Origin: Natrialba sp. SSL1
GTDB taxonomy: Archaea; Halobacteriota; Halobacteria; Halobacteriales; Natrialbaceae
Length of the DNA: 64,000 nucleotides
NCBI RefSeq assembly: GCF_001861355.1
Contig: NZ_MASN01000035.1
Coordinates: 248,001 to 312,000, forward strand
Direction: 5' to 3'
The translations under genes were made by a program, and so were the position numbers. The notes beneath the pieces are model-generated. The model was not told the DNA's origin. It worked only from the letters and a program-made list of their open reading frames with translations, and did not search any database. This document shows, one piece after another, positions 1 through 64,000 of this stretch; positions within the stretch are counted from its first letter, which is position 1, and every line of letters starts with the position of its first letter.

Positions 1-1002
1 GCTGGCTCGTGTGATCTGGCTCGACCTGTTCAACCGCGACACCGCAGTCCGGCGCTTTGTACTCAACGTACTCGACAAGACGACGGAACGCCCAGATGTG
101 ATGCCAGTCAGCGTGAGGCAGTCGCTCACGGATATCGGTCAAGTCCTCGAACACGATCACGTCGCACTCGTGGTCAACTGCTTCGTCAACGATCTCGTTG
201 GCGACTGTGTGGATATACTGTTTGCGCCATGCTCGTTCTCGCTTTCCAAGCCGAAGCAAGGCGTTGTGAGCGGCTTGTGTCCCACGCTGTTGCATCTCTG
301 CTCGGCGTTTTTCAAACTCCTGTATCCAGTGGTCGTACTCCTCACCACTCCAGAACGTGCCTGTTGACGCGACGGCAAGGCTATTCACGCCGAGGTCGAT
401 CCCGAGGACTGTCTGGTGCCCGGTATCGTCCGAACCCTCAATTTCAACAGCTTCACCGTCTGTGCCTATCTTCCGTGTTTTAACGTGGAAGTAGAACTCG
501 TCGGTGCTTGGTCGTACTGGAGTGTACTCGTCCGAAACTCGTAGTCATCCGCAAGGACGTACTCCTCGTATGGTGTTGGACTGTCTGCTGGGAGTTCAAA
601 ATCACACTCGATGCGTCCGTTCACCGTCGAGAGTGAGATTTTGTTGCGGTAGAATGTCGCGCTCCGCTTGTCGTAGACCATACTCCAAGAGGTAAACTCT
701 GGCTTGTTCGTCCGTTTGCCTTTCTTCCAGCGGTCAACACCACTATCGACGGCGTGAACGGCACGCCGGATGGCTTCTTGGACGAGATTCGCTGTCAGGT
801 CAGTTTCCTCGCGGAGTCGGTTATACAAAGCATCTCTGGCTTTCACGTTCGAGGTGACGCAGTCTTCGTAGTCGGTGTTGTCCCAGCAGTAGTCACTGGC
901 CTCGTTCGCGCAGTAGAGGAACTGGTCAGCAGTTTCGTGGAGGTCGTCGTGATACTCGTCGGGAACAACGAGTTTGACCGGCGCAGTTCGTCTGACCTCC
1001 AT
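1..1002 (-). pseudogene. tnpB: IS1341-type TnpB (IS200/IS605 family), frameshifted and cut by the window edge
   Basis: The minus strand encodes the N-terminal part of a TnpB RNA-guided nuclease, starting at the ATG at 1002 (MEVRRTAPVKLVVPDEY). The first frame is open for 178 codons to 466. Around 502-510 the reading frame shifts by one base, because family-like sequence (DEFYFHVKTRKIG) continues in the next frame to the window start. In that frame I read GIDLGVNSLAVAS (RuvC-I Asp) and VIVFEDLTDIRERL (RuvC-II Glu). The zinc ribbon and third catalytic Asp would lie beyond position 1. No tnpA is visible, so this is a stand-alone tnpB. The frameshift suggests an inactive copy, although a sequencing error cannot be excluded. 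Confidence 0.85.
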
Positions 1003-1385
1003 GTTTCAGATGTGGTTTCAACGGAACTTAATCATTGGGGAGTCGGTCGGCTGCTGTCTTGTGGTTTGCGTCACTCTGTGTCGGCTTCCTCCCCGGCCTA
1101 CTCACTTCGTGCTTCCGACCAGTCGGAAGCCCTCGCTCCTTGAGGCCGGGGGCTCCGCCTCGAAACTGCTGAACGGTGGGGTACTCGAGTAAGCCCGGTC
1201 GAACTGAGCGCCAGACACACCGATATGATGTGGTTAAACCGTTCCTGAGACAAAACTGACGGGCGGAGTGTGTGGACTTCCCCAGTTGGGACGGCTGGGA
1301 CCAATAGGGTGCTGGAACTGATGGAACGCTGGAGCCGACGGAACAGAACACAACACCAATAGGCAAACCGGTACAAGCCGTGGCC
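1003..1385. other. Gap upstream of tnpB, with a nested inverted repeat
   Basis: No protein gene is supported here. The left part (1003-1200) is the presumed left end of the TnpB element and holds the nested hairpin listed separately. An ACTCGAGT palindrome lies at 1183-1190. The right part (1200-1385) is the leader region of rnp4, and I see no clear element in it. Confidence 0.5.
1091..1151. repeat. Nested perfect inverted repeat (two-tier hairpin)
   Basis: The outer arms CCCCGGCCT (1091-1099) and AGGCCGGGG (1143-1151) are perfect reverse complements. Inside them GCTTCCGAC (1111-1119) and GTCGGAAGC (1122-1130) form a second perfect 9-bp stem with a CA loop. IS200/IS605 elements carry imperfect subterminal hairpins at their ends, and this one lies about 90 bp upstream of the tnpB start. 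It is therefore a plausible left-end structure. Confidence 0.6.
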
Positions 1386-1718
1386 ATGACCGTCGCCGAG
1401 GAACGGATCGGTCGCCTTCACGACCTCGCTCGAGCGGCGGCAGCCGACGGCGAGGACGACCGTGCGCGATACTACGTTCGACTCGCTCGTCGTGTCGCAG
1501 AGCGCAACCGATTGCCCCTCCCGCGTGAGTTTCGACGCTTCACCTGTGACGACTGCGACACCTATCTTCGCCCGGGCAAGAACGCACGGGTCAGGCTGCA
1601 GAACGGCCACGTCGTGATCTCCTGTGACTGTGGCGCACACGCTCGCTACCCCTACACGGAGCGCGAGGACAGTGTCGAGTCGGACACCGGCTCGGAATCG
1701 CCCACTGACGGGCGGTAA
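1386..1718 (+). CDS. rnp4: Ribonuclease P protein component 4 (Rpr2/Rpp21/Rnp4)
   Basis: This 110-residue protein has an N-terminal helical part (EERIGRLHDLARAAAADG) followed by a zinc ribbon with CDDC near residue 51 and CDCG near residue 81. That is the layout of archaeal Rnp4, the Rpr2/Rpp21 subunit that pairs with Rnp1 or similar proteins on RNase P RNA for tRNA 5' maturation. The ATG at 1386 was preferred to the GTG two codons upstream because it begins the family-like MTVAEERI. A YhbY/CRM RNA-binding protein follows 84 bp downstream, a common haloarchaeal pairing that suggests a small RNA-processing operon. The acidic C-terminal tail is usual for halophiles. Confidence 0.9.
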   Translation: MTVAEERIGRLHDLARAAAADGEDDRARYYVRLARRVAERNRLPLPREFRRFTCDDCDTYLRPGKNARVRLQNGHVVISCDCGAHARYPYTEREDSVESDTGSESPTDGR

Positions 1719-1802
1719 CTGCGGATACCGGTATCGTGGCAGCGATGACAGCGCAGCCCCGTCTTCGAGAGGATTAACCGCCTGGACCCGATACGTGTCG
1801 GT

Positions 1803-2051
1803 ATGGACCAGCAGAAACTCAAAGAGCGGGCCCACGACGTCGACGTTACCGTCTGGGTCGGCAAGAGCGGTGTCGACGCCGTCGTCGACGAACTCAACGA
1901 CCAGCTCGCGGATCGAGACCTCGTGAAGGTGAAGTTCCTCCGCGCGGCCCGCGCCGGCAGTTCGACCGAGGAAAAGGCAGCGGGCCTCGCAGACAGCGTC
2001 AACGCACAGGTGATCGATACGCGCGGTCATACGGCCGTTTTCCACCGGTAG
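1803..2051 (+). CDS. YhbY/CRM-domain RNA-binding protein
   Basis: This 82-residue protein consists of one CRS1-YhbY (CRM) domain. It begins MDQQKLKERAHDVDVTVWVGK and continues with the helical segment and the strand LVKVKFLRAARAG. The family's GxxG-type loop is represented by VGKSG. Bacterial YhbY binds pre-50S ribosomes and plant relatives bind introns; the archaeal protein is thought to act in ribosome assembly or RNA processing. It lies just downstream of rnp4 on the same strand. Length and fold are typical, and nothing is broken. Confidence 0.9.
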   Translation: MDQQKLKERAHDVDVTVWVGKSGVDAVVDELNDQLADRDLVKVKFLRAARAGSSTEEKAAGLADSVNAQVIDTRGHTAVFHR

Positions 2052-2211
2052 ACTCCGGAAATCATCGGACAGCACCGATCATCTCCGGAAATCATTGGTA
2101 GGTGCCGACAACCACCGGAAACCACAGACAACCACCGACGACCACCAGCACGGTCGACACGCGGCGAAAAGACACACAGCGACTCTTTTACAACAGATAG
2201 GCCACGCCGAT

Positions 2212-3135
2212 CTAGGCCGCCGACTCCGTCGACACCAGATAGACGCCAACCGCCATCACAGCACCGCCCAGCACGAACCGCGAGCCGAGCGACTCACCCA
2301 GCACCGCCGCTCCGAAAATCGCCCCGACAACCGGCTGGACGAAGAAGAACGCCGAGATGACGCTCGCGTCGACGTACTCGAGTCCCTTGTACCAGAGATA
2401 CCACGCGGCCGCGGTGCCGAGAAGACCGAGGTAGAGCACCGCGACGACGAGTTCCGGCGTCACCGGAATCGAGGACAGCGAGGCGTCAGTGCGGGCGAGT
2501 TCGACCGGCACGAGGACGGCGAGCATGGGCACCGCAGCGACACAGGAGTACGTCGCCGTCTCGAGTGCGGAGTAGCGTTCAATCAGCGGCTTCCCGAGAA
2601 CGGTGTACAGCGCCCACGTCGCGCTCGCGAGCAGGAGCATGAGGATGCCGGTCGTCGCGACGCCGGCGAGTTCGGCGAGGTGGTACTGCCCGGAGAGGAC
2701 GATGACGGTGCCAGCGGTCGCGATAGTGATCCCAGCGACGAGCCGCGGGGAGAGGTCCTCGCCGAGCAGGGAGACGCCGAGCAGGATCGTGAAGATCGGC
2801 GTGAGGACGGTGATGAGCGAGCCCTGGCTGGCGGTCGTCAACGCGGTGCCGACGAACTGGGTTGCGAGCGAGGCGGCGACGACCGCACCGAGAACCGCGA
2901 AACTGAGCAGGTCTCGCCGGGAAAAGCGCCGGCGGGGGTAGACGTAATTGACGACGGTGAGCAGGGCAATCGCGCCGACGGCGACCCGCAGAAACGCGAG
3001 CGTCAGCGGCGGGACGGCATCGAAGCCCCACTTGCTGACGCCGTAGAGGCCGCCCCAGAGCGCTGCGGCGGCGAGCGGGGCCAGTGCGAAGAGATACGGC
3101 GAGATCGGCGGCAGCGAAACGGCTTTCCAGTACAC
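2212..3135 (-). CDS. EamA/DMT-family membrane transporter
   Basis: This 307-residue hydrophobic protein has about ten predicted membrane segments in two halves, the pattern of the two EamA repeats of the drug/metabolite transporter superfamily. Typical segments are ALAPLAAAALWGGLYGVSKW at the N-terminus and AFFFVQPVVGAIFGAAVLGE in the second half, where the DMT glycine/proline-rich motif ends in LGE. Members export metabolites such as amino acids, but the substrate cannot be read from sequence. The gene is convergent with the YhbY gene. A long open frame on the opposite strand is only a shadow. Confidence 0.88.
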   Translation of the reverse strand: MYWKAVSLPPISPYLFALAPLAAAALWGGLYGVSKWGFDAVPPLTLAFLRVAVGAIALLTVVNYVYPRRRFSRRDLLSFAVLGAVVAASLATQFVGTALTTASQGSLITVLTPIFTILLGVSLLGEDLSPRLVAGITIATAGTVIVLSGQYHLAELAGVATTGILMLLLASATWALYTVLGKPLIERYSALETATYSCVAAVPMLAVLVPVELARTDASLSSIPVTPELVVAVLYLGLLGTAAAWYLWYKGLEYVDASVISAFFFVQPVVGAIFGAAVLGESLGSRFVLGGAVMAVGVYLVSTESAA

Positions 3136-3223
3136 ATTCAGAGTAGGGACTGTCCGGGAATGGGTGCTATCGTTAGGATGTTAACTTCGGTTGGTTCGTG
3201 TCCGCTCGCCTGCGTCAGAGAGG

Positions 3224-3261
3224 GGAACAGGAGCAAGAACAGAAACAGAAACAGAACAAAC
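3224..3261. repeat. Short ACAGAA-type simple repeat
   Basis: Between the EamA gene and the HTH gene there is an A-rich run built of imperfect CAGAAA hexamers. It is probably slipped-strand DNA without function. Confidence 0.6.
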
Positions 3262-3296
3262 AACCACCAGTCCAGAAACAGTCACTCCCTGGCGAG

Positions 3297-4052
3297 TCAC
3301 GTATGCTCGCAGTCTCCCTCGGGCCAGTCGAGTCGACCACTTTGCGATTCCCCACTGGACTCGAGTACACCCACCATCGGAGCCAATAACTTCTGCTCGG
3401 CGCGACGGAGCGTCTTCGAAACCGCGGCGTCCGAGACGTCGAGGTCGGCTGCGAGGTCGCCGAGCGTTGCCGTCCGCGGGACCGCATAGTAGCCGCCGGC
3501 GACAGCCCGGTGAAGGGTCTCGCGCTCAGTTTCGGTGAGTTGTCGCGCGCCCTCGAGGACGGTGGTCCCGACCGCATCGGCACGGACATCCGCCAGCACC
3601 GTCTCGGGGTCGAGGCGCTGGCGGTCGTGGACCTCGAACTCGTCGTCGTGGTCGCTGAGGACGGCCAGCGTGTGCTCGGCGGCGCGCTCGTCGTCGAAGC
3701 CGATCTGCCAGCGCTCGCGGCCGTCGACGTTCTCGAAGGGCGCAGTGAGGTAGCCCCCGTTGGCGACGACGGTGCCCATCGTCACGGTCGTCCCCATCGT
3801 CAGATGGACGCGCGCGGTTCCACCCTGCTTTGCGAGTAAGTTGAAGGAGTCAGTCTCCGGATGTGCGCGGATCACGTCCAGCCCGTGCTCAAGTGCGGTC
3901 CGGTCTGCGGCGTCTGCGAGGATGCGCAACTCGAGTTGGGAACGGTCGTGGTCGTAGTGCCAGTGTGGGGTGACGAATGCGACCTCGTGGGCGTCGCTGG
4001 CCGCGCTCAGTGGGCAGTCGTCCTGCCGGATCGAAAGCGCGAGGCTGATCAT
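3297..4052 (-). CDS. Bat-type helix-turn-helix transcriptional regulator
   Basis: This 251-residue protein has an N-terminal effector-like region and a C-terminal HTH_10 domain of the bacterio-opsin activator type. That domain includes QLTETERETLHRAVAGGYY, followed by the helix-turn-helix LGDLAADLDVSDAAVSKTLR. The family is abundant in haloarchaea and acts as DNA-binding regulators. The start at 4052 (MISLALSIRQDD) was chosen because upstream codons are arginine-rich shadow sequence that runs towards the SRP RNA gene. The regulated genes cannot be named. It sits between the EamA gene and the SRP RNA. Confidence 0.85.
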   Translation of the reverse strand: MISLALSIRQDDCPLSAASDAHEVAFVTPHWHYDHDRSQLELRILADAADRTALEHGLDVIRAHPETDSFNLLAKQGGTARVHLTMGTTVTMGTVVANGGYLTAPFENVDGRERWQIGFDDERAAEHTLAVLSDHDDEFEVHDRQRLDPETVLADVRADAVGTTVLEGARQLTETERETLHRAVAGGYYAVPRTATLGDLAADLDVSDAAVSKTLRRAEQKLLAPMVGVLESSGESQSGRLDWPEGDCEHT

Positions 4053-4200
4053 ACGTATGCCTCGGGGTCGACGGCTAATCGTGTTGTGGTCGCGGCTGGA
4101 ACTGCGCTGGGTGGTGTGGGTGTTACGGGTAGTACGGCTGTTGCCGGCCACCGTTGTGCCTGTGGCCGACGCTGAACGAGTAGAATGCAGTATGAATGTG

Positions 4201-4498
4201 GAGGCCGCGATTGCCCGGCGTTCCGGCCGGGGGAATCCCGGTTGCCTTCTCCACCCCGCGACCCGTCGAGCGACAGGTGTCCGGCGGTCCACTGCTCGCT
4301 TCCGCGCCTGATGGGCTGTCGCCGGCTAACCACGATGGGACGTCCCTGCGGACGGCCACCGTGGACCGCTGTCCCCGACGGACGAGGCTTCCACGTTGGC
4401 TCCCGGGGCCCCGGCCGGTCTGACCGGACGCCCGCGGTGTTCGGTCCCCGCTAATGACCATAGCGCGGGTAGTGAGCAGGGCCAAACTGCCCGACCTA
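4201..4498 (-). ncRNA. Signal recognition particle RNA (7S RNA)
   Basis: The minus-strand transcript of this stretch has the SRP S-domain helix 8 signature GCGCGGAAGCGAGCAG (4292-4307): a GGAA tetraloop on a short stem followed by the AGCAG internal loop, closed by CAGG/CCTG. A long helix 5 can be drawn: CCGGCCGGGG with CCCCCGGCCGG, GGCGT with ACGCC, and CCGCG with CGCGG. Helix 1 can pair AGGTC (5' end, 4493-4497) with GGCCT (3' end, 4202-4206). The length of about 298 nt fits the roughly 300-nt haloarchaeal 7S RNA. It binds SRP54 and SRP19 for co-translational membrane targeting. The exact ends are estimated from helix 1 and the promoter. Confidence 0.9.
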
Positions 4499-4519
4499 TC
4501 CACTCGAATGTAGCGTCCG

Positions 4520-4535
4520 GCTACTTAAGGACCTT
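4520..4535 (-). promoter_or_regulatory. Archaeal promoter (BRE/TATA) of the SRP RNA
   Basis: On the minus strand the sequence CGAAAGGTCCTTAAGTAG supplies a purine-rich BRE followed by a TATA-like CTTAAGTA (4522-4529). It is centred about 27 nt upstream of the inferred RNA 5' end near 4498, which is the standard archaeal spacing. Confidence 0.7.
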
Positions 4536-4576
4536 TCGCCTCGCCAACCGCACGACGGCAGTCTACTCGCCTCGCT

Positions 4577-4719
4577 CAGTTCATCCAGTTCATCCAAATC
4601 AGCCAGGTCACTTACCTCACCCAGACCGCCCAGACCACTCAGACCGCTCAGACCGGTCAAACCACCCAGTCCATCCAGACTGCCCAGACTACTCAGACCA
4701 CCCAGTTCATCCAGTCCAC
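4577..4719. repeat. Degenerate 9-bp tandem repeat, about 16 units
   Basis: On the plus strand units such as CAGACCACT, CAGACCGCC and CAGTTCATC follow each other at a 9-bp period. Read on the minus strand one frame gives leucine at every third codon (LxxLxxL, rich in Gly, Ser, Asp). It lies between the end of the potassium channel gene and the SRP RNA promoter. That frame has no convincing start of its own, so I annotate it as a repeat and not as a protein. Confidence 0.75.
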
Positions 4720-4757
4720 GACAATCTCTCCCAACGAATACACAACCCTCTCCAGCC

Positions 4758-6530
4758 TCACTGCACACCGTCGCCGTCACCATCAGTCCGCTCTCGACCC
4801 TGTTCGTACACCTCCCGAACCCACTCCAGCTGTCGATCCGTTCCCGACAGTATAAGCGAGTCACCCGACTCAAGTACCATCCCATCTGGATCGCTGTAGA
4901 ACGCCCCCGCTCGCTCGAGTGCGACGACGGCACAGCCGGTCTCGCGCTGAATACGTGCCTGTGAGAGTTCTGTCCCACTGCGTGCCGGGACCGCGACCTG
5001 TTCGATCACCACCCGATCGCCGAGTCGCATCGTCTCGTGTTCGAACACCCGGAGCATGATCATCCGGCCCGCAACGCTTGGCAGTGCGAGCACGTCAGAC
5101 GCCCCTGCCGTTCGCAACGCGTTCACATTGGCTGTCGTCTCTGCGCAAGCAATGATCCGCACTGCTGGATTCAGCGCCCGCGCAGTCAACGTTGCAAGGA
5201 TCGTCTCGGCATCCGACTCGAGTGCAACGAGAAACGTCTGTGCATCCCTGATCCCTGCCTCGATGAGAACCGCTTCCTCGGTCGCATCACCAACGACGTC
5301 GCTCTGCGCTGCGGGATCGGTGTCGATCACCGTCGTTTCGACGCCCGCCCGTTCGAGCGTTCCACGGGTGGTCGCGCCGACCAGACCCCGGCCAGCAACG
5401 ACGACCCGACCACCGGTCTCTCGGTACTGCGTTCCCCGCGTGCCCGTTCGCTCGGCGACCGCTGCCTGCGCTGCTTCCGTGCCGACGACGACCAGTGTCG
5501 TGTTCTCGTCGACGCGAACGTGTTCTGAGAGCACGGTGACGAAGTCGCCACGCACCCAGGCACCGAGCACCGTCGCCCCAGTTCGCTCGAGCCGCCGCAT
5601 CGACGCGACCGTCTCTCCGAACAGCTCCGACTCGGGATCGACGTGGTACTCGAGAACGTCGTATGCTTCCTCGAACGCGTCGCGGTCGTCGACTGCGAGT
5701 GTGACGACAGTCCGGACGCGGTCGCCGAGTGCCTTGCCGAGTCGGTGTTTCGGCAGCAGGACCTCGTCGACGCCGGCATACCGGAAGTACCGGGCCAACG
5801 AGAGCTCGCCGACGAAGGCGAAGATTGGGACCGAGGGGGAGGACGTTTCGATGGTGAGCGCGGCTCGCAGTACGTCGCGCTCTGTAGCGTCGACGACGAC
5901 GGCACGGGCTTCGTCGAGTCGGGCAGCCTCGAGGCCGTCGGTGGTCGTCGGATCACGGTGTAAGACGGTCAACGAGGATTCGTAGAGCGATTGGGCTCGC
6001 TCCGGATCGCCTTCGACGATGACGTGGGGCGTTCCGTTGGCCGTCAGTTCGTCGATGAGTTGTTCGCAACTGGCAGTGTAGCCGACGATGACGACGTGGT
6101 CCGTGAGCGCGTCGGTTTCCGTTGGCGGCGTCGGCTCCACCATCTGCTGAAGCCAGGGGATGACGAACTGCGGGATTGCGACGGCGATGTAGGCGATTCC
6201 GGTCACCTGGATGAGCAGCACCAAGACGGTCATCTCGAGGGTTTCCCAGGGCGCGTCCTGCCCGTAGCCGGTGGTAGTCATCGACTGGACGACGATTTCC
6301 AGCGCCTGGTACCAGGTTCGTGACTCGCCCTCGAAGACAGCCATTCCCCACTGGTACGTGAGGGTGTAGACAGCGAGCAGGACGACGAACGATGCCAGAT
6401 AGACAACTAGACGTCGGGTCAGTGCAACCAACGGGCCACACCCCTGAGACGGCCTTTCGGCCAGCGTCGGGACCGCGGCCGGTGTCGGGACCGTTCCGAC
6501 GGGTTCGGCTCGGACATACCGATTCCACAC
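4758..6530 (-). CDS. Potassium channel with two RCK (TrkA-N/TrkA-C) units
   Basis: A two-helix channel domain (LVVYLASFVVLLAVYTLTYQ, then a second helix) flanks the potassium selectivity filter TTGYG (around 6260-6275). It is followed by a TrkA-N Rossmann fold (HVVIVGYTASCEQLIDEL), a TrkA-C-like region, a second TrkA-N (RVVVAGRGLVGATTRGTL) and a final TrkA-C domain (GDRVVIEQVAVP). This is the Kch/MthK-like arrangement in which nucleotide or ion binding to RCK gates potassium flow, important for osmotic balance. The start is uncertain: I give the GTG at 6530 (590 aa), but a TTG at 6431 would leave a shorter, more typical N-terminus. Confidence 0.85.
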   Translation of the reverse strand: MWNRYVRAEPVGTVPTPAAVPTLAERPSQGCGPLVALTRRLVVYLASFVVLLAVYTLTYQWGMAVFEGESRTWYQALEIVVQSMTTTGYGQDAPWETLEMTVLVLLIQVTGIAYIAVAIPQFVIPWLQQMVEPTPPTETDALTDHVVIVGYTASCEQLIDELTANGTPHVIVEGDPERAQSLYESSLTVLHRDPTTTDGLEAARLDEARAVVVDATERDVLRAALTIETSSPSVPIFAFVGELSLARYFRYAGVDEVLLPKHRLGKALGDRVRTVVTLAVDDRDAFEEAYDVLEYHVDPESELFGETVASMRRLERTGATVLGAWVRGDFVTVLSEHVRVDENTTLVVVGTEAAQAAVAERTGTRGTQYRETGGRVVVAGRGLVGATTRGTLERAGVETTVIDTDPAAQSDVVGDATEEAVLIEAGIRDAQTFLVALESDAETILATLTARALNPAVRIIACAETTANVNALRTAGASDVLALPSVAGRMIMLRVFEHETMRLGDRVVIEQVAVPARSGTELSQARIQRETGCAVVALERAGAFYSDPDGMVLESGDSLILSGTDRQLEWVREVYEQGRERTDGDGDGVQ

Positions 6531-6689
6531 CGTGTGAGAGCATGAGGTTTGGTGGGTTGCCGTTCGCCGTCCGTCGTTCGCCGTTCTACGTCCGCTATCC
6601 ACTGGTATCGACCGGCGATATGAGAGCCGCTCGTTTCGTCGTCCAGTCGGAGGAAAAAGCCCATTAGCCAGCCGCTGTATGTCTGATAC

Positions 6690-7046
6690 ATGGGACTTGG
6701 CAGCACCGCAAAGAAGATTCAGGGCCTCTCCGACCGCGCCGAAGCGATGTACAAGCAGGTACAGCAGCTTCAACAGCGCATCACTAACCTCGAAGGCGAG
6801 GTCGACGACACGCACGACACCGTCAAGCGCATGGATCACCAGATCGCAGAACAGCGCCAGTTGCTGCTCGCGATCGCCGACGAGCACGATATCGACGGTG
6901 AACAGATCCTCGCTGATGCAGCAATCGACGACGCCGACGACCTCGCCGCGGCCGACGCAGAAGGCGAGACCGGTGAGGGCGACGAAGGAGGTTCAGAGAG
7001 CGAAGCCGGTGCAAGCGCTGACGCTGGCGAACAGCCCGCCGAATAG
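6690..7046 (+). CDS. DUF5798-like haloarchaeal coiled-coil protein
   Basis: This 118-residue protein begins MGLGSTAKKIQGLSDRAE, continues with a heptad-rich coiled coil (YKQVQQLQQRITNLEGEV, then KRMDHQIAEQRQLL) and ends in a disordered acidic tail from about residue 80. The start and coiled coil match my recollection of the haloarchaeal DUF5798 family, whose function is unknown. An AT-rich AAAAAGCCCATTA about 25-35 nt upstream of the ATG could serve as a promoter for a near-leaderless transcript. It is divergent from the potassium channel gene. Confidence 0.75.
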   Translation: MGLGSTAKKIQGLSDRAEAMYKQVQQLQQRITNLEGEVDDTHDTVKRMDHQIAEQRQLLLAIADEHDIDGEQILADAAIDDADDLAAADAEGETGEGDEGGSESEAGASADAGEQPAE

Positions 7047-7208
7047 ATCCGATACGTTCCACCCGCGTACGTCGTTTCTGTAGCCGACACAGAACACCAG
7101 ACTCGCTCCGCTGTGGCTTGGGAAAGACGGTAACCGAGTGACGGAAGCGTGACACGGATACAAAAAGAAAGGGAAGACCTAACAACAGTGGCAACATTTG
7201 CCAGCACG

Positions 7209-8189
7209 ATGACGACCCACGAGCGACCGTTGGACTCGGTGCTCGAGACGATCGGGCAAACGCCCCTCGTACGGATTCGAGACGGCCCGCAGGGCGTCCG
7301 AATCTACGCCAAACTCGAGTCGTTCAACCCAGGCGCGAGCGTCAAGGACAGGATCGGCCGCTACATGCTCGAGCGGATGCTCGAACGCGGCGACGTTCCC
7401 GCGGGCGGCACGGTCATCGAGCCGACTGCAGGCAACACGGGCATCGGCTTCGCGACGGCCGCCCAGCAGCTCGGCCTCGACGCCATCTTCGTCGTCCCCG
7501 AACGCTTCAGCGTCGAGAAACAGCAACTCATGGCCGCCCTCGGTGCCGAGGTCATCAACACGCCGACGGAGGACGGCATGGGCGGTGCGATCGACCGCGC
7601 ACACGAACTGGCCGACGAACTCGACGACGCCGTCGTCCCCCAGCAGTTCGCGAACCCGCTGAATACGGAGGCCCACTACGCCACCACCGGCCCCGAAATC
7701 TACGAGGCACTCGACGGCAACGTCGGGGCCATCGTCGCCGGCTGTGGCACCGCGGGCACGCTGATGGGCATCGCCCGCTACGCCCTCGAGCAGGACCCGG
7801 ACACCTACGTCGGCGCAGTCGAACCCGACGGCTCCGTCTACGGCGAACTGCTCGGCGAAGATCGTGAGGAAGGCGAGTACAAGATCGAAGGTATCGGCAC
7901 CCACAACGTCGAGACGAACGAACTGTTCGACCCCGAACTCGTCGACGCGGTGTATCCGGTTGCGGACCGTGATGCGCACGCGGAACTCGAGCGACTCGCA
8001 CGCGAGGAAGGACACCTGGTCGGCTCGAGTGCCGGTGCCGCCGGCGTCGCCGCGAAGCAGGTCGCCCGCAAGATCGCCGACGGCGAGATCGAGACACCCC
8101 ACGACACCGTCGTTACTGTGTTCGCAGACTCGAGTGAGCGCTACCTCTCGAAGGGAATCTACCGCTCGTTCGAGGAGTGGAGTTCCTAA
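7209..8189 (+). CDS. cysK: Cysteine synthase family PLP enzyme
   Basis: This 326-residue fold-type II PLP enzyme has Lys46 in PGASVKDRIG as the Schiff-base lysine. PTAGNTGIGFA is the substrate-binding loop, and GCGTAGTLMG is the phosphate-binding glycine loop. It should convert O-acetylserine or O-phosphoserine with sulfide (or homocysteine) to cysteine (or cystathionine); family membership is clear but the exact substrate is not. The ATG at 7209 (MTTHERPLDSVLETIGQTPL) gives the normal N-terminus; an in-frame upstream start would add about 20 unrelated residues. Confidence 0.93.
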   Translation: MTTHERPLDSVLETIGQTPLVRIRDGPQGVRIYAKLESFNPGASVKDRIGRYMLERMLERGDVPAGGTVIEPTAGNTGIGFATAAQQLGLDAIFVVPERFSVEKQQLMAALGAEVINTPTEDGMGGAIDRAHELADELDDAVVPQQFANPLNTEAHYATTGPEIYEALDGNVGAIVAGCGTAGTLMGIARYALEQDPDTYVGAVEPDGSVYGELLGEDREEGEYKIEGIGTHNVETNELFDPELVDAVYPVADRDAHAELERLAREEGHLVGSSAGAAGVAAKQVARKIADGEIETPHDTVVTVFADSSERYLSKGIYRSFEEWSS

Positions 8190-8543
8190 GCACCGCGTCG
8201 GCGGTGGCACGATTCAGTGTGGGGGTACTCGAGTGTTGGCTGTGTGACTGTGACTATAGCTGTGTGACTGTGACCGTGACTGAGATCGCGATCGTCGCCA
8301 CAAGTATGTGACCGACGCCGCCAACGCTCCTGTTCCACGGCGACAGCAGCTGCCAACGGCTCCTATTTCACACCGATGGCAGCCGCCAAAAGTGCCAGAT
8401 GTATGTATGCGTGCGTGTACGAGAACCAGTATCAGTACCAGTACGCGTGCGAGTGCAAACACCTGCTCTCACGGGAGAGACAGACGTTGTGAGTCCAGCT
8501 CCTCGACAGTCTCCGAGCGAAGGCCGATTGCAGCAATCAGCCG
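8190..8543. other. Intergenic region with a short direct repeat
   Basis: No gene is supported between cysK and the small minus-strand gene. It contains a 16-bp perfect direct repeat GCTGTGTGACTGTGAC (8239-8254 and 8259-8274) within a GTGACT-rich run, and an ACTCGAGT palindrome at 8227-8234. Confidence 0.6.
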
Positions 8544-8738
8544 TTATCCGGCCGTCGAGGACTGCTGGAGCGTCGTCGCATCGACAACCTCGAATTCGTC
8601 ATCGCGCTCGACCTCCCACACCCGGAGGACGAGATGTGCCTTGCAGTGGTGCTCGACGACGTCCATGCCCGTCTGCCGGTTCCGCAAGACGAGCTGACAG
8701 ACCCCGTCGTTGGAACAGTTCCCGGACCGGTCACACAT
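8544..8738 (-). CDS. Small Cys/His-rich protein, possible metal-binding
   Basis: This 64-residue protein begins MCDRSGNCSNDGVCQL and continues to EHHCKAHLVLRVWEV. Four cysteines and several histidines in the first half suggest a metal site (CxxxxxC, then C, then HHCxxH). I do not recognise a named family. A TATA-like element about 28 nt upstream fits a leaderless transcript starting at the ATG and supports expression. It is transcribed in the same direction as the CoA-binding gene, which lies upstream of it. Confidence 0.6.
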   Translation of the reverse strand: MCDRSGNCSNDGVCQLVLRNRQTGMDVVEHHCKAHLVLRVWEVERDDEFEVVDATTLQQSSTAG

Positions 8739-8763
8739 AGGTACGTCTCTCGTGTAGTCCGCT

Positions 8764-8774
8764 GGTATGTAAGT
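8764..8774 (-). promoter_or_regulatory. TATA box of the small Cys/His protein gene
   Basis: The minus strand reads ACTTACATA, centred about 28-30 nt before the ATG at 8738. This is the position expected for a leaderless haloarchaeal transcript. Confidence 0.5.
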
Positions 8775-8857
8775 CTCTGTCGGTGGTACCCCTCAGTGTT
8801 TGATCAATGGCCGGCGCTCCCCGTCACCAGGCCCACGACGCCCGTTTTCGATCTCGG

Positions 8858-9322
8858 TCAGGCAACGAGTCTCCGGTGATCGACCTTGAGACACCGATCC
8901 TGTACGACACGGTACCCTGCGTCCACGGCGCGCTCGGCCGCCTGATCGTCACGGATCCCCTGCTGGAGCCAGATCACGTCGCCAACCTCGTACTCGAGTA
9001 CCGATGCGATGACATCGGCAACCTCTGCGCTCGGGCGGAAGACGCAGACGATGTCGATGTCGATGTCGACGTCGACATCCTCCTCGTCGTCGGTACCTGA
9101 CTGCTCGGCGACCGCTGCGAGCGATTCAAACGCCTCTCGGCCGAAAATCTCGTCCGCGAACGGATTCACCGGAATCACGTCGTAGCCCTGTTCGAGCATA
9201 TACGCCGGCACGCCGTGGGCCGCCTTCCCCGGCGTCCGCGAACAGCCCACGACCGCGATCGTCTCGGACTCGAGTATCTCCCGGAGCGCGTCCGGCTCGT
9301 TGGTTCCCACGGTGGCCGTCAT
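8858..9322 (-). CDS. CoA-binding domain protein (YccU-like)
   Basis: This 154-residue protein has a Rossmann-type CoA-binding domain: ETIAVVGCSRTPGKAAHGVP (nucleotide loop), YDVIPVNPFADEIFGREAFE, and DVIWLQQGIRDDQAAERA near the C-terminus. Bacterial YccU-type proteins bind CoA and their physiological role is not settled. Halfway along, an insertion rich in Asp and Glu (about residues 75-92, EEDVDVDIDIDI) lengthens a surface loop and is encoded by GTCGATGTCGAC-type hexamers. The start at 9322 gives a normal N-terminus. Confidence 0.85.
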   Translation of the reverse strand: MTATVGTNEPDALREILESETIAVVGCSRTPGKAAHGVPAYMLEQGYDVIPVNPFADEIFGREAFESLAAVAEQSGTDDEEDVDVDIDIDIVCVFRPSAEVADVIASVLEYEVGDVIWLQQGIRDDQAAERAVDAGYRVVQDRCLKVDHRRLVA

Positions 9323-9439
9323 AGTATCGTGTAGCGACTCCAGGCTGTTGTATGATTCGCCGCGCTCGCCTCCTCGCGCGGCACTTGCGTGGCTGTGACT
9401 GGTCCCTGTCAGATCTCACTCGCTCGCACACCGGACGGC

Positions 9440-10291
9440 TCAAAACACGTTGACCTCGAGTGCCGCCCGTCCCACGATGAACGCCAGCGCCGCGAGGAAG
9501 GTGCCGTACTTGAGATGGGTTTGCCCAATCGTCGGGTCCGTGAAACTCTCGTACACCGCCACGATCATGATCGCGTTCGCCGGGAGCACGAGCAGGAGGT
9601 ACTCGAGTTCGAAGTAGCCGAGCACGTAGGGCAGCGGACTTGCGATCACGCCGATCACGAGCAAGACGGTTGCGACGTACAGCGACTGGCGCTCGCCGAT
9701 GGCGATCGGGAGGGTGTTCAGCCCCTCTTCGCGGTCGCCTTCGATATCCTCGACATCCTTGATGATCTCGCGAGTGAGCGTTGCGATCGCCGCGAGCGCG
9801 AAGAGGACGACTGCGGGACCGATCTCGCCGACCGCCGCCGCGCCGAAGAGGAAGGTGCTCCCGACGAGGTAGGCCACCAGCGCGTTTCCGAGGCCGGGGA
9901 GGCCCTTGAAGTACTCCGTGTAGGCCACCAGCGCGACCAGGTTGATCCCGGCGATGGCGAGCGCTGCCAGGGGCAGGGTGAGTGCGAGCCCGACTGCGGC
10001 CGCGAAGAGCACGATACTGAACACGAGTGCGCCACGCGGACTCACTGCACCGCGGGGGATCGCCCGGTCGGGCTGGTTGATCCGGTCGATCTCCCGGTCG
10101 AAGTAGTCGTTGATCGCGTTTCCGGCACCGACTGCGAGCCCGGTTGCGGCGACTGCCGCGCCCGTCTGCAGTGGATACGAGCCAAGGCCGCCAGCGACGA
10201 ACGCGCCGATGAACGTCAACACGCTCGCGGCCAGCACGTTCACCGGTCGTGTCAGCTCGAGCAACCCGCGAACCGTCTCCCCCGCTGTCAT
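9440..10291 (-). CDS. ubiA: UbiA-family prenyltransferase, likely geranylgeranylglycerol-phosphate geranylgeranyltransferase
   Basis: This 283-residue integral membrane protein has about eight or nine helices and the two aspartate-rich motifs of the family: NAINDYFDREIDRINQPDRA (near residue 65) and DVEDIEGDREEGLNTLP (near residue 185). These bind Mg-diphosphate. The haloarchaeal member with this pattern makes the second ether bond of archaeal lipids, transferring geranylgeranyl to sn-3-O-geranylgeranylglyceryl phosphate. Other UbiA enzymes prenylate quinones, so the substrate is inferred. The gene stands alone and its start at 10291 is typical. Confidence 0.88.
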   Translation of the reverse strand: MTAGETVRGLLELTRPVNVLAASVLTFIGAFVAGGLGSYPLQTGAAVAATGLAVGAGNAINDYFDREIDRINQPDRAIPRGAVSPRGALVFSIVLFAAAVGLALTLPLAALAIAGINLVALVAYTEYFKGLPGLGNALVAYLVGSTFLFGAAAVGEIGPAVVLFALAAIATLTREIIKDVEDIEGDREEGLNTLPIAIGERQSLYVATVLLVIGVIASPLPYVLGYFELEYLLLVLPANAIMIVAVYESFTDPTIGQTHLKYGTFLAALAFIVGRAALEVNVF

Positions 10292-10439
10292 TGCCGGGAG
10301 TGCTCAGGCAGGCCGGTTAAACCGTACGGTCCGCGTTCGACGGGCATCCGACTCAGCGTGCCCGCGACGACAGGTGTAGCAGTGGCGCTCCATTACACCG
10401 ACTGCACACTAACTTCACACCAACTGCACTCCACTCCCC

Positions 10440-10625
10440 CTACCGCCACCGCCCGAGTTCACAACACACCGACTCCGACACCGACAGCCACGCCTCCGCT
10501 CGCTCGACCTCACTCGCATCCGCCGGGATCAGGGTCACCGTTCCCGGCTCAGTGTGGTGCAACTCGAGTGCATCGGACGCATGAGGGGTGGATTCGTCGG
10601 TGGCTGTAAACTCGCGTGCGGTCAT
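10440..10625 (-). CDS. Small conserved-looking haloarchaeal protein
   Basis: This 61-residue protein has a hydrophilic start and the core GTVTLIPADASEVERAEAWLSVSE, followed by SVCCELGRWR. The pattern (a strand with TLIPxDASxxERxxAWL near the C-terminus) resembles short haloarchaeal DUF7511-type proteins, but I am not certain of the family. Function is unknown. It lies upstream of ubiA on the same strand, separated by about 150 bp. Confidence 0.55.
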   Translation of the reverse strand: MTAREFTATDESTPHASDALELHHTEPGTVTLIPADASEVERAEAWLSVSESVCCELGRWR

Positions 10626-10756
10626 CAGCGGTGTCTTTGGCTCCCAGATAAAGACCGGTCACGGTCGTTTTCACAGGGTGGGAATGACTGAGTGGAGTGT
10701 GGGTGAGCGGGTGGATCGGGGTATGGTGGTGCCTGTCGGAAGCGGTGAAAATCGAG

Positions 10757-10768
10757 TGACTTATAGGA
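10757..10768 (+). promoter_or_regulatory. TATA box of tRNA-Arg
   Basis: TGACTTATAGGA supplies a TATA-like CTTATA (10760-10765) about 28-32 nt upstream of the mature tRNA 5' end, normal spacing for an archaeal tRNA promoter. Confidence 0.6.
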
Positions 10769-10791
10769 GGTCGACGGATACGGAAGGGTGC

Positions 10792-10866
10792 GGGCGCTTA
10801 GCTCAGTCTGGACAGAGTACTTGGCTTCGGACCAAGCTGTCACGGGTTCAAATCCTGTAGCGCCCA
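10792..10866 (+). tRNA. tRNA-Arg, anticodon TCG
   Basis: A full cloverleaf can be drawn: acceptor GGGCGCT with AGCGCCC, a D-arm containing TAGCTCAGTCTGGACAGAG, anticodon stem CTTGG/CCAAG with loop CTTCGGA (anticodon TCG at 10827-10829), and a T-arm with GGTTCAAATCC. The discriminator is A and CCA is not encoded, as is usual in haloarchaea. It reads CGA arginine codons. Its 3' end is partly duplicated 125 bp downstream. Confidence 0.96.
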
Positions 10867-10871
10867 TGTTT

Positions 10872-10899
10872 CTGTCGCGAACAACTTCGTGAGCGACAG
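10872..10899. repeat. Inverted repeat just after tRNA-Arg
   Basis: CTGTCGC (10872-10878) and GCGACAG (10893-10899) form a 7-bp stem with a 14-nt loop. A second pair, GAGACG (10925-10930) and CGTCTC (10958-10963), follows. Both lie between the tRNA and its duplicated 3' end. Confidence 0.6.
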
Positions 10900-10970
10900 A
10901 TACTGGATCGCGAAGGATTTGAACGAGACGAGGCGGGATGCGAACGAAGTGAGCGACCGTCTCGGCGTAG

Positions 10971-10990
10971 TTCACAATCCTGTAGCGCCC
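10971..10990 (+). repeat. Duplicated tRNA-Arg 3' end (candidate attachment-site remnant)
   Basis: The 15 bp AATCCTGTAGCGCCC at 10976-10990 repeat exactly the tRNA 3' end at 10851-10865. The preceding GTTCA is also shared, with one extra base (C) in the second copy. Such partial tRNA copies are left when integrases use a tRNA 3' end as attachment site. The block marks the border between housekeeping genes and the AT-rich accessory region. Confidence 0.7.
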
Positions 10991-11170
10991 CGAACTATTG
11001 CTACACGACACTATTATACTTGAGTACCCGCCGCCATCTAAAGGCGGACAGTCGACTCTAGTGGTGGTCCTCAGAGGTGTGAAGTGCGGTCCGGCAAGGA
11101 GCCGGTGGTCTGGTGGGTATCTCAGTGAACAGTCAGTATTGATTTGAGGATAAACATCATATCGGAAATT

Positions 11171-11926
11171 ATGGCTACTGGTTGGGAGCCGACAAAGCAT
11201 TTCATACAGAAGACAACGCCATTTGAGGGCTTAAAGGAAATCCGTTCTATGTTTCTCGATTTTCTGAAGGCAAAATACTTAGATGACCCTTTTGTGAAGA
11301 AAGTATTTAGCAAATGGGATAATCCAACCTTAGTGGAAAAAGCAAGCCAATCAAGTCAAAGAGCACGAGAATATAATCCTCACGAAGAAGTCGATGAGTT
11401 TGTCGGCTTTCTGAACAGCGTTAGCGCGAAAATCAACTACCTACTAGCGTTTCTTCTGGTGGTTACCACGTATGCAGGGTTAGAATCTAGATCCTTTTTC
11501 GCATATTGGTTTTCTAATGGTGTTTCACTAATCACGTTTCTACCGGCCACTGTTGTTGCGATCCCTGTCCTTTATTTAGGGCTGTTGAGGATGAATAGTG
11601 ATACAATAAAAACATACAATGAAAATTTAGTCATTCCAGAGAGTGAAATACGGAGGATGTCACGGAAGAGGGCAGACGTTGTTAGCTATTATTTATGGAA
11701 TAGATGCCTCAAAGGCCAGAAATTCACATCTCTTCTGGCTCTTTGTTATATACTGGAATGCTTATCGAATTTCCCAGTGATCCGTCGATGGATGAGCAGT
11801 CCCACCGAGTACATTCTAAAAGTACTGAACCGTCATTGGGACGTATACAAAAACGAGGGTAGCTATCTAAGCGTTGCTCGAACTACGATGAGAAAGGAAT
11901 GGAAAAAGCGCAATAAGCGGTCATAA
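11171..11926 (+). CDS. AT-rich putative membrane protein of unknown function
   Basis: This 251-residue protein begins MATGWEPTKHFIQK. It has a charged N-terminal region of about 95 residues, two clear membrane segments (INYLLAFLLVVTTYAGL and LITFLPATVVAIPVLYLGLL), a possible third around FTSLLALCYILECL, and a basic C-terminus. I recognise no family. Base composition is strikingly AT-rich and lysine/asparagine codons are common, unlike every neighbour, which suggests recent transfer. It lies immediately downstream of the tRNA-Arg duplication. A TTG start 27 bp earlier is possible. Confidence 0.75.
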   Translation: MATGWEPTKHFIQKTTPFEGLKEIRSMFLDFLKAKYLDDPFVKKVFSKWDNPTLVEKASQSSQRAREYNPHEEVDEFVGFLNSVSAKINYLLAFLLVVTTYAGLESRSFFAYWFSNGVSLITFLPATVVAIPVLYLGLLRMNSDTIKTYNENLVIPESEIRRMSRKRADVVSYYLWNRCLKGQKFTSLLALCYILECLSNFPVIRRWMSSPTEYILKVLNRHWDVYKNEGSYLSVARTTMRKEWKKRNKRS

Positions 11927-12318
11927 CTTGCCAAAGACTATCTGGTGTGTTTCTTCCCCTTGAAGTATTGCCAAAATCGGATTCCTAAATATGCACACAA
12001 AAAAGAGCAAGCCGTGTGCACAAACCGGATTAAGTAGCATGAGAAATAGACGTTCTTCCTGTTGACCGCCAGCGCCTGCCAATTTGGAGAGGACATAAAC
12101 CGCTTAATAATCATCAAAACTAGCAGTTCAGGGTTTGTGTGCGGGTATGCGGGTTCGACTGCCCTTCTCGGAATGCAACCGAAGTCAATCTAAGAATACC
12201 AATACAGCCCTTACATAAGAGTAGCAGGCTTCTTGAACCCAAATCATACGTCTGTACTTTCTCTTCTTCCCGCCCTCCAGCGGTAGATATAAGTCACTAC
12301 CAGTTAACAATTAGAACG
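11927..12318. other. AT-rich gap of the accessory region
   Basis: No supported gene. The DNA remains relatively AT-rich to about 12310. A TATA-like AGATATAAGT (12285-12294) lies about 27 nt before the structured segment described next. A 96-codon plus-strand frame across 12139-12429 lacks protein-like composition. Confidence 0.45.
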
Positions 12319-12540
12319 GAAGCCGCGACGTTGGGGTACGGAAATGCCCCGGGTGCTGGAACACCCAAGGCGTGGCTTCTAAGCGCGTTTCGCCGAAGCC
12401 ATGATTGCGTACATTCTCACGGGATATAAACATCCCGCACGATTGACGCATCGCCGCGTCCACCCAGTAGCGTTGCTCTTGTCCGGATTTAGCGATGGAG
12501 TTGTCGGCAGAGCAATCGTCGGCAACCCCACCGACGTTCC
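12319..12540. other. Strongly structured segment: candidate ncRNA or IS200/IS605-type end
   Basis: GAAGCCGCG (12319-12327) pairs with CGTGGCTTC (12371-12379), enclosing two hairpins, GGGGTA/TGCCCC (12333-12350) and GGGTG/CACCC (12351-12366), so a 61-nt three-way junction can be drawn. Further stems follow: TGCGT with ACGCA enclosing CGGGAT/ATCCCG (around 12408-12450), TTGCTCT/AGAGCAA (about 12474-12515), and GTCGG/CCGAC. The plus strand has a TATA-like element 27 nt upstream. The minus strand has an open frame with weak resemblance to a TnpB tail, so a decayed tnpB 3' end with its omega-RNA is the alternative. Confidence 0.45.
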
Positions 12541-12552
12541 GAGGTGGTCCCA

Positions 12553-12918
12553 ATGGACCTAAGTGACGACGACGGGCCCCGTGATCTCGATGGTCACGAT
12601 GCCGACCGAGGCGATGCTCGACGGAGTGACGCGACCCAAGATGACCAAGACAGCCAAGCCAACCGAGGCAACCAAGCCAATCACAACGACAACCACACCA
12701 CCGACCACACAGACACCGACGACCAGACGACCACCAACTACGAATTCAGACCGTGCCCACGATGCAACACCCCCATCCGCCGCACGACGATAATCGGCCC
12801 CACCGACGCCGTCGCCGGCCCCTGTGGCTGTCGCATCGCCCCACCGATCCCCGACCAGAAAACCCACACCAATCAGCCCACGCAGGTCACCCACCCCGAT
12901 CGAACTGACGAGTCCTAA
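12553..12918 (+). CDS. Small zinc-ribbon protein with a disordered acidic N-terminus
   Basis: This 121-residue protein starts MDLSDDDGPRDLDGHDA and has about 65 Asp/Asn/Thr/His-rich, probably disordered residues. A compact domain follows with CPRCNTPIRR and GPCGCRIAPP, which gives four cysteines for one zinc. The GAGGTGG at 12541-12547, 5 nt before the ATG at 12553, is a good ribosome-binding site and fixes the start. No named function is known to me. It could be a nucleic-acid or protein-interaction factor. Confidence 0.65.
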   Translation: MDLSDDDGPRDLDGHDADRGDARRSDATQDDQDSQANRGNQANHNDNHTTDHTDTDDQTTTNYEFRPCPRCNTPIRRTTIIGPTDAVAGPCGCRIAPPIPDQKTHTNQPTQVTHPDRTDES

Positions 12919-13294
12919 CTCGAGTTCCCTCCGACTCTACACTCGTCCCTTGCCTGTTCCTCAGTCCCTCATTGGGGGGCGAAACGGGGCCGCACGCAGT
13001 CGGATCACGGCGGAATATCGAGTGTCGGGCAGTGTGTGTGCGCGTGATGGGTGGGATTCACCGGAATCCAAGTCGGAACCACCACCAAAACCACCACAAC
13101 CACCACCGACCACACCATCACACCCAAGCACATTGCGTGGCACTCGAGTCGAAACCGCGATCCGTCTGCGGTCGCAGGGCATTGTAGTGAGGCCCACGGA
13201 CTCCACGAGAGAATTCGTCCAGAAGAGAACCTGATCCCGATGGTCGCGATCTCCTGACCCGACCTGACCCGACAGCCGAGTTATCGACAGCTGC
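12919..13294. other. Intergenic region with CCA-rich simple repeat
   Basis: No gene is supported. A CCACCA/ACCACC run (13077-13118) and two ACTCGAGT palindromes (12918-12925, 13142-13149) are the only features I see. The repeat has no spacers and is not a CRISPR. Confidence 0.6.
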
Positions 13295-13846
13295 TCACCG
13301 ACCAACCGTCCGAGTCGCAGGCTCTGCCGTCGCGTGCGCCGAACTGACCGTTCGCGAGAGCGTTTCGGCGAACTCGAGATACTCCTCATCGAGCCGGGCC
13401 TGCCAGGCGGTTTCCCCAGTATCGGTCTGGAGCTGGATGTGAACCGTATCCTCGGGGGTGTTGAACGCTTCCGCGAACAGGACGAGACTCAGAACACCGA
13501 CGCCGAGACCAACGAGTAGGAGGACCGTTGCGGGTCCCTCCGCGTCGATCGCGCCGAAGAGAGCGAGCGAGATGAGTGCGAGGACCAGTGAGACGATGGC
13601 TGAGAGGAGCTTGTCCTGATGGAAGTCGGGGGTCGTATTGTGCTCGATCGAGACGCCACCGAGTTGGTCGAGGTACGTTGTGTCGACCACCGTCGTGGAG
13701 TTCTCTCGGCCGCGTACTTCGAGACTAAGCAGTTGCCGGTCGGTGAGGACGCCGATTTCGTGGCTGGTGGAGTAGCCATCGATCGTCGTTTCGCCCTCGT
13801 CGATAAACGGCTTGAGTCTGTTGAGTGATTCCTGTGAGACCATCAA
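13295..13846 (-). CDS. Membrane protein with PH-like N-terminal part, unknown function
   Basis: This 183-residue protein has a soluble N-terminal part of about 75 residues (GYSTSHEIGVLTDRQLLSLEV resembles bacterial PH-like domains that read out a membrane label). Two membrane helices follow (LLSAIVSLVLALISLALFGA and ATVLLLVGLGVGVLSLVLFA), then a cytoplasmic C-terminal part with the strand HIQLQTDTGETAWQARL. I know no specific function. An upstream TATA-like element fits a leaderless start at 13846; the second Met is an alternative. Confidence 0.7.
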   Translation of the reverse strand: MMVSQESLNRLKPFIDEGETTIDGYSTSHEIGVLTDRQLLSLEVRGRENSTTVVDTTYLDQLGGVSIEHNTTPDFHQDKLLSAIVSLVLALISLALFGAIDAEGPATVLLLVGLGVGVLSLVLFAEAFNTPEDTVHIQLQTDTGETAWQARLDEEYLEFAETLSRTVSSAHATAEPATRTVGR

Positions 13847-13867
13847 TAGCTGAAACTCTCAGCGGAA

Positions 13868-13877
13868 TGAATTTATT
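13868..13877 (-). promoter_or_regulatory. TATA box for the PH-like membrane protein
   Basis: GAATAAATTC on the minus strand is centred about 27 nt upstream of the ATG at 13846, fitting a leaderless transcript. Confidence 0.5.
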
Positions 13878-13940
13878 CTTTCGTTAGAATTGACGTTTGA
13901 GACCAAGACAAAATCGACGGTGGACAGACTGATGCCAGCA

Positions 13941-13949
13941 GCTTTAGGG
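13941..13949 (+). promoter_or_regulatory. TATA-like element upstream of the SRA-HNH gene
   Basis: GCTTTAGGG lies about 31-39 nt before the ATG at 13980, the distance expected for a near-leaderless transcript. Confidence 0.4.
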
Positions 13950-13979
13950 TTCCCCTGACGAAGACAGTCAATTCAGACA

Positions 13980-14882
13980 ATGGGTTGCCCAGGGGAGTTC
14001 GAACTCGAGTTGCATCAGACAGTCACACAGGCGGAACTGGAGGGCGTATTCAGCACGAATTTCGGCTATCAGATCAAGGGAATCAATCTCCGCCGGGCGG
14101 GCGACCAGCGATACATAATTTTGCTGTCGAACGAGGGCGAGATCTACGACGACCGCATCGGGCATGGCGACCGGTTTCGCTACATTGGCGAGGGCGTCCC
14201 CGAGAAGGGCGACCAGCCGGAGACGGCCGCCAATCGTGCGCTGAAGGAGGCAACCCGCGACCTCATTCCGATCTACTTCTTCACCAGCGTGGAGGGCGTT
14301 GATGCGTACGAGTACGAGGGACTCGTCGATGTCATGAATCACACGTACGTGAACGACGGCGAACGGATGGTCTACCGGTTCGAGATGCAAAAGCTTGGGA
14401 GTGTGGGCTGGGACGAGTACACTGACGCCCAGGCGACAGTCATGACGGCTGCAGACGACGATCCACCGCTCACAGAAACGACGGCGCGCGAACAAACGAC
14501 ACGACTCGCACGGTCATCGGCGTTCGCCAAGCAGGTCAAACGTGCCTACGAGGACACGTGTGCGGCGTGCGGCGCAGCGCGGCGATCACCGGACGGCAAG
14601 CCGGAGGTCGAAGCGGCTCATATCTATCCGAAAGCGGAGGGCGGCAAGGACAGGATATACAACGGACTCGCACTGTGCCGACTCCACCACTGGGCGTTCG
14701 ATACAGGCTGGTTCGCAGCGACGGACGACCGTGAGATCATCCTGAACGACCGCACTGACGAGACGGTCCCCGAGGAAATTCGGGCACTCGAGGGAACACA
14801 ACTCACTGTCCCCGAAGAGCCAGCGAAGCAGCCGTCTTCGGACGCCTTGCGGGCACACCGAGAACTGCACGGGATGGAGTGA
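13980..14882 (+). CDS. SRA-like plus HNH endonuclease, candidate type IV (modification-dependent) restriction enzyme
   Basis: This 300-residue protein has two domains. Residues about 20-125 resemble the SRA/YDG fold of methylcytosine readers: FRYIGEG, KGDQ, ANRALKEA, and AYEYEGLVDV, the last corresponding to the YDGLY motif. Residues about 185-255 are an HNH nuclease with a zinc-binding CAAC, EAAHIYPKAEGG with the catalytic His, and NGLALCRLHHWAFD. SRA-HNH proteins such as ScoMcrA cut modified DNA, so a role in defence against modified phage DNA is inferred. No methylase or partner is nearby. It sits in the accessory region downstream of tRNA-Arg. Confidence 0.8.
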   Translation: MGCPGEFELELHQTVTQAELEGVFSTNFGYQIKGINLRRAGDQRYIILLSNEGEIYDDRIGHGDRFRYIGEGVPEKGDQPETAANRALKEATRDLIPIYFFTSVEGVDAYEYEGLVDVMNHTYVNDGERMVYRFEMQKLGSVGWDEYTDAQATVMTAADDDPPLTETTAREQTTRLARSSAFAKQVKRAYEDTCAACGAARRSPDGKPEVEAAHIYPKAEGGKDRIYNGLALCRLHHWAFDTGWFAATDDREIILNDRTDETVPEEIRALEGTQLTVPEEPAKQPSSDALRAHRELHGME

Positions 14883-15390
14883 GCCGAGTCGAAGATCACG
14901 GACACCACATCACGCTGCAGTTACCCCCTCCAAAATGGAACGAGGGTATTTTCTCGATGAGAATACGCTAGTGCTGTTTTACACTCCCAGGGTCGAATGC
15001 TAGCGCCAAAGAGGGTACAGGATGGAAGAAGCGACACAAGAAGACGTCAAAGAAGCAATCCAAGAGTGCGAGCAGGAAGAGTCCGAAGAGATTATTATTG
15101 CGGATGAGTAGCTGGCTCGGTACTACGGTATCGGCTCTCCTCACGGCCCAGCGGTAGCGAACCGGCTCCCACATTCCCTCTGCACACCACCACTCGACGC
15201 CCCCGATGCAGACTGAAGTTTGACGGAGGTTCTGGATAATGGGCGTATTCGAGTCGAATTGGACTCGAGTACAGTCTGAGCACAGCGCCAAGTTCGAACT
15301 TGTCGGAGCGGACCGACGGCTGACGAGCAACGCAGTGCAAAGACCGGGCAGGGACAGTAGCGTTATCTACTATTGAATTGATGTCGTGAC
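14883..15390. other. Intergenic region with one possible micro-ORF
   Basis: Apart from the 29-codon frame at 15022-15111 I see no gene. An ACTCGAGT palindrome lies at 15263-15270. A TATA-like GCGTTATC around 15361-15368 precedes the next gene by about 27 nt. Confidence 0.5.
15022..15111 (+). CDS. Possible acidic micro-protein, 29 residues
   Basis: An ATG at 15022 with GAGG 7 nt upstream opens a frame that begins MEEATQEDVKEAIQECEQ and ends EEIIIADE. It looks like a short amphipathic helix with an acidic tail. The base composition is less GC-rich than its neighbours. It could also be the remnant of a larger lost gene. No homologue comes to mind. Confidence 0.35.
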   Translation: MEEATQEDVKEAIQECEQEESEEIIIADE

Positions 15391-15990
15391 ATGAATCGAG
15401 ACGTATTTTGGATTCCGGCGGCCGGAATTGGTATCGAATCGCTTCATCTTCGTGAAGATTCGACTGCTATCAATGCAGAGAGCGTCGTCGTTGGTGTGGC
15501 CGACGGTGAGTCGTTTCGTGTCCGATACGAGGTCGACTGCGACCCCCACTATCGCGTTCAGCGGGTGGAGATTGCGAACCTCGGCCGGGAATCCGAATCA
15601 CTCTCGCTCCAGGCCGATGGGGAAGGTACCTGGACAGACGCTCGAGGAGAGGCGGTAGCGAAACTAGATGGCTGCACCGATGTCGACATTTCGGTGACGC
15701 CGTTTACGAACACGGTACCGATTCGACGACTGGAACTCGACCGAAACGAATCGGCCGAGATCGGGACAGTCTATATTGGCGTACCTGAACTCCGCGTCGA
15801 GACTGCCAGGCAACGGTACACGTGTTTCGACCCGCTCGATGAGAACGGCGGGCGGTATCGCTACGAGAGCCTCTCCAGCGGCTTCACGGCTGAGTTAGCG
15901 GTTGATTCCGATGGGCTCGTTACGACGTATCCGGATCTCTTCGAGCAAGTTTCTCCGACCGAACGCAGCAGGCCCTGTAGCCACGAATAG
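15391..15990 (+). CDS. Putative glycolipid-binding domain protein (DUF1089 type)
   Basis: This 199-residue protein shows the family signature clearly: FRVRYEVDCDPHYRVQRV, GEGTWTDARGEAVAKLDGCT, DVDISVTPFTNTVPIRRLEL, and near the end ELAVDSDGLVTTYPDLFE. The domain is a beta-rich fold related to bacterial spore and lipoprotein-localisation factors and is called glycolipid-binding by analogy. The true ligand is unknown. It appears complete, is not obviously part of an operon and has no signal peptide. Confidence 0.88.
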   Translation: MNRDVFWIPAAGIGIESLHLREDSTAINAESVVVGVADGESFRVRYEVDCDPHYRVQRVEIANLGRESESLSLQADGEGTWTDARGEAVAKLDGCTDVDISVTPFTNTVPIRRLELDRNESAEIGTVYIGVPELRVETARQRYTCFDPLDENGGRYRYESLSSGFTAELAVDSDGLVTTYPDLFEQVSPTERSRPCSHE

Positions 15991-16022
15991 CGAACGATCT
16001 ACCGTAAAATAGTGAACCCGTA

Positions 16023-17609
16023 CTACCGCCCGCGCTCGCCGTCCGAACTGACCCACCGGTCCCAGAACGACTCGAATTCCTCGTCGTCCTCGGTGAGCTG
16101 ATTCAGTTCGGTAAGCCCGCGCTCCTCGCGGGTGCCCGGAATCGTGTTGTCGAGCAGCAGTGCGGCGAGTCCGCCGATGGCCATCCCGGTCGAGCCGATG
16201 ATGAACACCGTGTCGACGGCGACGGTGGCGGCAGCTTCGATTCCTGCACCGAGTCCGATCGCGGTGATGACGTCAGCGGTCGCGAGTGGCGCGATCGCGG
16301 CTTCAATGCCGACGGCGTCGCGGAAGGCGAGCGTCGTCTCGAAGTTGGCCATGTACTCCGGAATCGCGAGACCGATGAACAGCGCGAAGCCGATGACGAA
16401 CACGTTGCGCGAGGATTCGAGGTCGACGTGGCGAAGGTTGCCGATCCCGACGGCGACGATCTGGGCGAACATGGCGATGAACAGGCCGCCGATGATCGGA
16501 TCGGGGATCGTCGCGATGAGCTGGCCGAAGTAGCCGATGAAGCCGACGACCAGCATGACGAGCGCCCCGATCTGAACGACGTAGCGCGAGGCGACGCCAG
16601 TGAGTCCGATCGCACCGACGTTCTCGGAGTAGGATGTCGAGCCGCCGGTGCCCATGATCCCCGAGAAGATGTTCATCAGTCCTTCCATCCCGATACCGTG
16701 GTTGATCCGCTTCTCGCTGGGCGCGGCGGCCCCGGTCAGGTTTGCGACGGCGTAGTAGTCGCCGATGCTCTCGACAATCGAGGCGAGCACGCCGGCGAAC
16801 ATGCCGATGACGAACGCCGTCGTGAGTTCAGGAATGCCCCACTGGAACGGTGTGATCGGCAGGATGAGCGTGGTTTCGGTGACGTCCCCGAGTGGAACGT
16901 GGCCGGGGTGGTCGATTCCGATCACACCGGCCGCCGACAGTGCTGCGGCGACGATCCACGACAGCGCGATCGCCAGAATCACCGGGTACAGCCGGAACGC
17001 CTTGTGCTTGAGGTCGAGGTACTGCGAGAACAGCAGGATGAGACCCAGGGTGAGCCCGAGCAGCCACCAGCTCTGGTCCGGCGACGTGATCTGTCCCGCA
17101 TCGAATAGCGCCAGTCCGATCAAAGCGATCGTCGGCGCGATGACGACCGGCGAGAGGAACCGCTGCAGTTTCCCGACCAGGCCGAAGTATCCCATCGCGA
17201 CCTGGACAATCGCCGCGACGATGATCGCGCCCTGTAACTGCAAGAGCGCGGCCTGCCAGTCGGGCTGTCCCGCCACTCCCCCCGCCGTGACGACCGCGAT
17301 AATCGCGAGCGCCGGCGCGAGCATCGAGAACGGTGCGCCCTGTACGATCGGGTACCGGTTCCCGAACGTCGTCTGGGCCAGCGTTGCGATCCCCGACACC
17401 ACGAAGAAGGTCCCGATGAACTGCGGCCACAGTTCCGTCGGCATTCCCATCGCCTCGGCCAGAATCAGTGGCACGGCGATGTTCGCTCCAACCATCGTCA
17501 AATAGTGCTGGATCCCGAGCACCGCCGACTCGCCGAGCGGCGGTCTGTCGTCGACCCCGTACTCGATATCGTCGGCGCGCGTTTCGGCCCCAGCGTCGTC
17601 CCCCGTCAT
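16023..17609 (-). CDS. NCS2-family xanthine/uracil permease
   Basis: This 528-residue protein has about 14 membrane helices of the nucleobase-ascorbate transporter family. Diagnostic segments are GIQHYLTMVGANIAVPLILA at the N-terminus and GTGGSTSYSENVGAIGLTGV, which contains the family (Q/E)NxGxxxxT motif with Glu in the first position. A substrate-binding Glu-containing helix lies around LASIVESIGDYYAV. It should import uracil or purines by proton symport; the substrate is not fixed by these motifs. A short charged C-terminal tail follows the last helix. It stands alone. Confidence 0.92.
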   Translation of the reverse strand: MTGDDAGAETRADDIEYGVDDRPPLGESAVLGIQHYLTMVGANIAVPLILAEAMGMPTELWPQFIGTFFVVSGIATLAQTTFGNRYPIVQGAPFSMLAPALAIIAVVTAGGVAGQPDWQAALLQLQGAIIVAAIVQVAMGYFGLVGKLQRFLSPVVIAPTIALIGLALFDAGQITSPDQSWWLLGLTLGLILLFSQYLDLKHKAFRLYPVILAIALSWIVAAALSAAGVIGIDHPGHVPLGDVTETTLILPITPFQWGIPELTTAFVIGMFAGVLASIVESIGDYYAVANLTGAAAPSEKRINHGIGMEGLMNIFSGIMGTGGSTSYSENVGAIGLTGVASRYVVQIGALVMLVVGFIGYFGQLIATIPDPIIGGLFIAMFAQIVAVGIGNLRHVDLESSRNVFVIGFALFIGLAIPEYMANFETTLAFRDAVGIEAAIAPLATADVITAIGLGAGIEAAATVAVDTVFIIGSTGMAIGGLAALLLDNTIPGTREERGLTELNQLTEDDEEFESFWDRWVSSDGERGR

Positions 17610-17697
17610 CGTAGACTCACCGGATAACGCGCGAGGGGGCTCAAAGGCGTGTTGATCCTCGGTCGCAACACGGCCGAATCGTCACCGCAGAGACACG

Positions 17698-17937
17698 CTA
17701 TCCGTCCTGCTCGGGATTCCCGTCTGTCTCGTGTTCCCGAAGCACGGTCGTGATCGTGCGGGCGACCTCCTCGAGTGCGACCGTGTGCGTCTTCCGCAGT
17801 TCGCCGGTGTCGCGCGCAGCGTCGAGGTGGCGAAGTGCCTCGCGGAGGTGGGCTTCGGGGCTGCCGTCGGCCGCTGTGGCGTCGTTTGCGGGCGTCTCGT
17901 CGGGCGGTGTCTCGTTCGTTGGCTGGTCGTCTGTCAT
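17698..17937 (-). CDS. Small haloarchaeal protein with helical C-terminal domain
   Basis: This 79-residue protein has a disordered acidic N-terminus of about 28 residues and a helical region SPEAHLREALRHLDAARDTG followed by LRKTHTVALEEVARTITTVL. It looks like a short helical-hairpin domain of the kind shared by haloarchaeal hypothetical proteins. It lies 88 bp upstream of the permease on the same strand, so co-transcription is possible. Function is unknown. Confidence 0.6.
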   Translation of the reverse strand: MTDDQPTNETPPDETPANDATAADGSPEAHLREALRHLDAARDTGELRKTHTVALEEVARTITTVLREHETDGNPEQDG

Positions 17938-18089
17938 GGATGATCTGGATCCTCTGGTAACCGATTGGTGCCGTTAAGTTCGTCGCCGATCCGACGTGCG
18001 CCGTGTGGCGTCCAGTGGTGGCAAAAAACACGGTCCATGGCGCTGGTTCGAGGATTGTGACTGTGTGAGGTCACTCTCTGTGCTGGTAT

Positions 18090-18446
18090 TCAGGGCTCCG
18101 AGTCGAGAGCGTGGCCCTGGTCTCGGTCTCGATCCGCATCTTGATCGTAGAGTATCCGCCCCAACCAGTCGTTGTACCGCATAAACAGTGGGAGCAACAG
18201 GATACAAAGTAGAATGCCTGCCATCCACCCGTACAAATCACCGGATAGATCAGCCACAATTCGTGAGATCGACATCGTTTCTACAACTTCCCCGATGGGG
18301 GCACCCAGCAGGAGCAAGAATATCGAGTGAAACAGGGCATTGCCGACCACCAAGGTGACAGCCACCGTCCCGAAAAGAACGAAAAGTCCGAGGGCTGCGA
18401 GCGGGATATGAAGCAACCGAGATCTGACAGCGCCGCGTGTAGTCAT
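18090..18446 (-). CDS. Small membrane protein, unknown function
   Basis: This 118-residue protein has a basic N-terminus (MTTRGAVRSRLLH) and two or three hydrophobic segments: LAALGLFVLFGTVAVTLVVG, FHSIFLLLLGAPIGEVV and GWMAGILLCILLLPLFM. An acidic tail follows. There is no recognisable family. Base composition is slightly lower in GC than its neighbours. Confidence 0.6.
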   Translation of the reverse strand: MTTRGAVRSRLLHIPLAALGLFVLFGTVAVTLVVGNALFHSIFLLLLGAPIGEVVETMSISRIVADLSGDLYGWMAGILLCILLLPLFMRYNDWLGRILYDQDADRDRDQGHALDSEP

Positions 18447-18713
18447 TAGTCAGTGTTCGTACCAGTGGCGGTTGAACGTACCGGAGATAGTCTACTCGGT
18501 TTCGGACTCTCGACTTCGATTCCAGACCGCACCATTTCCAACTCGAGTTTTCTGCTGTGGTGTGGATTTGACGTAGCGTGCGCTCACCCTCACCGACGAG
18601 TTCAAGTACAGTTGTGTGAAGACAAGTACAATGGCAACCCGCAGGCCGCCGTCGACCGGAACCGGACGAGAAAGCCGAGCACGCAGAGCCGACAGTAGGT
18701 TCGGGGATATCCG

Positions 18714-20081
18714 ATGAAGGGGCTCGTCTTCGGCGGCGTCAGCTCCGGCGTCGGCAAGACCGTCGCGACGCTCGCGACGATGCAGGCGCTCTCCGACGCG
18801 GGGCAAATCGTCCAGCCCGCGAAGGCCGGCCCGGACTTCATCGACCCGAGCCACCACGAGGCCATCGCCGGCCGACCATCCAGAACGCTCGACCTGTGGC
18901 TCTCCGGCGAGGATGGGCTTCGGCGGAACTGCGCTCGCGCGGCCGAGACTGGTGGTGCCGACGCCGACGCCGGAAACGACCCCGACATCTGCCTCGTCGA
19001 AGGCGTCATGGGCCTCTACGACGGCGACGCCTCGAGTACCGCCATGGTCGCCGCCGCACTCGAGTTGCCCGTCGTCCTCGTCGTCGACGCCAAGGCGGGC
19101 ATGGAGAGCGTCGCCGCGACGGCGTACGGCTTCCGCGAGTACGCCGCCGAAATCGGCCGCGACATCGACGTTGCGGGCATCATCGCCCAGCGCGCCCACG
19201 GCGGTCGCCACGAGCAGGGAATCAGGGACGCGCTTCCGGACGAACTCGAGTACTTCGGTCGAATCCCGCCGAACGACGACCTCGAAATCCCCGACCGCCA
19301 TCTCGGTCTCGAGATGGGGTCGGAAGCCGCACTGCCGCGATCGGCGCTCAGAGAGGCCGCGGAGACGATCGACACCGACCGACTCCTCGCGGCCGCCCGC
19401 GAACCCGCTGCACCCGAGACGCCGGCCGAACCCGCTTCCCCGGTCGATGCAACGGTCGCGGTCGCCAGCGACGCGGCGTTTTGCTTCCGGTATCCTGCGA
19501 CGATCGAGCGCCTTCGTGAACGCGCCGACCTCGTCACATTTTCGCCCGTCGCCGGCGATCCCGTTCCGGACTGCGACGGCGTCTACCTCCCCGGTGGCTA
19601 CCCCGAACTGCACGCGGCTGCACTCGAGTCCGTCGGCACGCTCGCGGAACTTGGCGATCGGGCGAGGGAGGGACTACCGGTGTTCGGCGAGTGCGGTGGG
19701 TTGATGGCAATGAGTCGGTCGTTGACCGCCACTGGAGGAGGCGACGCCGGCACCGACGACGCCGAACCCTCAACCCACGACATGGCCGGCATCCTCCCCG
19801 CGGACGTCACCATGCACGACCGCTACCAGGCCCTCGACCACATCGAACTCGAAGCCATCGACGACACCCTCACCGCCCACGCCGGCGACACGATTCGGGG
19901 CCACGAGTTCCACTACTCGAGTGCCGACGTGGACTCGGACGCGCGGTTCGCGTTCGAGACGGTCCGTGGAAAGGGAATTGATGGCGAGCACGACGGGCTG
20001 TTGGCGTACGACTCCCTGGGGACGTACGCACACGTCCATCCCGAGAGCGGCGCGTTCGATCGGTTCCTCGAGTCGCTGTGA
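18714..20081 (+). CDS. cbiA: Cobyrinate a,c-diamide synthase
   Basis: This 455-residue enzyme amidates the a and c side chains of cobyrinate with glutamine and ATP in cobalamin synthesis. The N-terminal dethiobiotin-synthetase-like ATPase carries the P-loop GGVSSGVGKTVAT and KAGPDFIDPSHH. The C-terminal class I glutaminase-like domain has the nucleophile in FGECGGLMAMSRSL (around residue 325) and its histidine in YAHVHPESG near the end. No other cobalamin gene is adjacent, so it is isolated here. Length is normal, and the ATG at 18714 is the only good start. Confidence 0.95.
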   Translation: MKGLVFGGVSSGVGKTVATLATMQALSDAGQIVQPAKAGPDFIDPSHHEAIAGRPSRTLDLWLSGEDGLRRNCARAAETGGADADAGNDPDICLVEGVMGLYDGDASSTAMVAAALELPVVLVVDAKAGMESVAATAYGFREYAAEIGRDIDVAGIIAQRAHGGRHEQGIRDALPDELEYFGRIPPNDDLEIPDRHLGLEMGSEAALPRSALREAAETIDTDRLLAAAREPAAPETPAEPASPVDATVAVASDAAFCFRYPATIERLRERADLVTFSPVAGDPVPDCDGVYLPGGYPELHAAALESVGTLAELGDRAREGLPVFGECGGLMAMSRSLTATGGGDAGTDDAEPSTHDMAGILPADVTMHDRYQALDHIELEAIDDTLTAHAGDTIRGHEFHYSSADVDSDARFAFETVRGKGIDGEHDGLLAYDSLGTYAHVHPESGAFDRFLESL

Positions 20082-20229
20082 TGGGAGTGTCCGACCGTCG
20101 GTGAGAGTCTTCGTCCCGGTAGTGTCTTGTATGCGGTAGCTTCGATACCCGCGTTCCGGAGTACTCGGGGATGGGCGCACACGCAAGGCAAATTACCACA
20201 GTACTGTTTGCCGTGCATGTTCTCGGATA

Positions 20230-21465
20230 ATGACAGATGGGTCAGAGAGAGACGGTGATGGGTGGGACGACCCGCCCGGACTCGAGAGGCCGTCGCCTGG
20301 CGCTCCCGTCGCAGAACGCTGTCGGCAGCGACTGGTGACCGACGGCGGTGAGACCGACGAGGCCGAGGCAGACGGCGACGATGAGCCTGAAACAGGTGGT
20401 GATAGCGCGGAAACTGACGAAGGCGAAGGCGACACTGCGGACGAAGGCGGAGGTGGTGACGCAGACGGAGATGGTGACGAGGACTCTGATGAGGAGGAAA
20501 GCGCAGTTGACGATGGTGAGTCAGCGGATACTGCGGACGACAATGCGGACGAGGAACCCGAGGAAAGCGACGGTGGTGACGATGGCGAGAATGGCGAGGA
20601 TGGCGACGATACCGATGGTGACGACAACGACGACGGCGACAACGGCGAGGAAGACGAAGAAGACCAGGAAGCCGACTCCGACGAGGCGGACGAAACGGAC
20701 GAACAGGAGAGTGACGACACAGTCACCAGCGACCACGTCGAGGACGCCGAGGACGTCTATCAGGACGACGACGCGAGCGGCGTCCTCCACCTCGATCTCG
20801 ACGGCCTGTTTCTCGACCTGTTGGGACTCGAGGTCAACCTGAACCCGGTCACCCTCGACGTCTCGGCCCGACCGGGGCAGAACAACCTGCTCGGGAACTT
20901 GCTGTCGACCGTTACCGGCTTACTGGACGGCCCCAGTGCACTGCTGGAAAAGGCCAAATCCCTCGCGGAGAGTGCGAAGTCGATGCTGAAAAAACCTGTT
21001 TCGATGCTCCGCTCTGCGCTTTCGAAGCCGGCCGAGGCGCTGAAATCGGCTCTCGGGAAGCCGATGAGTTGGCTCAAATCGCTCCCGAGTAAGCTGGTAC
21101 AGAAGCCGAAGTCGGTGATTGGACGGCTTCGCGGAGCCGGACAGGACGAAGAGACGGATGGAGAAGACGAAGAAACCGAAACCGAAACCGAGGACGAAGA
21201 CGACGAACCGACCGACGACACTCCCGGTCCCCTCTCCTCGGCTGCCAGTTCGGTCTCGAACTCGCTCTCCTCGGCGGGCGGAACGATGAAACAGAAGGCT
21301 CGCAGCCTCGTCCCGAGTTTCCCAGTCGAGGAACTCGTCGCAATCGTCGTCCGCGAGGTACTCGAGCAACTCCTCGAACAGACGGAGTCGAGCGGCGGAC
21401 GTGGTTCGGACGAACAGAACGGTTCGGATAGTCAGGCGGAGTCACAGCCGGAGGTCCAATCATGA
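20230..21465 (+). CDS. Acidic low-complexity protein with a central hydrophobic domain and 11-residue repeats
   Basis: This 411-residue protein has four parts. Residues 1-175 are an Asp/Glu-rich disordered region. Residues about 178-235 form a conserved-looking domain with HLDLDGLFLDLLGLEVNLNP and NNLLGNLLSTVTGLL, resembling a motif in predicted secreted or lipoprotein-like proteins of actinobacteria and haloarchaea. Residues 250-304 hold five 11-residue basic amphipathic repeats. After a second acidic stretch comes a short helix, FPVEELVAIVVREVLEQLLE. It is the first gene of four similar acidic genes and overlaps the next by 4 nt (ATGA). I cannot name a function; a structural or surface role is a guess. 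Confidence 0.8.
   Translation: MTDGSERDGDGWDDPPGLERPSPGAPVAERCRQRLVTDGGETDEAEADGDDEPETGGDSAETDEGEGDTADEGGGGDADGDGDEDSDEEESAVDDGESADTADDNADEEPEESDGGDDGENGEDGDDTDGDDNDDGDNGEEDEEDQEADSDEADETDEQESDDTVTSDHVEDAEDVYQDDDASGVLHLDLDGLFLDLLGLEVNLNPVTLDVSARPGQNNLLGNLLSTVTGLLDGPSALLEKAKSLAESAKSMLKKPVSMLRSALSKPAEALKSALGKPMSWLKSLPSKLVQKPKSVIGRLRGAGQDEETDGEDEETETETEDEDDEPTDDTPGPLSSAASSVSNSLSSAGGTMKQKARSLVPSFPVEELVAIVVREVLEQLLEQTESSGGRGSDEQNGSDSQAESQPEVQS
20977..21141 (+). repeat. Tandem 11-residue repeat coding region
   Basis: Five consecutive 11-mers are encoded: KSMLKKPVSML, RSALSKPAEAL, KSALGKPMSWL, KSLPSKLVQKP and KSVIGRLRGAG. The consensus is (K/R)SxLxKPxxxL. Eleven-residue periodicity forms an 11/3 amphipathic helix, as in synuclein-type lipid-surface binders. 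This basic block contrasts with the acidic rest of the protein. Confidence 0.7.
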
Positions 21466-22097
21466 GTGACGATTCTACGTCAGGTTCAGATCCAGATTCG
21501 AATGCGGAGGAAGCGGAGGGGACAGAAACAGACTCGGACTCGGACTCGGGGGCAAACTCGAACTCGAGTACCGACACGACCGACGAGAGTAGCTCGCTCG
21601 TTGAGCGAATCGATTACGAGAAAATCGTCGAGAATATCGAGATCCAGGAACTACTGGAGGGGACGCAGTGGGAGGGTGAACTCGACGAAGAGAAGCCACT
21701 TGGCGAGTCCCTCGGCGGGTTGATCGGTGCAGTCGTAGGTCGAAAGATCGGTGCGAGTCTCGGGCGGACGATCGGTGAGATGGCGCTGGAGGAGGTCCTC
21801 AGTCGTGGAGACGAAGATGCAGAGGCAGAGGAAGATGAAGACTCGGATGCAGAGGCAGACGAAAGCGACGAAGCAGAAGCCGAAGACGAAACGGAAGACG
21901 AAGAGAGTGAGGACGGAGCGGAGGATGAAGGCGACGGTGGGGAAGATGCAGACGACAATGATGATTCAGCCGGTGACGACGAGGAGAGTGGCGACGGTGA
22001 GAGCGAAGACGAAGATGACGACTCCGACGGAGAGAACGGAGACGAAGACGACGATGAAGACGACGAGGACACCGAGAACGACTCCGAGGATGACTAA
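21462..22097 (+). CDS. Acidic protein with a glycine-zipper segment (first paralogue)
   Basis: This 211-residue protein has a Ser/Asp-rich N-terminus and a helix VERIDYEKIVENIEIQELLE (about 47-66). The glycine zipper LGGLIGAVVGRKIGASLGRT (about residues 84-103) continues to IGEMALEEVLS. After that comes a tail of about 95 residues that is almost purely Asp, Glu, Ser and Gly. The zipper has glycine at four-residue spacing and could insert in membranes or self-assemble. The helix plus zipper is clearly related to the next gene. Translation is coupled to the preceding gene by an ATGA overlap. No function is known. Confidence 0.78.
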   Translation: MSDDSTSGSDPDSNAEEAEGTETDSDSDSGANSNSSTDTTDESSSLVERIDYEKIVENIEIQELLEGTQWEGELDEEKPLGESLGGLIGAVVGRKIGASLGRTIGEMALEEVLSRGDEDAEAEEDEDSDAEADESDEAEAEDETEDEESEDGAEDEGDGGEDADDNDDSAGDDEESGDGESEDEDDDSDGENGDEDDDEDDEDTENDSEDD

Positions 22098-22151
22098 CAC
22101 CCACTGCCACGACCACCCCCGACGGGCACGATCGAACCGAGGGGACTCGCT

Positions 22152-22967
22152 ATGAGTGAGGACTCCAGCCTAAAACAGCTCGTCGCCGACGAGGTCTCAG
22201 ACCAACTCGACGTCGCGGAGGTCATCAACGGCGGCTCACTCGAGGACGGTATCGACGCGGGCGAGATCGGCGCTGCAGTCGGCCGGCAATTCGGCGAGCA
22301 AGTCGGCCGAAACGTCGGCGCGTCAGTTGGTGGGGAGGTTCACGAGGTGCTCTCGAGTGCAGTCCAAGAGCGCGGCGAAGAGCGTGAGGAGGATGCTGAC
22401 GATGAAGACGAGGCCGAGGCTGAAGCTGAAGCCGAAGACGAAGCCGATGAGGGCGGTCGACTCCCAACACAGCTGCTCACCGAACTCGCAGCGGCGATTC
22501 GACGCGGAGTCACGACGGCACTCGAGGGCAGCGATGCGCGTGAGTCCGCCGAGTCGGTTGCCCAGAATCTCGCAGACGGGACGAGTCTCGAAGGTGTGGT
22601 CGATGAGGCGACAGGTGAGGAAGATGCTGAGGCGGACGAGGCTGACACCGACGACGGAGAGGGTGAAGACGAAGAAGGAGATGAAGCGGATGCAGACGAA
22701 GACCAACAGGAAACAGACGAGTCAGGCCTCGAACAGTCCGTGGATGACCTCGAGAATCTCCGCCGGGAAACGCTGGTCGACTTTCTCGGCGTGATGTCAT
22801 ACGAGGATCTCCAGTCGGTTGCCAAGGACGTCGGCGTCAAGGCGAATCTCAGTCGCGAGGAGATGACGGACGAAATCGTCGACACGGTCACCGACGATGG
22901 CGACGATGCTGATGCAGACGAGGGAATCGATGGGGATGGGGACGGTGACGAGGACGAAGACGAGTAA
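22152..22967 (+). CDS. Acidic protein with glycine-zipper and C-terminal helical domain (second paralogue)
   Basis: This 271-residue protein begins with a helical region LKQLVADEVSDQLDVAEVIN and a glycine zipper EIGAAVGRQFGEQVGRNVGA (about 37-56) that aligns with IGAVVGRKIGASLGRTIG of the upstream protein. An acidic stretch, a helix LPTQLLTELAAAIRRGVTTA and another acidic linker follow. A folded-looking C-terminal part, RRETLVDFLGVMSYEDLQSV then SREEMTDEIVDTV, resembles a small SAP/Rho-N-like helical module. It lies 54 bp after the first paralogue, likely in one operon. Function is unknown. Confidence 0.78.
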   Translation: MSEDSSLKQLVADEVSDQLDVAEVINGGSLEDGIDAGEIGAAVGRQFGEQVGRNVGASVGGEVHEVLSSAVQERGEEREEDADDEDEAEAEAEAEDEADEGGRLPTQLLTELAAAIRRGVTTALEGSDARESAESVAQNLADGTSLEGVVDEATGEEDAEADEADTDDGEGEDEEGDEADADEDQQETDESGLEQSVDDLENLRRETLVDFLGVMSYEDLQSVAKDVGVKANLSREEMTDEIVDTVTDDGDDADADEGIDGDGDGDEDEDE

Positions 22968-23079
22968 CCCAAACGAACACCAAACTCAGACACCAGCACT
23001 CCACAGCGTTACCCCCGAACCCGGAACTGGCCCGGCCAACGTTCACGGCACTGGCGACCGTTCGACGAACGAGAGCCCC

Positions 23080-23982
23080 ATGAGTGACACCGACGACTCC
23101 CAGGACCTCCAGGAACAGGTGACCGACCTGCTGGAGACGGCCGACGCCGAGACCGGTGCACTGGCCACAGACACCGACACACCGAGCGGGTCGACGATGG
23201 CAACTCTCTCGGAAACCGCCAGCGACCTTCTCGAGTCGGCCGAGCCGCAGGACCTTCTCGAGGCGGTCGGCCTCGGGACGTTGCCAGACGGCTCCGAACC
23301 GGAGACGATTCCGGCAGCGATCGCACAGGGCGACCCGGAACACGTCGAGGATCTCGAGCGCCTCCTGCGGCTGGCGAGGGTGGGGGAGAGCACAGACGAG
23401 GAGGGACTCGAGGACGCCGTCGGCGGATTACAAACGGCGATTCGTGAGCACCGGGACACGGCGGCTGATGAGCCGGCCGGTGACGACGAAGGCACGGCGG
23501 CAGATGGCGACGAGGATGGAGCAGAAGAGGGAGATGAGGACAGCGACAGCGGCAGCAGCAGTGACAACGGCACCGATGACGACGACACCGAGAGTGACAG
23601 TGACAGCGCCACCGACGACGTACTCGAGTTCGTCGATGACGAACTAGGCGATGCGTTGGGCGACCGGGTGTCGTCGTTCAGTGAGGATGTAGCGGGGCTT
23701 CGAGAGAAGGTGAGTTCGGTAGGTGGGGAGAGCGAAGCGGACGCGAACGCTGACGCTGACGATGAGGATGACGGTGACGGCCCAGATGCCGATGACGACG
23801 ATGACAGACTGCTGGACGACGGCCTCGGTGCTGATCTCGAGCCCGACCTCGGTACTGGCTCAGATGACGGACAGACCTCGCGCGGCGTCGTTCGCTACTC
23901 GACACTGGCTCCATCGCCTTCGAAGCGGGCCGACATGCGGTCGCCGGCTCGGTTTTCGACGATGCCGAAGAAAGACGAGTGA
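23080..23982 (+). CDS. Acidic helical protein, fourth gene of the acidic cluster
   Basis: This 300-residue protein starts MSDTDDSQDLQEQVTDLLE (ATG at 23080; an in-frame upstream extension is unlikely shadow sequence). The N-terminal half is helical and well composed: SETASDLLESAEPQDLLEAV, GLGTLPDGSEPETIPAAIAQ, and DVEDLERLLRLARVG-like segments. After an acidic spacer comes another helix (VLEFVDDELGDALGDRVSSF), a second acidic spacer, and a basic end with SPSKRADMRSPARFSTMPK. The basic tail after an acidic body is unusual. It is probably in one operon with the three upstream genes. I do not recognise a family. Confidence 0.75.
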   Translation: MSDTDDSQDLQEQVTDLLETADAETGALATDTDTPSGSTMATLSETASDLLESAEPQDLLEAVGLGTLPDGSEPETIPAAIAQGDPEHVEDLERLLRLARVGESTDEEGLEDAVGGLQTAIREHRDTAADEPAGDDEGTAADGDEDGAEEGDEDSDSGSSSDNGTDDDDTESDSDSATDDVLEFVDDELGDALGDRVSSFSEDVAGLREKVSSVGGESEADANADADDEDDGDGPDADDDDDRLLDDGLGADLEPDLGTGSDDGQTSRGVVRYSTLAPSPSKRADMRSPARFSTMPKKDE

Positions 23983-24054
23983 CGAGTAGTCGGTTCGAGT
24001 GAGAACGGAACACGCGGGTTCACATCTTTCACCCCGGACCGCGTACGCGCCATC

Positions 24055-24510
24055 ATGTACGACTCTGTGCTCGTTGCAACGGACGGGAGCGACGACGCGA
24101 CGGCGGCGACGGCGCACGCGATCAGCCTTGCATCGGATCTGGGTGCCGACCTCTATGCTGTCGCGGTCGTCGAATCCAGAACCGACTACGATAACGCGAT
24201 CGTCGACCCCGAGGAGCGTGAGCGAACACTCCGTGCGGCCGCGGAGGACTCGCTCGCTACTCTCGAGGAACGTGCACGAGCGGTAGACCTCTCGGCAGAG
24301 ACGACGGTTCGGGCTGGCGTTCCACACGAGGAAATTCTCGCGGTAGCCGACCGCTGGGACGTCGATGCGATCGTCGTCGGAGCACGCGGGAGTTCGGAAT
24401 TCAAGCGGGCATTGCTCGGCAGCACCGTCGACGCGGTGGTACGGTTCGCAGACCGACCGGTACTCGTGGTCGATGGGGACGACGAGGCGGACCGCAGAGA
24501 CGCTGGCTGA
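24055..24510 (+). CDS. Universal stress protein (UspA family)
   Basis: This 151-residue protein begins MYDSVLVATDGSDDATAATA, the typical first strand and ATP-loop aspartate. It ends with the G-2x-G-9x-G(S/T)-like motif VVGARGSSEFKRALLGSTVD followed by RPVLVVDGD. Usp proteins bind ATP and form dimers; their roles in haloarchaea are not settled. It lies just upstream of an acetyl-CoA synthetase gene, and another Usp closes the same region near 34 kb. Confidence 0.93.
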   Translation: MYDSVLVATDGSDDATAATAHAISLASDLGADLYAVAVVESRTDYDNAIVDPEERERTLRAAAEDSLATLEERARAVDLSAETTVRAGVPHEEILAVADRWDVDAIVVGARGSSEFKRALLGSTVDAVVRFADRPVLVVDGDDEADRRDAG

Positions 24511-24627
24511 GCCAGGACTGGTGGGGCAGTGACTGCAGTCATGAACAGCGCCCGGCAAATCGCGTCGCCGTCTGCCTTTCCGGCGGAGGAACGTTTATTC
24601 CGCTGACCGGCCTCGGTCCGAACGAGC

Positions 24628-26670
24628 ATGGACGATCGGAACGGGTGGGGGCGAAACCGTCCCGAGCCCACCGGGCCGACGCTCGACCCGTCGGAATCGT
24701 TCGTCGAACAGGCGAACGTCACGGACGCAGTCGACGACCAGCCGCTCGGCGAGCAGTTCGAGCGCAGCTGGCCCGAGTGCTGGGAACGGGCCGCCGACCT
24801 CCTCACCTGGAACGAGTCGTACGACACCGTCCTCGAGGACGAGAACGCGCCGTTCTACGAGTGGTTCACCGGCGGCGAGTTGAACGCCGCCTACAACTGC
24901 GTGGATCGTCACCTCGAGGCCGGCCGGAAGAATCACGCAGCGATCCGCTGGGAGGGAAAGCAAGGCGAACGCGAAACCTACACCTACCAGGACCTCGCGG
25001 TCGCGGTTAACGAGTTCGCCGCGGCCCTGCGAGACCTGGGCGTCGAAGAGGACGATGTGGTGACGATCTACCTCCCGATGATCCCGGAGCTGCCGATCGC
25101 GATGCTGGCCTGTGCTCGCATCGGCGCACCACACAGCGTCGTCTTCGCGGGGCTCTCGGCGGACGCGCTCGCGACGCGGCTAGACGCTGCCGACAGCGAG
25201 TTCCTTGTCACCTGTGACGGCTACTACCGTCGCGGCGACGCGTTCAATCAGAAGAGCAAGGCGGACAACGCCCGGCTCTCGGTCGACCAGAACGTCGAAA
25301 CCGTCGTCGTCGATCGACTGGGAGACGAACTGCCACACGTCCTCGGCGACGGCGAGTCGGACTATCACGAGCTCCGCGAGGCGTTTGCAGGCGCGTCAGT
25401 CGAGCCGGTTTCGCGAGACGCGGAAGACATGCTGTTCCTGATGTACACCTCGGGGACGACCGGCGACCCGAAGGGGGTCGTCCACTCGACTGGCGGCTAT
25501 CTCGCGCAGGTCACCTGGACCGCTCGAAGCGTCCTCGACATCCAGCCCGAGGACACCTACTGGTGTGCCGCAGACATCGGCTGGATTACGGGCCACTCCT
25601 ACATCGTCTACGGGCCACTCGCGCTCGGGACGACAACGGTGATGTACGAGGGGACACCGGACTATCCCGACCGAGATCGACTCTGGGAGATCATCGACCG
25701 GAACGCGGTGGATATCTTCTACACCGCGCCGACGGCCATCCGCGCGTTCATGAAGTGGGGCGAGGAGTACCCCCAGCGACACGACCTCTCGTCGCTACGC
25801 CTGCTCGGGACCGTCGGCGAACCGATCAGTCCGGGACCGTGGCGCTGGTACCACGAACACATCGGGAACGGCGAGTGCCCGATCGTCGACACCTGGTGGC
25901 AAACCGAGACTGGTGCAATCTTGATCTCGACGCTGCCGGGCGTCGACAAGATGAAACCCGGCGCTGCAGGACCGCCGCTGCCCGGCATCGACGTGACGGT
26001 CGTCGACGAGGACGGCGATGCGGTCGACCCCGGCCAGACCGGCTACCTCACGATCCCGCGGCCGTGGCCTGCCATGGCCCGGACGCTGTACGACGGTGAC
26101 GACCAGTTTCGGGACGAATACTGGGACCGGTTTTCCGACATCGATACCGAGGCCGACGACACCACTGATGCTGACGCCAACACCGATGCTGACGCCACCG
26201 ACGGCGTCTGGCGCTACTTCAGCGGCGACACCGCCGCGGTCGACGAAGACGGCTACATCACCATGCTCGGCCGCGTCGACGACGTGATCAACGTCGCCAG
26301 CACGCGACTGAGTACGATGGAGATCGAGGGCGCAATCGCCGATGTCGACGGCGTCGCCGAGGCCGCCGTCGTCGGCCGCTCGAGTTCCCACGGAAATACC
26401 GAAATCTACGCCTACGTCTCAGCCGCAGGCGATCACACCGCAGACGACACGCTCCGGGAGTCGATCCTCGAGCGCGTCGAGACCGCGATCGGTCCGATCG
26501 CCAGACCCGAAGCGGTCGTCTTCACGCCCGAACTCCCCAAGACGCGTTCCGGAAAGATCATGCGCCGCCTCCTGGAGGACATCGCGAACGGCGAGGAACT
26601 TGGCGATACGAGCGCGCTCCGGAATCCCGAAATCGTCGGTGAGATCCAGAGCGAGCGAGAGCAGCCGTAG
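24628..26670 (+). CDS. acs: Acetyl-CoA synthetase (AMP-forming), divergent copy
   Basis: This 680-residue ANL-family enzyme carries the P-loop MYTSGTTGDPKGVVHSTGG, the acetate-pocket Trp in DTWWQTETGA and the C-terminal catalytic lysine in PKTRSGKIMRR (also the acetylation site in relatives). It makes acetyl-CoA from acetate, ATP and CoA. Two oddities separate it from the second copy. The hinge region reads VINVASTRLST where the family has NVSGHRLGT, which changes the residues that contact CoA. There is also an Asp/Thr/Ala-rich insertion near 26135-26205. It may act on another acyl substrate. Confidence 0.92.
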   Translation: MDDRNGWGRNRPEPTGPTLDPSESFVEQANVTDAVDDQPLGEQFERSWPECWERAADLLTWNESYDTVLEDENAPFYEWFTGGELNAAYNCVDRHLEAGRKNHAAIRWEGKQGERETYTYQDLAVAVNEFAAALRDLGVEEDDVVTIYLPMIPELPIAMLACARIGAPHSVVFAGLSADALATRLDAADSEFLVTCDGYYRRGDAFNQKSKADNARLSVDQNVETVVVDRLGDELPHVLGDGESDYHELREAFAGASVEPVSRDAEDMLFLMYTSGTTGDPKGVVHSTGGYLAQVTWTARSVLDIQPEDTYWCAADIGWITGHSYIVYGPLALGTTTVMYEGTPDYPDRDRLWEIIDRNAVDIFYTAPTAIRAFMKWGEEYPQRHDLSSLRLLGTVGEPISPGPWRWYHEHIGNGECPIVDTWWQTETGAILISTLPGVDKMKPGAAGPPLPGIDVTVVDEDGDAVDPGQTGYLTIPRPWPAMARTLYDGDDQFRDEYWDRFSDIDTEADDTTDADANTDADATDGVWRYFSGDTAAVDEDGYITMLGRVDDVINVASTRLSTMEIEGAIADVDGVAEAAVVGRSSSHGNTEIYAYVSAAGDHTADDTLRESILERVETAIGPIARPEAVVFTPELPKTRSGKIMRRLLEDIANGEELGDTSALRNPEIVGEIQSEREQP

Positions 26671-26758
26671 CGTTTCGCATACCCAACTGAAGCGAAACCA
26701 GTCGGCGGGACGATGACGACTATCTCTGCGAAGACGGCGAGAGACACGACAGAGCAGC

Positions 26759-26772
26759 GGTACTATTATATT
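26759..26772 (+). promoter_or_regulatory. TATA box of the Bat-type regulator gene
   Basis: GGTACTATTATATT is centred about 28-30 nt before the ATG at 26796, which suggests a leaderless transcript. Confidence 0.55.
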
Positions 26773-26795
26773 CTCCGTGGCTGAAATTGCGAAAC

Positions 26796-29129
26796 ATGAC
26801 TGCGGAGGCGGCGCTCTCAGCCCGCGAATACGACAGTCTTCTCGACGCTGCCGAAACCTACCGTGAAGTCCTCGTCGTCCGCTGCTGTGGCGAAGTGGGC
26901 CTACGGCCCGCCGAGCTCGCTGCCCTCACTGTCGGCGACGTCGAGCAGGTCCGTATCGACCCGCCGCGGTACGTCGTACGCGTTCCTGCTACTGGTGGCC
27001 GCACTGGTCACACTACCGACACTGACGACACTGACGGCACTGATAACATCGACGGCACACAGCACCGAACCGCCTACCTCCCAACCGGCGTCGAACAGGA
27101 AATCCGCCGCTACGCTCGGAGCAACGACCTCAGTGCTGACGACCACCTCTTCGATGTCACGCCTCGCCGACTGCAGATGCTCGTTGCCGAGGTCGCGACC
27201 CGCGCGAGCGAACGATTCGACCGACCCGCACTCGCAGACGCCTCCTCGAGTGACCTCCGTCACTACTTCGCCCGCCGGTCGCTGGTCGACCACGACATCA
27301 ACCCGCGTGCGGTCAAGGCCGCCGGGGGCTGGCAGAGCTTCGAGGCACTCGAGTCCTACCTGCCAGAGCCCTCGGATACGGCACTCGTCGACGCCTTCGA
27401 AACCGTCGAACGACCGTCGACGCCGCGGCTCGCGGGTGCAGGCGGCTCCGGCAGGACTGGACGGCCGATGAGCGACGACGGCGTCGTCCGCCTGCTGCTG
27501 GCCGCGAGTGACCGCTACGCGCTCGTGCGCCTCGACGAGGAGGGCTACGTCGAGCGCTGGAATCGCAGCGCTGCTGCGCTGTTCGGCTACCGCGCGGGCG
27601 AAATCGTCGGCACGCACGTCTCCGCGTTCTACACGGACGAGGCGGTCGACGATGGCGTTCCCGAACAGACGCTCTCGACGGCACTCGAGAAGACGGGCAC
27701 CGAACAGGAGGGCTGGCGCGTTCACAGCGACGGCTCGCGCTTTCGAGCGACGGAGGTCATCTCGCCGCTGCGAGACGACCGCGGCCGTCACGACGGCTAC
27801 GCCGTCTTCGTCCGCGACAGTTCGGCACAGCACGAGGTACTCGAGTCCGTCCGCGCAGAGCGCAACGAACTGCGCCGGGCGGTGGCGGTCGGCGAACGGT
27901 ATCGAGCGGTAACGGCGGCGTTGCTCGAGGCGAGCGATCACGAGGCGGTCGAGGCGATGGTCTGTGAGGCGCTCGCGGCGGGTGAGGGCTACGCGTTCAG
28001 CTGGATCGATCGGACGACCGGATTCGATCGTGAGGGACGGAGAACCACGAGCGGGGAGCGAGGCGGGAGCGAGGTCGATGCGGCGACAGTTGAGCGACTC
28101 GCTCCTGCGGAGTGGGCGAATGGTGAGCGGGAAGGTCCGGACGATAGTTCCACGTACGAGTCAGAGTCGGAATCGGGCGTCGCCGTCACGACGGTAACGG
28201 ACGAGCAACACGGCAACGAGCTTTGCCTCGCCAGCGTCTCGCTCACCTACGGCGATACGACCTACGGCAGGCTCGGCGTTGCAACCTCCCGCGCGGACGC
28301 GTTCGCGGCGGACGAACAGCAGTGGCTCGCCACCGCCGGCCGACAGGTCGGCTACGCGATCACCGCCGTTCGCCGGCGCAACCTCCTCCTCTCGGACCGC
28401 GTCGTCGAACTCGACGTTCGCTGCCAAGATGCACGCTCGTTCTTCGTCGCCGCTTCCCAGCAACTCGGCTGTCGGTTCGAACTCGAGTCCCTCGTTCCAA
28501 TCTCGGAGTCGACGCAGCTGTACTACCTCCGACTCGAGGACGCGCCGCCGGCCGAGGTGTTCGACCTCGCGGCGGACGACCCAGGGATCGACGACTGCCG
28601 GCTCCTCGAGACGGACCCTGACGGCTGGCGGATCGAGGTCGTCGTCGAGGGCTCGTCGCCGGCACGCACACTGACGGAGTACGGCCTGACGGTTCTCGAG
28701 GCGGTTACCGAGAACGGGACGACGACGATCACGGCGGAGTCCGCGGCGGAGACGAATTTGCGGACGGTACTCGAGGGACTCCGATCGACGTTCCCGTCGT
28801 CGACGCTGCTCGGCAAGCGGGAGGCAGAGCGGACCGTCCAGACGGCCAGGGAGTTTCGCGAGGGGCTAGAAGAGCGGTTGACCGAGCGACAGGTGACGGC
28901 GCTGCGGGCGGCGTACTTCGGCGGGTACTACGACTGGCCGCGCGAGAGTACGGCCGAGGAGGTTGCCGACGCGATGGGGATTTCCTCGCCGACGCTGCAC
29001 AACCATCTGCGGAAGGCCCAACACGAGTTACTGCGGACGTTTTTCGGCGTGCCCGCCGAGGGACACACTCGCGAGACCGGTGTCAACGCGGATACGAGTG
29101 AGACCAGCAGCGGGTCGCCGTCGACGTAG
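26796..29129 (+). CDS. Bat-type regulator with integrase-like, PAS and GAF domains
   Basis: This 777-residue multidomain regulator starts at the ATG at 26796; a TTG three codons earlier is less likely. Residues about 1-200 resemble a tyrosine recombinase catalytic fold (GLRPAELAALTVGDV, DLRHYFARRS, GGWQSFEALESYL). The usual His of the HxxR box is Ser, so DNA binding without recombination is likely. A PAS domain (LVRLDEEGYVERWNRSAAAL) spans about 225-340, a GAF-like domain about 365-530, and the BAT region with HTH_10 (SPTLHNHLRKAQHELLRTFF) closes the protein. Placed between two acs genes, it may control acetate metabolism; that is inference. Confidence 0.9.
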   Translation: MTAEAALSAREYDSLLDAAETYREVLVVRCCGEVGLRPAELAALTVGDVEQVRIDPPRYVVRVPATGGRTGHTTDTDDTDGTDNIDGTQHRTAYLPTGVEQEIRRYARSNDLSADDHLFDVTPRRLQMLVAEVATRASERFDRPALADASSSDLRHYFARRSLVDHDINPRAVKAAGGWQSFEALESYLPEPSDTALVDAFETVERPSTPRLAGAGGSGRTGRPMSDDGVVRLLLAASDRYALVRLDEEGYVERWNRSAAALFGYRAGEIVGTHVSAFYTDEAVDDGVPEQTLSTALEKTGTEQEGWRVHSDGSRFRATEVISPLRDDRGRHDGYAVFVRDSSAQHEVLESVRAERNELRRAVAVGERYRAVTAALLEASDHEAVEAMVCEALAAGEGYAFSWIDRTTGFDREGRRTTSGERGGSEVDAATVERLAPAEWANGEREGPDDSSTYESESESGVAVTTVTDEQHGNELCLASVSLTYGDTTYGRLGVATSRADAFAADEQQWLATAGRQVGYAITAVRRRNLLLSDRVVELDVRCQDARSFFVAASQQLGCRFELESLVPISESTQLYYLRLEDAPPAEVFDLAADDPGIDDCRLLETDPDGWRIEVVVEGSSPARTLTEYGLTVLEAVTENGTTTITAESAAETNLRTVLEGLRSTFPSSTLLGKREAERTVQTAREFREGLEERLTERQVTALRAAYFGGYYDWPRESTAEEVADAMGISSPTLHNHLRKAQHELLRTFFGVPAEGHTRETGVNADTSETSSGSPST

Positions 29130-29384
29130 TAACGCTCATCCTGACACGATTTGCTTGGTTCGTTTTGAGTGCCTAAACGTCTAGGTGCAGTCGGCTGACG
29201 CGGGAGAGAACGGCTGTGTGTCCGATATGCTTCGAACGTTGTCGCCATCCCTGACAGTCACGGAGCGGGTACTCGACTTCATCCCTCAGATAACCAATAG
29301 CTATCTCCCATCTGCGTCCGGCTGTTGGTTTGTACACCTAGAGGTTGCCTTTACTATCCCTGTACGTCATTGTGAGTGTGTATC

Positions 29385-31361
<1,977 letters not shown>

Positions 31362-31459
31362 CGGCTACGCTTTTCACACTTTCACGAGCGCACAGCACAC
31401 GACAGTCGTCCGGACACGAGTCAAAAATAACCAAAAACGATACCCAACGGACACAAATC

Positions 31460-31900
31460 ATGCCTGATGACAACACACAATCTAGAAGCGCAGCACGAAC
31501 TGACGGCGGCACGACGACCGAATCGTATCTCGACAAGGAAATAAACATCTTCAAGCCAGCGACGCCGTTCATGCGCGATCACTTACGGGTGATCTGGCTC
31601 TCGTTCGCCGCCTGGGTCATCGTCATCTTCGGTCCGCCGACCGCAACGCTGTTCGCACCGGACCTGATGAGTGGGACGACAGTCCTCGGCTTCCCGCTGC
31701 ATTTCGTTCTGGGGGCGATCATCACGCCACTGGGGGCACTCTTGCTCTCGATCGGGTACGCACTCCAGCGTGACCGGCTCGATACGAAGTACGGTATTTC
31801 ACACGATACCGAGAGCACACCACCAGCAGACTCCGATCTCCAGGACGAAGACACCGAGACGGACAGTGATGGCGTCGCGGTCGACGGAGGCGCAGAATGA
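31460..31900 (+). CDS. DUF4212 symporter small subunit
   Basis: This 146-residue protein has a hydrophilic start, then the DUF4212 signature NIFKPATPFMRDHLRVIWLS. Two membrane helices follow (FAAWVIVIFGPPTATLFAP region and FHFVLGAIITPLGALLLSIG-like), then RDRLDTKYGIS and an acidic tail. DUF4212 proteins accompany sodium:solute symporters as a small subunit. The gene overlaps the symporter by 4 nt (ATGA), so the two are translationally coupled. A CAAAAATAACC about 30 nt upstream could be the promoter. Confidence 0.93.
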   Translation: MPDDNTQSRSAARTDGGTTTESYLDKEINIFKPATPFMRDHLRVIWLSFAAWVIVIFGPPTATLFAPDLMSGTTVLGFPLHFVLGAIITPLGALLLSIGYALQRDRLDTKYGISHDTESTPPADSDLQDEDTETDSDGVAVDGGAE

Positions 31901-33570
31901 TCGAGCTACTCGAGCCGTTCGTCCTCCAGGAGACGGCGCTCGACGTCGGCGAGTTCAAACTCGTGCCGGCGCTGACCGTCGCGGCGATGCTCGCGCTGTT
32001 CCTCGGCGTCGGCTACTTCTTCCGGGTCGCGGCCGTCGACGACCTGTGGGTTGCCGGTCGCTCGATCGGTGCAGTCGAGAACGGGATGGCGATCGGTGCA
32101 AACTGGATGAGCGCCGCCTCCTATCTCGGCGTCGCCTCGCTCATCGCGCTCTCGGGCTACTTCGGGCTGGCGTACGTCGTCGGCTGGACGACGGGCTACT
32201 TCATCCTGCTTATCTTCCTGGCCGCGCAGTTCCGCCGGTTCGGAAAGTACACGGCACCCGACTTCGTCGGCGACCGGTTCTACTCCGACTGGGCGCGCGG
32301 TATCGCGGCGTTCACCACACTCGCGATCGCGTTCACCTACGCCATCGGGCAGGCCAGTGGAATGGGGCTGATGGCCCAGTACATCTTCGGCATCTCCTAC
32401 GAGATGGGGGTGATACTCCTGATGGGGGTCACCATCGGCTACGTCGCCCTCTCGGGGATGCTGGGGACGACGAAGAACATGGCGATCCAGTACGTGATCC
32501 TCATCATCGCCTTCACCGTGGGCCTCTACGCCGTCGGCTGGAGCCAGGGCTGGTCGACCGTCCTGCCGTACGTCGAGTTCGGAAGCGAAGTCGCGGCGGC
32601 GGCTGAGATCGAAGCACAGTTCGTCGAGCCGTTCGCCGAAGGCTCCTACTACGCCTGGATCGCGCTGGCGTTCAGCTTGATCGTCGGCACCTGCGGCCTG
32701 CCGCACGTCCTCGTTCGGTTCTACACCGTCGAAAACGAGCGGACGGCCCGCTGGTCGACCGTCTGGGGACTGTTCTTCATCTGCCTACTGTACTGGGGAA
32801 CGGCCACCTACGCCGCGTGGGGCAGCCTGCTCTACGACAGCGAGGTAACCGACGGCATCGGCTTCGCCTCCGGCGAACAGGAGATGGCTGGCGTCGAGGC
32901 CGACGCCCTGGTCGTCCTCACGACTCAGCTCGCCGACCTCCCGACGTGGCTCGTCGGACTGGTGGCTGCCGGTGCTGTCGCCGCAGCGCTTGCAACCACC
33001 GCGGGGCTGTTCATCACGGCGTCCTCGGCCGCTGCACACGATATCTACACGAACCTCTACAAGGAGAACGCGACCCAGCGCGAGCAGATGCTCGTCGGCC
33101 GCGTGACGATCCTGGCCATCGGTGTGCTGGTGACGCTCATCGGCCTCAATCCGCCGGCGCTCATCGGCGAACTCGTCGCGATGTCGTTCGCCATCGCGGG
33201 CACCGTTTTCTTCCCGGTGTTCTTCCTCGGACTCTGGTGGGAGAACACCACGAGGGAGGGTGCAATCGCGGGGATGCTTACCGGCATCCTGCTCTCGTTC
33301 GGTGCGATCCTCAACGACACAGCGATTCCGATGTACACGGGCGTCGAAGACGCAGTGATTCCCGCCGTCGCGACCTGGCTGCCGGGAACTTCCTCGGCAC
33401 TGGTCGGTGTGCCGGTCGTCTTCGGGGTCATCATCGTCGTCTCGATCGTGACGGACAACCCGCCACAGCACGTCAAACGACTCGTTCGGCAGTGTCACAG
33501 CCCGGAGCCGATGGCGCAGGCCCAGTCCGCTGAAGACGCCGCAAACGGTGGTGCACCGGCTGACGACTGA
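31897..33570 (+). CDS. Sodium:solute symporter (acetate/monocarboxylate type, ActP-like)
   Basis: This 557-residue protein has about 13 membrane helices of the SSS family. The segments DDLWVAGRSIGAVENGMAIG, ANWMSAASYLGVASLIALSG and RFGKYTAPDFVGDRF carry the family's sodium-site and conserved core residues. SSS members with a DUF4212 partner next to acs genes typically take up acetate or related monocarboxylates with sodium; the substrate is inferred from context. The C-terminal tail is hydrophilic. A Usp gene follows 33 bp later and is probably co-transcribed. Confidence 0.93.
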   Translation: MIELLEPFVLQETALDVGEFKLVPALTVAAMLALFLGVGYFFRVAAVDDLWVAGRSIGAVENGMAIGANWMSAASYLGVASLIALSGYFGLAYVVGWTTGYFILLIFLAAQFRRFGKYTAPDFVGDRFYSDWARGIAAFTTLAIAFTYAIGQASGMGLMAQYIFGISYEMGVILLMGVTIGYVALSGMLGTTKNMAIQYVILIIAFTVGLYAVGWSQGWSTVLPYVEFGSEVAAAAEIEAQFVEPFAEGSYYAWIALAFSLIVGTCGLPHVLVRFYTVENERTARWSTVWGLFFICLLYWGTATYAAWGSLLYDSEVTDGIGFASGEQEMAGVEADALVVLTTQLADLPTWLVGLVAAGAVAAALATTAGLFITASSAAAHDIYTNLYKENATQREQMLVGRVTILAIGVLVTLIGLNPPALIGELVAMSFAIAGTVFFPVFFLGLWWENTTREGAIAGMLTGILLSFGAILNDTAIPMYTGVEDAVIPAVATWLPGTSSALVGVPVVFGVIIVVSIVTDNPPQHVKRLVRQCHSPEPMAQAQSAEDAANGGAPADD

Positions 33571-33603
33571 TACCCGCCCACACCCACACTCACTCACCAA
33601 TCA

Positions 33604-34080
33604 ATGTACGATACCATACTCATTCCCACCGACGGAAGCACCGTTGCCGAACACGCCGTCGAGCACGCCCTCGACCTCGCCGAAACGTACGACGCAGCCG
33701 TCCACGCCCTGTACGTCGTCGACACCAGCGCAGTCGATATCGGACTCGGCACCGAACAGGTCGACCGCATCCGACAGGGGAAGTTCGGCGACATGCCGGA
33801 ACTCGAACAGCGAGCCAGCGACGCGACGGCAGCCGTCGCATCGAAGGCTGCTGATCGCGGTCTCGCCGTCACTGAGGCCGTTATCGGCGGCCAGCCACAC
33901 AGACAGATCGCAGACTACGCAGACGACCACGACGTCGACTTGATCGTCATGGGCTCGGCCGGCCGAAGCGGCGTTCGCCGGGCACTGCTCGGCAGCGTCG
34001 CCGAACGAACGCTGCGAACGACCCGCCGGCCCGTCCTCGTCGTTGACGCCGAGACGGGAACCGAACCTGGGCCGGACTGA
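33604..34080 (+). CDS. Universal stress protein (UspA family)
   Basis: This 158-residue protein begins MYDTILIPTDGSTVAEHAVE and ends with VMGSAGRSGVRRALLGSVAE then RPVLVVDAE, which together form the ATP-binding Usp fold. It probably belongs to the symporter operon, given the 33-bp gap. A role in sensing or modulating transport or energy state is plausible but not shown. Confidence 0.93.
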   Translation: MYDTILIPTDGSTVAEHAVEHALDLAETYDAAVHALYVVDTSAVDIGLGTEQVDRIRQGKFGDMPELEQRASDATAAVASKAADRGLAVTEAVIGGQPHRQIADYADDHDVDLIVMGSAGRSGVRRALLGSVAERTLRTTRRPVLVVDAETGTEPGPD

Positions 34081-34327
34081 GGGCTGAGGAACAAGGGAGT
34101 GGCTCTCGAGCAACTCGAGTTCGGACTCGGACTGAGTAGATCTGCTTCGCTTTTTGCCTCGCTCCTCGGAGTAGCAATACCAACACGGCGGAGTATCCAG
34201 AACCGCGCCCAAAACCGAATCGGACAGCTCAGAAACGACGGTGCCTATTGAGCGGTAACAATGAAAGAGCCGTTTGTCCGTTCCCAGCACTCATATGTTG
34301 CTTCGTTGTTGCCATACGGTACTGCGT

Positions 34328-35008
34328 ATGGACCGTCGAACGTGGCTAACGACCACCACTGTAGGAACACTCTCGGCGCTAAGCGGCTGTCTGTCCGAGT
34401 TGGCGGACCAAAATTCGTCATCAGGAAACGGTTCTACGGCTAGTGAGTGGCCAGAAATAGCGGTTGAGACGGAGGTACGGGAGGGAGAGGAGGTGGAGAA
34501 TGGGTTTGCAGACGTGGTTGGCTTCGAGGGATGGGTCAAACAGCAACCCACGGGTGAGAGCCCACCGCAGATTACACTCGAGATGCGGAACGACGGAAAC
34601 GAACAGTACGAGGGAGAGATTCCGTACCCGTATCCATGGCGGGGCTACGGTGGAACTCGTACGAACGACGATGCAACGATTCAACTCATCCCAGACGACA
34701 CAGAGAAGCTCTCCGCCGATCCCGCCGAAGACCAACCCGATGAGTGGATTCCAGAAGCGCCAACGGACGGGTGTTGGACGGCAAAAACCGAGACCAGACC
34801 GGTCTGGCCAGATGTGGGGTATCCCACTATCGAGTTGCAGCCGGGAGAACAGCAGACTGGGACGTTCACCGTTCTCAGCAGCCCAATCAATGAGAAGTGC
34901 CTCCCCCGTGGAACGTACGCATTTGCCGATGAACGGCTTCCAACTGATCACCCTGTAGACGCGGAACTGGAGCTTACACTCCGAATTAGCGTCAGTGACC
35001 GGGGATAG
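34328..35008 (+). CDS. Tat-exported lipoprotein, unknown function
   Basis: This 226-residue protein starts MDRRTWLTTTTVGTLSALSG and has a twin-arginine RRTWL followed by the lipobox LSGC near residue 20. It is therefore expected to leave the cell folded, be lipidated on Cys and stay on the outer membrane face. After a Ser/Gly linker the mature part is beta-rich, with EITLEMRNDGNEQYEGEI-like stretches that suggest an immunoglobulin-like fold. The codons upstream of 34328 are not typical, and the ATG there is well placed behind a TATA-like ACTCATATG. Confidence 0.72.
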   Translation: MDRRTWLTTTTVGTLSALSGCLSELADQNSSSGNGSTASEWPEIAVETEVREGEEVENGFADVVGFEGWVKQQPTGESPPQITLEMRNDGNEQYEGEIPYPYPWRGYGGTRTNDDATIQLIPDDTEKLSADPAEDQPDEWIPEAPTDGCWTAKTETRPVWPDVGYPTIELQPGEQQTGTFTVLSSPINEKCLPRGTYAFADERLPTDHPVDAELELTLRISVSDRG

Positions 35009-35156
35009 GATCTCGGATTTTGATAGCTTACCTACCCGTAGCTGATGCGTGCGTTCTGACACTGAACGGGATGTCACGGTTTCCGTCGAATACAGAACTC
35101 GGAGTCACACACCACACATCATACTCCAGTCACACACCATGCCACACCATTCTATG

Positions 35157-35187
35157 ACACACCACACCACACCACACCACACCACAC
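35157..35187. repeat. ACCAC pentamer tandem repeat
   Basis: About six perfect copies of a 5-bp ACCAC/CACAC unit follow less regular CACAC-rich DNA (35100-35156). This is simple-sequence DNA between genes, without spacers. Confidence 0.85.
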
Positions 35188-35194
35188 TCACTTC

Positions 35195-35446
35195 TCACTC
35201 AGGCTCCGATCGCGCGTACTCGAGACTCGTCACGAAACCGAAGTAGGCGACGATGCCAGCGAGCATGAAGCCGTAGTAGGCCCAGTCAGGCCCCTCGAGG
35301 ACGCGAAAGAGACCGTCGACCATCGTCACCCAGACAATTGCGAAGACCAGATCGAACAGCAGTCCCCACCGCTCCTCGCGAGCGGTCCGGACCCACTCGA
35401 TAAGTCCGCTCATCGACTCGTCACCTGCTGACGCAGGCCGCGACAT
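35195..35446 (-). CDS. Small two-helix membrane protein
   Basis: This 83-residue protein (start MSRPASAGDESMSGLIEW; a start at 35413 giving MSGLIEWVRTA is equally possible) has two hydrophobic helices: WGLLFDLVFAIVWVTMVDGL and YYGFMLAGIVAYFGFV. A charged end follows. The pattern, with RWGLLxDLVFAxxWVT and WAYYxFMLAGI, looks like a conserved haloarchaeal small membrane family (possibly DUF8119). Function is unknown. Confidence 0.65.
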   Translation of the reverse strand: MSRPASAGDESMSGLIEWVRTAREERWGLLFDLVFAIVWVTMVDGLFRVLEGPDWAYYGFMLAGIVAYFGFVTSLEYARSEPE

Positions 35447-35501
35447 CCTGTCATCGTGGGAGCGATTCGCAGAGTGGACGAAAAAGCCTACCGACGAGCG
35501 G

Positions 35502-35978
35502 TTATTCTGGCCAGTAGTCGGTATCTGCCTCCGGGTCGTAGTAGCCGTGGAACGCCCGCTCACCGCGACCGCCAGGCGGTGAGCCGACGAAGACGCCGAA
35601 CTTGTTCATCTCGGGATAGATCGTCACGTCCGGCTCATTCATTGTCGAGACCATCAGATACCGAAGCGGCTCCTCGCTATCGTTGACGACTCTGTGTCCG
35701 CCGCGCTCGTCGGCGGGAAGAGTGACGTAATCGCCTGCGGTCAGGGGCTCCTCACCGTCAGCGCAGCGGAGGAGCCCCGTCCCTGCGAGCACGTACAGCG
35801 CCTCCTCGTTCGCCGTATGGTAGTGATACGGCCACGACTGCTTCCCGGCCGGTAGCTCGTAGAGACTACACCCGATGTCACTCGCGCCGACCGCACTCGA
35901 GAGCTGCTTTCGTCGGAAGGTCGCATCTCCGTGGTCGTACTCGCGCCACTCGAGTGCATCCGTGTTGACTGACTCCAT
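35502..35978 (-). CDS. Cupin-domain protein
   Basis: This 158-residue protein has both cupin motifs. Motif 1 is WPYHYHTANEEALYVLAGTG with the metal-binding histidines and glutamate. Motif 2 is LPADERGGHRVVNDSEEPLR with its histidine. The fold is a small beta barrel that usually binds one metal ion. Substrates vary widely and none can be named. The start at 35978 (MESVNTDALEW) was preferred to longer frames that run into the divergent tRNA methylase gene. Confidence 0.88.
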   Translation of the reverse strand: MESVNTDALEWREYDHGDATFRRKQLSSAVGASDIGCSLYELPAGKQSWPYHYHTANEEALYVLAGTGLLRCADGEEPLTAGDYVTLPADERGGHRVVNDSEEPLRYLMVSTMNEPDVTIYPEMNKFGVFVGSPPGGRGERAFHGYYDPEADTDYWPE

Positions 35979-36134
35979 GACCCGACTGACACGGGCGTGG
36001 GTAAAGAAGACTGTGTGAACGCGTGCCATTTGGTGGGCGAGACGTGCAACGCGGAACAGCCGGCGGATCAGGATGACCGGAGTCGGCGTCTCGAAAGCGA
36101 AACCCCCTAACCCGCCGCGAGACTGTATGCGAGC

Positions 36135-36713
36135 ATGCACGACGACGCTGCGGCCGGTGCCGAGGTTGCCGTTCTCCGCCTCGGCCACCGACCCGGCCGT
36201 GACGAACGGATGACGACTCACGTGGGCCTGACGGCACGGGCGCTCGGGGCCGACCGCGTCTGGATTCCGGACAACGCCGGCCAGTCGCGCGACACCGTCG
36301 CCGACATCACGGACCGCTTCGGCGGCCCGTTCGAGGTCGACCTGACCGACTCGCCGAAAGCCATCATCCGGAACTGGGAGGGACAGGTCGTCCACCTGAC
36401 GATGTACGGCGAGCGCGTCCAGGATGTCGAGGGCGAGATCCGTGAGCGCCACCGCGACGGCGAGTCCGTCCTCGTCGTCGTCGGCTCCGAGAAAGTCTCG
36501 TTCGACGTCTACGAGGAGGCAGACTGGAACGTCGGCGTTACCAACCAGCCCCACTCCGAGGTCGCCGGCCTCGCGGTCTTTCTGGACCGGCTCTTCGAGG
36601 GCGCGGCACTCGAGTCCGACTGGGAAGACGCCGAGCAGCGGGTGGTGCCGATGGAGACTGGAAAGCGGGTGGTTTCGGCGGAGTCAGACGGCGACGCAAA
36701 GACCGATTCGTAA
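36135..36713 (+). CDS. trm56: tRNA (cytidine(56)-2'-O)-methyltransferase
   Basis: This 192-residue SPOUT-family enzyme methylates the ribose of C56 in the T-loop of archaeal tRNAs using S-adenosylmethionine. The signature sequence AVLRLGHRPGRDERMTTHVG is followed by LTARALGADRVWIPDNAG. The knotted C-terminal cofactor site carries VLVVVGSEKVSFDVYE and NVGVTNQPHSEVAGLAVFLD. The N-terminus is about ten residues longer than usual. It is divergent from the cupin gene. Confidence 0.94.
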   Translation: MHDDAAAGAEVAVLRLGHRPGRDERMTTHVGLTARALGADRVWIPDNAGQSRDTVADITDRFGGPFEVDLTDSPKAIIRNWEGQVVHLTMYGERVQDVEGEIRERHRDGESVLVVVGSEKVSFDVYEEADWNVGVTNQPHSEVAGLAVFLDRLFEGAALESDWEDAEQRVVPMETGKRVVSAESDGDAKTDS

Positions 36714-36788
36714 CGGATACCCGCCATCGTCTGGTTCGATGGCTCACGCTGAACGCAACCGTCGGCTCACGCCATCCCGGTTGTTGGC

Positions 36789-37997
36789 TCACGCCGAACC
36801 CGGACGGCCGAGCGTCTCGTCCAGCCAGTCGAACAGTCGCTGGTGGAACACCGACTGTCCCATCCCCTCGCAGTGGCCGCCTGCACCCTCCGCGTCGGTG
36901 AATTTCGTGTACTCCGTCGGTACCGTGAGGCGGGTTGCAAGGTCGTGAGACTGGACCGCTAGCCGATCCGACTCGTTGTCCGCGACGAACGTCGGACAGT
37001 TGATCGATCCAATCTCCGATTCGTACGTATACTCCTGTAGCTCGCGGACGTACGCGCCGAGCGAATCGAGCCCGTGGGCTGCCATTCGCGAGCCGAAGTA
37101 CTCCAGCGCGTGCGGGTCTGCGAGTTGTTCGTCGAGCGCGTCGTCGGCATCGGGGTCGCCCTCGAGTACCGGTGTCCGAAGCTCCTCGGGGACCAGTTGC
37201 AACACGAGCGTGCCGAGGTCGTAGATTGCGGGATCGGCAGCGAGCGCAGCGAGGCGGTGCTCCGCGGTCGCCGCCCGCGGCGCGAGGTAGCCGCCGAAAC
37301 TTCGGCCGACCAGCGCGAGTCGGCTCTCATCGACGTCAGCACGACCAACAGCAACGTCGACGACCGGTGTAACGACGGCCTCGTAGTCCGGCCGGAAGAA
37401 TAGCCGCTTCTCGTACAGCGTCCCACCCTGTCCCGGCCCCTCGAACAGCAGGCAGTTGTAGCCGCGAGTGAGGGCGGCCCGCGCAAGCATCGCGTACGAC
37501 TCCTCGACCGGGGAATCGTAGCCTGGAAAACCGATCACGGTCGGGCGAGTGGTCCCCGAGTCGTCCGGCGCGAGGACGTAGGACTCGAGTACCGTCCTCT
37601 CGAACGGGATGTCGACGACCTCGCAGGTGTGGTCGGCGAGCGCCATTGCGGCCCGGAAACAGTCGCGCTGGCGTTTCCAGGCCTCGTGCAAGTCCGGATC
37701 GGCGAGGTCGTGTCTGCGGAAGAAGTACGCCGAGCGGTAGTACTCGGTCGCCCGTAGGAACGCCTCGCGAGCGCTCACGCCGTGGCCCCGTTCGCGCGAC
37801 TGGCGGGCGATATCTTCGACCGCGTCGGCGGTCGCGAACCACTCGTCGTACCAGCTTTCGTAGTTGTCGTCCTCGATTCGGTCCGCCGTCGTGAGACACT
37901 CACCGACATCGGCACAGCCGTAGTAGACCTTGCCCAGTGTGCGCTCGAGTTGTGCGGTGAATTCGTCGCTCTCGAAGCTCGAAACTGCCGTGGTCAT
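36789..37997 (-). CDS. Alpha/beta hydrolase (FrsA/dipeptidyl-aminopeptidase-like)
   Basis: This 402-residue protein has an N-terminal helical region of about 120 residues and a C-terminal alpha/beta-hydrolase fold. The nucleophile Ser lies in ALVGRSFGGYLAPRA, with an oxyanion-region GFPGYDSPVEESYAM and LFEGPGQGGTLYEKR. The likely catalytic Asp is in PTFVADNESDRLA and the His is in GAGGHCEGMGQSV. It belongs to the FrsA/YqiA-like hydrolases that remove acyl or peptide groups. The true substrate is unknown. It stands alone, and the start at 37997 is typical. Confidence 0.87.
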   Translation of the reverse strand: MTTAVSSFESDEFTAQLERTLGKVYYGCADVGECLTTADRIEDDNYESWYDEWFATADAVEDIARQSRERGHGVSAREAFLRATEYYRSAYFFRRHDLADPDLHEAWKRQRDCFRAAMALADHTCEVVDIPFERTVLESYVLAPDDSGTTRPTVIGFPGYDSPVEESYAMLARAALTRGYNCLLFEGPGQGGTLYEKRLFFRPDYEAVVTPVVDVAVGRADVDESRLALVGRSFGGYLAPRAATAEHRLAALAADPAIYDLGTLVLQLVPEELRTPVLEGDPDADDALDEQLADPHALEYFGSRMAAHGLDSLGAYVRELQEYTYESEIGSINCPTFVADNESDRLAVQSHDLATRLTVPTEYTKFTDAEGAGGHCEGMGQSVFHQRLFDWLDETLGRPGSA

Positions 37998-38151
37998 GGG
38001 AGTCGAACGACGACGAACACGATAAAGCCGTCCTGCAACGGGACCGACGAGCCCCGCGGTGCTTCCCCTACCGACCCACCGAGAGAGGCCGTGAACGCGC
38101 CCTGCTGCTTCCCAGCCAACCTATTTGTGTCCATTCGGTGGAAGAGTCGAT

Positions 38152-38475
38152 ATGGGTGAAACGACGACCTACGACGACGACGTGTCTCGCTCGGAGGCTG
38201 CCGACCTCCTGGAGGCGATTGCCGCCGAACTCGACGGTCCAGACACCGCCGACATCCGCGTGGGCAACAAGCTCCTGACACTCTCTCCCGACGACCGACT
38301 CGAGTACGGGATCGAAGTCGAGGAGCGCTCGCCGATGCTCGGCGGCGAGCGCGAGGAGGTTACGATCACGCTGGGATGGGAAGTGGCGACAGCGGACGCG
38401 GGCGCGGACATCGAGCAGGAACGGGATCAGCGGCCGGACGAAGAGCGAGAAGAGCAGGACGACGGCGTGCTATAG
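38152..38475 (+). CDS. Amphi-Trp domain protein
   Basis: This 107-residue protein matches the short amphi-Trp family: VSRSEAADLLEAIAAELDG, then IRVGNKLLTLSPDDRLEYGI, then the region ending VTITLGWEV. The family is small, widespread in haloarchaea and of unknown function. The C-terminal 25 residues are an acidic tail. The ATG at 38152 gives the normal N-terminus; the in-frame extension upstream is not family-like. Confidence 0.88.
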   Translation: MGETTTYDDDVSRSEAADLLEAIAAELDGPDTADIRVGNKLLTLSPDDRLEYGIEVEERSPMLGGEREEVTITLGWEVATADAGADIEQERDQRPDEEREEQDDGVL

Positions 38476-38572
38476 CGCGGTTGTGGTCCGGACTGGTGAA
38501 CAGATCACAACCGTCGGCGACACTGCAGCCACCGAGTGAGAAACCCACCGAACGAGCGCCGTCCCTCAAAAG

Positions 38573-38581
38573 ACTTAATGG
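38573..38581 (+). promoter_or_regulatory. TATA box of tfe
   Basis: ACTTAATGG is centred about 28 nt before the ATG at 38605. It is preceded by an A-rich CAAAAG, consistent with a leaderless or near-leaderless start. Confidence 0.55.
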
Positions 38582-38604
38582 CCACATGGCGTTACGCATA
38601 GGTA

Positions 38605-39141
38605 ATGGCTTTTGAGGACCTGCTCGAGGATCCAGTCATCCAGAAGTACTTGCACGAGCTGGTCGGTCCCAAGGGGATGCCCGTCGCGGCGGCACCACCG
38701 GACGGGGAAGTGACCGACGAGGAGCTCGCGGAGGAGCTGGATCTCGAGTTGAACGACGTTCGGCGCGCGCTGTTTATCCTGTACGAGAACGACCTCGCCA
38801 GCTACCGACGGCTGCGCGACGAGGACTCGGGCTGGTTGACGTACCTCTGGACCTTCGAGTACGACAACATCCCCGAGAACCTAGAAGAGGAGATGTACCG
38901 GCTTCACGACGCACTCGAACAGCGCCAGGAGTACGAGCGAAATCACGAGTTCTACCTCTGTGAGATCTGTTCGATCCGCTTCGAGTTCGGCGAAGCGATG
39001 GACTTCGGCTTCGAGTGTCCCGAGTGTGGCTCGCCACTCGAGTCCATGGACAATGACCGACTCGTCACGTCGATGGAGGACCGACTCGCGGCACTCGAGA
39101 GCGAACTGAATCTCGATGCCGACGTGGATGTGGATGCCTGA
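38605..39141 (+). CDS. tfe: Transcription initiation factor E, alpha subunit (TFE)
   Basis: This 178-residue protein has an N-terminal winged helix (VTDEELAEELDLELNDVRRA, then LYENDLASYRRLRDEDSGWL) and a C-terminal zinc ribbon with CEIC and CPEC around a FEFGEAMDFGFE strand. TFE stabilises the open complex of archaeal RNA polymerase and assists weak promoters. The last residues are acidic. DUF2110 and DUF5803 genes follow closely, a conserved haloarchaeal arrangement. Confidence 0.95.
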   Translation: MAFEDLLEDPVIQKYLHELVGPKGMPVAAAPPDGEVTDEELAEELDLELNDVRRALFILYENDLASYRRLRDEDSGWLTYLWTFEYDNIPENLEEEMYRLHDALEQRQEYERNHEFYLCEICSIRFEFGEAMDFGFECPECGSPLESMDNDRLVTSMEDRLAALESELNLDADVDVDA

Positions 39142-39145
39142 ATAG

Positions 39146-39841
39146 ATGGTCGTACTCGCAACCAAACTGTACGTCGAGGGCGACGCCCGCGAGCGATCGC
39201 TTGACTCCCTGCGCTCGCTTGTGAACAACGAAATCGGCGATCTCGAGGTCGAGTTCGACCTCGGGGTGCGCCACGACGACTTCCCGTCGGTCACCATCGA
39301 GGGTGACGACGCCACCGTCGCGCGAAACGTTCTCCGCGAGGAGTTCGGCGAGATCGTCCCTGATCTCGAAGCCGGCGAGACCTACATCGGGACGCTCGAT
39401 TCGTGGGACGAGGACGGGATCGTGCTCGATGCCGGCCAGCCGGTTCGCATTCCGGCGGACGAACTCGGACTGGGTCCGGGGTCGCCGACGCAGATCCGCG
39501 AGCGCTACGGACTGGTGCAGCATCTGCCGATGCGGTTCGTCTACGGCGGTGGTGGCGATGCTGACGCCGAGGAAGACGAACCTTCGCGGCTCGCAGACGA
39601 GGAACGCGACCGCCTCTACGAGTGGACGCGCGGTGACGGCCGCCTCAACGTCAACAGCGCAACCCGCGCCGAAGTTCGTGCGACGCTCAACCGCGCCGGC
39701 CACGCCCAGGACTACGTCACGGTCGAGCGCCTGGGTCTGCTGGAGCAGAGCGTCATCTGCACCGAGAACACCGATCCGCCAGGGCTGCTCGCAAGCGTCG
39801 GGCAGTACCTGCCAGCCGAACTCCGCTGTGTCGTCCCCTAA
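39146..39841 (+). CDS. DUF2110 family protein
   Basis: This 231-residue protein of the archaeal DUF2110 family begins MVVLATKLYVEGDARERSLD. Its central LEAGETYIGTLDSWDEDGIV is followed by AGQPVRIPADELGLG, a region resembling a small beta-barrel RNA-binding fold. The C-terminal part (TRAEVRATLNRAGHAQDYVT) is helical. Its constant position after tfe hints at a link with transcription or RNA, but that is inference. It starts 4 nt after the tfe stop. Confidence 0.92.
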   Translation: MVVLATKLYVEGDARERSLDSLRSLVNNEIGDLEVEFDLGVRHDDFPSVTIEGDDATVARNVLREEFGEIVPDLEAGETYIGTLDSWDEDGIVLDAGQPVRIPADELGLGPGSPTQIRERYGLVQHLPMRFVYGGGGDADAEEDEPSRLADEERDRLYEWTRGDGRLNVNSATRAEVRATLNRAGHAQDYVTVERLGLLEQSVICTENTDPPGLLASVGQYLPAELRCVVP

Positions 39842-39853
39842 CCAGCCACCATC

Positions 39854-40624
39854 ATGAACAGACGGCTCGTTCTCGGCGCAGTTGCGGTCGTCCTGCTCAT
39901 CGGTCTGGCAGGCTGTACCATGTTCTTCACCGGGATTTCGGACGACGAACTCGACCGCGAGCAGGAGTACGACGACCTCCGCGACAGCGAGGCCGACGTC
40001 AGGATCGACATCGAGGAGGGTGGCATCCTGAGCAGCGGCGAGTACCGGGCTGTGTACGACCTGAACGGCACCGAGGACTTCTCGTTCTCCCAGTCAACGT
40101 TCTACAGCGAGGAGCCCCTTGACATCCACAGCGTCCGCTACTGGTACCCGAACGGCACCGAAGTCACCGGCTCCGAACTCAATGTCGATCAGGACCGCTC
40201 GAGTACCGACCTTTCCGTCCCGGACGGAAACGGGACGCTCGCGTTCTCCGGTCCGACAGGTGGGAGCACGTTCCAGCTGCCGACGTACGTCACTGGCTCG
40301 TACGAGGTGACGCTTCCGGAGGGTGAGCGCACGTCGAACTTCCTGTTCGGTGACGCCAGCCCGAGCGGCTACGACCGCGAGGTTGTCGACGACCAGGAGC
40401 GACTGTACTGGGACCACGCGGACGGCACGATTTCGCTGCGCTACTACAGCGCCGGCGGCGTGTCGCTGTTCATCGGCCTCGTCGGTGTGGTCGTCGTCGT
40501 CGGCGGCATCGGCGTCGCTTACTACTACCGGCAGGTCCAGCAGTTACAAGAACAACGCGAGGAACTCGGGCTCGACGTGGAAATCGAGGATGACGACGAT
40601 GGGCCGCCGCCGGGGCTCAAGTAG
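39854..40624 (+). CDS. DUF5803 membrane-anchored lipoprotein
   Basis: This 256-residue protein has an N-terminal signal with twin arginine and lipobox (MNRRLVLGAVAVVLLIGLAG followed by Cys). A long beta-rich outer part (NGTEDFSFSQSTFYSEEPLD, then YVTGSYEVTLPEGERTSNFL) is followed by a C-terminal membrane helix (SLFIGLVGVVVVVGGIGVAY) and a short charged coil. The family is haloarchaeal with unknown function. It lies 12 bp after DUF2110 on the same strand. Confidence 0.88.
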   Translation: MNRRLVLGAVAVVLLIGLAGCTMFFTGISDDELDREQEYDDLRDSEADVRIDIEEGGILSSGEYRAVYDLNGTEDFSFSQSTFYSEEPLDIHSVRYWYPNGTEVTGSELNVDQDRSSTDLSVPDGNGTLAFSGPTGGSTFQLPTYVTGSYEVTLPEGERTSNFLFGDASPSGYDREVVDDQERLYWDHADGTISLRYYSAGGVSLFIGLVGVVVVVGGIGVAYYYRQVQQLQEQREELGLDVEIEDDDDGPPPGLK

Positions 40625-40743
40625 CCGTCTTAGTACGTTGTCATAGATCCGGAAGCAACTGTGCGCAGTCGAAAGGGGGTACTGGTGCTTCACAACTCAT
40701 CTGAGAACAAAAGTAGTTTGTATTTCCGATAGATGTTTGATAT

Positions 40744-41157
40744 ATGGAGGCTAATCGGCGAACAATACTGCAGTCTCTGCTTCCTGCGGTAGGTCTCCTC
40801 GCTGGCTGCTCGTTCCGAACTGATGCGCATCTGTTCCGGGTGAGCGTTATCAACCACACAAACGACCCAATCGAAGTAGATGTAGCCGTTTCCGATTCTG
40901 ATGGGGAACTCTACCAGCAAACCCTTGATTTGCCTTCGGAGGATCAGGACGGGTTGAACCCATCAGCACGTACGACGATGAAACTCGAGAGGCTATCGGA
41001 AGGGATGGAACTGACGGCGACAATTGAGACTGACGCTGGCCTAGCAGAAACGACTGATTTTACGTTAGATTGCACACCCAGCGAAGGAGACGCTATTGGC
41101 TTCAGAATCCACGAGGAGTATATCGATCCAAGAACTGGATGTGCTTCAGTCAATTAG
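40744..41157 (+). CDS. Small Tat lipoprotein, unknown function
   Basis: This 137-residue protein begins MEANRRTILQSLLPAVGLLA followed by the lipobox GC. The twin arginine (NRRTIL) suggests export by Tat with lipidation of the cysteine. The mature part is a small beta sandwich-like domain (FRVSVINHTNDPIEVDVAVS, then GMELTATIETDAGLAETTDF). The gene is less GC-rich than its neighbours. I see no family-level function. Confidence 0.72.
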   Translation: MEANRRTILQSLLPAVGLLAGCSFRTDAHLFRVSVINHTNDPIEVDVAVSDSDGELYQQTLDLPSEDQDGLNPSARTTMKLERLSEGMELTATIETDAGLAETTDFTLDCTPSEGDAIGFRIHEEYIDPRTGCASVN

Positions 41158-41361
41158 TTCTGCACCTCTCTATCGCCCACGGAGTTATCTAGCGAGACAC
41201 CCTGCTCGTCACTGTACCCTGCCGTCACCAGCACACACATACTCTCGAGTTCTCCTCCGTTTCTGTAGTCGGTACTCGAGTACCACACTGGAGACGCGAC
41301 GCTCTCGACAATCTCAGAGCGAACGCGTCGGGTCCGTTTCAGTGCGGATCTAGCCAGCAGC

Positions 41362-42012
41362 TCAGCGGTGTAGTGCGGTGTCGTCGAGGACGACGATATC
41401 AGTGTCGTCATCATCGACGCCGCGCTCGGCGTCGAGTTCGAGTCGGCCGACGACGAACTGTGTCGTCGTTTGCGTCGCCGCAATGTCCTCGAGTCGAATC
41501 GTCCGCGTCACATCGACGTCGTCGACGAGCCAGCCGTAGTGGACCTCGTCCGCGTCGGTTTCGGCGAAGACGAGCAAGAGCGGATCGTCGAGACTGGCCG
41601 GATCGCGGGTCGTTCCCTCGAAAATCGAATGGAGATCGACGACGCGAATCCGCGTCCCGTCGGCGGTGACGATACCGGCGTTCCACGGGTCGGTACTCGA
41701 GTCGAGTCCGGCGGCGTCGGCAATTGGGAGAACGGTGGCGACGGCGTCGGCGCGGACGCAGTACTGCGATGTGCCGAGGTCGAACGTAAGGACGCGCAGG
41801 GGACTCGTTGGATCGACATCGGTGTCGATATCGATGGTGCTGTCGCCACCGGACTGTTCAGTGGTAGCGTGTTCGTGGTTGGCGGTCTCGTGGGGAGTGT
41901 TGCGTTCGTTGTTGGAGGGGGTGGTTTTGCGTTCGTTTCCGTTTCCGTCTCTATCTTCGGCTGCGTCTCTCGTTGCGTCTGCCTCGTTGTCTTCGTCCAC
42001 GGCCGACGTCAT
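41362..42012 (-). CDS. CheW-like protein
   Basis: This 216-residue protein has an acidic, low-complexity N-terminal stretch of about 65 residues and then a CheW fold: RVLTFDLGTSQYCVRADAVA, GIVTADGTRIRVVDLHSIFE, LLLVFAETDADEVHYGWLVD, and IAATQTTTQFVVGRLELD. CheW links CheA to transducers. This copy looks divergent and stands opposite to cheW across a shared promoter region. It could be a second coupling protein or one for a different signalling array. Confidence 0.82.
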   Translation of the reverse strand: MTSAVDEDNEADATRDAAEDRDGNGNERKTTPSNNERNTPHETANHEHATTEQSGGDSTIDIDTDVDPTSPLRVLTFDLGTSQYCVRADAVATVLPIADAAGLDSSTDPWNAGIVTADGTRIRVVDLHSIFEGTTRDPASLDDPLLLVFAETDADEVHYGWLVDDVDVTRTIRLEDIAATQTTTQFVVGRLELDAERGVDDDDTDIVVLDDTALHR

Positions 42013-42036
42013 CCTGTTTTAGCACACTTCGTGGCG

Positions 42037-42044
42037 ATAATAAG
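42037..42044 (-). promoter_or_regulatory. TATA box of the minus-strand CheW-like gene
   Basis: CTTATTAT on the minus strand is centred about 28 nt upstream of the ATG at 42012, the position expected for a leaderless transcript. Confidence 0.6.
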
Positions 42045-42119
42045 TACTTTGCGTCGCCCGGCGTGGGTGTCGCGTCTGCTGTCGAGTCATCAGTACCGTG
42101 AACAAACACAGGAGTCAAC

Positions 42120-42128
42120 GTTTTATCG
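42120..42128 (+). promoter_or_regulatory. TATA box of cheW
   Basis: GTTTTATCG lies about 27-35 nt upstream of the ATG at 42155. Together with the minus-strand box it makes the 142-bp gap a divergent promoter region for two CheW-type genes. Confidence 0.5.
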
Positions 42129-42154
42129 CTGGACTGGAATACACGAACAGGACC

Positions 42155-42994
42155 ATGGCCCCGGAGTTGCCCGAGAAAGTACTCGGGATCGACATCAACA
42201 AGGAAGACAAGCGGACGCGACAGTCGCGCTCGGAGCGCGAGGAGGAAGACCGCGTTCGGTTCGTCTTCTTCAGCGTCGGTACGCACCGTCTCGCCGTACC
42301 GGTTAACGACGTTCGGACGACGACCGAGCTACCGACGGATATGACGCAAGTGCCACGCTCGCCGGCTGCGATCGAGGGGGTGACTGATCTCCGTGGCGAG
42401 ATCACGGCCGTCATCGATCCGACCGTTCACTTCCCGACAGACCACTCAGATGGCGACCGCGAACAGCTTCTCGTCTTCGACCGCGGCGCTGACGAACAGG
42501 CCGCTGCGATCCACGTCAACGACGTCTACGGCGTCGACGCACTCCCGGAAAGCGACGTGTTCGACGACGAATCGATCGACGACAGCGTCTTCGATGGTGA
42601 TGCACTCGAGCACCCGCTGGTGAGCGCGCTCGTCAAGCAAGAACGAACGGGTGACGCTGGGTCGCCAGCAGGGGCAGGACGCGATGGGTCGCCACGCGCT
42701 GGCCGCGATGGCCGCGCTGGGGGCAGCGTCGATGAATCAGGCGACGAACAGGCACCAACGACCGGTCTTGAGCGCTCCAGTGGTGCCGTCATCGAGGCAG
42801 TCGATGCGGCGTCGACGGCTGATGCAGCGTCGACCGGAGACGGCGAACCTGAAAACGAAGTGACAGTGTCTGGAGACGCTGCTGGCGCTATGTCATCCCG
42901 ACCCGTCGTCGAGGCGACGCCAGTTATCGACGTCGAGGCAATGTTGCTCGCCTCTGGACAGGTCGAAAGCCGGGTTTCCGTGCTCGACTCCTGA
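42155..42994 (+). CDS. cheW: Chemotaxis coupling protein CheW with a long C-terminal extension
   Basis: This 279-residue protein begins MAPELPEKVLGIDINKEDK and has a CheW domain: VRFVFFSVGTHRLAVPVNDV, then RSPAAIEGVTDLRGEITAVI, then EQLLVFDRGADEQAAAIHVN. After about residue 150 comes a long disordered acidic and Gly/Ser-rich region. The last 25 residues (VVEATPVIDVEAMLLASGQV) look like a short conserved peptide. CheW bridges receptors and CheA. The C-terminal extension makes it about twice the length of a plain CheW. Confidence 0.9.
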   Translation: MAPELPEKVLGIDINKEDKRTRQSRSEREEEDRVRFVFFSVGTHRLAVPVNDVRTTTELPTDMTQVPRSPAAIEGVTDLRGEITAVIDPTVHFPTDHSDGDREQLLVFDRGADEQAAAIHVNDVYGVDALPESDVFDDESIDDSVFDGDALEHPLVSALVKQERTGDAGSPAGAGRDGSPRAGRDGRAGGSVDESGDEQAPTTGLERSSGAVIEAVDAASTADAASTGDGEPENEVTVSGDAAGAMSSRPVVEATPVIDVEAMLLASGQVESRVSVLDS

Positions 42995-43090
42995 GGCCGT
43001 TCCACCCTGTCTCCTGAGAGCGAGACACGGCCAGTATCGACGCGATTCTCGCCGCACGTATCACTTATCACGACTGATAATCGAGAGACA

Positions 43091-43100
43091 GCATTTATGG
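43091..43100 (+). promoter_or_regulatory. Candidate promoter of the cheY-cheR operon
   Basis: GCATTTATGG lies about 40 nt upstream of the cheY ATG, within a relatively AT-rich gap. It would place transcription start roughly 14 nt before the ATG. Confidence 0.4.
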
Positions 43101-43136
43101 TAGTTGTATCGGTACGAGAATGTGGTGTACTAGTGA

Positions 43137-43499
43137 ATGTCGACAGGGGTGCTCATCGTAGACGACTCACATTTTATGCGGAATCTCCTTCGTCAGATCC
43201 TCGAGCAGGATCACCGCATTATCGGCGAGGCGTCTAACGGTGCTGAAGCAGTCAAACTGTACAAGGAACACGATCCCGACATCGTGATGATGGACATCGT
43301 GATGCCCAAGTGTAACGGGATCAAGGCCACCGCGGCCATCAAGAAAATCGATCCCGACGCACGTGTCATCATGTGTACAAGTGTCGGGCAGCGAGAGAAG
43401 ATGAAACTGGCCGTCAAGGCCGGGGCCGACGGCTACGTCACGAAACCGTTCGAAGAGCCAAGCGTCAGGAAGGCGCTCACAGACGTCATTGCGGCATGA
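43137..43499 (+). CDS. cheY: Chemotaxis response regulator CheY
   Basis: This 120-residue single-domain receiver has the acidic pair Asp9/Asp10 in VLIVDDSHFMR, the phospho-acceptor Asp53 in IVMMDIVMPKCNG, Thr in MCTSVG, and the conserved Lys103 in GYVTKPF. It is phosphorylated by CheA and signals to the archaellum switch. It is the first gene of the operon and overlaps cheB by 4 nt (ATGA). Confidence 0.95.
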   Translation: MSTGVLIVDDSHFMRNLLRQILEQDHRIIGEASNGAEAVKLYKEHDPDIVMMDIVMPKCNGIKATAAIKKIDPDARVIMCTSVGQREKMKLAVKAGADGYVTKPFEEPSVRKALTDVIAA

Positions 43500-44836
43500 C
43501 GCGAGTACTCGTTGTCGACGACTCCAGATTCATGCGAACAGTCATCGGCAACGCGCTCACCGAGGCCGGCTACGAGGTCGAAACGGCAACCGACGGTGTC
43601 GAAGCGGTCGACGCCGCAGCCGAGTTCGACCCTGCCGTCGTGACGATGGACGTCGAGATGCCCGAAATGAACGGCATCGAAGCCGTCGAACGGATTATGG
43701 CGCAGAACCCAACGCTCATTCTCATGCTAAGCGCCTACACGGACGAGGGAACCGACGCCACGCTCGATGCACTCGAGCGCGGGGCGATCGAGTTCCTCCC
43801 GAAACCCGACGGCTCGGGGTCGCGAAACATCGCCCACCTCGCCGATGACGTCGTCGAGGCGGTCGACGAACTCGCAGACGCCGATATTTCTGCGCTCGCT
43901 CTTGCACGAGCATCGGCGAGTGCGTACGCAACGTCGTCTGCACTCGAGTCGGCGACGGACTCATCGGCGGCAGCGACGACGCCGGTGGGGACGGGGTCCG
44001 GATCAGGCTCCGCAGCCGGGTCGACGAAAACTGCACGAAGTGGAACGGCCGGGCCGACCGGTACGACCGCATCGACACAGGGGCCGAGTTCGAACCCGGG
44101 TGCGGAGACACGGAACTGGTCGAAGTCGGCTCCCGCTGACGATGATCGGACGGTGCCAGACGAGCTCGGCTCGACAACGGCACCGGTCGTCGTTATCGGC
44201 GCGTCGACGGGGGGCCCGAAGATCGCAGAGCGGCTGTTCGCGCAGTTGCCTCGGACGCTCGAGGCGACGGTGCTGATCGTCCAGCATATGCCACCCGAGT
44301 TCACGGGTCGCTTCGCGACACGGCTCGACTCACACAGCGAGTACGCGGTTCGCGAGGCGACAGACGGCGACCGCGTCGGACCCGGCGAGGCACTCGTCGC
44401 CCCGGGTGGATTCCACATGCAGGTGACCGACGCCGCCGCAGCCGACTCGTCTGCCAGCGATGGCCGCGACGAGGGCGTCGGGACCACACTCGAGGTCAGC
44501 CTCGACGATGGTCCCCGTCGTCACGGACTTCGGCCGGCAATCGACGAGACGATGGAAACCGCGGCAACACACGTCACCGGCCCGCTCTGTGGGGTCGTCC
44601 TTACAGGGATGGGCAGTGACGGTGCGGCCGGCATCGAGGCAATCGCCGACGCTGGGGGCTATACGATCGCCCAGAACGAGGCGACCAGCCCCGTCTTTGG
44701 AATCCCCTGTCAGGCAATCGAAACGGGTCGTGTCGAGACCGTCGCTCCGGACGATGCGATCGTCCCGACGATCGTCGACACGTTTGCAGAATCGACCGAC
44801 GGCAATGGTGGCGACACCGCCAGTGATACCCGATGA
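43496..44836 (+). CDS. cheB: Protein-glutamate methylesterase/deamidase CheB
   Basis: This 446-residue protein has an N-terminal receiver (phospho-acceptor Asp52 in VTMDVEMPEMNG) and a variable Ser/Ala/Thr-rich linker of about 70 residues. The C-terminal methylesterase has its catalytic triad in GASTGGPK (Ser about 237), QHMPPEFT (His about 264) and GMGSDGAAG (Asp about 375). It demethylates transducer glutamates for adaptation. The start at 43496 overlaps the cheY stop; longer upstream frames are out of place. It is coupled to cheA by another ATGA overlap. Confidence 0.95.
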   Translation: MTRVLVVDDSRFMRTVIGNALTEAGYEVETATDGVEAVDAAAEFDPAVVTMDVEMPEMNGIEAVERIMAQNPTLILMLSAYTDEGTDATLDALERGAIEFLPKPDGSGSRNIAHLADDVVEAVDELADADISALALARASASAYATSSALESATDSSAAATTPVGTGSGSGSAAGSTKTARSGTAGPTGTTASTQGPSSNPGAETRNWSKSAPADDDRTVPDELGSTTAPVVVIGASTGGPKIAERLFAQLPRTLEATVLIVQHMPPEFTGRFATRLDSHSEYAVREATDGDRVGPGEALVAPGGFHMQVTDAAAADSSASDGRDEGVGTTLEVSLDDGPRRHGLRPAIDETMETAATHVTGPLCGVVLTGMGSDGAAGIEAIADAGGYTIAQNEATSPVFGIPCQAIETGRVETVAPDDAIVPTIVDTFAESTDGNGGDTASDTR

Positions 44837-47800
44837 CAGAGTACTGGACCGACTTCGTTCGTGAGAGCGAAGACCGCATTACGGAACTGAACAACGCGCT
44901 CCTGACACTCGAGCGCTCGCCCGACGACGCGGAAGCCATGGAGAACATCTTCCGCATCGCCCACACGCTCAAAGGCAACTGCGGCGCGGCGGGACTCGAG
45001 TCCGCGAGCGATCTCGCCCACGCGATCGAGGACGTGCTGGATGCCGTCCGCCGCGACAGACTCGAGGTCACGCCCGAACTGATGGACACCATCTTCGACG
45101 GCGTCGACGAACTCGAGAAGCTGATCGAAGAGGTCGCACTCGAGGGCGAGATCCAGACCGACCCCCAGCCGACTATCGACGCGCTCCGAGCGCAACTCGA
45201 GTCCGCTGCCGACGCCGGTGACGCGGACGCAACGGTTGGCCTCACCGAACCGTCACAGGGTGAGATCGAGGACGTGCTCTCGCGATTCGAGCCGCCGACC
45301 GACGCCAACCACAACGCCTACTTTGCGCGTATCGAGGTCGATACTGACGCGGCGGGCGACGGACGCGGCCCACACGGCCACGACGAGCTCGACAACGGCT
45401 TGCTGGTCGTCGAAGCGCTCATCGACGCGTTCGATCTGATCGGCACTGTACCGGACCGCCAGACGATCGCGGACGGCGCGTACGGTGCGACGTTCGATGC
45501 AATCTTCGGCAGCGCGGTCGGTGAGGGGGCGATCGCGTCGGGGCTCGACCCGGTTGGCGAGGTTGCCGAGTTCGAACTCGTCGACGTCTCCGAGGAATTC
45601 GCCGCCGTCGCGACCGGCGACGGCCCCGAACCGGAACCCGCTCCGGGGAGTGATCTGAGCGCGGACGAAGCACAGGACCTCGAGGTCGACGACCTGCTCG
45701 ACGAGTTCACGGAGTTCGACGACCTCGATGAGAAGGTCGAAGAAGTCGACGACAGCGACCTCGACGTCTTCGACGACATGGGCGAGGCTGGCTCGTTCGA
45801 CGACCTGCTCGCCGACGCAGATGCCGACTTCGAGGACGAAAACCTGGCGGACGCCACAGGTTCGATCGACGCTGGTGGCAACAGTGCGGCCGAACCCGCC
45901 GGCGACGCCGAGACGGACGCAGTCGATGACTCGCCCGAGACGGCGGGAGCGGAGTCGCCGGCACCGGCAGTTGATCCCGGCTCACCGGACGACGAAGTCG
46001 ACGACGCAGAGGCCGTTTTCGCCGAACTCAAATCCGAGGTTGACACCGTCGGCTTCGACGAACTCCAGGACGAACTCGACGAACTCGAGTTCGACGAGTT
46101 CGATCAGGAAGACGAAGTCAGCATGGACGAACTCCTCGGGGACGCAGCGGACCCGGACGAGCCGTTCCTGGCTGATGCTGGAGCGGGTTCGGGTTCGGAG
46201 TCGGTTGATGGTGTGGAACCTGAGCCCGAGTCTGGGTCCGAGCCCGAGTCCGAATCGGAACTCGAGCCCGGGACCGACCCCCAGACCGATACCGCTACGG
46301 CGGTTTCAGACGAGGAACTCGACGACTTGCTGGTCAACGAGTCCGTACCCGAAGAGACAGCGTCCGCCGTCGATGTGACCGCTGATGAGGCGTCTGCCGA
46401 CGAATCTGCGACGGCAGGTGCGGCCGAAACAGGCGAGCACGTCGATTCCGGAATCGATGCGGATACAGATTCGGATGTGGATACGGTGACTGAGACCGGT
46501 AGCAGTGCGGATGAGCCGTCAGATACCGTTACTGAGACCGATACCGATACAGAAGTCGAGGATACCGAGTCAGTTGACACCGGTGCAGACGAGTCGAACG
46601 AAACAATTGCTGCTGACGAGAGTTCGGAAGTGACCCCCAACGGCTCCGACGTATCGGAGCCGATCGAATCACCCGACGACAGCGCGTTTGACTTCGGCAT
46701 CGACGTCGACGACGGCCAGACCGAAACGGACGACAGCGACGACACAGCGTCCGACTCGGGAACCGCTTCCGACTCAACGAACGCGACCACAACGACAACC
46801 GCAGCCGCAGACGACGACCCGGGATCCGACGACGTCGTATCCTGGTTCGAAGATGCCGACACCGATACTGACGCGGACTCGAGTACGACGCCGTTCGACC
46901 ACGCGAGTGACACAGCAGCCGACGCTGCTGACGTGTTTGGGGCTGCGGATACGACCGACGAACCGATGGACGAGGCGTCGGTCCCGGTTACCGACGCCGA
47001 CGAGTCAGTACCGCCAGCGGACTCCGAGACTGTGGATGACGGACTCGGCGAGGCAGTCGAAGACGAGACGGATTCCGCCCTTGACGCCGAACTCGACGGT
47101 GACTCCAGCAGTGAGTCCGACTTCGGCGTCGACATCGACAGCGAATCCGACTTTGCTGTCGACTCCAGCACCGATTCCGGCCTCGATACCGAGTTCGAGC
47201 CGGCGGAGTCGACTGGCGAGGTGTCCGTGGACGTAGCGGACGACGATGACGCGGACGCAAACGCAAACGTGAACGCGAACGCGAAAGTGGCTGCCGATGA
47301 CGTCACGAACACGTCCGCTGATGACGAAACGGACACAGCTGACGACCAGTTCACAACGGCGGCTGACGACAGCGAGTTCGCGACCGCGGACACGGCGTTC
47401 AACCCATCGCCACAGGAGGATGTCACCTTCGGCGACAGCGATAGCGACAGAGCGGATGCAGCAGACGCTGACTCGTTCACGAGCGACGTAGACGCTGACG
47501 AAGGCAACTTCTCCGAACCCGACTCGTTCGACGACTGGGAGAGCGATTCGGCTGCCGGAGACGACACCCCCGAGGATGACGCGTTCGCAGACCTCGATAT
47601 CGACTTCGGTGACGACGCTGCCAACATCAACACCGAACCACAGCGTGGGTCCCTCGGCGAGGAGTACTCGAGTCCCGATGGGTTCGACGAAACGGACACA
47701 GCCGAGTCCGAAGCCGACGCCACTGTCGACGCGTCGTCCGGGTTCGGCACCGAAGCCGATAGCGGGCCGGTGGTCGAGGAACCGGATCTCGAGATTCCCG

Positions 47801-49257
47801 ACATCACGGTCCCGGAGACAGCAGCACGTCCGGAGACCGAACGCGAGGGTGACGAAACCCAGTCCGTCCGCGTCGATGTCGAGCAGATCGACGAGTTGCT
47901 GACGCTCGTTGAGGGGCTGGTGACGAGTCGCGTCCGCCTCCGTCACGAGGTCGAATCCGGTGAGTTCGCTGAGGCGGTGGCGGACGCCGGCGCGATCACA
48001 GCCGAACTCGACGATCTCGAATCGCTAACGACGGACCTTCAGGAGACGGTGATGGACGTCCGTCTCGTTCCACTGCGGACGGTCGCAAACCGACTGCCGC
48101 GGGTTGTCCGTGACATCGCACGCGAGCAGGAGAAAACGGTCGCCTTCGAGATGACCGGCGAAGACGTCGAACTCGACCGGAGTATTCTCGACCAGCTGCG
48201 TGATCCGCTGATCCACCTCGTGCGAAACGCGGTCGACCACGGTATCGAATCGCCGTCGGAACGGACAGATTCCGACAAACCCGAAGAGGGAACGGTCGAG
48301 GTAACGGCCGAACGGGAACGCGACCGAGTGACGATCTCGGTTTCGGACGACGGCAGCGGTCTCGATCCCGAACGGCTCCGATCCGAGGCAGTCGACGCTG
48401 ACGTGCTCTCGGAAGCCGACGCCGCCGACCTCACCGACGAGGACGTCACCGAACTCATCTTCCATCCCGGGCTGTCGACCGCGAGCGAGGTTACCGACGT
48501 CAGCGGCCGCGGTGTCGGGATGGACGTCGTCAAGCGAACGATCGAAGACCTGGACGGAACGGTCGAAATCGACAGCGAACCAGGTGAGGGAACGACCGTG
48601 ACGATGACGGTCCCCGTCTCGATCGCGATCGACGACGTGCTCTTCGTCGAAAGCGGTGGCGAAGAGTACGGCATTCCCACGAAAGCCGTCTCGGACATCG
48701 TCCCGGTCGAACTGGTCGAGACCGCAGACGGCGACCCGGTGCTTCGCGACGACGAAGCACGTGCCGCCGACACCGACTCCGCAGTGGTCACCGATGTGGC
48801 TTCGGACGCAACTGCGGACGCCGCGGGCGGCTCACACCGTGCTGACGCATCCGATACGGCTGACGAGACAGCCGATGGTGCGGAGTCGAGTGTCGGCAGC
48901 GACACCGACAGCGACACCGACACCGGAACCAACGCCGGCACCGGTACACCGGTCCTCGATCTCGACAACGTACTCGAATCGGAATCGGAATCGGAATCGG
49001 AGTCCAACGACGGAACGCCGAACTCGAGTACGTTCGACAGCGACGAACAAGAGCTTCGGACGCCCGCACACGGGATGGTCGTCCGGATTCGAGAGGATGT
49101 GCGACCGATCGCACTCCGCTGTGATGCCGTACACGGCCAGCAGGAAGTTGTCGTCAAACCCTTCGAGGGGTTCATGGCGAATCTGCCCGGGCTGAGCGGT
49201 GCGACGGTTCGTGGCCGTGGAAAGATCGTGAATATCCTGGATGTGACGACGCTATGA
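44833..49257 (+). CDS. cheA: Chemotaxis histidine kinase CheA with a giant acidic linker
   Basis: This 1474-residue protein begins with a phosphotransfer domain (His44 in RIAHTLKGNCGAAG). A P2-like region around 150-255 comes next (HNAYFARIEVD, then GLLVVEALIDAFDLIGTVPD). About 740 Asp/Glu/Ser/Thr/Ala-rich residues follow (roughly 260-1005). The dimerisation helices start near 1010 (VDVEQIDELLTLVEGLVTSR), the ATPase core has HLVRNAVDHGIESP, DDGSGLDPE and GRGVGMDVV (about 1127-1235), and a CheW-like domain starts near 1263. That domain is interrupted by an acidic insertion (about 1306-1411). It phosphorylates CheY and CheB. Haloarchaeal relatives are often 650-1100 residues. Confidence 0.95.
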   Translation: MTEYWTDFVRESEDRITELNNALLTLERSPDDAEAMENIFRIAHTLKGNCGAAGLESASDLAHAIEDVLDAVRRDRLEVTPELMDTIFDGVDELEKLIEEVALEGEIQTDPQPTIDALRAQLESAADAGDADATVGLTEPSQGEIEDVLSRFEPPTDANHNAYFARIEVDTDAAGDGRGPHGHDELDNGLLVVEALIDAFDLIGTVPDRQTIADGAYGATFDAIFGSAVGEGAIASGLDPVGEVAEFELVDVSEEFAAVATGDGPEPEPAPGSDLSADEAQDLEVDDLLDEFTEFDDLDEKVEEVDDSDLDVFDDMGEAGSFDDLLADADADFEDENLADATGSIDAGGNSAAEPAGDAETDAVDDSPETAGAESPAPAVDPGSPDDEVDDAEAVFAELKSEVDTVGFDELQDELDELEFDEFDQEDEVSMDELLGDAADPDEPFLADAGAGSGSESVDGVEPEPESGSEPESESELEPGTDPQTDTATAVSDEELDDLLVNESVPEETASAVDVTADEASADESATAGAAETGEHVDSGIDADTDSDVDTVTETGSSADEPSDTVTETDTDTEVEDTESVDTGADESNETIAADESSEVTPNGSDVSEPIESPDDSAFDFGIDVDDGQTETDDSDDTASDSGTASDSTNATTTTTAAADDDPGSDDVVSWFEDADTDTDADSSTTPFDHASDTAADAADVFGAADTTDEPMDEASVPVTDADESVPPADSETVDDGLGEAVEDETDSALDAELDGDSSSESDFGVDIDSESDFAVDSSTDSGLDTEFEPAESTGEVSVDVADDDDADANANVNANAKVAADDVTNTSADDETDTADDQFTTAADDSEFATADTAFNPSPQEDVTFGDSDSDRADAADADSFTSDVDADEGNFSEPDSFDDWESDSAAGDDTPEDDAFADLDIDFGDDAANINTEPQRGSLGEEYSSPDGFDETDTAESEADATVDASSGFGTEADSGPVVEEPDLEIPDITVPETAARPETEREGDETQSVRVDVEQIDELLTLVEGLVTSRVRLRHEVESGEFAEAVADAGAITAELDDLESLTTDLQETVMDVRLVPLRTVANRLPRVVRDIAREQEKTVAFEMTGEDVELDRSILDQLRDPLIHLVRNAVDHGIESPSERTDSDKPEEGTVEVTAERERDRVTISVSDDGSGLDPERLRSEAVDADVLSEADAADLTDEDVTELIFHPGLSTASEVTDVSGRGVGMDVVKRTIEDLDGTVEIDSEPGEGTTVTMTVPVSIAIDDVLFVESGGEEYGIPTKAVSDIVPVELVETADGDPVLRDDEARAADTDSAVVTDVASDATADAAGGSHRADASDTADETADGAESSVGSDTDSDTDTGTNAGTGTPVLDLDNVLESESESESESNDGTPNSSTFDSDEQELRTPAHGMVVRIREDVRPIALRCDAVHGQQEVVVKPFEGFMANLPGLSGATVRGRGKIVNILDVTTL
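48975..49004. repeat. Hexamer repeat in the CheA acidic insertion
   Basis: Four copies of GAATCG, plus a fifth with one change, encode SESESESES in the insertion that splits the CheW-like domain of CheA. The hexamer can change copy number in frame. Confidence 0.75.
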
Positions 49258-49421
49258 CTGTGAACGAAATGGTATCGAGACACGGACAACTGGCTGCGGA
49301 TGCAGACGTAGATGCAGGTGCCGAGACAGACGCAGCTGCAAGTACAGCGACAGAGACAGATACAGACGCAGACGCAGGTGCAGATGTGGACGTAGACATA
49401 GATCGACGGAGGAATTCATGA
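49254..49421 (+). CDS. Micro-ORF of 55 codons bridging cheA and cheC
   Basis: The frame begins MTVNEMVSRHGQLAADADVD, continues through a repetitive Ala/Asp/Thr stretch encoded by GCAGAC-type hexamers and ends DRRRNS. Its ATG overlaps the cheA stop by 4 nt (ATGA) and its own stop overlaps the cheC ATG by 4 nt. Without it cheA and cheC would be separated by 160 nt, while every other junction in the operon is a 4-nt overlap. It may be a real small acidic protein, a translational bridge, or both. Confidence 0.55.
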   Translation: MTVNEMVSRHGQLAADADVDAGAETDAAASTATETDTDADAGADVDVDIDRRRNS

Positions 49422-50023
49422 CGCTGATGGTCGACATTCGGAAACTGAGTTTCATCAATGAAATGGCAAAGGTCGGGACGAACGGCGTTGCCGACAACAT
49501 GACCAAACTGACCGGGGAGGACGCCCAGATGGAGGTGATGAAGACGAACTTCATCGACGTGGACGACCTCGACTCCCAGCTCGAGCCCGGCAAGCGAGTG
49601 GGAGTTCGGGTCCGCTTACTCAATCCGCCTCACGGGCACATTCTCATCCTCTTCCCCGAGGAGAGTGCGAAGAAAATCACCGCGATCATGCTCAACGATG
49701 TCGTCGACGACATGTCCGACGTCTCCGGGAAGATGGCCCGTAGCGCCGTCGAGGAGATGGGGAACATGATGGCGAGTGGCTTCATCGACGGCTGGGCGGA
49801 CGTGATGGGACGCATGATCGACACGGCGGCCCCACAGCTCGTCTACGCGCCCGGTGAGGAAATCGTTACGCGAACCGCGGGACTCGGGAACGACGATCTC
49901 GCCCTGTTCTTCGACTCGGACCTCACGGTTCCGAGCTACCAGATCGAGGCCGAGATTTACGCCTTCCCGGATCTCGAAGAGTTCGTCGAACTGGTCAACG
50001 GAATCGACGTGCAACCAGCATGA
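49418..50023 (+). CDS. cheC: CheY-P phosphatase/adaptation protein CheC
   Basis: This 201-residue protein is of the CheC/CheX/FliY family. It contains the CheC helix motifs AVEEMGNMMASGFIDGWADVM (conserved ExGN) and, earlier, NEMAKVGTNGVADNMTKLTG. CheC dephosphorylates CheY-P and binds CheD. The start ATG at 49418 is preceded by the perfect Shine-Dalgarno-like GGAGG at 49409-49413. It is coupled to the next gene by an ATGA overlap. Confidence 0.92.
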   Translation: MTLMVDIRKLSFINEMAKVGTNGVADNMTKLTGEDAQMEVMKTNFIDVDDLDSQLEPGKRVGVRVRLLNPPHGHILILFPEESAKKITAIMLNDVVDDMSDVSGKMARSAVEEMGNMMASGFIDGWADVMGRMIDTAAPQLVYAPGEEIVTRTAGLGNDDLALFFDSDLTVPSYQIEAEIYAFPDLEEFVELVNGIDVQPA

Positions 50024-51288
50024 AACTCGACGTCAACGCACTCGGGACGTTTTACCGGATGGCCCGAGAGGGTACCGGCCTCGCAGCAGGGCGGTTGACA
50101 CACATGACTGACGTCGAAACCCGTGCCGGCGTCACGAAGCTCAACTTCATGCGCGGCCGGGAGATCCGCCGTGACTTCGAGGACTCGACCGCGAAAGTCG
50201 GCGTTCGGGTCGAGCTCACCGGCGCGATCGATGGCTACTCCGTCATCGTCTTCGAACGCGAGAACGCGCTTCGAATCGTCGAAACGCTTCTGGAGGAGTC
50301 GGCGACCGACGCCGCCGTCACCACTGACGACGGCGAACTCGAGGAGTTCGACGAGATGACCAAGAGCGCGGCCACCGAGGTCGGCAACATCATGAACAAC
50401 GGCTTTATCGACGGCTGGGCGGACGTCCTCGAGACGGTGATCGACGTGTCGACGCCCGAGTTCATCGAGGGTCACTCGGCCGAGACCTTCTTCGACGACG
50501 TCGAGGAAGCGCCGGCCGGTGACGACCTCGCGCTGCTCTTCCAGAGCCAGATCGAGACGATCGAGACCCAGGTCGGGTTCAGCCACTACCTCTTCCCCGA
50601 ACGTGAGTCGATGGCGTCGCTGCTCGAACAGCTTCGGGCCAGCGACGGCATCGAGTACGACAAACTCGACGGCTTCGACCGTATGGCCGAACGCGGCGCA
50701 GAGGAGGTCGCAAAGACCGCCACGACGCTGACCGGCATCGAGACGAGCGTCGAGATTCGCCGGCTCAACTTCGTCTCACTCGAGACGATTCCAGAGCAGG
50801 TACCCGACGAACGACTCGTCGGTGTCGCCTTCGAGTTCGACGGCCTTCCGAGTGGGTACTTGCTGTTCCTCTTTGACGAGGAATCGGCGAACGAAATCGT
50901 CGACGCGATGGTTCCGATGGAGGTCGATGAAGACGGCTTCGGCCAGATGGGACAGAGTGCGATCAAGGAACTGGGCAACATCATGGCCAGCGGCTTCCTC
51001 GACGGCTGGGCCAACGTGCTGGATACGACGATCGACCACTCGACACCGGAGTTCATCCACGATATCGGCGCTGCAGCGGTCGATCCCGTCGTGATCCAAC
51101 TCGGCGAGGAACAGGAGTTCGCGTTCGTCTTCGACACGGTTATCGTCGCCGACGGCCAGGAGTTCGACTGTGAGATCTACGCGATTCCGGACGAGTCGGA
51201 CCTCGAACGCGCGCTGAACGATCTCGACGTTGACCGTATCGAACAGGCACCGACGACCGCCGAATTCCAGGACGTTACAGACACATGA
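50020..51288 (+). CDS. Tandem CheC-domain protein
   Basis: This 422-residue protein is made of two CheC domains. The first has KSAATEVGNIMNNGFIDGWA and the second QSAIKELGNIMASGFLDGWA, each with the family's E-(V/L)-G-N motif. The doubled domain suggests an internal duplication. It should act on CheY-P or CheD like single-domain CheC. It lies between cheC and cheD, with 4-nt overlaps on both sides. Confidence 0.9.
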   Translation: MKLDVNALGTFYRMAREGTGLAAGRLTHMTDVETRAGVTKLNFMRGREIRRDFEDSTAKVGVRVELTGAIDGYSVIVFERENALRIVETLLEESATDAAVTTDDGELEEFDEMTKSAATEVGNIMNNGFIDGWADVLETVIDVSTPEFIEGHSAETFFDDVEEAPAGDDLALLFQSQIETIETQVGFSHYLFPERESMASLLEQLRASDGIEYDKLDGFDRMAERGAEEVAKTATTLTGIETSVEIRRLNFVSLETIPEQVPDERLVGVAFEFDGLPSGYLLFLFDEESANEIVDAMVPMEVDEDGFGQMGQSAIKELGNIMASGFLDGWANVLDTTIDHSTPEFIHDIGAAAVDPVVIQLGEEQEFAFVFDTVIVADGQEFDCEIYAIPDESDLERALNDLDVDRIEQAPTTAEFQDVTDT

Positions 51289-51806
51289 AGACCTACGGAA
51301 CAGAACCGGGCGCGCCGACGCCGGTCCAGGTCGGTATCTCCGAACTGACCGTCAGCGACGGCGACGATACACTCAAATCCTACGGACTTGGCTCCTGTGT
51401 CGCAATTGCCCTCTACGATCCCGAAACGGAAATCGGCGGTCTTGCCCACACGATGCTCCCCGACGGCGACGCAGCCGAGAACAGCGACCGAAAACCGGGC
51501 AAGTACGCCGATACCGCCATCCGTGCACTCCTCCGGCGCATGGTCGAGCGCGGCGCGAGCTACACGTCCGTCGAAGCCAAACTCGCCGGCGGCAGCGACA
51601 TGTTCGAGTTCGACAGCTTCGGCGACGGCGTCGGCCAGCGAAACATCGCTGCAGCCAAGGCCGAACTCGAGAAGCTTGGCGTGCCGCTGGTCGCCACCGA
51701 TCTGGGTGGTGACCGTGGTCGAACAGTCGAGTTCACCCCCGGAACGGGAGCGCTCATGGTGAAGAGTTCGAACGAAGATGGCACGCAGGAAGTGACGGAG
51801 CTGTGA
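51285..51806 (+). CDS. cheD: Chemoreceptor glutamine deamidase CheD
   Basis: This 173-residue enzyme deamidates receptor glutamines and is controlled by CheC. The active-site Cys38 lies in KSYGLGSCVAIALYD, His55 is in GLAHTMLPDG, and the conserved AKLAGGSDMF follows. The start overlaps the tandem CheC gene stop by 4 nt. The next gene, cheR, starts at a GTG overlapping the cheD stop. Confidence 0.95.
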   Translation: MKTYGTEPGAPTPVQVGISELTVSDGDDTLKSYGLGSCVAIALYDPETEIGGLAHTMLPDGDAAENSDRKPGKYADTAIRALLRRMVERGASYTSVEAKLAGGSDMFEFDSFGDGVGQRNIAAAKAELEKLGVPLVATDLGGDRGRTVEFTPGTGALMVKSSNEDGTQEVTEL

Positions 51807-52801
51807 GCGGCCAGTCGGAGTCAACACCTGATAGCGAACGGGATACTGAATCGGAATCGGAATTGGATTTGGATTTGGACCTGGACTCGGGTTCAGACTC
51901 AGACACAGACTCAGACACCGGCTCTGACTCAAGCCCAAACTCCGACTCAGATACCGCCGCAGAGACGGATGCAGACGCCTTTGACGAACTCCTTGCGTTC
52001 GTCGAAGCCGAACTCAACTTCGCGACGAGCCACTACAACGACAGCTACCTCGATCGGCGCATCTCCTCGCGAATGCGCCGGACACAGACTGATTCCTACA
52101 CCGAGTACGCCGACCTGCTTCACAGCGATTCCGACGAGCAGGAATCCCTTCTCGAGTCCTTCAGCATCAACGTCACCGGCTTTTTCAGAAACCCCGAGGT
52201 CTGGGACGGCATCCGCCAGATTCTGCGCCACTGCAGCGCTCGTCGGCAGCACACCGACCAGCCGCTCCGAATCTGGAGTGCAGCCTGTGCAGACGGTCGC
52301 GAACCGTACTCGCTGTCGTTACTCGCCCAACTCGACCCCAAAATCGATGCGGACGCCGTCGAAATCCTCGGCACCGACATCAGTGAGCCAGCACTCGAGA
52401 CCGCTCGAAACGGCGTCTACGAGGAACCCCGAACCGTCGACCTGGACGAGCAGCTCTCGTTTCTCGAGGCGTACGACGAGGGATACGAGCAGTACGTCGA
52501 ACACCAGGGACGAACCTACGAACTCGGGGCCGACATTCGTCAGTCAGTGACGTTCGAACGTCACGACCTCATCAACGGCGAGCCGAAATCGACCGCCAAC
52601 TTCGACCTCGTCGTCTGCCGAAACCTGTTTATCTACATCGATAACGAGTTCAAGCGCCCGATATTGCAGACCATCGCCCGTTCGCTCACCGACGACGGTT
52701 TCCTCGTCATCGGCAAGGCGGAGACGATTCCACCGTCACTCAAATCGGCTTTCGAGGTCCGCGACGCACGTCGCCGAATCTACCAGTGCGACAACTCATA
52801 G
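51803..52801 (+). CDS. cheR: Chemotaxis methyltransferase CheR with an acidic N-terminal extension
   Basis: This 332-residue protein starts at GTG 51803. The first 55 residues are almost only Ser, Asp and Glu, encoded by simple hexamers. The conventional enzyme follows: an N-terminal helical domain (FATSHYNDSYLDRRISSRMR, then SINVTGFFRNPEVWDGIRQI) and the methyltransferase domain. Its SAM loop reads IWSAACADGREPYS, against the common WSAGCSTGEEPYS. NFDLVVCRNLFIYIDNEFK follows. It methylates receptor glutamates. It is the last gene of the overlapping che operon. Confidence 0.93.
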   Translation: MSGQSESTPDSERDTESESELDLDLDLDSGSDSDTDSDTGSDSSPNSDSDTAAETDADAFDELLAFVEAELNFATSHYNDSYLDRRISSRMRRTQTDSYTEYADLLHSDSDEQESLLESFSINVTGFFRNPEVWDGIRQILRHCSARRQHTDQPLRIWSAACADGREPYSLSLLAQLDPKIDADAVEILGTDISEPALETARNGVYEEPRTVDLDEQLSFLEAYDEGYEQYVEHQGRTYELGADIRQSVTFERHDLINGEPKSTANFDLVVCRNLFIYIDNEFKRPILQTIARSLTDDGFLVIGKAETIPPSLKSAFEVRDARRRIYQCDNS

Positions 52802-52965
52802 CCGACGGAAACGCTTCTGCCAGCACGGTTACACTCGAGTAACACACAGCAACAGCCCAGCGAGCGACACCTCCCAACGAGCGATGAGCCGGCGACCATC
52901 GTCCGTCTTCGCCCCCTGAAAGTCAGCCGAGCGTTACATGACCCTTCGCCGAGTACCGCTGTCAC

Positions 52966-54366
52966 ATGACCGGCGCTGCGCTTCGCACGTTCGTCGCTCG
53001 ATCACGCTCCGTGGTCGAGTCCGCTCTACCGGCTGTGCGCCCGGCGACGCGCACCTGGCTCGTCGATCCCTTCCTCGAGACGCTCGGCTGGGACGTCCAC
53101 GCCGACTCGTGTACGGCTGAGACGACAGTCGACGAGACGGCACTCGAGTACGTCTTCACTGTCGATGGCGTCCCCGCCCTCCTCGTGGCCGTCGAGCCCG
53201 CAACCGAGACACTCCAGAAGGACCGAGCGCGCTCCCTGCTCGAAGCCATGGCCTGGAGTGGGATCGACCGGGCGCTCTACACGAACGGCCGGCAGTTCCT
53301 CTTTCTCGCCGGAACGGCAACGGGCGCGGGCACTATCGACCGCCTCGCTTGCTCGCTTGACGACCTCCTTACCCACGAGGAGTCGATCGACCACTTCACG
53401 CGTGCCGCAGTCGGCCAGCGCCTCGATCCGACCAGTCGGCAGGCCGTCGCGAGACAGCTTGCACTCGAGCGCCCGCAACTGATCGACGAAATCGTCGCGA
53501 CGCTCACCGACGCGACCGGGGAGGCAGCGAGCGCGGCGGCACTCGAGTCGGCGACGGCGCGATTCGTGGATCAACTGCTCGTCTCGTTCGGATCCGATGA
53601 CGGGATGCAACTCCCAGGCGATGCTCCCGATGTTCACGAGGATGTGTCGCTCCAGTTTACGGAGTCGACGACCGACGAGACCGCCGTCGGTAGCGATGGA
53701 GCGACCGCAGAAGACGTGGGGGAGAGAAAAGGGAGCGACACAGAACCAGCGCCAACGTCGGACAGTGGACCGAATACGGAACGCGAGACAGCGTCGGTTC
53801 CGGACGATGGGGTCGACCACCGTGATTCTGTGGGTGATGAGGGTGAGGTCGCACACGGAACGGGCGAGATGCCGGTATCTGAGGATGCAGCAGATGGAGA
53901 CGACAACACTGACGCGACGACGGACACCACCGACGACGCAGCAACCGACTCCTACGTCGTCCGCTTTTTCAACGACCGCGGGTCGATCGGTGCGATCGGC
54001 CACTCCCACTCCCAAGAAGCGCTCGTGCAGGCTACGGAATATCTGTTCGAACGCGGCCTCAGCGGGATTTCGGTCCCCTGGAGTCCGGCGGACGTAGACC
54101 CCGAACAGGGTACAGATACCGGGCACTCAAGCAACGGTGCACCGAGCGACAGCACCAACTCGAGTACCCCGTCAACAACGATCCTGAACGACACCCCTCA
54201 CACCGCCGATGGCACACCTATGGCCGAGCCACGCCAACTCTCGAACGGACTCTACCTCGAAACGGCTGGCACGCTCGACGTGCATGGTACTCGAGTCGAG
54301 GCGCTCACGAAGCGAGCAGGGTTACGAGCGATGTTGACGGGCGCGTGGAAAACGGAGTCAGAGTAG
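52966..54366 (+). CDS. Orphan protein with HsdR N-terminal-like domain and long acidic linker
   Basis: This 466-residue protein has an N-terminal region (about 25-200) resembling the type I restriction HsdR N-terminal nuclease fold: RTWLVDPFLETLGWDVHADS, then LEYVFTVDGVPALLVAVEPA, then IDRALYTNGRQFLFLAG. The usual catalytic ExK after the strand is replaced by EP, so nuclease activity is doubtful. An acidic linker of about 110 residues follows. The C-terminal part SYVVRFFNDRGSIGAIGHSH, then LSNGLYLETAGTLDVHGTRV, has no family I know. No modification or specificity subunits are nearby. It stands between the che and pilus operons. Confidence 0.72.
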   Translation: MTGAALRTFVARSRSVVESALPAVRPATRTWLVDPFLETLGWDVHADSCTAETTVDETALEYVFTVDGVPALLVAVEPATETLQKDRARSLLEAMAWSGIDRALYTNGRQFLFLAGTATGAGTIDRLACSLDDLLTHEESIDHFTRAAVGQRLDPTSRQAVARQLALERPQLIDEIVATLTDATGEAASAAALESATARFVDQLLVSFGSDDGMQLPGDAPDVHEDVSLQFTESTTDETAVGSDGATAEDVGERKGSDTEPAPTSDSGPNTERETASVPDDGVDHRDSVGDEGEVAHGTGEMPVSEDAADGDDNTDATTDTTDDAATDSYVVRFFNDRGSIGAIGHSHSQEALVQATEYLFERGLSGISVPWSPADVDPEQGTDTGHSSNGAPSDSTNSSTPSTTILNDTPHTADGTPMAEPRQLSNGLYLETAGTLDVHGTRVEALTKRAGLRAMLTGAWKTESE

Positions 54367-54424
54367 TACGGTGTGGCAAGGAATTGGACTGTATACCGGT
54401 CAATTGGTTGTCAGTAGTTAGTAC

Positions 54425-55201
54425 TCAGTACTCGATGGAGACTTCCACAACTGTTACGAGGACTTCGGCTGCAGTGCACTCACCCTCGTCCCAATGACCC
54501 CGCTCGAGGATGTGATCCTCCCAGGCAGTCTGTGCTGGTGATGAGCCGGCAGAAACTGAGACGTTGTCAATGTCCTCATCGTACAACTCTGTCGTTCGAT
54601 TATCAACTGACATCGTGAAGCCAAGACCGTCACTGCTCTGAATCGACCGCTCGTCGGCGTCGATCGTCACAAGTGAAATAATAGCACGGTCGTCACTACA
54701 CTTTAGGTGTGGGTGCCTGACGACGGCACTGCCGTAGTCGCTCTCTCGAACGACAGCCCCGCCGTCGTATGCGATGGTATCCGAACCAGTAGTGTAGGCG
54801 AACTCGCCGAGGTTGAAGGAGTCCGTACTGTCTCCACCGATGTCGAAGTCGTGTTTGACGATATCACTGGTTCCGTCCGATCGTTCAATCGTTATAGTGA
54901 GCTCCGTTCCATCACTACCGGTCGACACCGTCCCCTCTCGGAGGGACAGTTCAGCGTAGCGCTCTTCGATCGCGCTGTGTTGCAACACGTCGTTGTAGTT
55001 CTCCGCGAGCGCGTCCATCGCCCGCTCAGCATTTTGTAGCTGCTCGTTTTCCTGGTAGTCTTCCATCGCCTGGAAGCCAGTCATCGAGAGCAGTGCGACC
55101 GACGAGAGGATGATCCCGAAGACGAGGACGAACGCGATGACCTCGGAGACACCACGATTGTCACCACTGAAGCGTCCCGGTGGCTGTTCAGTTCGCTTCA
55201 T
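54425..55201 (-). CDS. Pilin-like secreted protein (DUF7289 type)
   Basis: This 258-residue protein has a basic N-terminus with NRGVSEVIAFVLVFGIILSS, the archaeal type IV pilin-like pattern of Arg-Gly followed by a long hydrophobic helix. A coiled segment (YQENEQLQNAERAMDALAEN) and a beta-rich outer domain follow. DUF7289-type proteins are regularly the last of five pilin-like genes behind a pilB-pilC pair. It is likely a minor component of the pilus. It overlaps the preceding gene by 4 nt. Confidence 0.82.
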   Translation of the reverse strand: MKRTEQPPGRFSGDNRGVSEVIAFVLVFGIILSSVALLSMTGFQAMEDYQENEQLQNAERAMDALAENYNDVLQHSAIEERYAELSLREGTVSTGSDGTELTITIERSDGTSDIVKHDFDIGGDSTDSFNLGEFAYTTGSDTIAYDGGAVVRESDYGSAVVRHPHLKCSDDRAIISLVTIDADERSIQSSDGLGFTMSVDNRTTELYDEDIDNVSVSAGSSPAQTAWEDHILERGHWDEGECTAAEVLVTVVEVSIEY

Positions 55202-55689
55202 CGGTTCCCTCCAGTGAGTCTGATCCCATCGTCGTCAACCTCGATTTCGATCGTTCCGCCAGCGACCTCGTTCCCATTGATGTCTCGATCCGTTGTGAAC
55301 GGAACGTGAACCACGGTGTCGGCGTTACTCGCCGTCAGTTCGACACAGTCTGTCTCACCATCGAGTAACGGCGCTTCGCAGTTCTCACGCAACGCAACCG
55401 TATAGCCGGAGTTCGCCACGGTCCGTGGATGGGCTGCCGTAATCGTTACGTCCGGGTCGTCCTCGTCGGCGAGCTGGTCCGCACTCTCGACCTCGCCAGC
55501 GATTCGTTCACCGATCGTCTCGAGTGATCGCTCCGCGGAGCGATCGGTCTCCGTCTCGAGTAGTCCGCCAGCGCTGGTGAGCAACATCGCGATCAGGATT
55601 GTCGTGATCCCGATGGTGAGGACGTGCGTGACGGCAATGGACATCCCACGGTCTCGATTACTTCCACTGGACTCGTGATTGGAAATCAT
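55198..55689 (-). CDS. Pilin-like protein (DUF7266 type)
   Basis: This 163-residue protein has RDRGMSIAVTHVLTIGITTI near its N-terminus: Arg-Gly and then a hydrophobic helix. A short helix (RSAERSLETIGERIAGEVES) and a small beta domain with two cysteines (CEAPLLDGETDC), possibly disulfide-linked, follow. It fits the minor-pilin role seen in this operon type. Start and stop overlap its neighbours by 4 nt. Confidence 0.82.
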   Translation of the reverse strand: MISNHESSGSNRDRGMSIAVTHVLTIGITTILIAMLLTSAGGLLETETDRSAERSLETIGERIAGEVESADQLADEDDPDVTITAAHPRTVANSGYTVALRENCEAPLLDGETDCVELTASNADTVVHVPFTTDRDINGNEVAGGTIEIEVDDDGIRLTGGNR

Positions 55690-56531
55690 GAGTCACCTCC
55701 ATAAACGGGGAACGTGGACTTTTGACCGAAGGAGATTCCGTTTGATTCGTACGTGATAGTTGCCTCAACTGCCCACGCTCCATCGTCCTCTGTTTTGTTG
55801 AGTCCGCCATCAAGATTGTTACCTTTAGTAACGATTTCGTATGTCCCTTCAATTTCGTCATCGTACTCAACAATTACTTCATCATAACTCTCTCCTGGGT
55901 CAAAGACACGAGGAACATCTGGGTGGGGTACACCGTTTACTGTGCCCGCGACGAGATCAATACGGGTCAACTCTGATCCGACAATACCTTCTCCGTCGCT
56001 AATCGTAACGGCAGATTCCGGACTCTCGACTGTCAACTCACCGGAACTATCTGGTTCGACTTCGAGGATGAAATGGCCGACTTGAATATCGTCTGCTCCG
56101 TCGGAGAGATTCCTATTATTTAGATCATCAAAATCTTCGATAGGTTCTCCAACGGAACTCGTTGCCCTACCTTCCGCTGAATCAAGGTCTATGCCTGTAA
56201 TAACTGGCCCACTGTTTGCTGTTACCTGTTGGTGTTTGCCAGACAGAGTATCGACATGATCATCGTAATCTCCATCAAAGGTACCAATATTGGATCGATG
56301 TACGATCCCCGCGATGCTCTTCTCGAGTTCGTGCTGTGTCACCGCTGCATCGGCAGCGCTCTGACTGGTTGCACTCGAGGAGATCGTCTCGGTGTAGAGC
56401 ACGCCGTTGAAGACGACGACGATGCCGAGGATGATGAACGCGAGTGCGATCGCACCGATGAGGATGACTTGGCCGCGGTCGCGTTGTGGTTCGTCAGTTT
56501 CCCGAGGCGGGCGAGTAGAATCGCCTACCAT
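55686..56531 (-). CDS. Pilin-like protein (DUF7261 type)
   Basis: This 281-residue protein begins with a charged leader, then RDRGQVILIGAIALAFIILG, the pilin-like hydrophobic helix. A long outer domain follows, with helices (AAVTQHELEKSIAGIVHRSN) and many beta strands. The outer domain region (about 55700-56330) is noticeably less GC-rich than the rest of the operon, which suggests faster change or exchange. It overlaps the upstream gene by 7 nt. Confidence 0.8.
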   Translation of the reverse strand: MVGDSTRPPRETDEPQRDRGQVILIGAIALAFIILGIVVVFNGVLYTETISSSATSQSAADAAVTQHELEKSIAGIVHRSNIGTFDGDYDDHVDTLSGKHQQVTANSGPVITGIDLDSAEGRATSSVGEPIEDFDDLNNRNLSDGADDIQVGHFILEVEPDSSGELTVESPESAVTISDGEGIVGSELTRIDLVAGTVNGVPHPDVPRVFDPGESYDEVIVEYDDEIEGTYEIVTKGNNLDGGLNKTEDDGAWAVEATITYESNGISFGQKSTFPVYGGDS

Positions 56532-57172
56532 ACGACCAGTCGCACCTCCACGACGTTGTAGACAGGATCCTCGTCGCTCGTTGCGCGTGGGATCATTGGT
56601 TCGTCATCGTACGACTCGAGTGTCTCCTCCTCATCTGGTTTGACGTACTGATCCTCATATAGCGTCACCATGTAGCTCGCAGTGATCGCATCCGACGGCG
56701 GGCTTCCCTGGTACACCGCCGTTTTGTGATCGAACTCGCTTCCATCAGTGTAGTGGAACTCGAGATTGTAGTTCCAGCCCTGATCTGCAAACCGGTCGTT
56801 CAACACCTGCCCGAGGACGGACGCGTTCTCAAGGTCATTCTGACTGAACGTGTCGTAGTCGTGGCCATCACCGGGGGCTGTCGAACCGTTCAGGTCACCG
56901 AACGACTCGCCATCTCCCCAGTGGCGAACGAGTGCCGACAGATTGTCGTGGTGGTCGCTGACCACGAGCGCATCCTGAGCTTCCTGTTGAACTTGCGACT
57001 GGACCGAGCGGTCGGCCAGTCCACCCGACGTTGGTGTGATGACGATCGACTGGAGTGCAAAGAGCACCGCCATCAGGACGATCATCGCACCGATGAAGCC
57101 CTCGAGTGTGTAGGCCTGACCGCGGTCGGTATGTCGCTCCGTTTCCGTTCTGTGTGTGCGTTCTCGATCCAT
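56525..57172 (-). CDS. Pilin-like protein (DUF7288 type)
   Basis: This 215-residue protein starts MDRERTHRTETERHTDRG, then QAYTLEGFIGAMIVLMAVLF, a hydrophobic helix after Arg-Gly-Gln. A helical spacer (RSVQSQVQQEAQDALVVSDH) and an outer domain follow. The ATG at 57172 was preferred because it begins two nt after the preceding gene's stop; an ATG ten codons upstream would overlap that gene. It is one of five pilin-like proteins of this operon. Confidence 0.82.
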   Translation of the reverse strand: MDRERTHRTETERHTDRGQAYTLEGFIGAMIVLMAVLFALQSIVITPTSGGLADRSVQSQVQQEAQDALVVSDHHDNLSALVRHWGDGESFGDLNGSTAPGDGHDYDTFSQNDLENASVLGQVLNDRFADQGWNYNLEFHYTDGSEFDHKTAVYQGSPPSDAITASYMVTLYEDQYVKPDEEETLESYDDEPMIPRATSDEDPVYNVVEVRLVVW

Positions 57173-57174
57173 TG

Positions 57175-57711
57175 TCACCACGTCCTCACAACGAGCCTGC
57201 AAGCGGAGTCACAGTCATCGACAGGCGTTCCATCCTCCTCGATGACGGTGACGATTCGTGCCGCACTCGCCGCCGATTGGTCGTCGTACGCGTCTCCAGC
57301 GGCGAGTTCGTCCGTATTCACGTAGCGGCCGTCCTCGCCCTGCGGATTCAGTCTTTCAATACTGATGTTCACATTGTCGTAGACAATCTCTTCATCCTCG
57401 TTTGCACGGAGTCCGATTTGCTTACTCAGTTCCGTTCCGCTCGTGTATCGGTCGTCGAACTCGTCATCGATGATTTCGTTCGCCTGCGCGCCATCAGACA
57501 GATTCGCAACGACCTGATCCGCAATCCGATCCGCCTGTGCCGTTTCTGCACCACCAGCCGGCGAGTCGAACGGCGTGATCAGCGACGGGAGAAACGAGAA
57601 GACGAACGCAATCGCCAGGATAAAGATACCAATACCGACAGCAAAATCCTGGGTCGTCTGTCCGCGCTCCCAGTCCGGTGTCCCAACTGAAATCGTGCGT
57701 TCGTCGCGCAT
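57175..57711 (-). CDS. Pilin-like protein (DUF7287 type)
   Basis: This 178-residue protein has ERGQTTQDFAVGIGIFILAI near its N-terminus, followed by AFVFSFLPSLITPF. That is the first of five pilin-like hydrophobic helices in this operon. The outer part ends with CDSACRLVVRTW, containing two cysteines. It lies one nt after the platform protein gene and is likely a minor pilin or assembly factor. Confidence 0.82.
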   Translation of the reverse strand: MRDERTISVGTPDWERGQTTQDFAVGIGIFILAIAFVFSFLPSLITPFDSPAGGAETAQADRIADQVVANLSDGAQANEIIDDEFDDRYTSGTELSKQIGLRANEDEEIVYDNVNISIERLNPQGEDGRYVNTDELAAGDAYDDQSAASAARIVTVIEEDGTPVDDCDSACRLVVRTW

Positions 57712-57712
57712 A

Positions 57713-59773
57713 TTAGGCCACCAGCGTCCAGCCGAGAAGCGCGATCGTCGCGAGGATGATCGCGTACTTGAGCCCGCTCAGTACGTCGGCGTCTCGGATG
57801 TAGCCACAGATGAACCCGGAGATGATCCCCTGCAGCGTCACTGCGTGGAAGAACAACGCTGAGAGCATGTCGATATTGATGTTGTCACTCAGGTCTGCCT
57901 GGGCGAGTTCGCTGTCTGCACCAGCATCGCCACCGCCTGCTTCCAGCCCCGCCATCGTGTCGATGAACTGGGTCTTGAGAATCGCGATCACGGCGAGCAC
58001 CGTCAGGAACGTCATGATGATGATGACGACCTGCATCCGAGTTCGCGACTTGCGCTCGCGCTCGATATCGTCGTGATTCTCACTCGCGCTCGCAGCGGTT
58101 CGGAGCACGTCGGTGATCTGATTAGACGCCTCCTGTGCTTCCGTAATGAGGCGAGTCGTCCGTGCGAGTCGCGGAATGTGGTACTTGTTGTTGAACTCGA
58201 TGAGTGCTGCCTTCAGACTCGTTCCGTAGTTGACCTTCGTGTGCATCAACTCGAACTCGCGGGCCAGTTTACCGTTCGTCGTATCGGCCACGGATTGGAA
58301 CGACTCGAGTAGGGTCAGCCCCGTGTCGTTCGCACTCGAGAGCTTCCGGAGGTCCTCCGAGAGCGTCTTGACGACGGTGTTGCGGTGGCGAACGTTCCAC
58401 TCGCGGAAGATCGAGAGCGGGATCGCGATGATATAGAACGGGATGTAGACGTAGAGCACCGTTCCCCAGATGACGTTATCGAGCAATGCACTCCAGGAGA
58501 GTGGTGCTGCGCCGGTCATCATCGCGGTCGTCACGACAACGAGCGCGGTCGGGACCGTCACTGCGAGGGTGAACAGCGGATTGTCCCGGAAGAAGATATG
58601 CGGACGCTTGAGCACCTCGAGCGTTTCGTGGGTCCCCTCGCGGTTCTTGATGCGGTCGAAGACGCTGTGCTCGCCGGTGAACTGCTCGACGAGGCCGAGG
58701 TTGAGCAGGCCTCGTTCGGACTCGCTCTGGACGTGCTTGTCGCCGGTCGTGTTCGAGAGGAAGCCATCGCCCGGTTCGTCGTGTTTGACCGTCGAAACGA
58801 GGACGAGGAAGCCGATCCCCGTGAGCGGAATCAGCCCGTAGACGGTCATATACAGCATCTCGTTGGTGACCTCCGCCTGCGGGATCATCTGCATGACGAC
58901 CATGATGATGATCAACAGGAGTGGGAACAGCGAGAGCGTCATGTACATCTCGCCGAAGAGTTCGAGTGTTTCGAGGGTAATTTCCTGTTCCTGCTTGGCG
59001 GTCCGCATGTGTTTTTCTTTCTTGTCCTCGAGGAAGCTCTCCATGTCTCCGCCGCTGTTGACGATCGAGAGCATGTCCGTCAGGAACTGTGAGAGTTCGT
59101 CGCTCGGCGTCTCGACAGCCTGATTTCGGATCGCAGTTCGGTAGTCGACGTCGAAGTACTCTGTTTCCTTGACGATGCTCTGGAACTCCTTTGCGACCTC
59201 GCCGTAGGTGTCGTCCGCCTGGGCCATCGCCTCGATGATCTCGAGTTGGTTCAGGCCGCCGACCGACAGCGCGTACATGAACGAGACGGAGTCGGTGAGC
59301 AACATGTTGATCTCGCGCTTTCGTGCAGAGGCACGTGAGTAGGGGATCGCGACCAGCGAGCCAAAGCCGAGTGCGAAGCCGATCGTCCCGAATATGAGCC
59401 CGGTGACGAAGATCAGGGCCGGAATTCGCAGTGCTTCGATGACTGCGAGCAGTGTCTCGTTGCCGACGGGGAAGCCGATGATCACGTCGACGGCGATCAC
59501 CCCAGTCGCAAACAGGAGATAGCCAAGCGTCAGTCCGATCAGCCAGAGTGCGAGGCCGCTGATGAAGCCGATGCCGAGCGACCGTGAGAGGTACATCTCG
59601 ACCGTATCGGTCATCCGGGCCTGGGAGAGTTTCGTCTCAACGTCCTTGACGAACTGGCTGTCCTCATTGAACAGCAGGGCATAGAGCGGGTAGAACGTCT
59701 CTCCGAGGAGATCGGAACCGCCACCGACGCTGCCGGTGGTAGAGGGGCCGTTGCTATCGGTTTTGAGGCTCAT
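57713..59773 (-). CDS. pilC: Type IV pilus platform protein (PilC/TadC, type II secretion F family)
   Basis: This 686-residue membrane protein has two T2SSF cytoplasmic domains (around 165-270 and 480-590) and several membrane helices. Marker stretches are AFALGFGSLVAIPYSRASARK, LTDSVSFMYALSVGGLNQLE, DMLSIVNSGGDMESFLEDKK and, in the second half, MQVVIIIMTFLTVLAVIAIL. It anchors the ATPase and drives subunits into the fibre. Its start overlaps the stop of the ATPase gene by 4 nt. This is the haloarchaeal pilus-type, longer than archaellum ArlJ. Confidence 0.92.
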   Translation of the reverse strand: MSLKTDSNGPSTTGSVGGGSDLLGETFYPLYALLFNEDSQFVKDVETKLSQARMTDTVEMYLSRSLGIGFISGLALWLIGLTLGYLLFATGVIAVDVIIGFPVGNETLLAVIEALRIPALIFVTGLIFGTIGFALGFGSLVAIPYSRASARKREINMLLTDSVSFMYALSVGGLNQLEIIEAMAQADDTYGEVAKEFQSIVKETEYFDVDYRTAIRNQAVETPSDELSQFLTDMLSIVNSGGDMESFLEDKKEKHMRTAKQEQEITLETLELFGEMYMTLSLFPLLLIIIMVVMQMIPQAEVTNEMLYMTVYGLIPLTGIGFLVLVSTVKHDEPGDGFLSNTTGDKHVQSESERGLLNLGLVEQFTGEHSVFDRIKNREGTHETLEVLKRPHIFFRDNPLFTLAVTVPTALVVVTTAMMTGAAPLSWSALLDNVIWGTVLYVYIPFYIIAIPLSIFREWNVRHRNTVVKTLSEDLRKLSSANDTGLTLLESFQSVADTTNGKLAREFELMHTKVNYGTSLKAALIEFNNKYHIPRLARTTRLITEAQEASNQITDVLRTAASASENHDDIERERKSRTRMQVVIIIMTFLTVLAVIAILKTQFIDTMAGLEAGGGDAGADSELAQADLSDNINIDMLSALFFHAVTLQGIISGFICGYIRDADVLSGLKYAIILATIALLGWTLVA

Positions 59774-62700
59774 TCGTCGGTCTCCGTCGGAGTCGTATCG
59801 GTGCTTGTAGTGGTATCGTCGGTGCTCTCAGTGTCAGTGTCGCTGCCGGCAGTGCGCTCGGAGCTCGCACCGTCGTCAGGTTCGTCGCTCACATCCTCGC
59901 CGTCGCCGTCGCCGTCGTCCGCAAAGATACTGGATTTCGGTCCGCTCTCCGCATCATCGAAGAGTGAGCCACCGTCTGGGTCATCCTGCGCAGCGTGTGC
60001 GCCTGTATCCGGATCGTCCCCAGCAAAGACCGGGTCGGACTGGTCGCCGAAGATCGAGTTCGACTCCTCGCCGGTCGTGTTCCCATCGGCTGCACCAGCA
60101 TCCCCATCATCGACGGCAATATCGGCCTCGTCGAACGACATCACGTTCTCCTCGGCCTGATCGCCTTCGTCTTCGTCTTCATTTTCGTCTTCATTTTCGT
60201 CTTCATTTTCGTCTTCGCCCTCGCCTTCGCCTTCGTCTGTGACCCCGTCGTCGCCGACATTCGCATCGTCAGCCGTTGTCTCGTCTGCTGGACCGGTTCC
60301 GGGACCTGCACCGGGACCAGCTCCGGTCCCTGGCCCACGCTCGTCGACGGGGGTTCCAGACCCAAGTTCGATCGATGGAACAGCGCTGTCAGGAACGGAC
60401 GGTCCGTCGTCCGACGACTGCGACGTATCAGCAGGGTCAGTATTACCGTCGGCAGAGCCCTCGTCCTCAGGGCTGGCGTCTGGTGCCTCAGTTGTCTCGG
60501 CTTCGTCCGTGGTTTCCGGTGCTGGGGCTGGTGTCGACTCCGCTGTCTCTGTCGTCGTCTCTGTTCCGTCGTCGATTGGCTTTACGTCCGTCTCCTCGGG
60601 TTCTGCCGGTGATTCTGATGATTCCGACGGCTCCGACGGCTCCGACGATTCCGGCACATCCCCCTCACCATCGTCCGCGACCGGCTCGGGATCCGGATCG
60701 AAGACATCCTCGAGTTCGTCACCCGAGAACATCGCATCGCCGTCGGCCGTCGACACACGCTCTTCGTCGCCGTTGGCTTCCGACGATGTCGCGGCGGTGG
60801 ACTCGAGTTCATCGAGTGTCTCACCCATGTCATCGAAGAGGCCGCCAAAGTCGCTGTCATCGGGATTGTCCGATGGGAACACCGTGACATCGTCGTTCGA
60901 TTCACCTTTCGTCCCGGTCCCGGCCCCGGCCCCGGCCCCAGCCCCGGCCGGAGCCCCCGAGGCCGACGACTGATGGTCCGCTGCTGTCGACTGCTGGGAA
61001 GCGTCGGCCGCTGAATCGTCGAAGATGCTGTCGTCGCCGGCCGACTCGTCGACGTTCCACGCTGGCGGCTCGCCCGACCCAAAGTCGTCGGCGGTGTCGG
61101 GTACGTCGGTTGTGCCACCAGTCGGTCCCTCCGCTGATGCCTCGGCACTCAGTGGTTCGGTATCCGTGGTCGCTGTCGCGTCGGCGGCTGGACCGGACGC
61201 GGAGCCAGCGGCAGGATCTGACCCCGAACTCGCTCCGGTTTCGGCGGCAGTCGCCTCAATACCGAACCCGCTGTCGTCGGAGTCGTCGAACCAGTCCGGT
61301 TCGTCGTCGTCCGCACCGGCGGTCGCGGTGCCTGCCGTCGTCGCGAACTCTGCTGTCCCGTCGCCGAACGTCCACTCGTCCGCGAGGCCGTCGTCGATGT
61401 CTCCCGCGAAGTCGAACTCGTCGTCTCCGTTCTCGACCTCGATCGGCTCCTCGCTCTCGGTCTCACCGAGTGCGCTCGCGAGGCCGCTCGGGACCTTGCC
61501 ACGGTACTCTTCGAACAGCGACTCTTCGGCCCGTTCGAGCAGATCCATCGAGAGGTTGTACGTCTCGCTCGTCGCGTCCGGGCGGGGGACGAGTTCCTCT
61601 TTCTCCTGGTCGACGTCGATCAGGACACTTTCCATCTCGCGGAGGTCCTCGAGGCTGTCCTCGAGTTGTCCGTTCGCGATGAGCGTCAAAATCGTGTCCG
61701 GGTCGTTGATGAACGCTTGCACCGTCGCCGCGACCTCGGCGTAGGTGTTGAGCCCGTTCTTGATCAGGTAGGCGAGAATGACCTCGCGCTTGAACAGTTC
61801 GTTCTCGAGTTTTTCAGTGCTCCACCCGCGGTCGAACTGGATCTCCTCTAGAGTGTTCGAGTCACCCATCTTGAGGAACTCGTCCGTCTCTGCCTGCCAC
61901 TGATAGACGTCCTGGACGTTGATTTCGTCGTGTTCGGCCTCGTAGTGGTTGATCTCGGTGAGCGACTTGTTCCGGCGGACCTTCCGACCCTGCACCCGCG
62001 TCTGGGTCTGGATGGAGACCAGGTCGAGTGCGGTGAACATCGTCTTCGAGACGTTGATCGGGTCCGTCGTGAATCGTTTCAGGACCTCGTCGACGGAGTC
62101 CGCGTGGAACGTCGTGTAGGTGGTGTGACCCGTCGACATGACCTGGAACAGCGTTCGACCCTCCTCACCACGGATCTCACCCATCACGATGTAGTCTGGG
62201 CGCTGTCGGAGCGCGGCTTCGAGCAGGTCGAACTCGTCGACGTCACCCTGCTCGTCGTCGGCGAACGACGGCCGGGTGACGCTCGCGATCCAGTTTCGCT
62301 GTGGCAGTTCGACCTCGCGGGTGTCCTCGATGGAGACGATCTTCGCGCTGCTCGGGATGAACAGCGAAACCGCGTTCAGCGAGGTCGTCTTCCCGGACGC
62401 GGTACCACCGGCGAAGATCAGGCTCTTGTGGTTCTCGATGGCGAGCCAGAGGAACGCCATCTCGTCCAAGCTGAAGGTGTTCCAGTTGATGAGGTCGATC
62501 GGCGTGAACGGGACGTCCTTGAACTGACGGATGGTGTAGTTCGTCCCGTGATCGGAGACCTCCTGGCCGAGCGTGAGCTGGGCACGCGAGCCGTCGGGTA
62601 GCGTCGCGTCCACCTGCGGCAGTCGTTTACTGATCCCCTTCCCGGATCGCTGGGCCAGTTTGACGACGAAATCGTCGAGTTCGTCCTCCCCGTGGTAGAT

Positions 62701-64000
62701 GTTCGAGATGATCTGTTCGTACTCGGAGTGATAGACGAAGACCGGCGAGTTGTAGCCGTCGACGGAAATGTCCTCGACGTTGATGTCGTGTTTGATCCCG
62801 TCGATCCGCTCGTAGCCGATAAAGTTGCGCTTGAGGAAGTAGAGGAGCTTCTCGACCTGATACTCGTTCAGCGTGTCGGGATCCTCCGCGAGGATGATCG
62901 GCTCCGGGCGTACCTCGATTCCCTCGAGTTGGGCCGGTCCGTCGTCCTCGTCGGCTTCGTCCTCGTCGTCCAGCAGCGTCTGAATCGTTTCGATGATTCC
63001 CGCTTTGTTGCTCCCCGAGGTTTTCTCGAAGAGGTCATACCGCTTTAACAGCTGGCGCGTCTCGTCCTCGATAACGATCCGTCGGCCGTCCTCGTCCGCT
63101 TTCTCCTTGACGCCGTCGTCCGAGTACTTGATCGCCTTCCTGAGTTTGCCCGAGAGAAAGTCCTGCAACTCGAGTTCGATCTCGTTCAGGTGCGGTTCGA
63201 CCATGTAGTACTTCTTCTCGTTTTCCTTCTCGGAGTGGAAGATGACGACGAAGGCGTAGGGTTTGTTCACCCAGTAGCGCTCGATTTCGCGGAAATGGGT
63301 CTTCTTCTCCATCGGGACCGTCTTCTCGAGGTCGTAGCGGTTGCTGACGGTCGTGTTCCCGTCTGCGGTGGAGAAGAACTCGTCCTCGTCGATGTCGTCC
63401 TGAATGTTGACCGTCCGCTCCTCGACGACGTCGTCGAGTTCCATCGCGATGTCGTCGGCGATCGAGAGGCGGTCCTCGAGTGTGTCCGGATCGAAGCCGA
63501 GGGCCTCCTCCTCATCGTGGCGAACGATCTCGCCGTCGCTATCGCGCGGACGAGTGCCGTCGTCTTCGTAGTAATACTCCCACTTGTAGTGCTCCCAGGT
63601 CCAGACGTCCTTGACGACCGGCGTCGTCTCCGGGTCGACGTACTCGAGGAACGGCTCCTCGAGTGCGTCGTAGTTCGACCCGGCCATCGGAATGACTCGG
63701 TCCCGGAGGTCGTCCGGCGTGTAGCCGAGATACGGTTCGGGGTCGAACGAGACGTCCACGAAGTCCGTATCCGTCGGCACCGCCGGTTCAGGTTCCTCGT
63801 CGGTGTCGAGTCCGAGCTGGTCCGTGGTCTCGTCGTCGCGTTCGAGGCCCGAATACACCGTTTCGACCTCGTCCCTGTACCCATACTCCTCCATAAAATC
63901 CGCCCACGTATACTCGCCGACACGGACGCCGGATCCCGAACCGGCGTCCGACTCGTGGGAGCCTGCATCCCCCGACCCAGATGCCGACGCCTCACCCGTC
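59770..64000 (-). CDS. pilB: Type IV pilus assembly ATPase (PilB), 5' end outside the window
   Basis: About 1409 residues are visible. The frame remains open from the first internal Met (63894) to the window edge and reads VGEYTWADFMEEYGYRDEV there, so the true start lies beyond 64000. The ATPase core has Walker A AGGTASGKTTSLN (near 62380-62410) and the segment YIVMGEIRGEEGRTLFQVMS (near 62150-62195). A C-terminal tail of about 570 Asp/Glu/Ser/Gly-rich residues (59773-61450) is attached, which is extraordinary for this family. It powers pilus assembly together with PilC. It is the first gene of the minus-strand operon visible here. Confidence 0.92.
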   Translation of the reverse strand, partial: TGEASASGSGDAGSHESDAGSGSGVRVGEYTWADFMEEYGYRDEVETVYSGLERDDETTDQLGLDTDEEPEPAVPTDTDFVDVSFDPEPYLGYTPDDLRDRVIPMAGSNYDALEEPFLEYVDPETTPVVKDVWTWEHYKWEYYYEDDGTRPRDSDGEIVRHDEEEALGFDPDTLEDRLSIADDIAMELDDVVEERTVNIQDDIDEDEFFSTADGNTTVSNRYDLEKTVPMEKKTHFREIERYWVNKPYAFVVIFHSEKENEKKYYMVEPHLNEIELELQDFLSGKLRKAIKYSDDGVKEKADEDGRRIVIEDETRQLLKRYDLFEKTSGSNKAGIIETIQTLLDDEDEADEDDGPAQLEGIEVRPEPIILAEDPDTLNEYQVEKLLYFLKRNFIGYERIDGIKHDINVEDISVDGYNSPVFVYHSEYEQIISNIYHGEDELDDFVVKLAQRSGKGISKRLPQVDATLPDGSRAQLTLGQEVSDHGTNYTIRQFKDVPFTPIDLINWNTFSLDEMAFLWLAIENHKSLIFAGGTASGKTTSLNAVSLFIPSSAKIVSIEDTREVELPQRNWIASVTRPSFADDEQGDVDEFDLLEAALRQRPDYIVMGEIRGEEGRTLFQVMSTGHTTYTTFHADSVDEVLKRFTTDPINVSKTMFTALDLVSIQTQTRVQGRKVRRNKSLTEINHYEAEHDEINVQDVYQWQAETDEFLKMGDSNTLEEIQFDRGWSTEKLENELFKREVILAYLIKNGLNTYAEVAATVQAFINDPDTILTLIANGQLEDSLEDLREMESVLIDVDQEKEELVPRPDATSETYNLSMDLLERAEESLFEEYRGKVPSGLASALGETESEEPIEVENGDDEFDFAGDIDDGLADEWTFGDGTAEFATTAGTATAGADDDEPDWFDDSDDSGFGIEATAAETGASSGSDPAAGSASGPAADATATTDTEPLSAEASAEGPTGGTTDVPDTADDFGSGEPPAWNVDESAGDDSIFDDSAADASQQSTAADHQSSASGAPAGAGAGAGAGTGTKGESNDDVTVFPSDNPDDSDFGGLFDDMGETLDELESTAATSSEANGDEERVSTADGDAMFSGDELEDVFDPDPEPVADDGEGDVPESSEPSEPSESSESPAEPEETDVKPIDDGTETTTETAESTPAPAPETTDEAETTEAPDASPEDEGSADGNTDPADTSQSSDDGPSVPDSAVPSIELGSGTPVDERGPGTGAGPGAGPGTGPADETTADDANVGDDGVTDEGEGEGEDENEDENEDENEDEDEGDQAEENVMSFDEADIAVDDGDAGAADGNTTGEESNSIFGDQSDPVFAGDDPDTGAHAAQDDPDGGSLFDDAESGPKSSIFADDGDGDGEDVSDEPDDGASSERTAGSDTDTESTDDTTTSTDTTPTETDE
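60172..60216. repeat. 12-bp in-frame tandem repeat inside pilB
   Basis: Three near-perfect copies of TTCGTCTTCATT on the plus strand encode alternating NEDE units in the acidic tail of PilB. Because 12 is a multiple of three, copy-number change would alter tail length without a frameshift. Confidence 0.8.

Follow-up and report, generated by a model that had tools for sequence, protein, structure and literature searches.

Four adjacent genes for strongly acidic proteins in Natrialba sp. SSL1, here genes 1 to 4, are very probably associated with gas vesicles. Our main reading, to which we assign a probability of roughly 0.6, is that they form an accessory module of a type of haloarchaeal gas vesicle whose gvp cluster lacks gvpC and gvpDE, i.e., a shell-bound set of coat and assembly proteins that does the job of GvpC. 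Our computational analyses revealed that (i) the four genes are a conserved unit; (ii) this unit is strictly dependent on gvp genes; (iii) it is inserted into gvp operons; (iv) gene 4 is homologous to gvpI; and (v) the unit avoids GvpC.

Gas vesicles are buoyancy organelles that also attract interest for imaging and display, and their inventory in haloarchaea has been put at ~14 gvp genes. While gas vesicles are known, the searchable literature does not report an accessory module as large as this one that includes a GvpI paralogue and avoids GvpC; in that literature, which leaves most subscription journals outside its scope, we found no link between the four-gene cluster and gas vesicles. Reviews describe the gvp clusters of the Natrialba type as lacking gvpC and the species that carry them as forming no visible vesicles. 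The missing parts may merely lie at other chromosomal sites. In that case, the 11 gvp genes regarded as enough for these species do not make up the full set, genes 1 to 4 would provide new surface proteins for engineering, and adding them makes the dispensability of GvpC directly testable.

Layout and composition of the four genes

Within the window, i.e., the whole stretch of 64,000 nucleotides that was analysed, the four genes lie in tandem on the plus strand (Table 1). This layout had been reported in the preliminary description, and we recovered both the ATGA overlap of genes 1 and 2 and the gaps of 54 bp (genes 2 and 3) and 112 bp (genes 3 and 4). The extreme acidity was likewise confirmed: Asp and Glu make up 30, 45, 35, and 31% of the products of genes 1, 2, 3, and 4, respectively, compared with a median of 18% among the 44 other called open reading frames in the window, whose highest value is 29%. 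Folded pieces had been described amid the acidic stretches, and conserved folded parts were indeed found in the four proteins. These parts are modular and comprise a core and a helix in gene 1, a zipper and a three-helix domain in gene 3, and a segment and a tail in gene 4. Searches of all four proteins against Pfam and NCBIfam gave zero models above cut-off; the earlier statement that they belong to no known family holds in this sense but not for gene 4, which compares as a GvpI paralogue. The proteins start with MTDGSERDGDG, MSDDSTSG, MSEDSSLK, and MSDTDDSQ (genes 1 to 4), and direct reading of these sequences gave no signal peptide at the start of any of them.

Table 1. Positions in the window of genes 1 to 4 and of their conserved or distinctive parts
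Feature	Position	Strand	Description
Gene 1	20230..21465	+	acidic protein of 411 aa that has one conserved core of 50 residues; homologue embedded in the Halocatena salina gvpF-M operon
Gene 1 conserved core VLHLDLDGLFLDLLGLEVNLNPVTLDVSARPGQNNLLGNLLSTVTGLLDG	20782..20931	+	41 homologues, two of them bacterial, share 18 invariant columns
Gene 1 basic 11-residue repeat region	20929..21138	+	lineage-specific; 11-residue periodicity stronger than in any shuffle
Gene 1 conserved C-terminal amphipathic helix PVEELVAIVVREVLEQLLEQ	21325..21396	+	kept in alignment A4; block pLDDT up to 89
Gene 2	21462..22097	+	acidic glycine-zipper protein of 211 aa, a relative of the gene 3 N-terminal part
Gene 2 glycine-zipper segment	21702..21776	+	GxxxG enrichment; Pfam Gly-zipper matched weakly at E 0.12, short of its cut-off
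Gene 3	22152..22967	+	271-aa acidic protein with a glycine-zipper helix and a C-terminal three-helix domain
Gene 3 long helix with glycine zipper	22257..22400	+	AlphaFold2 helix 36-83; zipper part pLDDT ~80-88
Gene 3 Rho_N/SAP-like three-helix domain	22740..22907	+	pLDDT 88-95 (AlphaFold2)
Gene 4	23080..23982	+	300-aa acidic protein; GvpI paralogue by profile comparison
Gene 4 helical segment common to acidic GvpI	23188..23397	+	prob 97.7 and E 1.7e-12 with trimmed profiles
Gene 4 C-terminal double ST-P motif RYSTLAPSPSKRADMRSPARFSTMPKK, common to GvpI	23866..23979	+	trimmed profiles, acidic GvpI, prob 94, E 1.4e-7

The genes are a conserved unit tied to gas-vesicle genes

Based on single-protein searches in 61 relatives, genes 1, 3, and 4 occur together and in order in nearly all Natrialbaceae; a weak gene 1 match in genome G054 was handled as noise. 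Among 73 loci from named genomes, the complete order of genes 1 to 4 is kept in nearly all Natrialbaceae and is also found in Haladaptatus, Haloarcula, Halohasta, Halomarina, Halogeometricum, and others. The finding that would have refuted the preliminary description, four genes unlinked in other genomes, was thus not made; linkage and order extend to several other haloarchaeal families.

We surveyed 293 order-wide genomes that are at least 90% complete. PF00741 (gvpA/J/M) is present in 123 of these genomes and the core of gene 1 in 99, every one of which also has PF00741 (Fisher 1.7e-55, kinship ignored). Outside Natrialbaceae, 37 of 37 genomes with gene 1 have PF00741 (Fisher 2e-27, kinship ignored). 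Within Natrialbaceae, the cluster usually lies far from the gvp genes; yet, gene 1 is missing in all seven gvp-negative genomes, which represent four genera. Because the loci are mostly unlinked in this family, this pattern argues for coupled loss of gene 1 and gvp.

In some lineages, the cluster genes proved to be a physical part of gvp clusters. Of 34 mapped non-Natrialbaceae genomes, 16 have no more than 6 kb between gene 1 and gvpA/J/M (~4e-21 under a chance model), and three outgroup loci found via cluster genes turned out to contain gas-vesicle genes; by Pfam, locus L054 has gvpF, gvpL, gvpA/J/M, gvpG, gvpH, and gvpO. An annotated plasmid of Halocatena salina carries a divergent gvpO-gvpA pair and the series gvpF-gvpG-gvpH-gene 1-gene 2/3-gvpI-gvpJ-gvpK-gvpL-gvpM with mostly overlapping ends, in which gene 1, gene 2/3, and gvpI are annotated as hypothetical. 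A single zipper protein adjoins gene 1 in the operon of Halocatena and of genome G041. In Haladaptatus halobius, the four genes are on one plasmid with the gvp cluster, ~12 kb from it, and in one Natrialbaceae genome (G290, locus L124), all four directly adjoin gvpO-A/F-G-H-I-J-K-L. Linkage to gvp was also found in Halohasta, Halococcus, Halocatena, and metagenome-assembled genomes. Several non-Natrialbaceae gvp clusters have a zinc-ribbon protein of 111-117 aa encoded between gvpO/gvpA and the gene 1 homologue (L055:8779-9117, L123:7339-7692, and L126:6695-7030), a possible further component.

Gene 4 is related to GvpI

In hhalign comparisons, gene 4 matched the proteins encoded in the gvpI position with prob 99 and E 3.8e-18. 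Using trimmed profiles, from which acidic linkers were removed before the comparison, the match to acidic GvpI was recovered in a helical segment and in a C-terminal motif (Table 1), in which gene 4 has the GvpI pattern xSTxP...RxSTxP; among the negative controls, trimmed segments of genes 1 and 3 gave prob 1 or less and whole gene 3 gave prob 0.1. Trimmed comparison of the C-terminal motif with basic GvpI gave prob 40 and E 2.9e-4, and the direct match of gene 4 to basic GvpI is weak (prob 39). The match between acidic GvpI and the basic, Halobacterium-type GvpI of gvpC-containing clusters has prob 98 and E 3e-14, and the two have the C-terminus in common. Judged by these profiles, gene 4 is a GvpI paralogue, the kinship of which to basic GvpI is transitive via acidic GvpI. 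In its own genome, the site between gvpH and gvpJ is occupied by the true gvpI (L070:12481-13512), arguing that gene 4 is a paralogue and not an orthologue. Gene 4 has the helical segment and the double ST-P C-terminus of long acidic GvpI; however, it lacks the K/R-rich N-terminus and the terminal R-x-YG-x-R box and is encoded outside gvpF-M in the same genome as a true gvpI. The GvpI homologue of N. magadii carries an N-terminal extension of >200 residues (PMC3403918).

Conserved parts of genes 1 to 3

The 50-residue core of gene 1 has the invariant motif form LLGLEV...NLLGNLL. The basic 11-residue repeat of the preliminary description (residues ~234-303) is real, exceeding 5000 of 5000 shuffles, but not conserved: the 11-mers are absent or degenerate in non-Natrialbaceae homologues, which keep only the core, N-terminal to the repeat, and the C-terminal helix. 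The repeats were accordingly rejected as a functional hallmark of gene 1. An AlphaFold2 model of residues 181-411 has a pTM of 0.25 and does not give the core with confidence. A derivation of the core from GvpA/J/M was also rejected (hhalign prob 0.1), and searches with Pfam, PF05465, and hhalign found no homology of the cluster proteins to GvpC or GvpA.

The glycine zippers described for genes 2 and 3 were substantiated by GxxxG runs above those in shuffles (P<0.0002 and P 0.005, respectively). Neither gene reaches the cut-off of the Pfam glycine-zipper families (12.7 bits versus 25 for gene 2). G44, G48, G52, R53, and G56 are invariant in the zipper of gene 3, and a gene 3 query matches the gene 2 positions in other genomes, relating gene 2 to the N-terminal part of gene 3. 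Zipper proteins with a short helical tail that are relatives of genes 2 and 3 (L086:3247-3864, L112:6756-7436, and L114:7563-8279) are encoded inside gvp clusters without gene 1 or accompany a complete set of genes 1 to 4; because of these relatives, the zipper family may be wider in distribution than gene 1.

The predicted C-terminal helical domain of gene 3 is suggestive of the Rho_N/SAP three-helix domains. A Rho_N profile matches 6 of 29 gene 3 family members (best E 0.0023, below curated cut-offs), and Rho is the top Foldseek match with prob 0.87 but E 3.3, no match reaching E<=0.001. The version in gene 3 differs from Rho_N/SAP domains in staying below curated cut-offs and in being fused to a glycine-zipper helix. 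In other haloarchaea, a Rho_N-like domain of this type is also found as an extension of ribosomal protein S3 (two genomes) and of an Hsp20 protein (L057:8223-9170, L059:7323-8441, and L058:7955-8551). Gene 3-like matches in genomes G046, G044, and G059 were rejected as distant synteny, being Rho_N-like tails on S3 and Hsp20.

The cluster avoids GvpC

PF05465 (Halo_GVPC) is strong in eight genomes, all of which have gvp genes and none of which has gene 1; this exclusion has p 7e-7 among gvp-positive genomes and 1e-4 outside Natrialbaceae (kinship ignored in both). Weak PF05465 matches in genomes G075, G081, and G096 were handled as noise. Genome G012, a gvp-positive member of Natrialbaceae without the four genes, encodes a 416-aa GvpC relative between gvpA and gvpN (E 1e-5). 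This divergent GvpC (L071:11684-12934) is missed by PF05465 and has a possible SAP-like C-terminal segment; its likeness to the domain of gene 3 is by eye only and was rejected, with BLAST giving no support. G012 and G088 both have GvpC and lack gene 1, and neither carries gvpD or gvpE at the locus; in these two genomes, the exclusion of gene 1 therefore tracks GvpC and not gvpDE. Neither gene 1 nor GvpC is obligatory, because ~15 gvp-positive genomes have neither gene 1 nor a recognised GvpC.

The gvp cluster of the own genome (L070) has gvpO, N, A, F, G, I, J, K, L, and M, with the gvpH position skipped by gene calling; no gvpC, gvpD, or gvpE was found in it. The four cluster proteins resemble GvpC in being acidic, non-GvpA, and strictly tied to gvp, and gene 1 and GvpC occupy the same phylogenetic niche and are mutually exclusive. 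The cluster differs from GvpC in having four proteins instead of one and in showing no match to the PF05465 repeats. Many non-Natrialbaceae gvpC-less clusters also have no gvpN match (L084, L112, L114, L116, L118-L121, and L123-L126), making their gvp set even smaller.

Natrialba magadii, Natrinema pellirubrum, Halopiger xanaduensis, Haladaptatus paucihalophilus, and Natronobacterium gregoryi were reported to lack gvpC and gvpDE and to be Vac- (PMC4390858). In the table of a later review, gvpC is entered for these species (PMC9501494); against this table, the N. magadii genome paper (PMC3403918) and our searches concur on its absence.

Proposed role and alternatives

In Halobacterium, GvpC coats and shapes the shell, GvpI pairs with GvpH and binds GvpL, GvpF, and GvpC, and loss of GvpI gives very long vesicles (PMC7688916, PMC9501494). 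From the results above, we infer a location of the four proteins on the vesicle shell, an order of docking, and a coat function. Because Halobacterium GvpI interacts with GvpH, GvpL, GvpF, and GvpC, gene 4 would be the part that anchors the module to the GvpF/L/H/I assembly complex. The zipper helices of genes 2 and 3 together with the core and C-terminal helix of gene 1 may mediate mutual binding and binding to the GvpA shell, and the long acidic tails could form a hydrated outer brush that faces the cytoplasm in molar salt. The module would then do the shape-setting and reinforcing done elsewhere by GvpC. The most likely single role, which we put forward tentatively, is that of an alternative surface coat and assembly factor replacing GvpC; that the proteins are a coat substituting for GvpC is a possibility on which we would not insist. 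In the same cautious sense, there could be a second widespread class of haloarchaeal gas vesicle, or of a similar particle, in which genes 1 to 4 replace the GvpC coat and are docked via the GvpI paralogue. The preliminary description had proposed a self-assembling structure. This part stood, as the four genes are a conserved unit and likely act at such a structure; the lipid, granule, and secreted-matrix specifics are unsupported, with signal peptides absent from all four proteins and no tie to lipid or storage granules. Synteny, co-occurrence, and the homology of gene 4 to GvpI point to the gas vesicle, a link that the description had missed.

The coat role is the step that we trust least. 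Its main rival, which we consider unlikely, is that the four proteins are assembly factors and not coat, acting as transient chaperones or length regulators of vesicle nucleation with GvpF-M, like GvpH and GvpI. The GvpI paralogy of gene 4 agrees with this idea, as does the position of the gene 1 and gene 2/3 homologues, which are not with gvpA but in the gvpF-M operon, flanked by gvpH and gvpI; however, it does not predict the avoidance of a structural protein such as GvpC, and long acidic tails fit a surface role, although a chaperone role is still compatible with them.

It is improbable, in our view, that the gvp genes of these species build a different GvpA-based particle, a small non-buoyant compartment with proteins 1 to 4 as its specific coat. 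The named species are Vac- despite conserved gvp genes, and many clusters outside Natrialbaceae have no gvpN match; however, Vac- may only mean not induced. The same phenotype of the named gvpC-less species speaks against the gas-vesicle reading, as no vesicle bearing the cluster proteins has been seen.

Slightly less probable still is a regulatory module in place of GvpD/GvpE, whose nucleic-acid-binding part would be the Rho_N/SAP-like domain of gene 3. This fold and the absence of gvpDE from the gvp clusters of these genomes are in line with it; however, G088 and G012, with GvpC and no gvpDE at the locus, also lack gene 1, no HTH or ATPase domain was found in the four proteins, and the presence of a Rho_N-like domain on S3 and Hsp20 argues that it is not regulator-specific.

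It is very improbable that the proteins are unrelated extracellular-matrix or storage-granule proteins that co-occur with gvp by chance, as the core of gene 1 in secreted bacterial proteins and the mostly distant position of the cluster from gvp in Natrialbaceae might suggest, given the lack of signal peptides, the co-occurrence in 99 of 99 genomes, the insertion into operons, and the homology of gene 4 to GvpI. Those bacterial proteins, from Salipaludibacillus, also speak against the gas-vesicle reading. Two of them (L185:5638-6225 and L192:5569-6159) terminate in the gene 1-type core, and no Pfam or NCBIfam model covers this shared part. They differ from gene 1 in having an apparent signal peptide and gvp-free surroundings. 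Their core is 47-49% identical to that of gene 1 over the aligned stretch (alignment A4), and its occurrence in secreted proteins without gvp neighbours suggests that the core may be a general surface- or interface-binding module.
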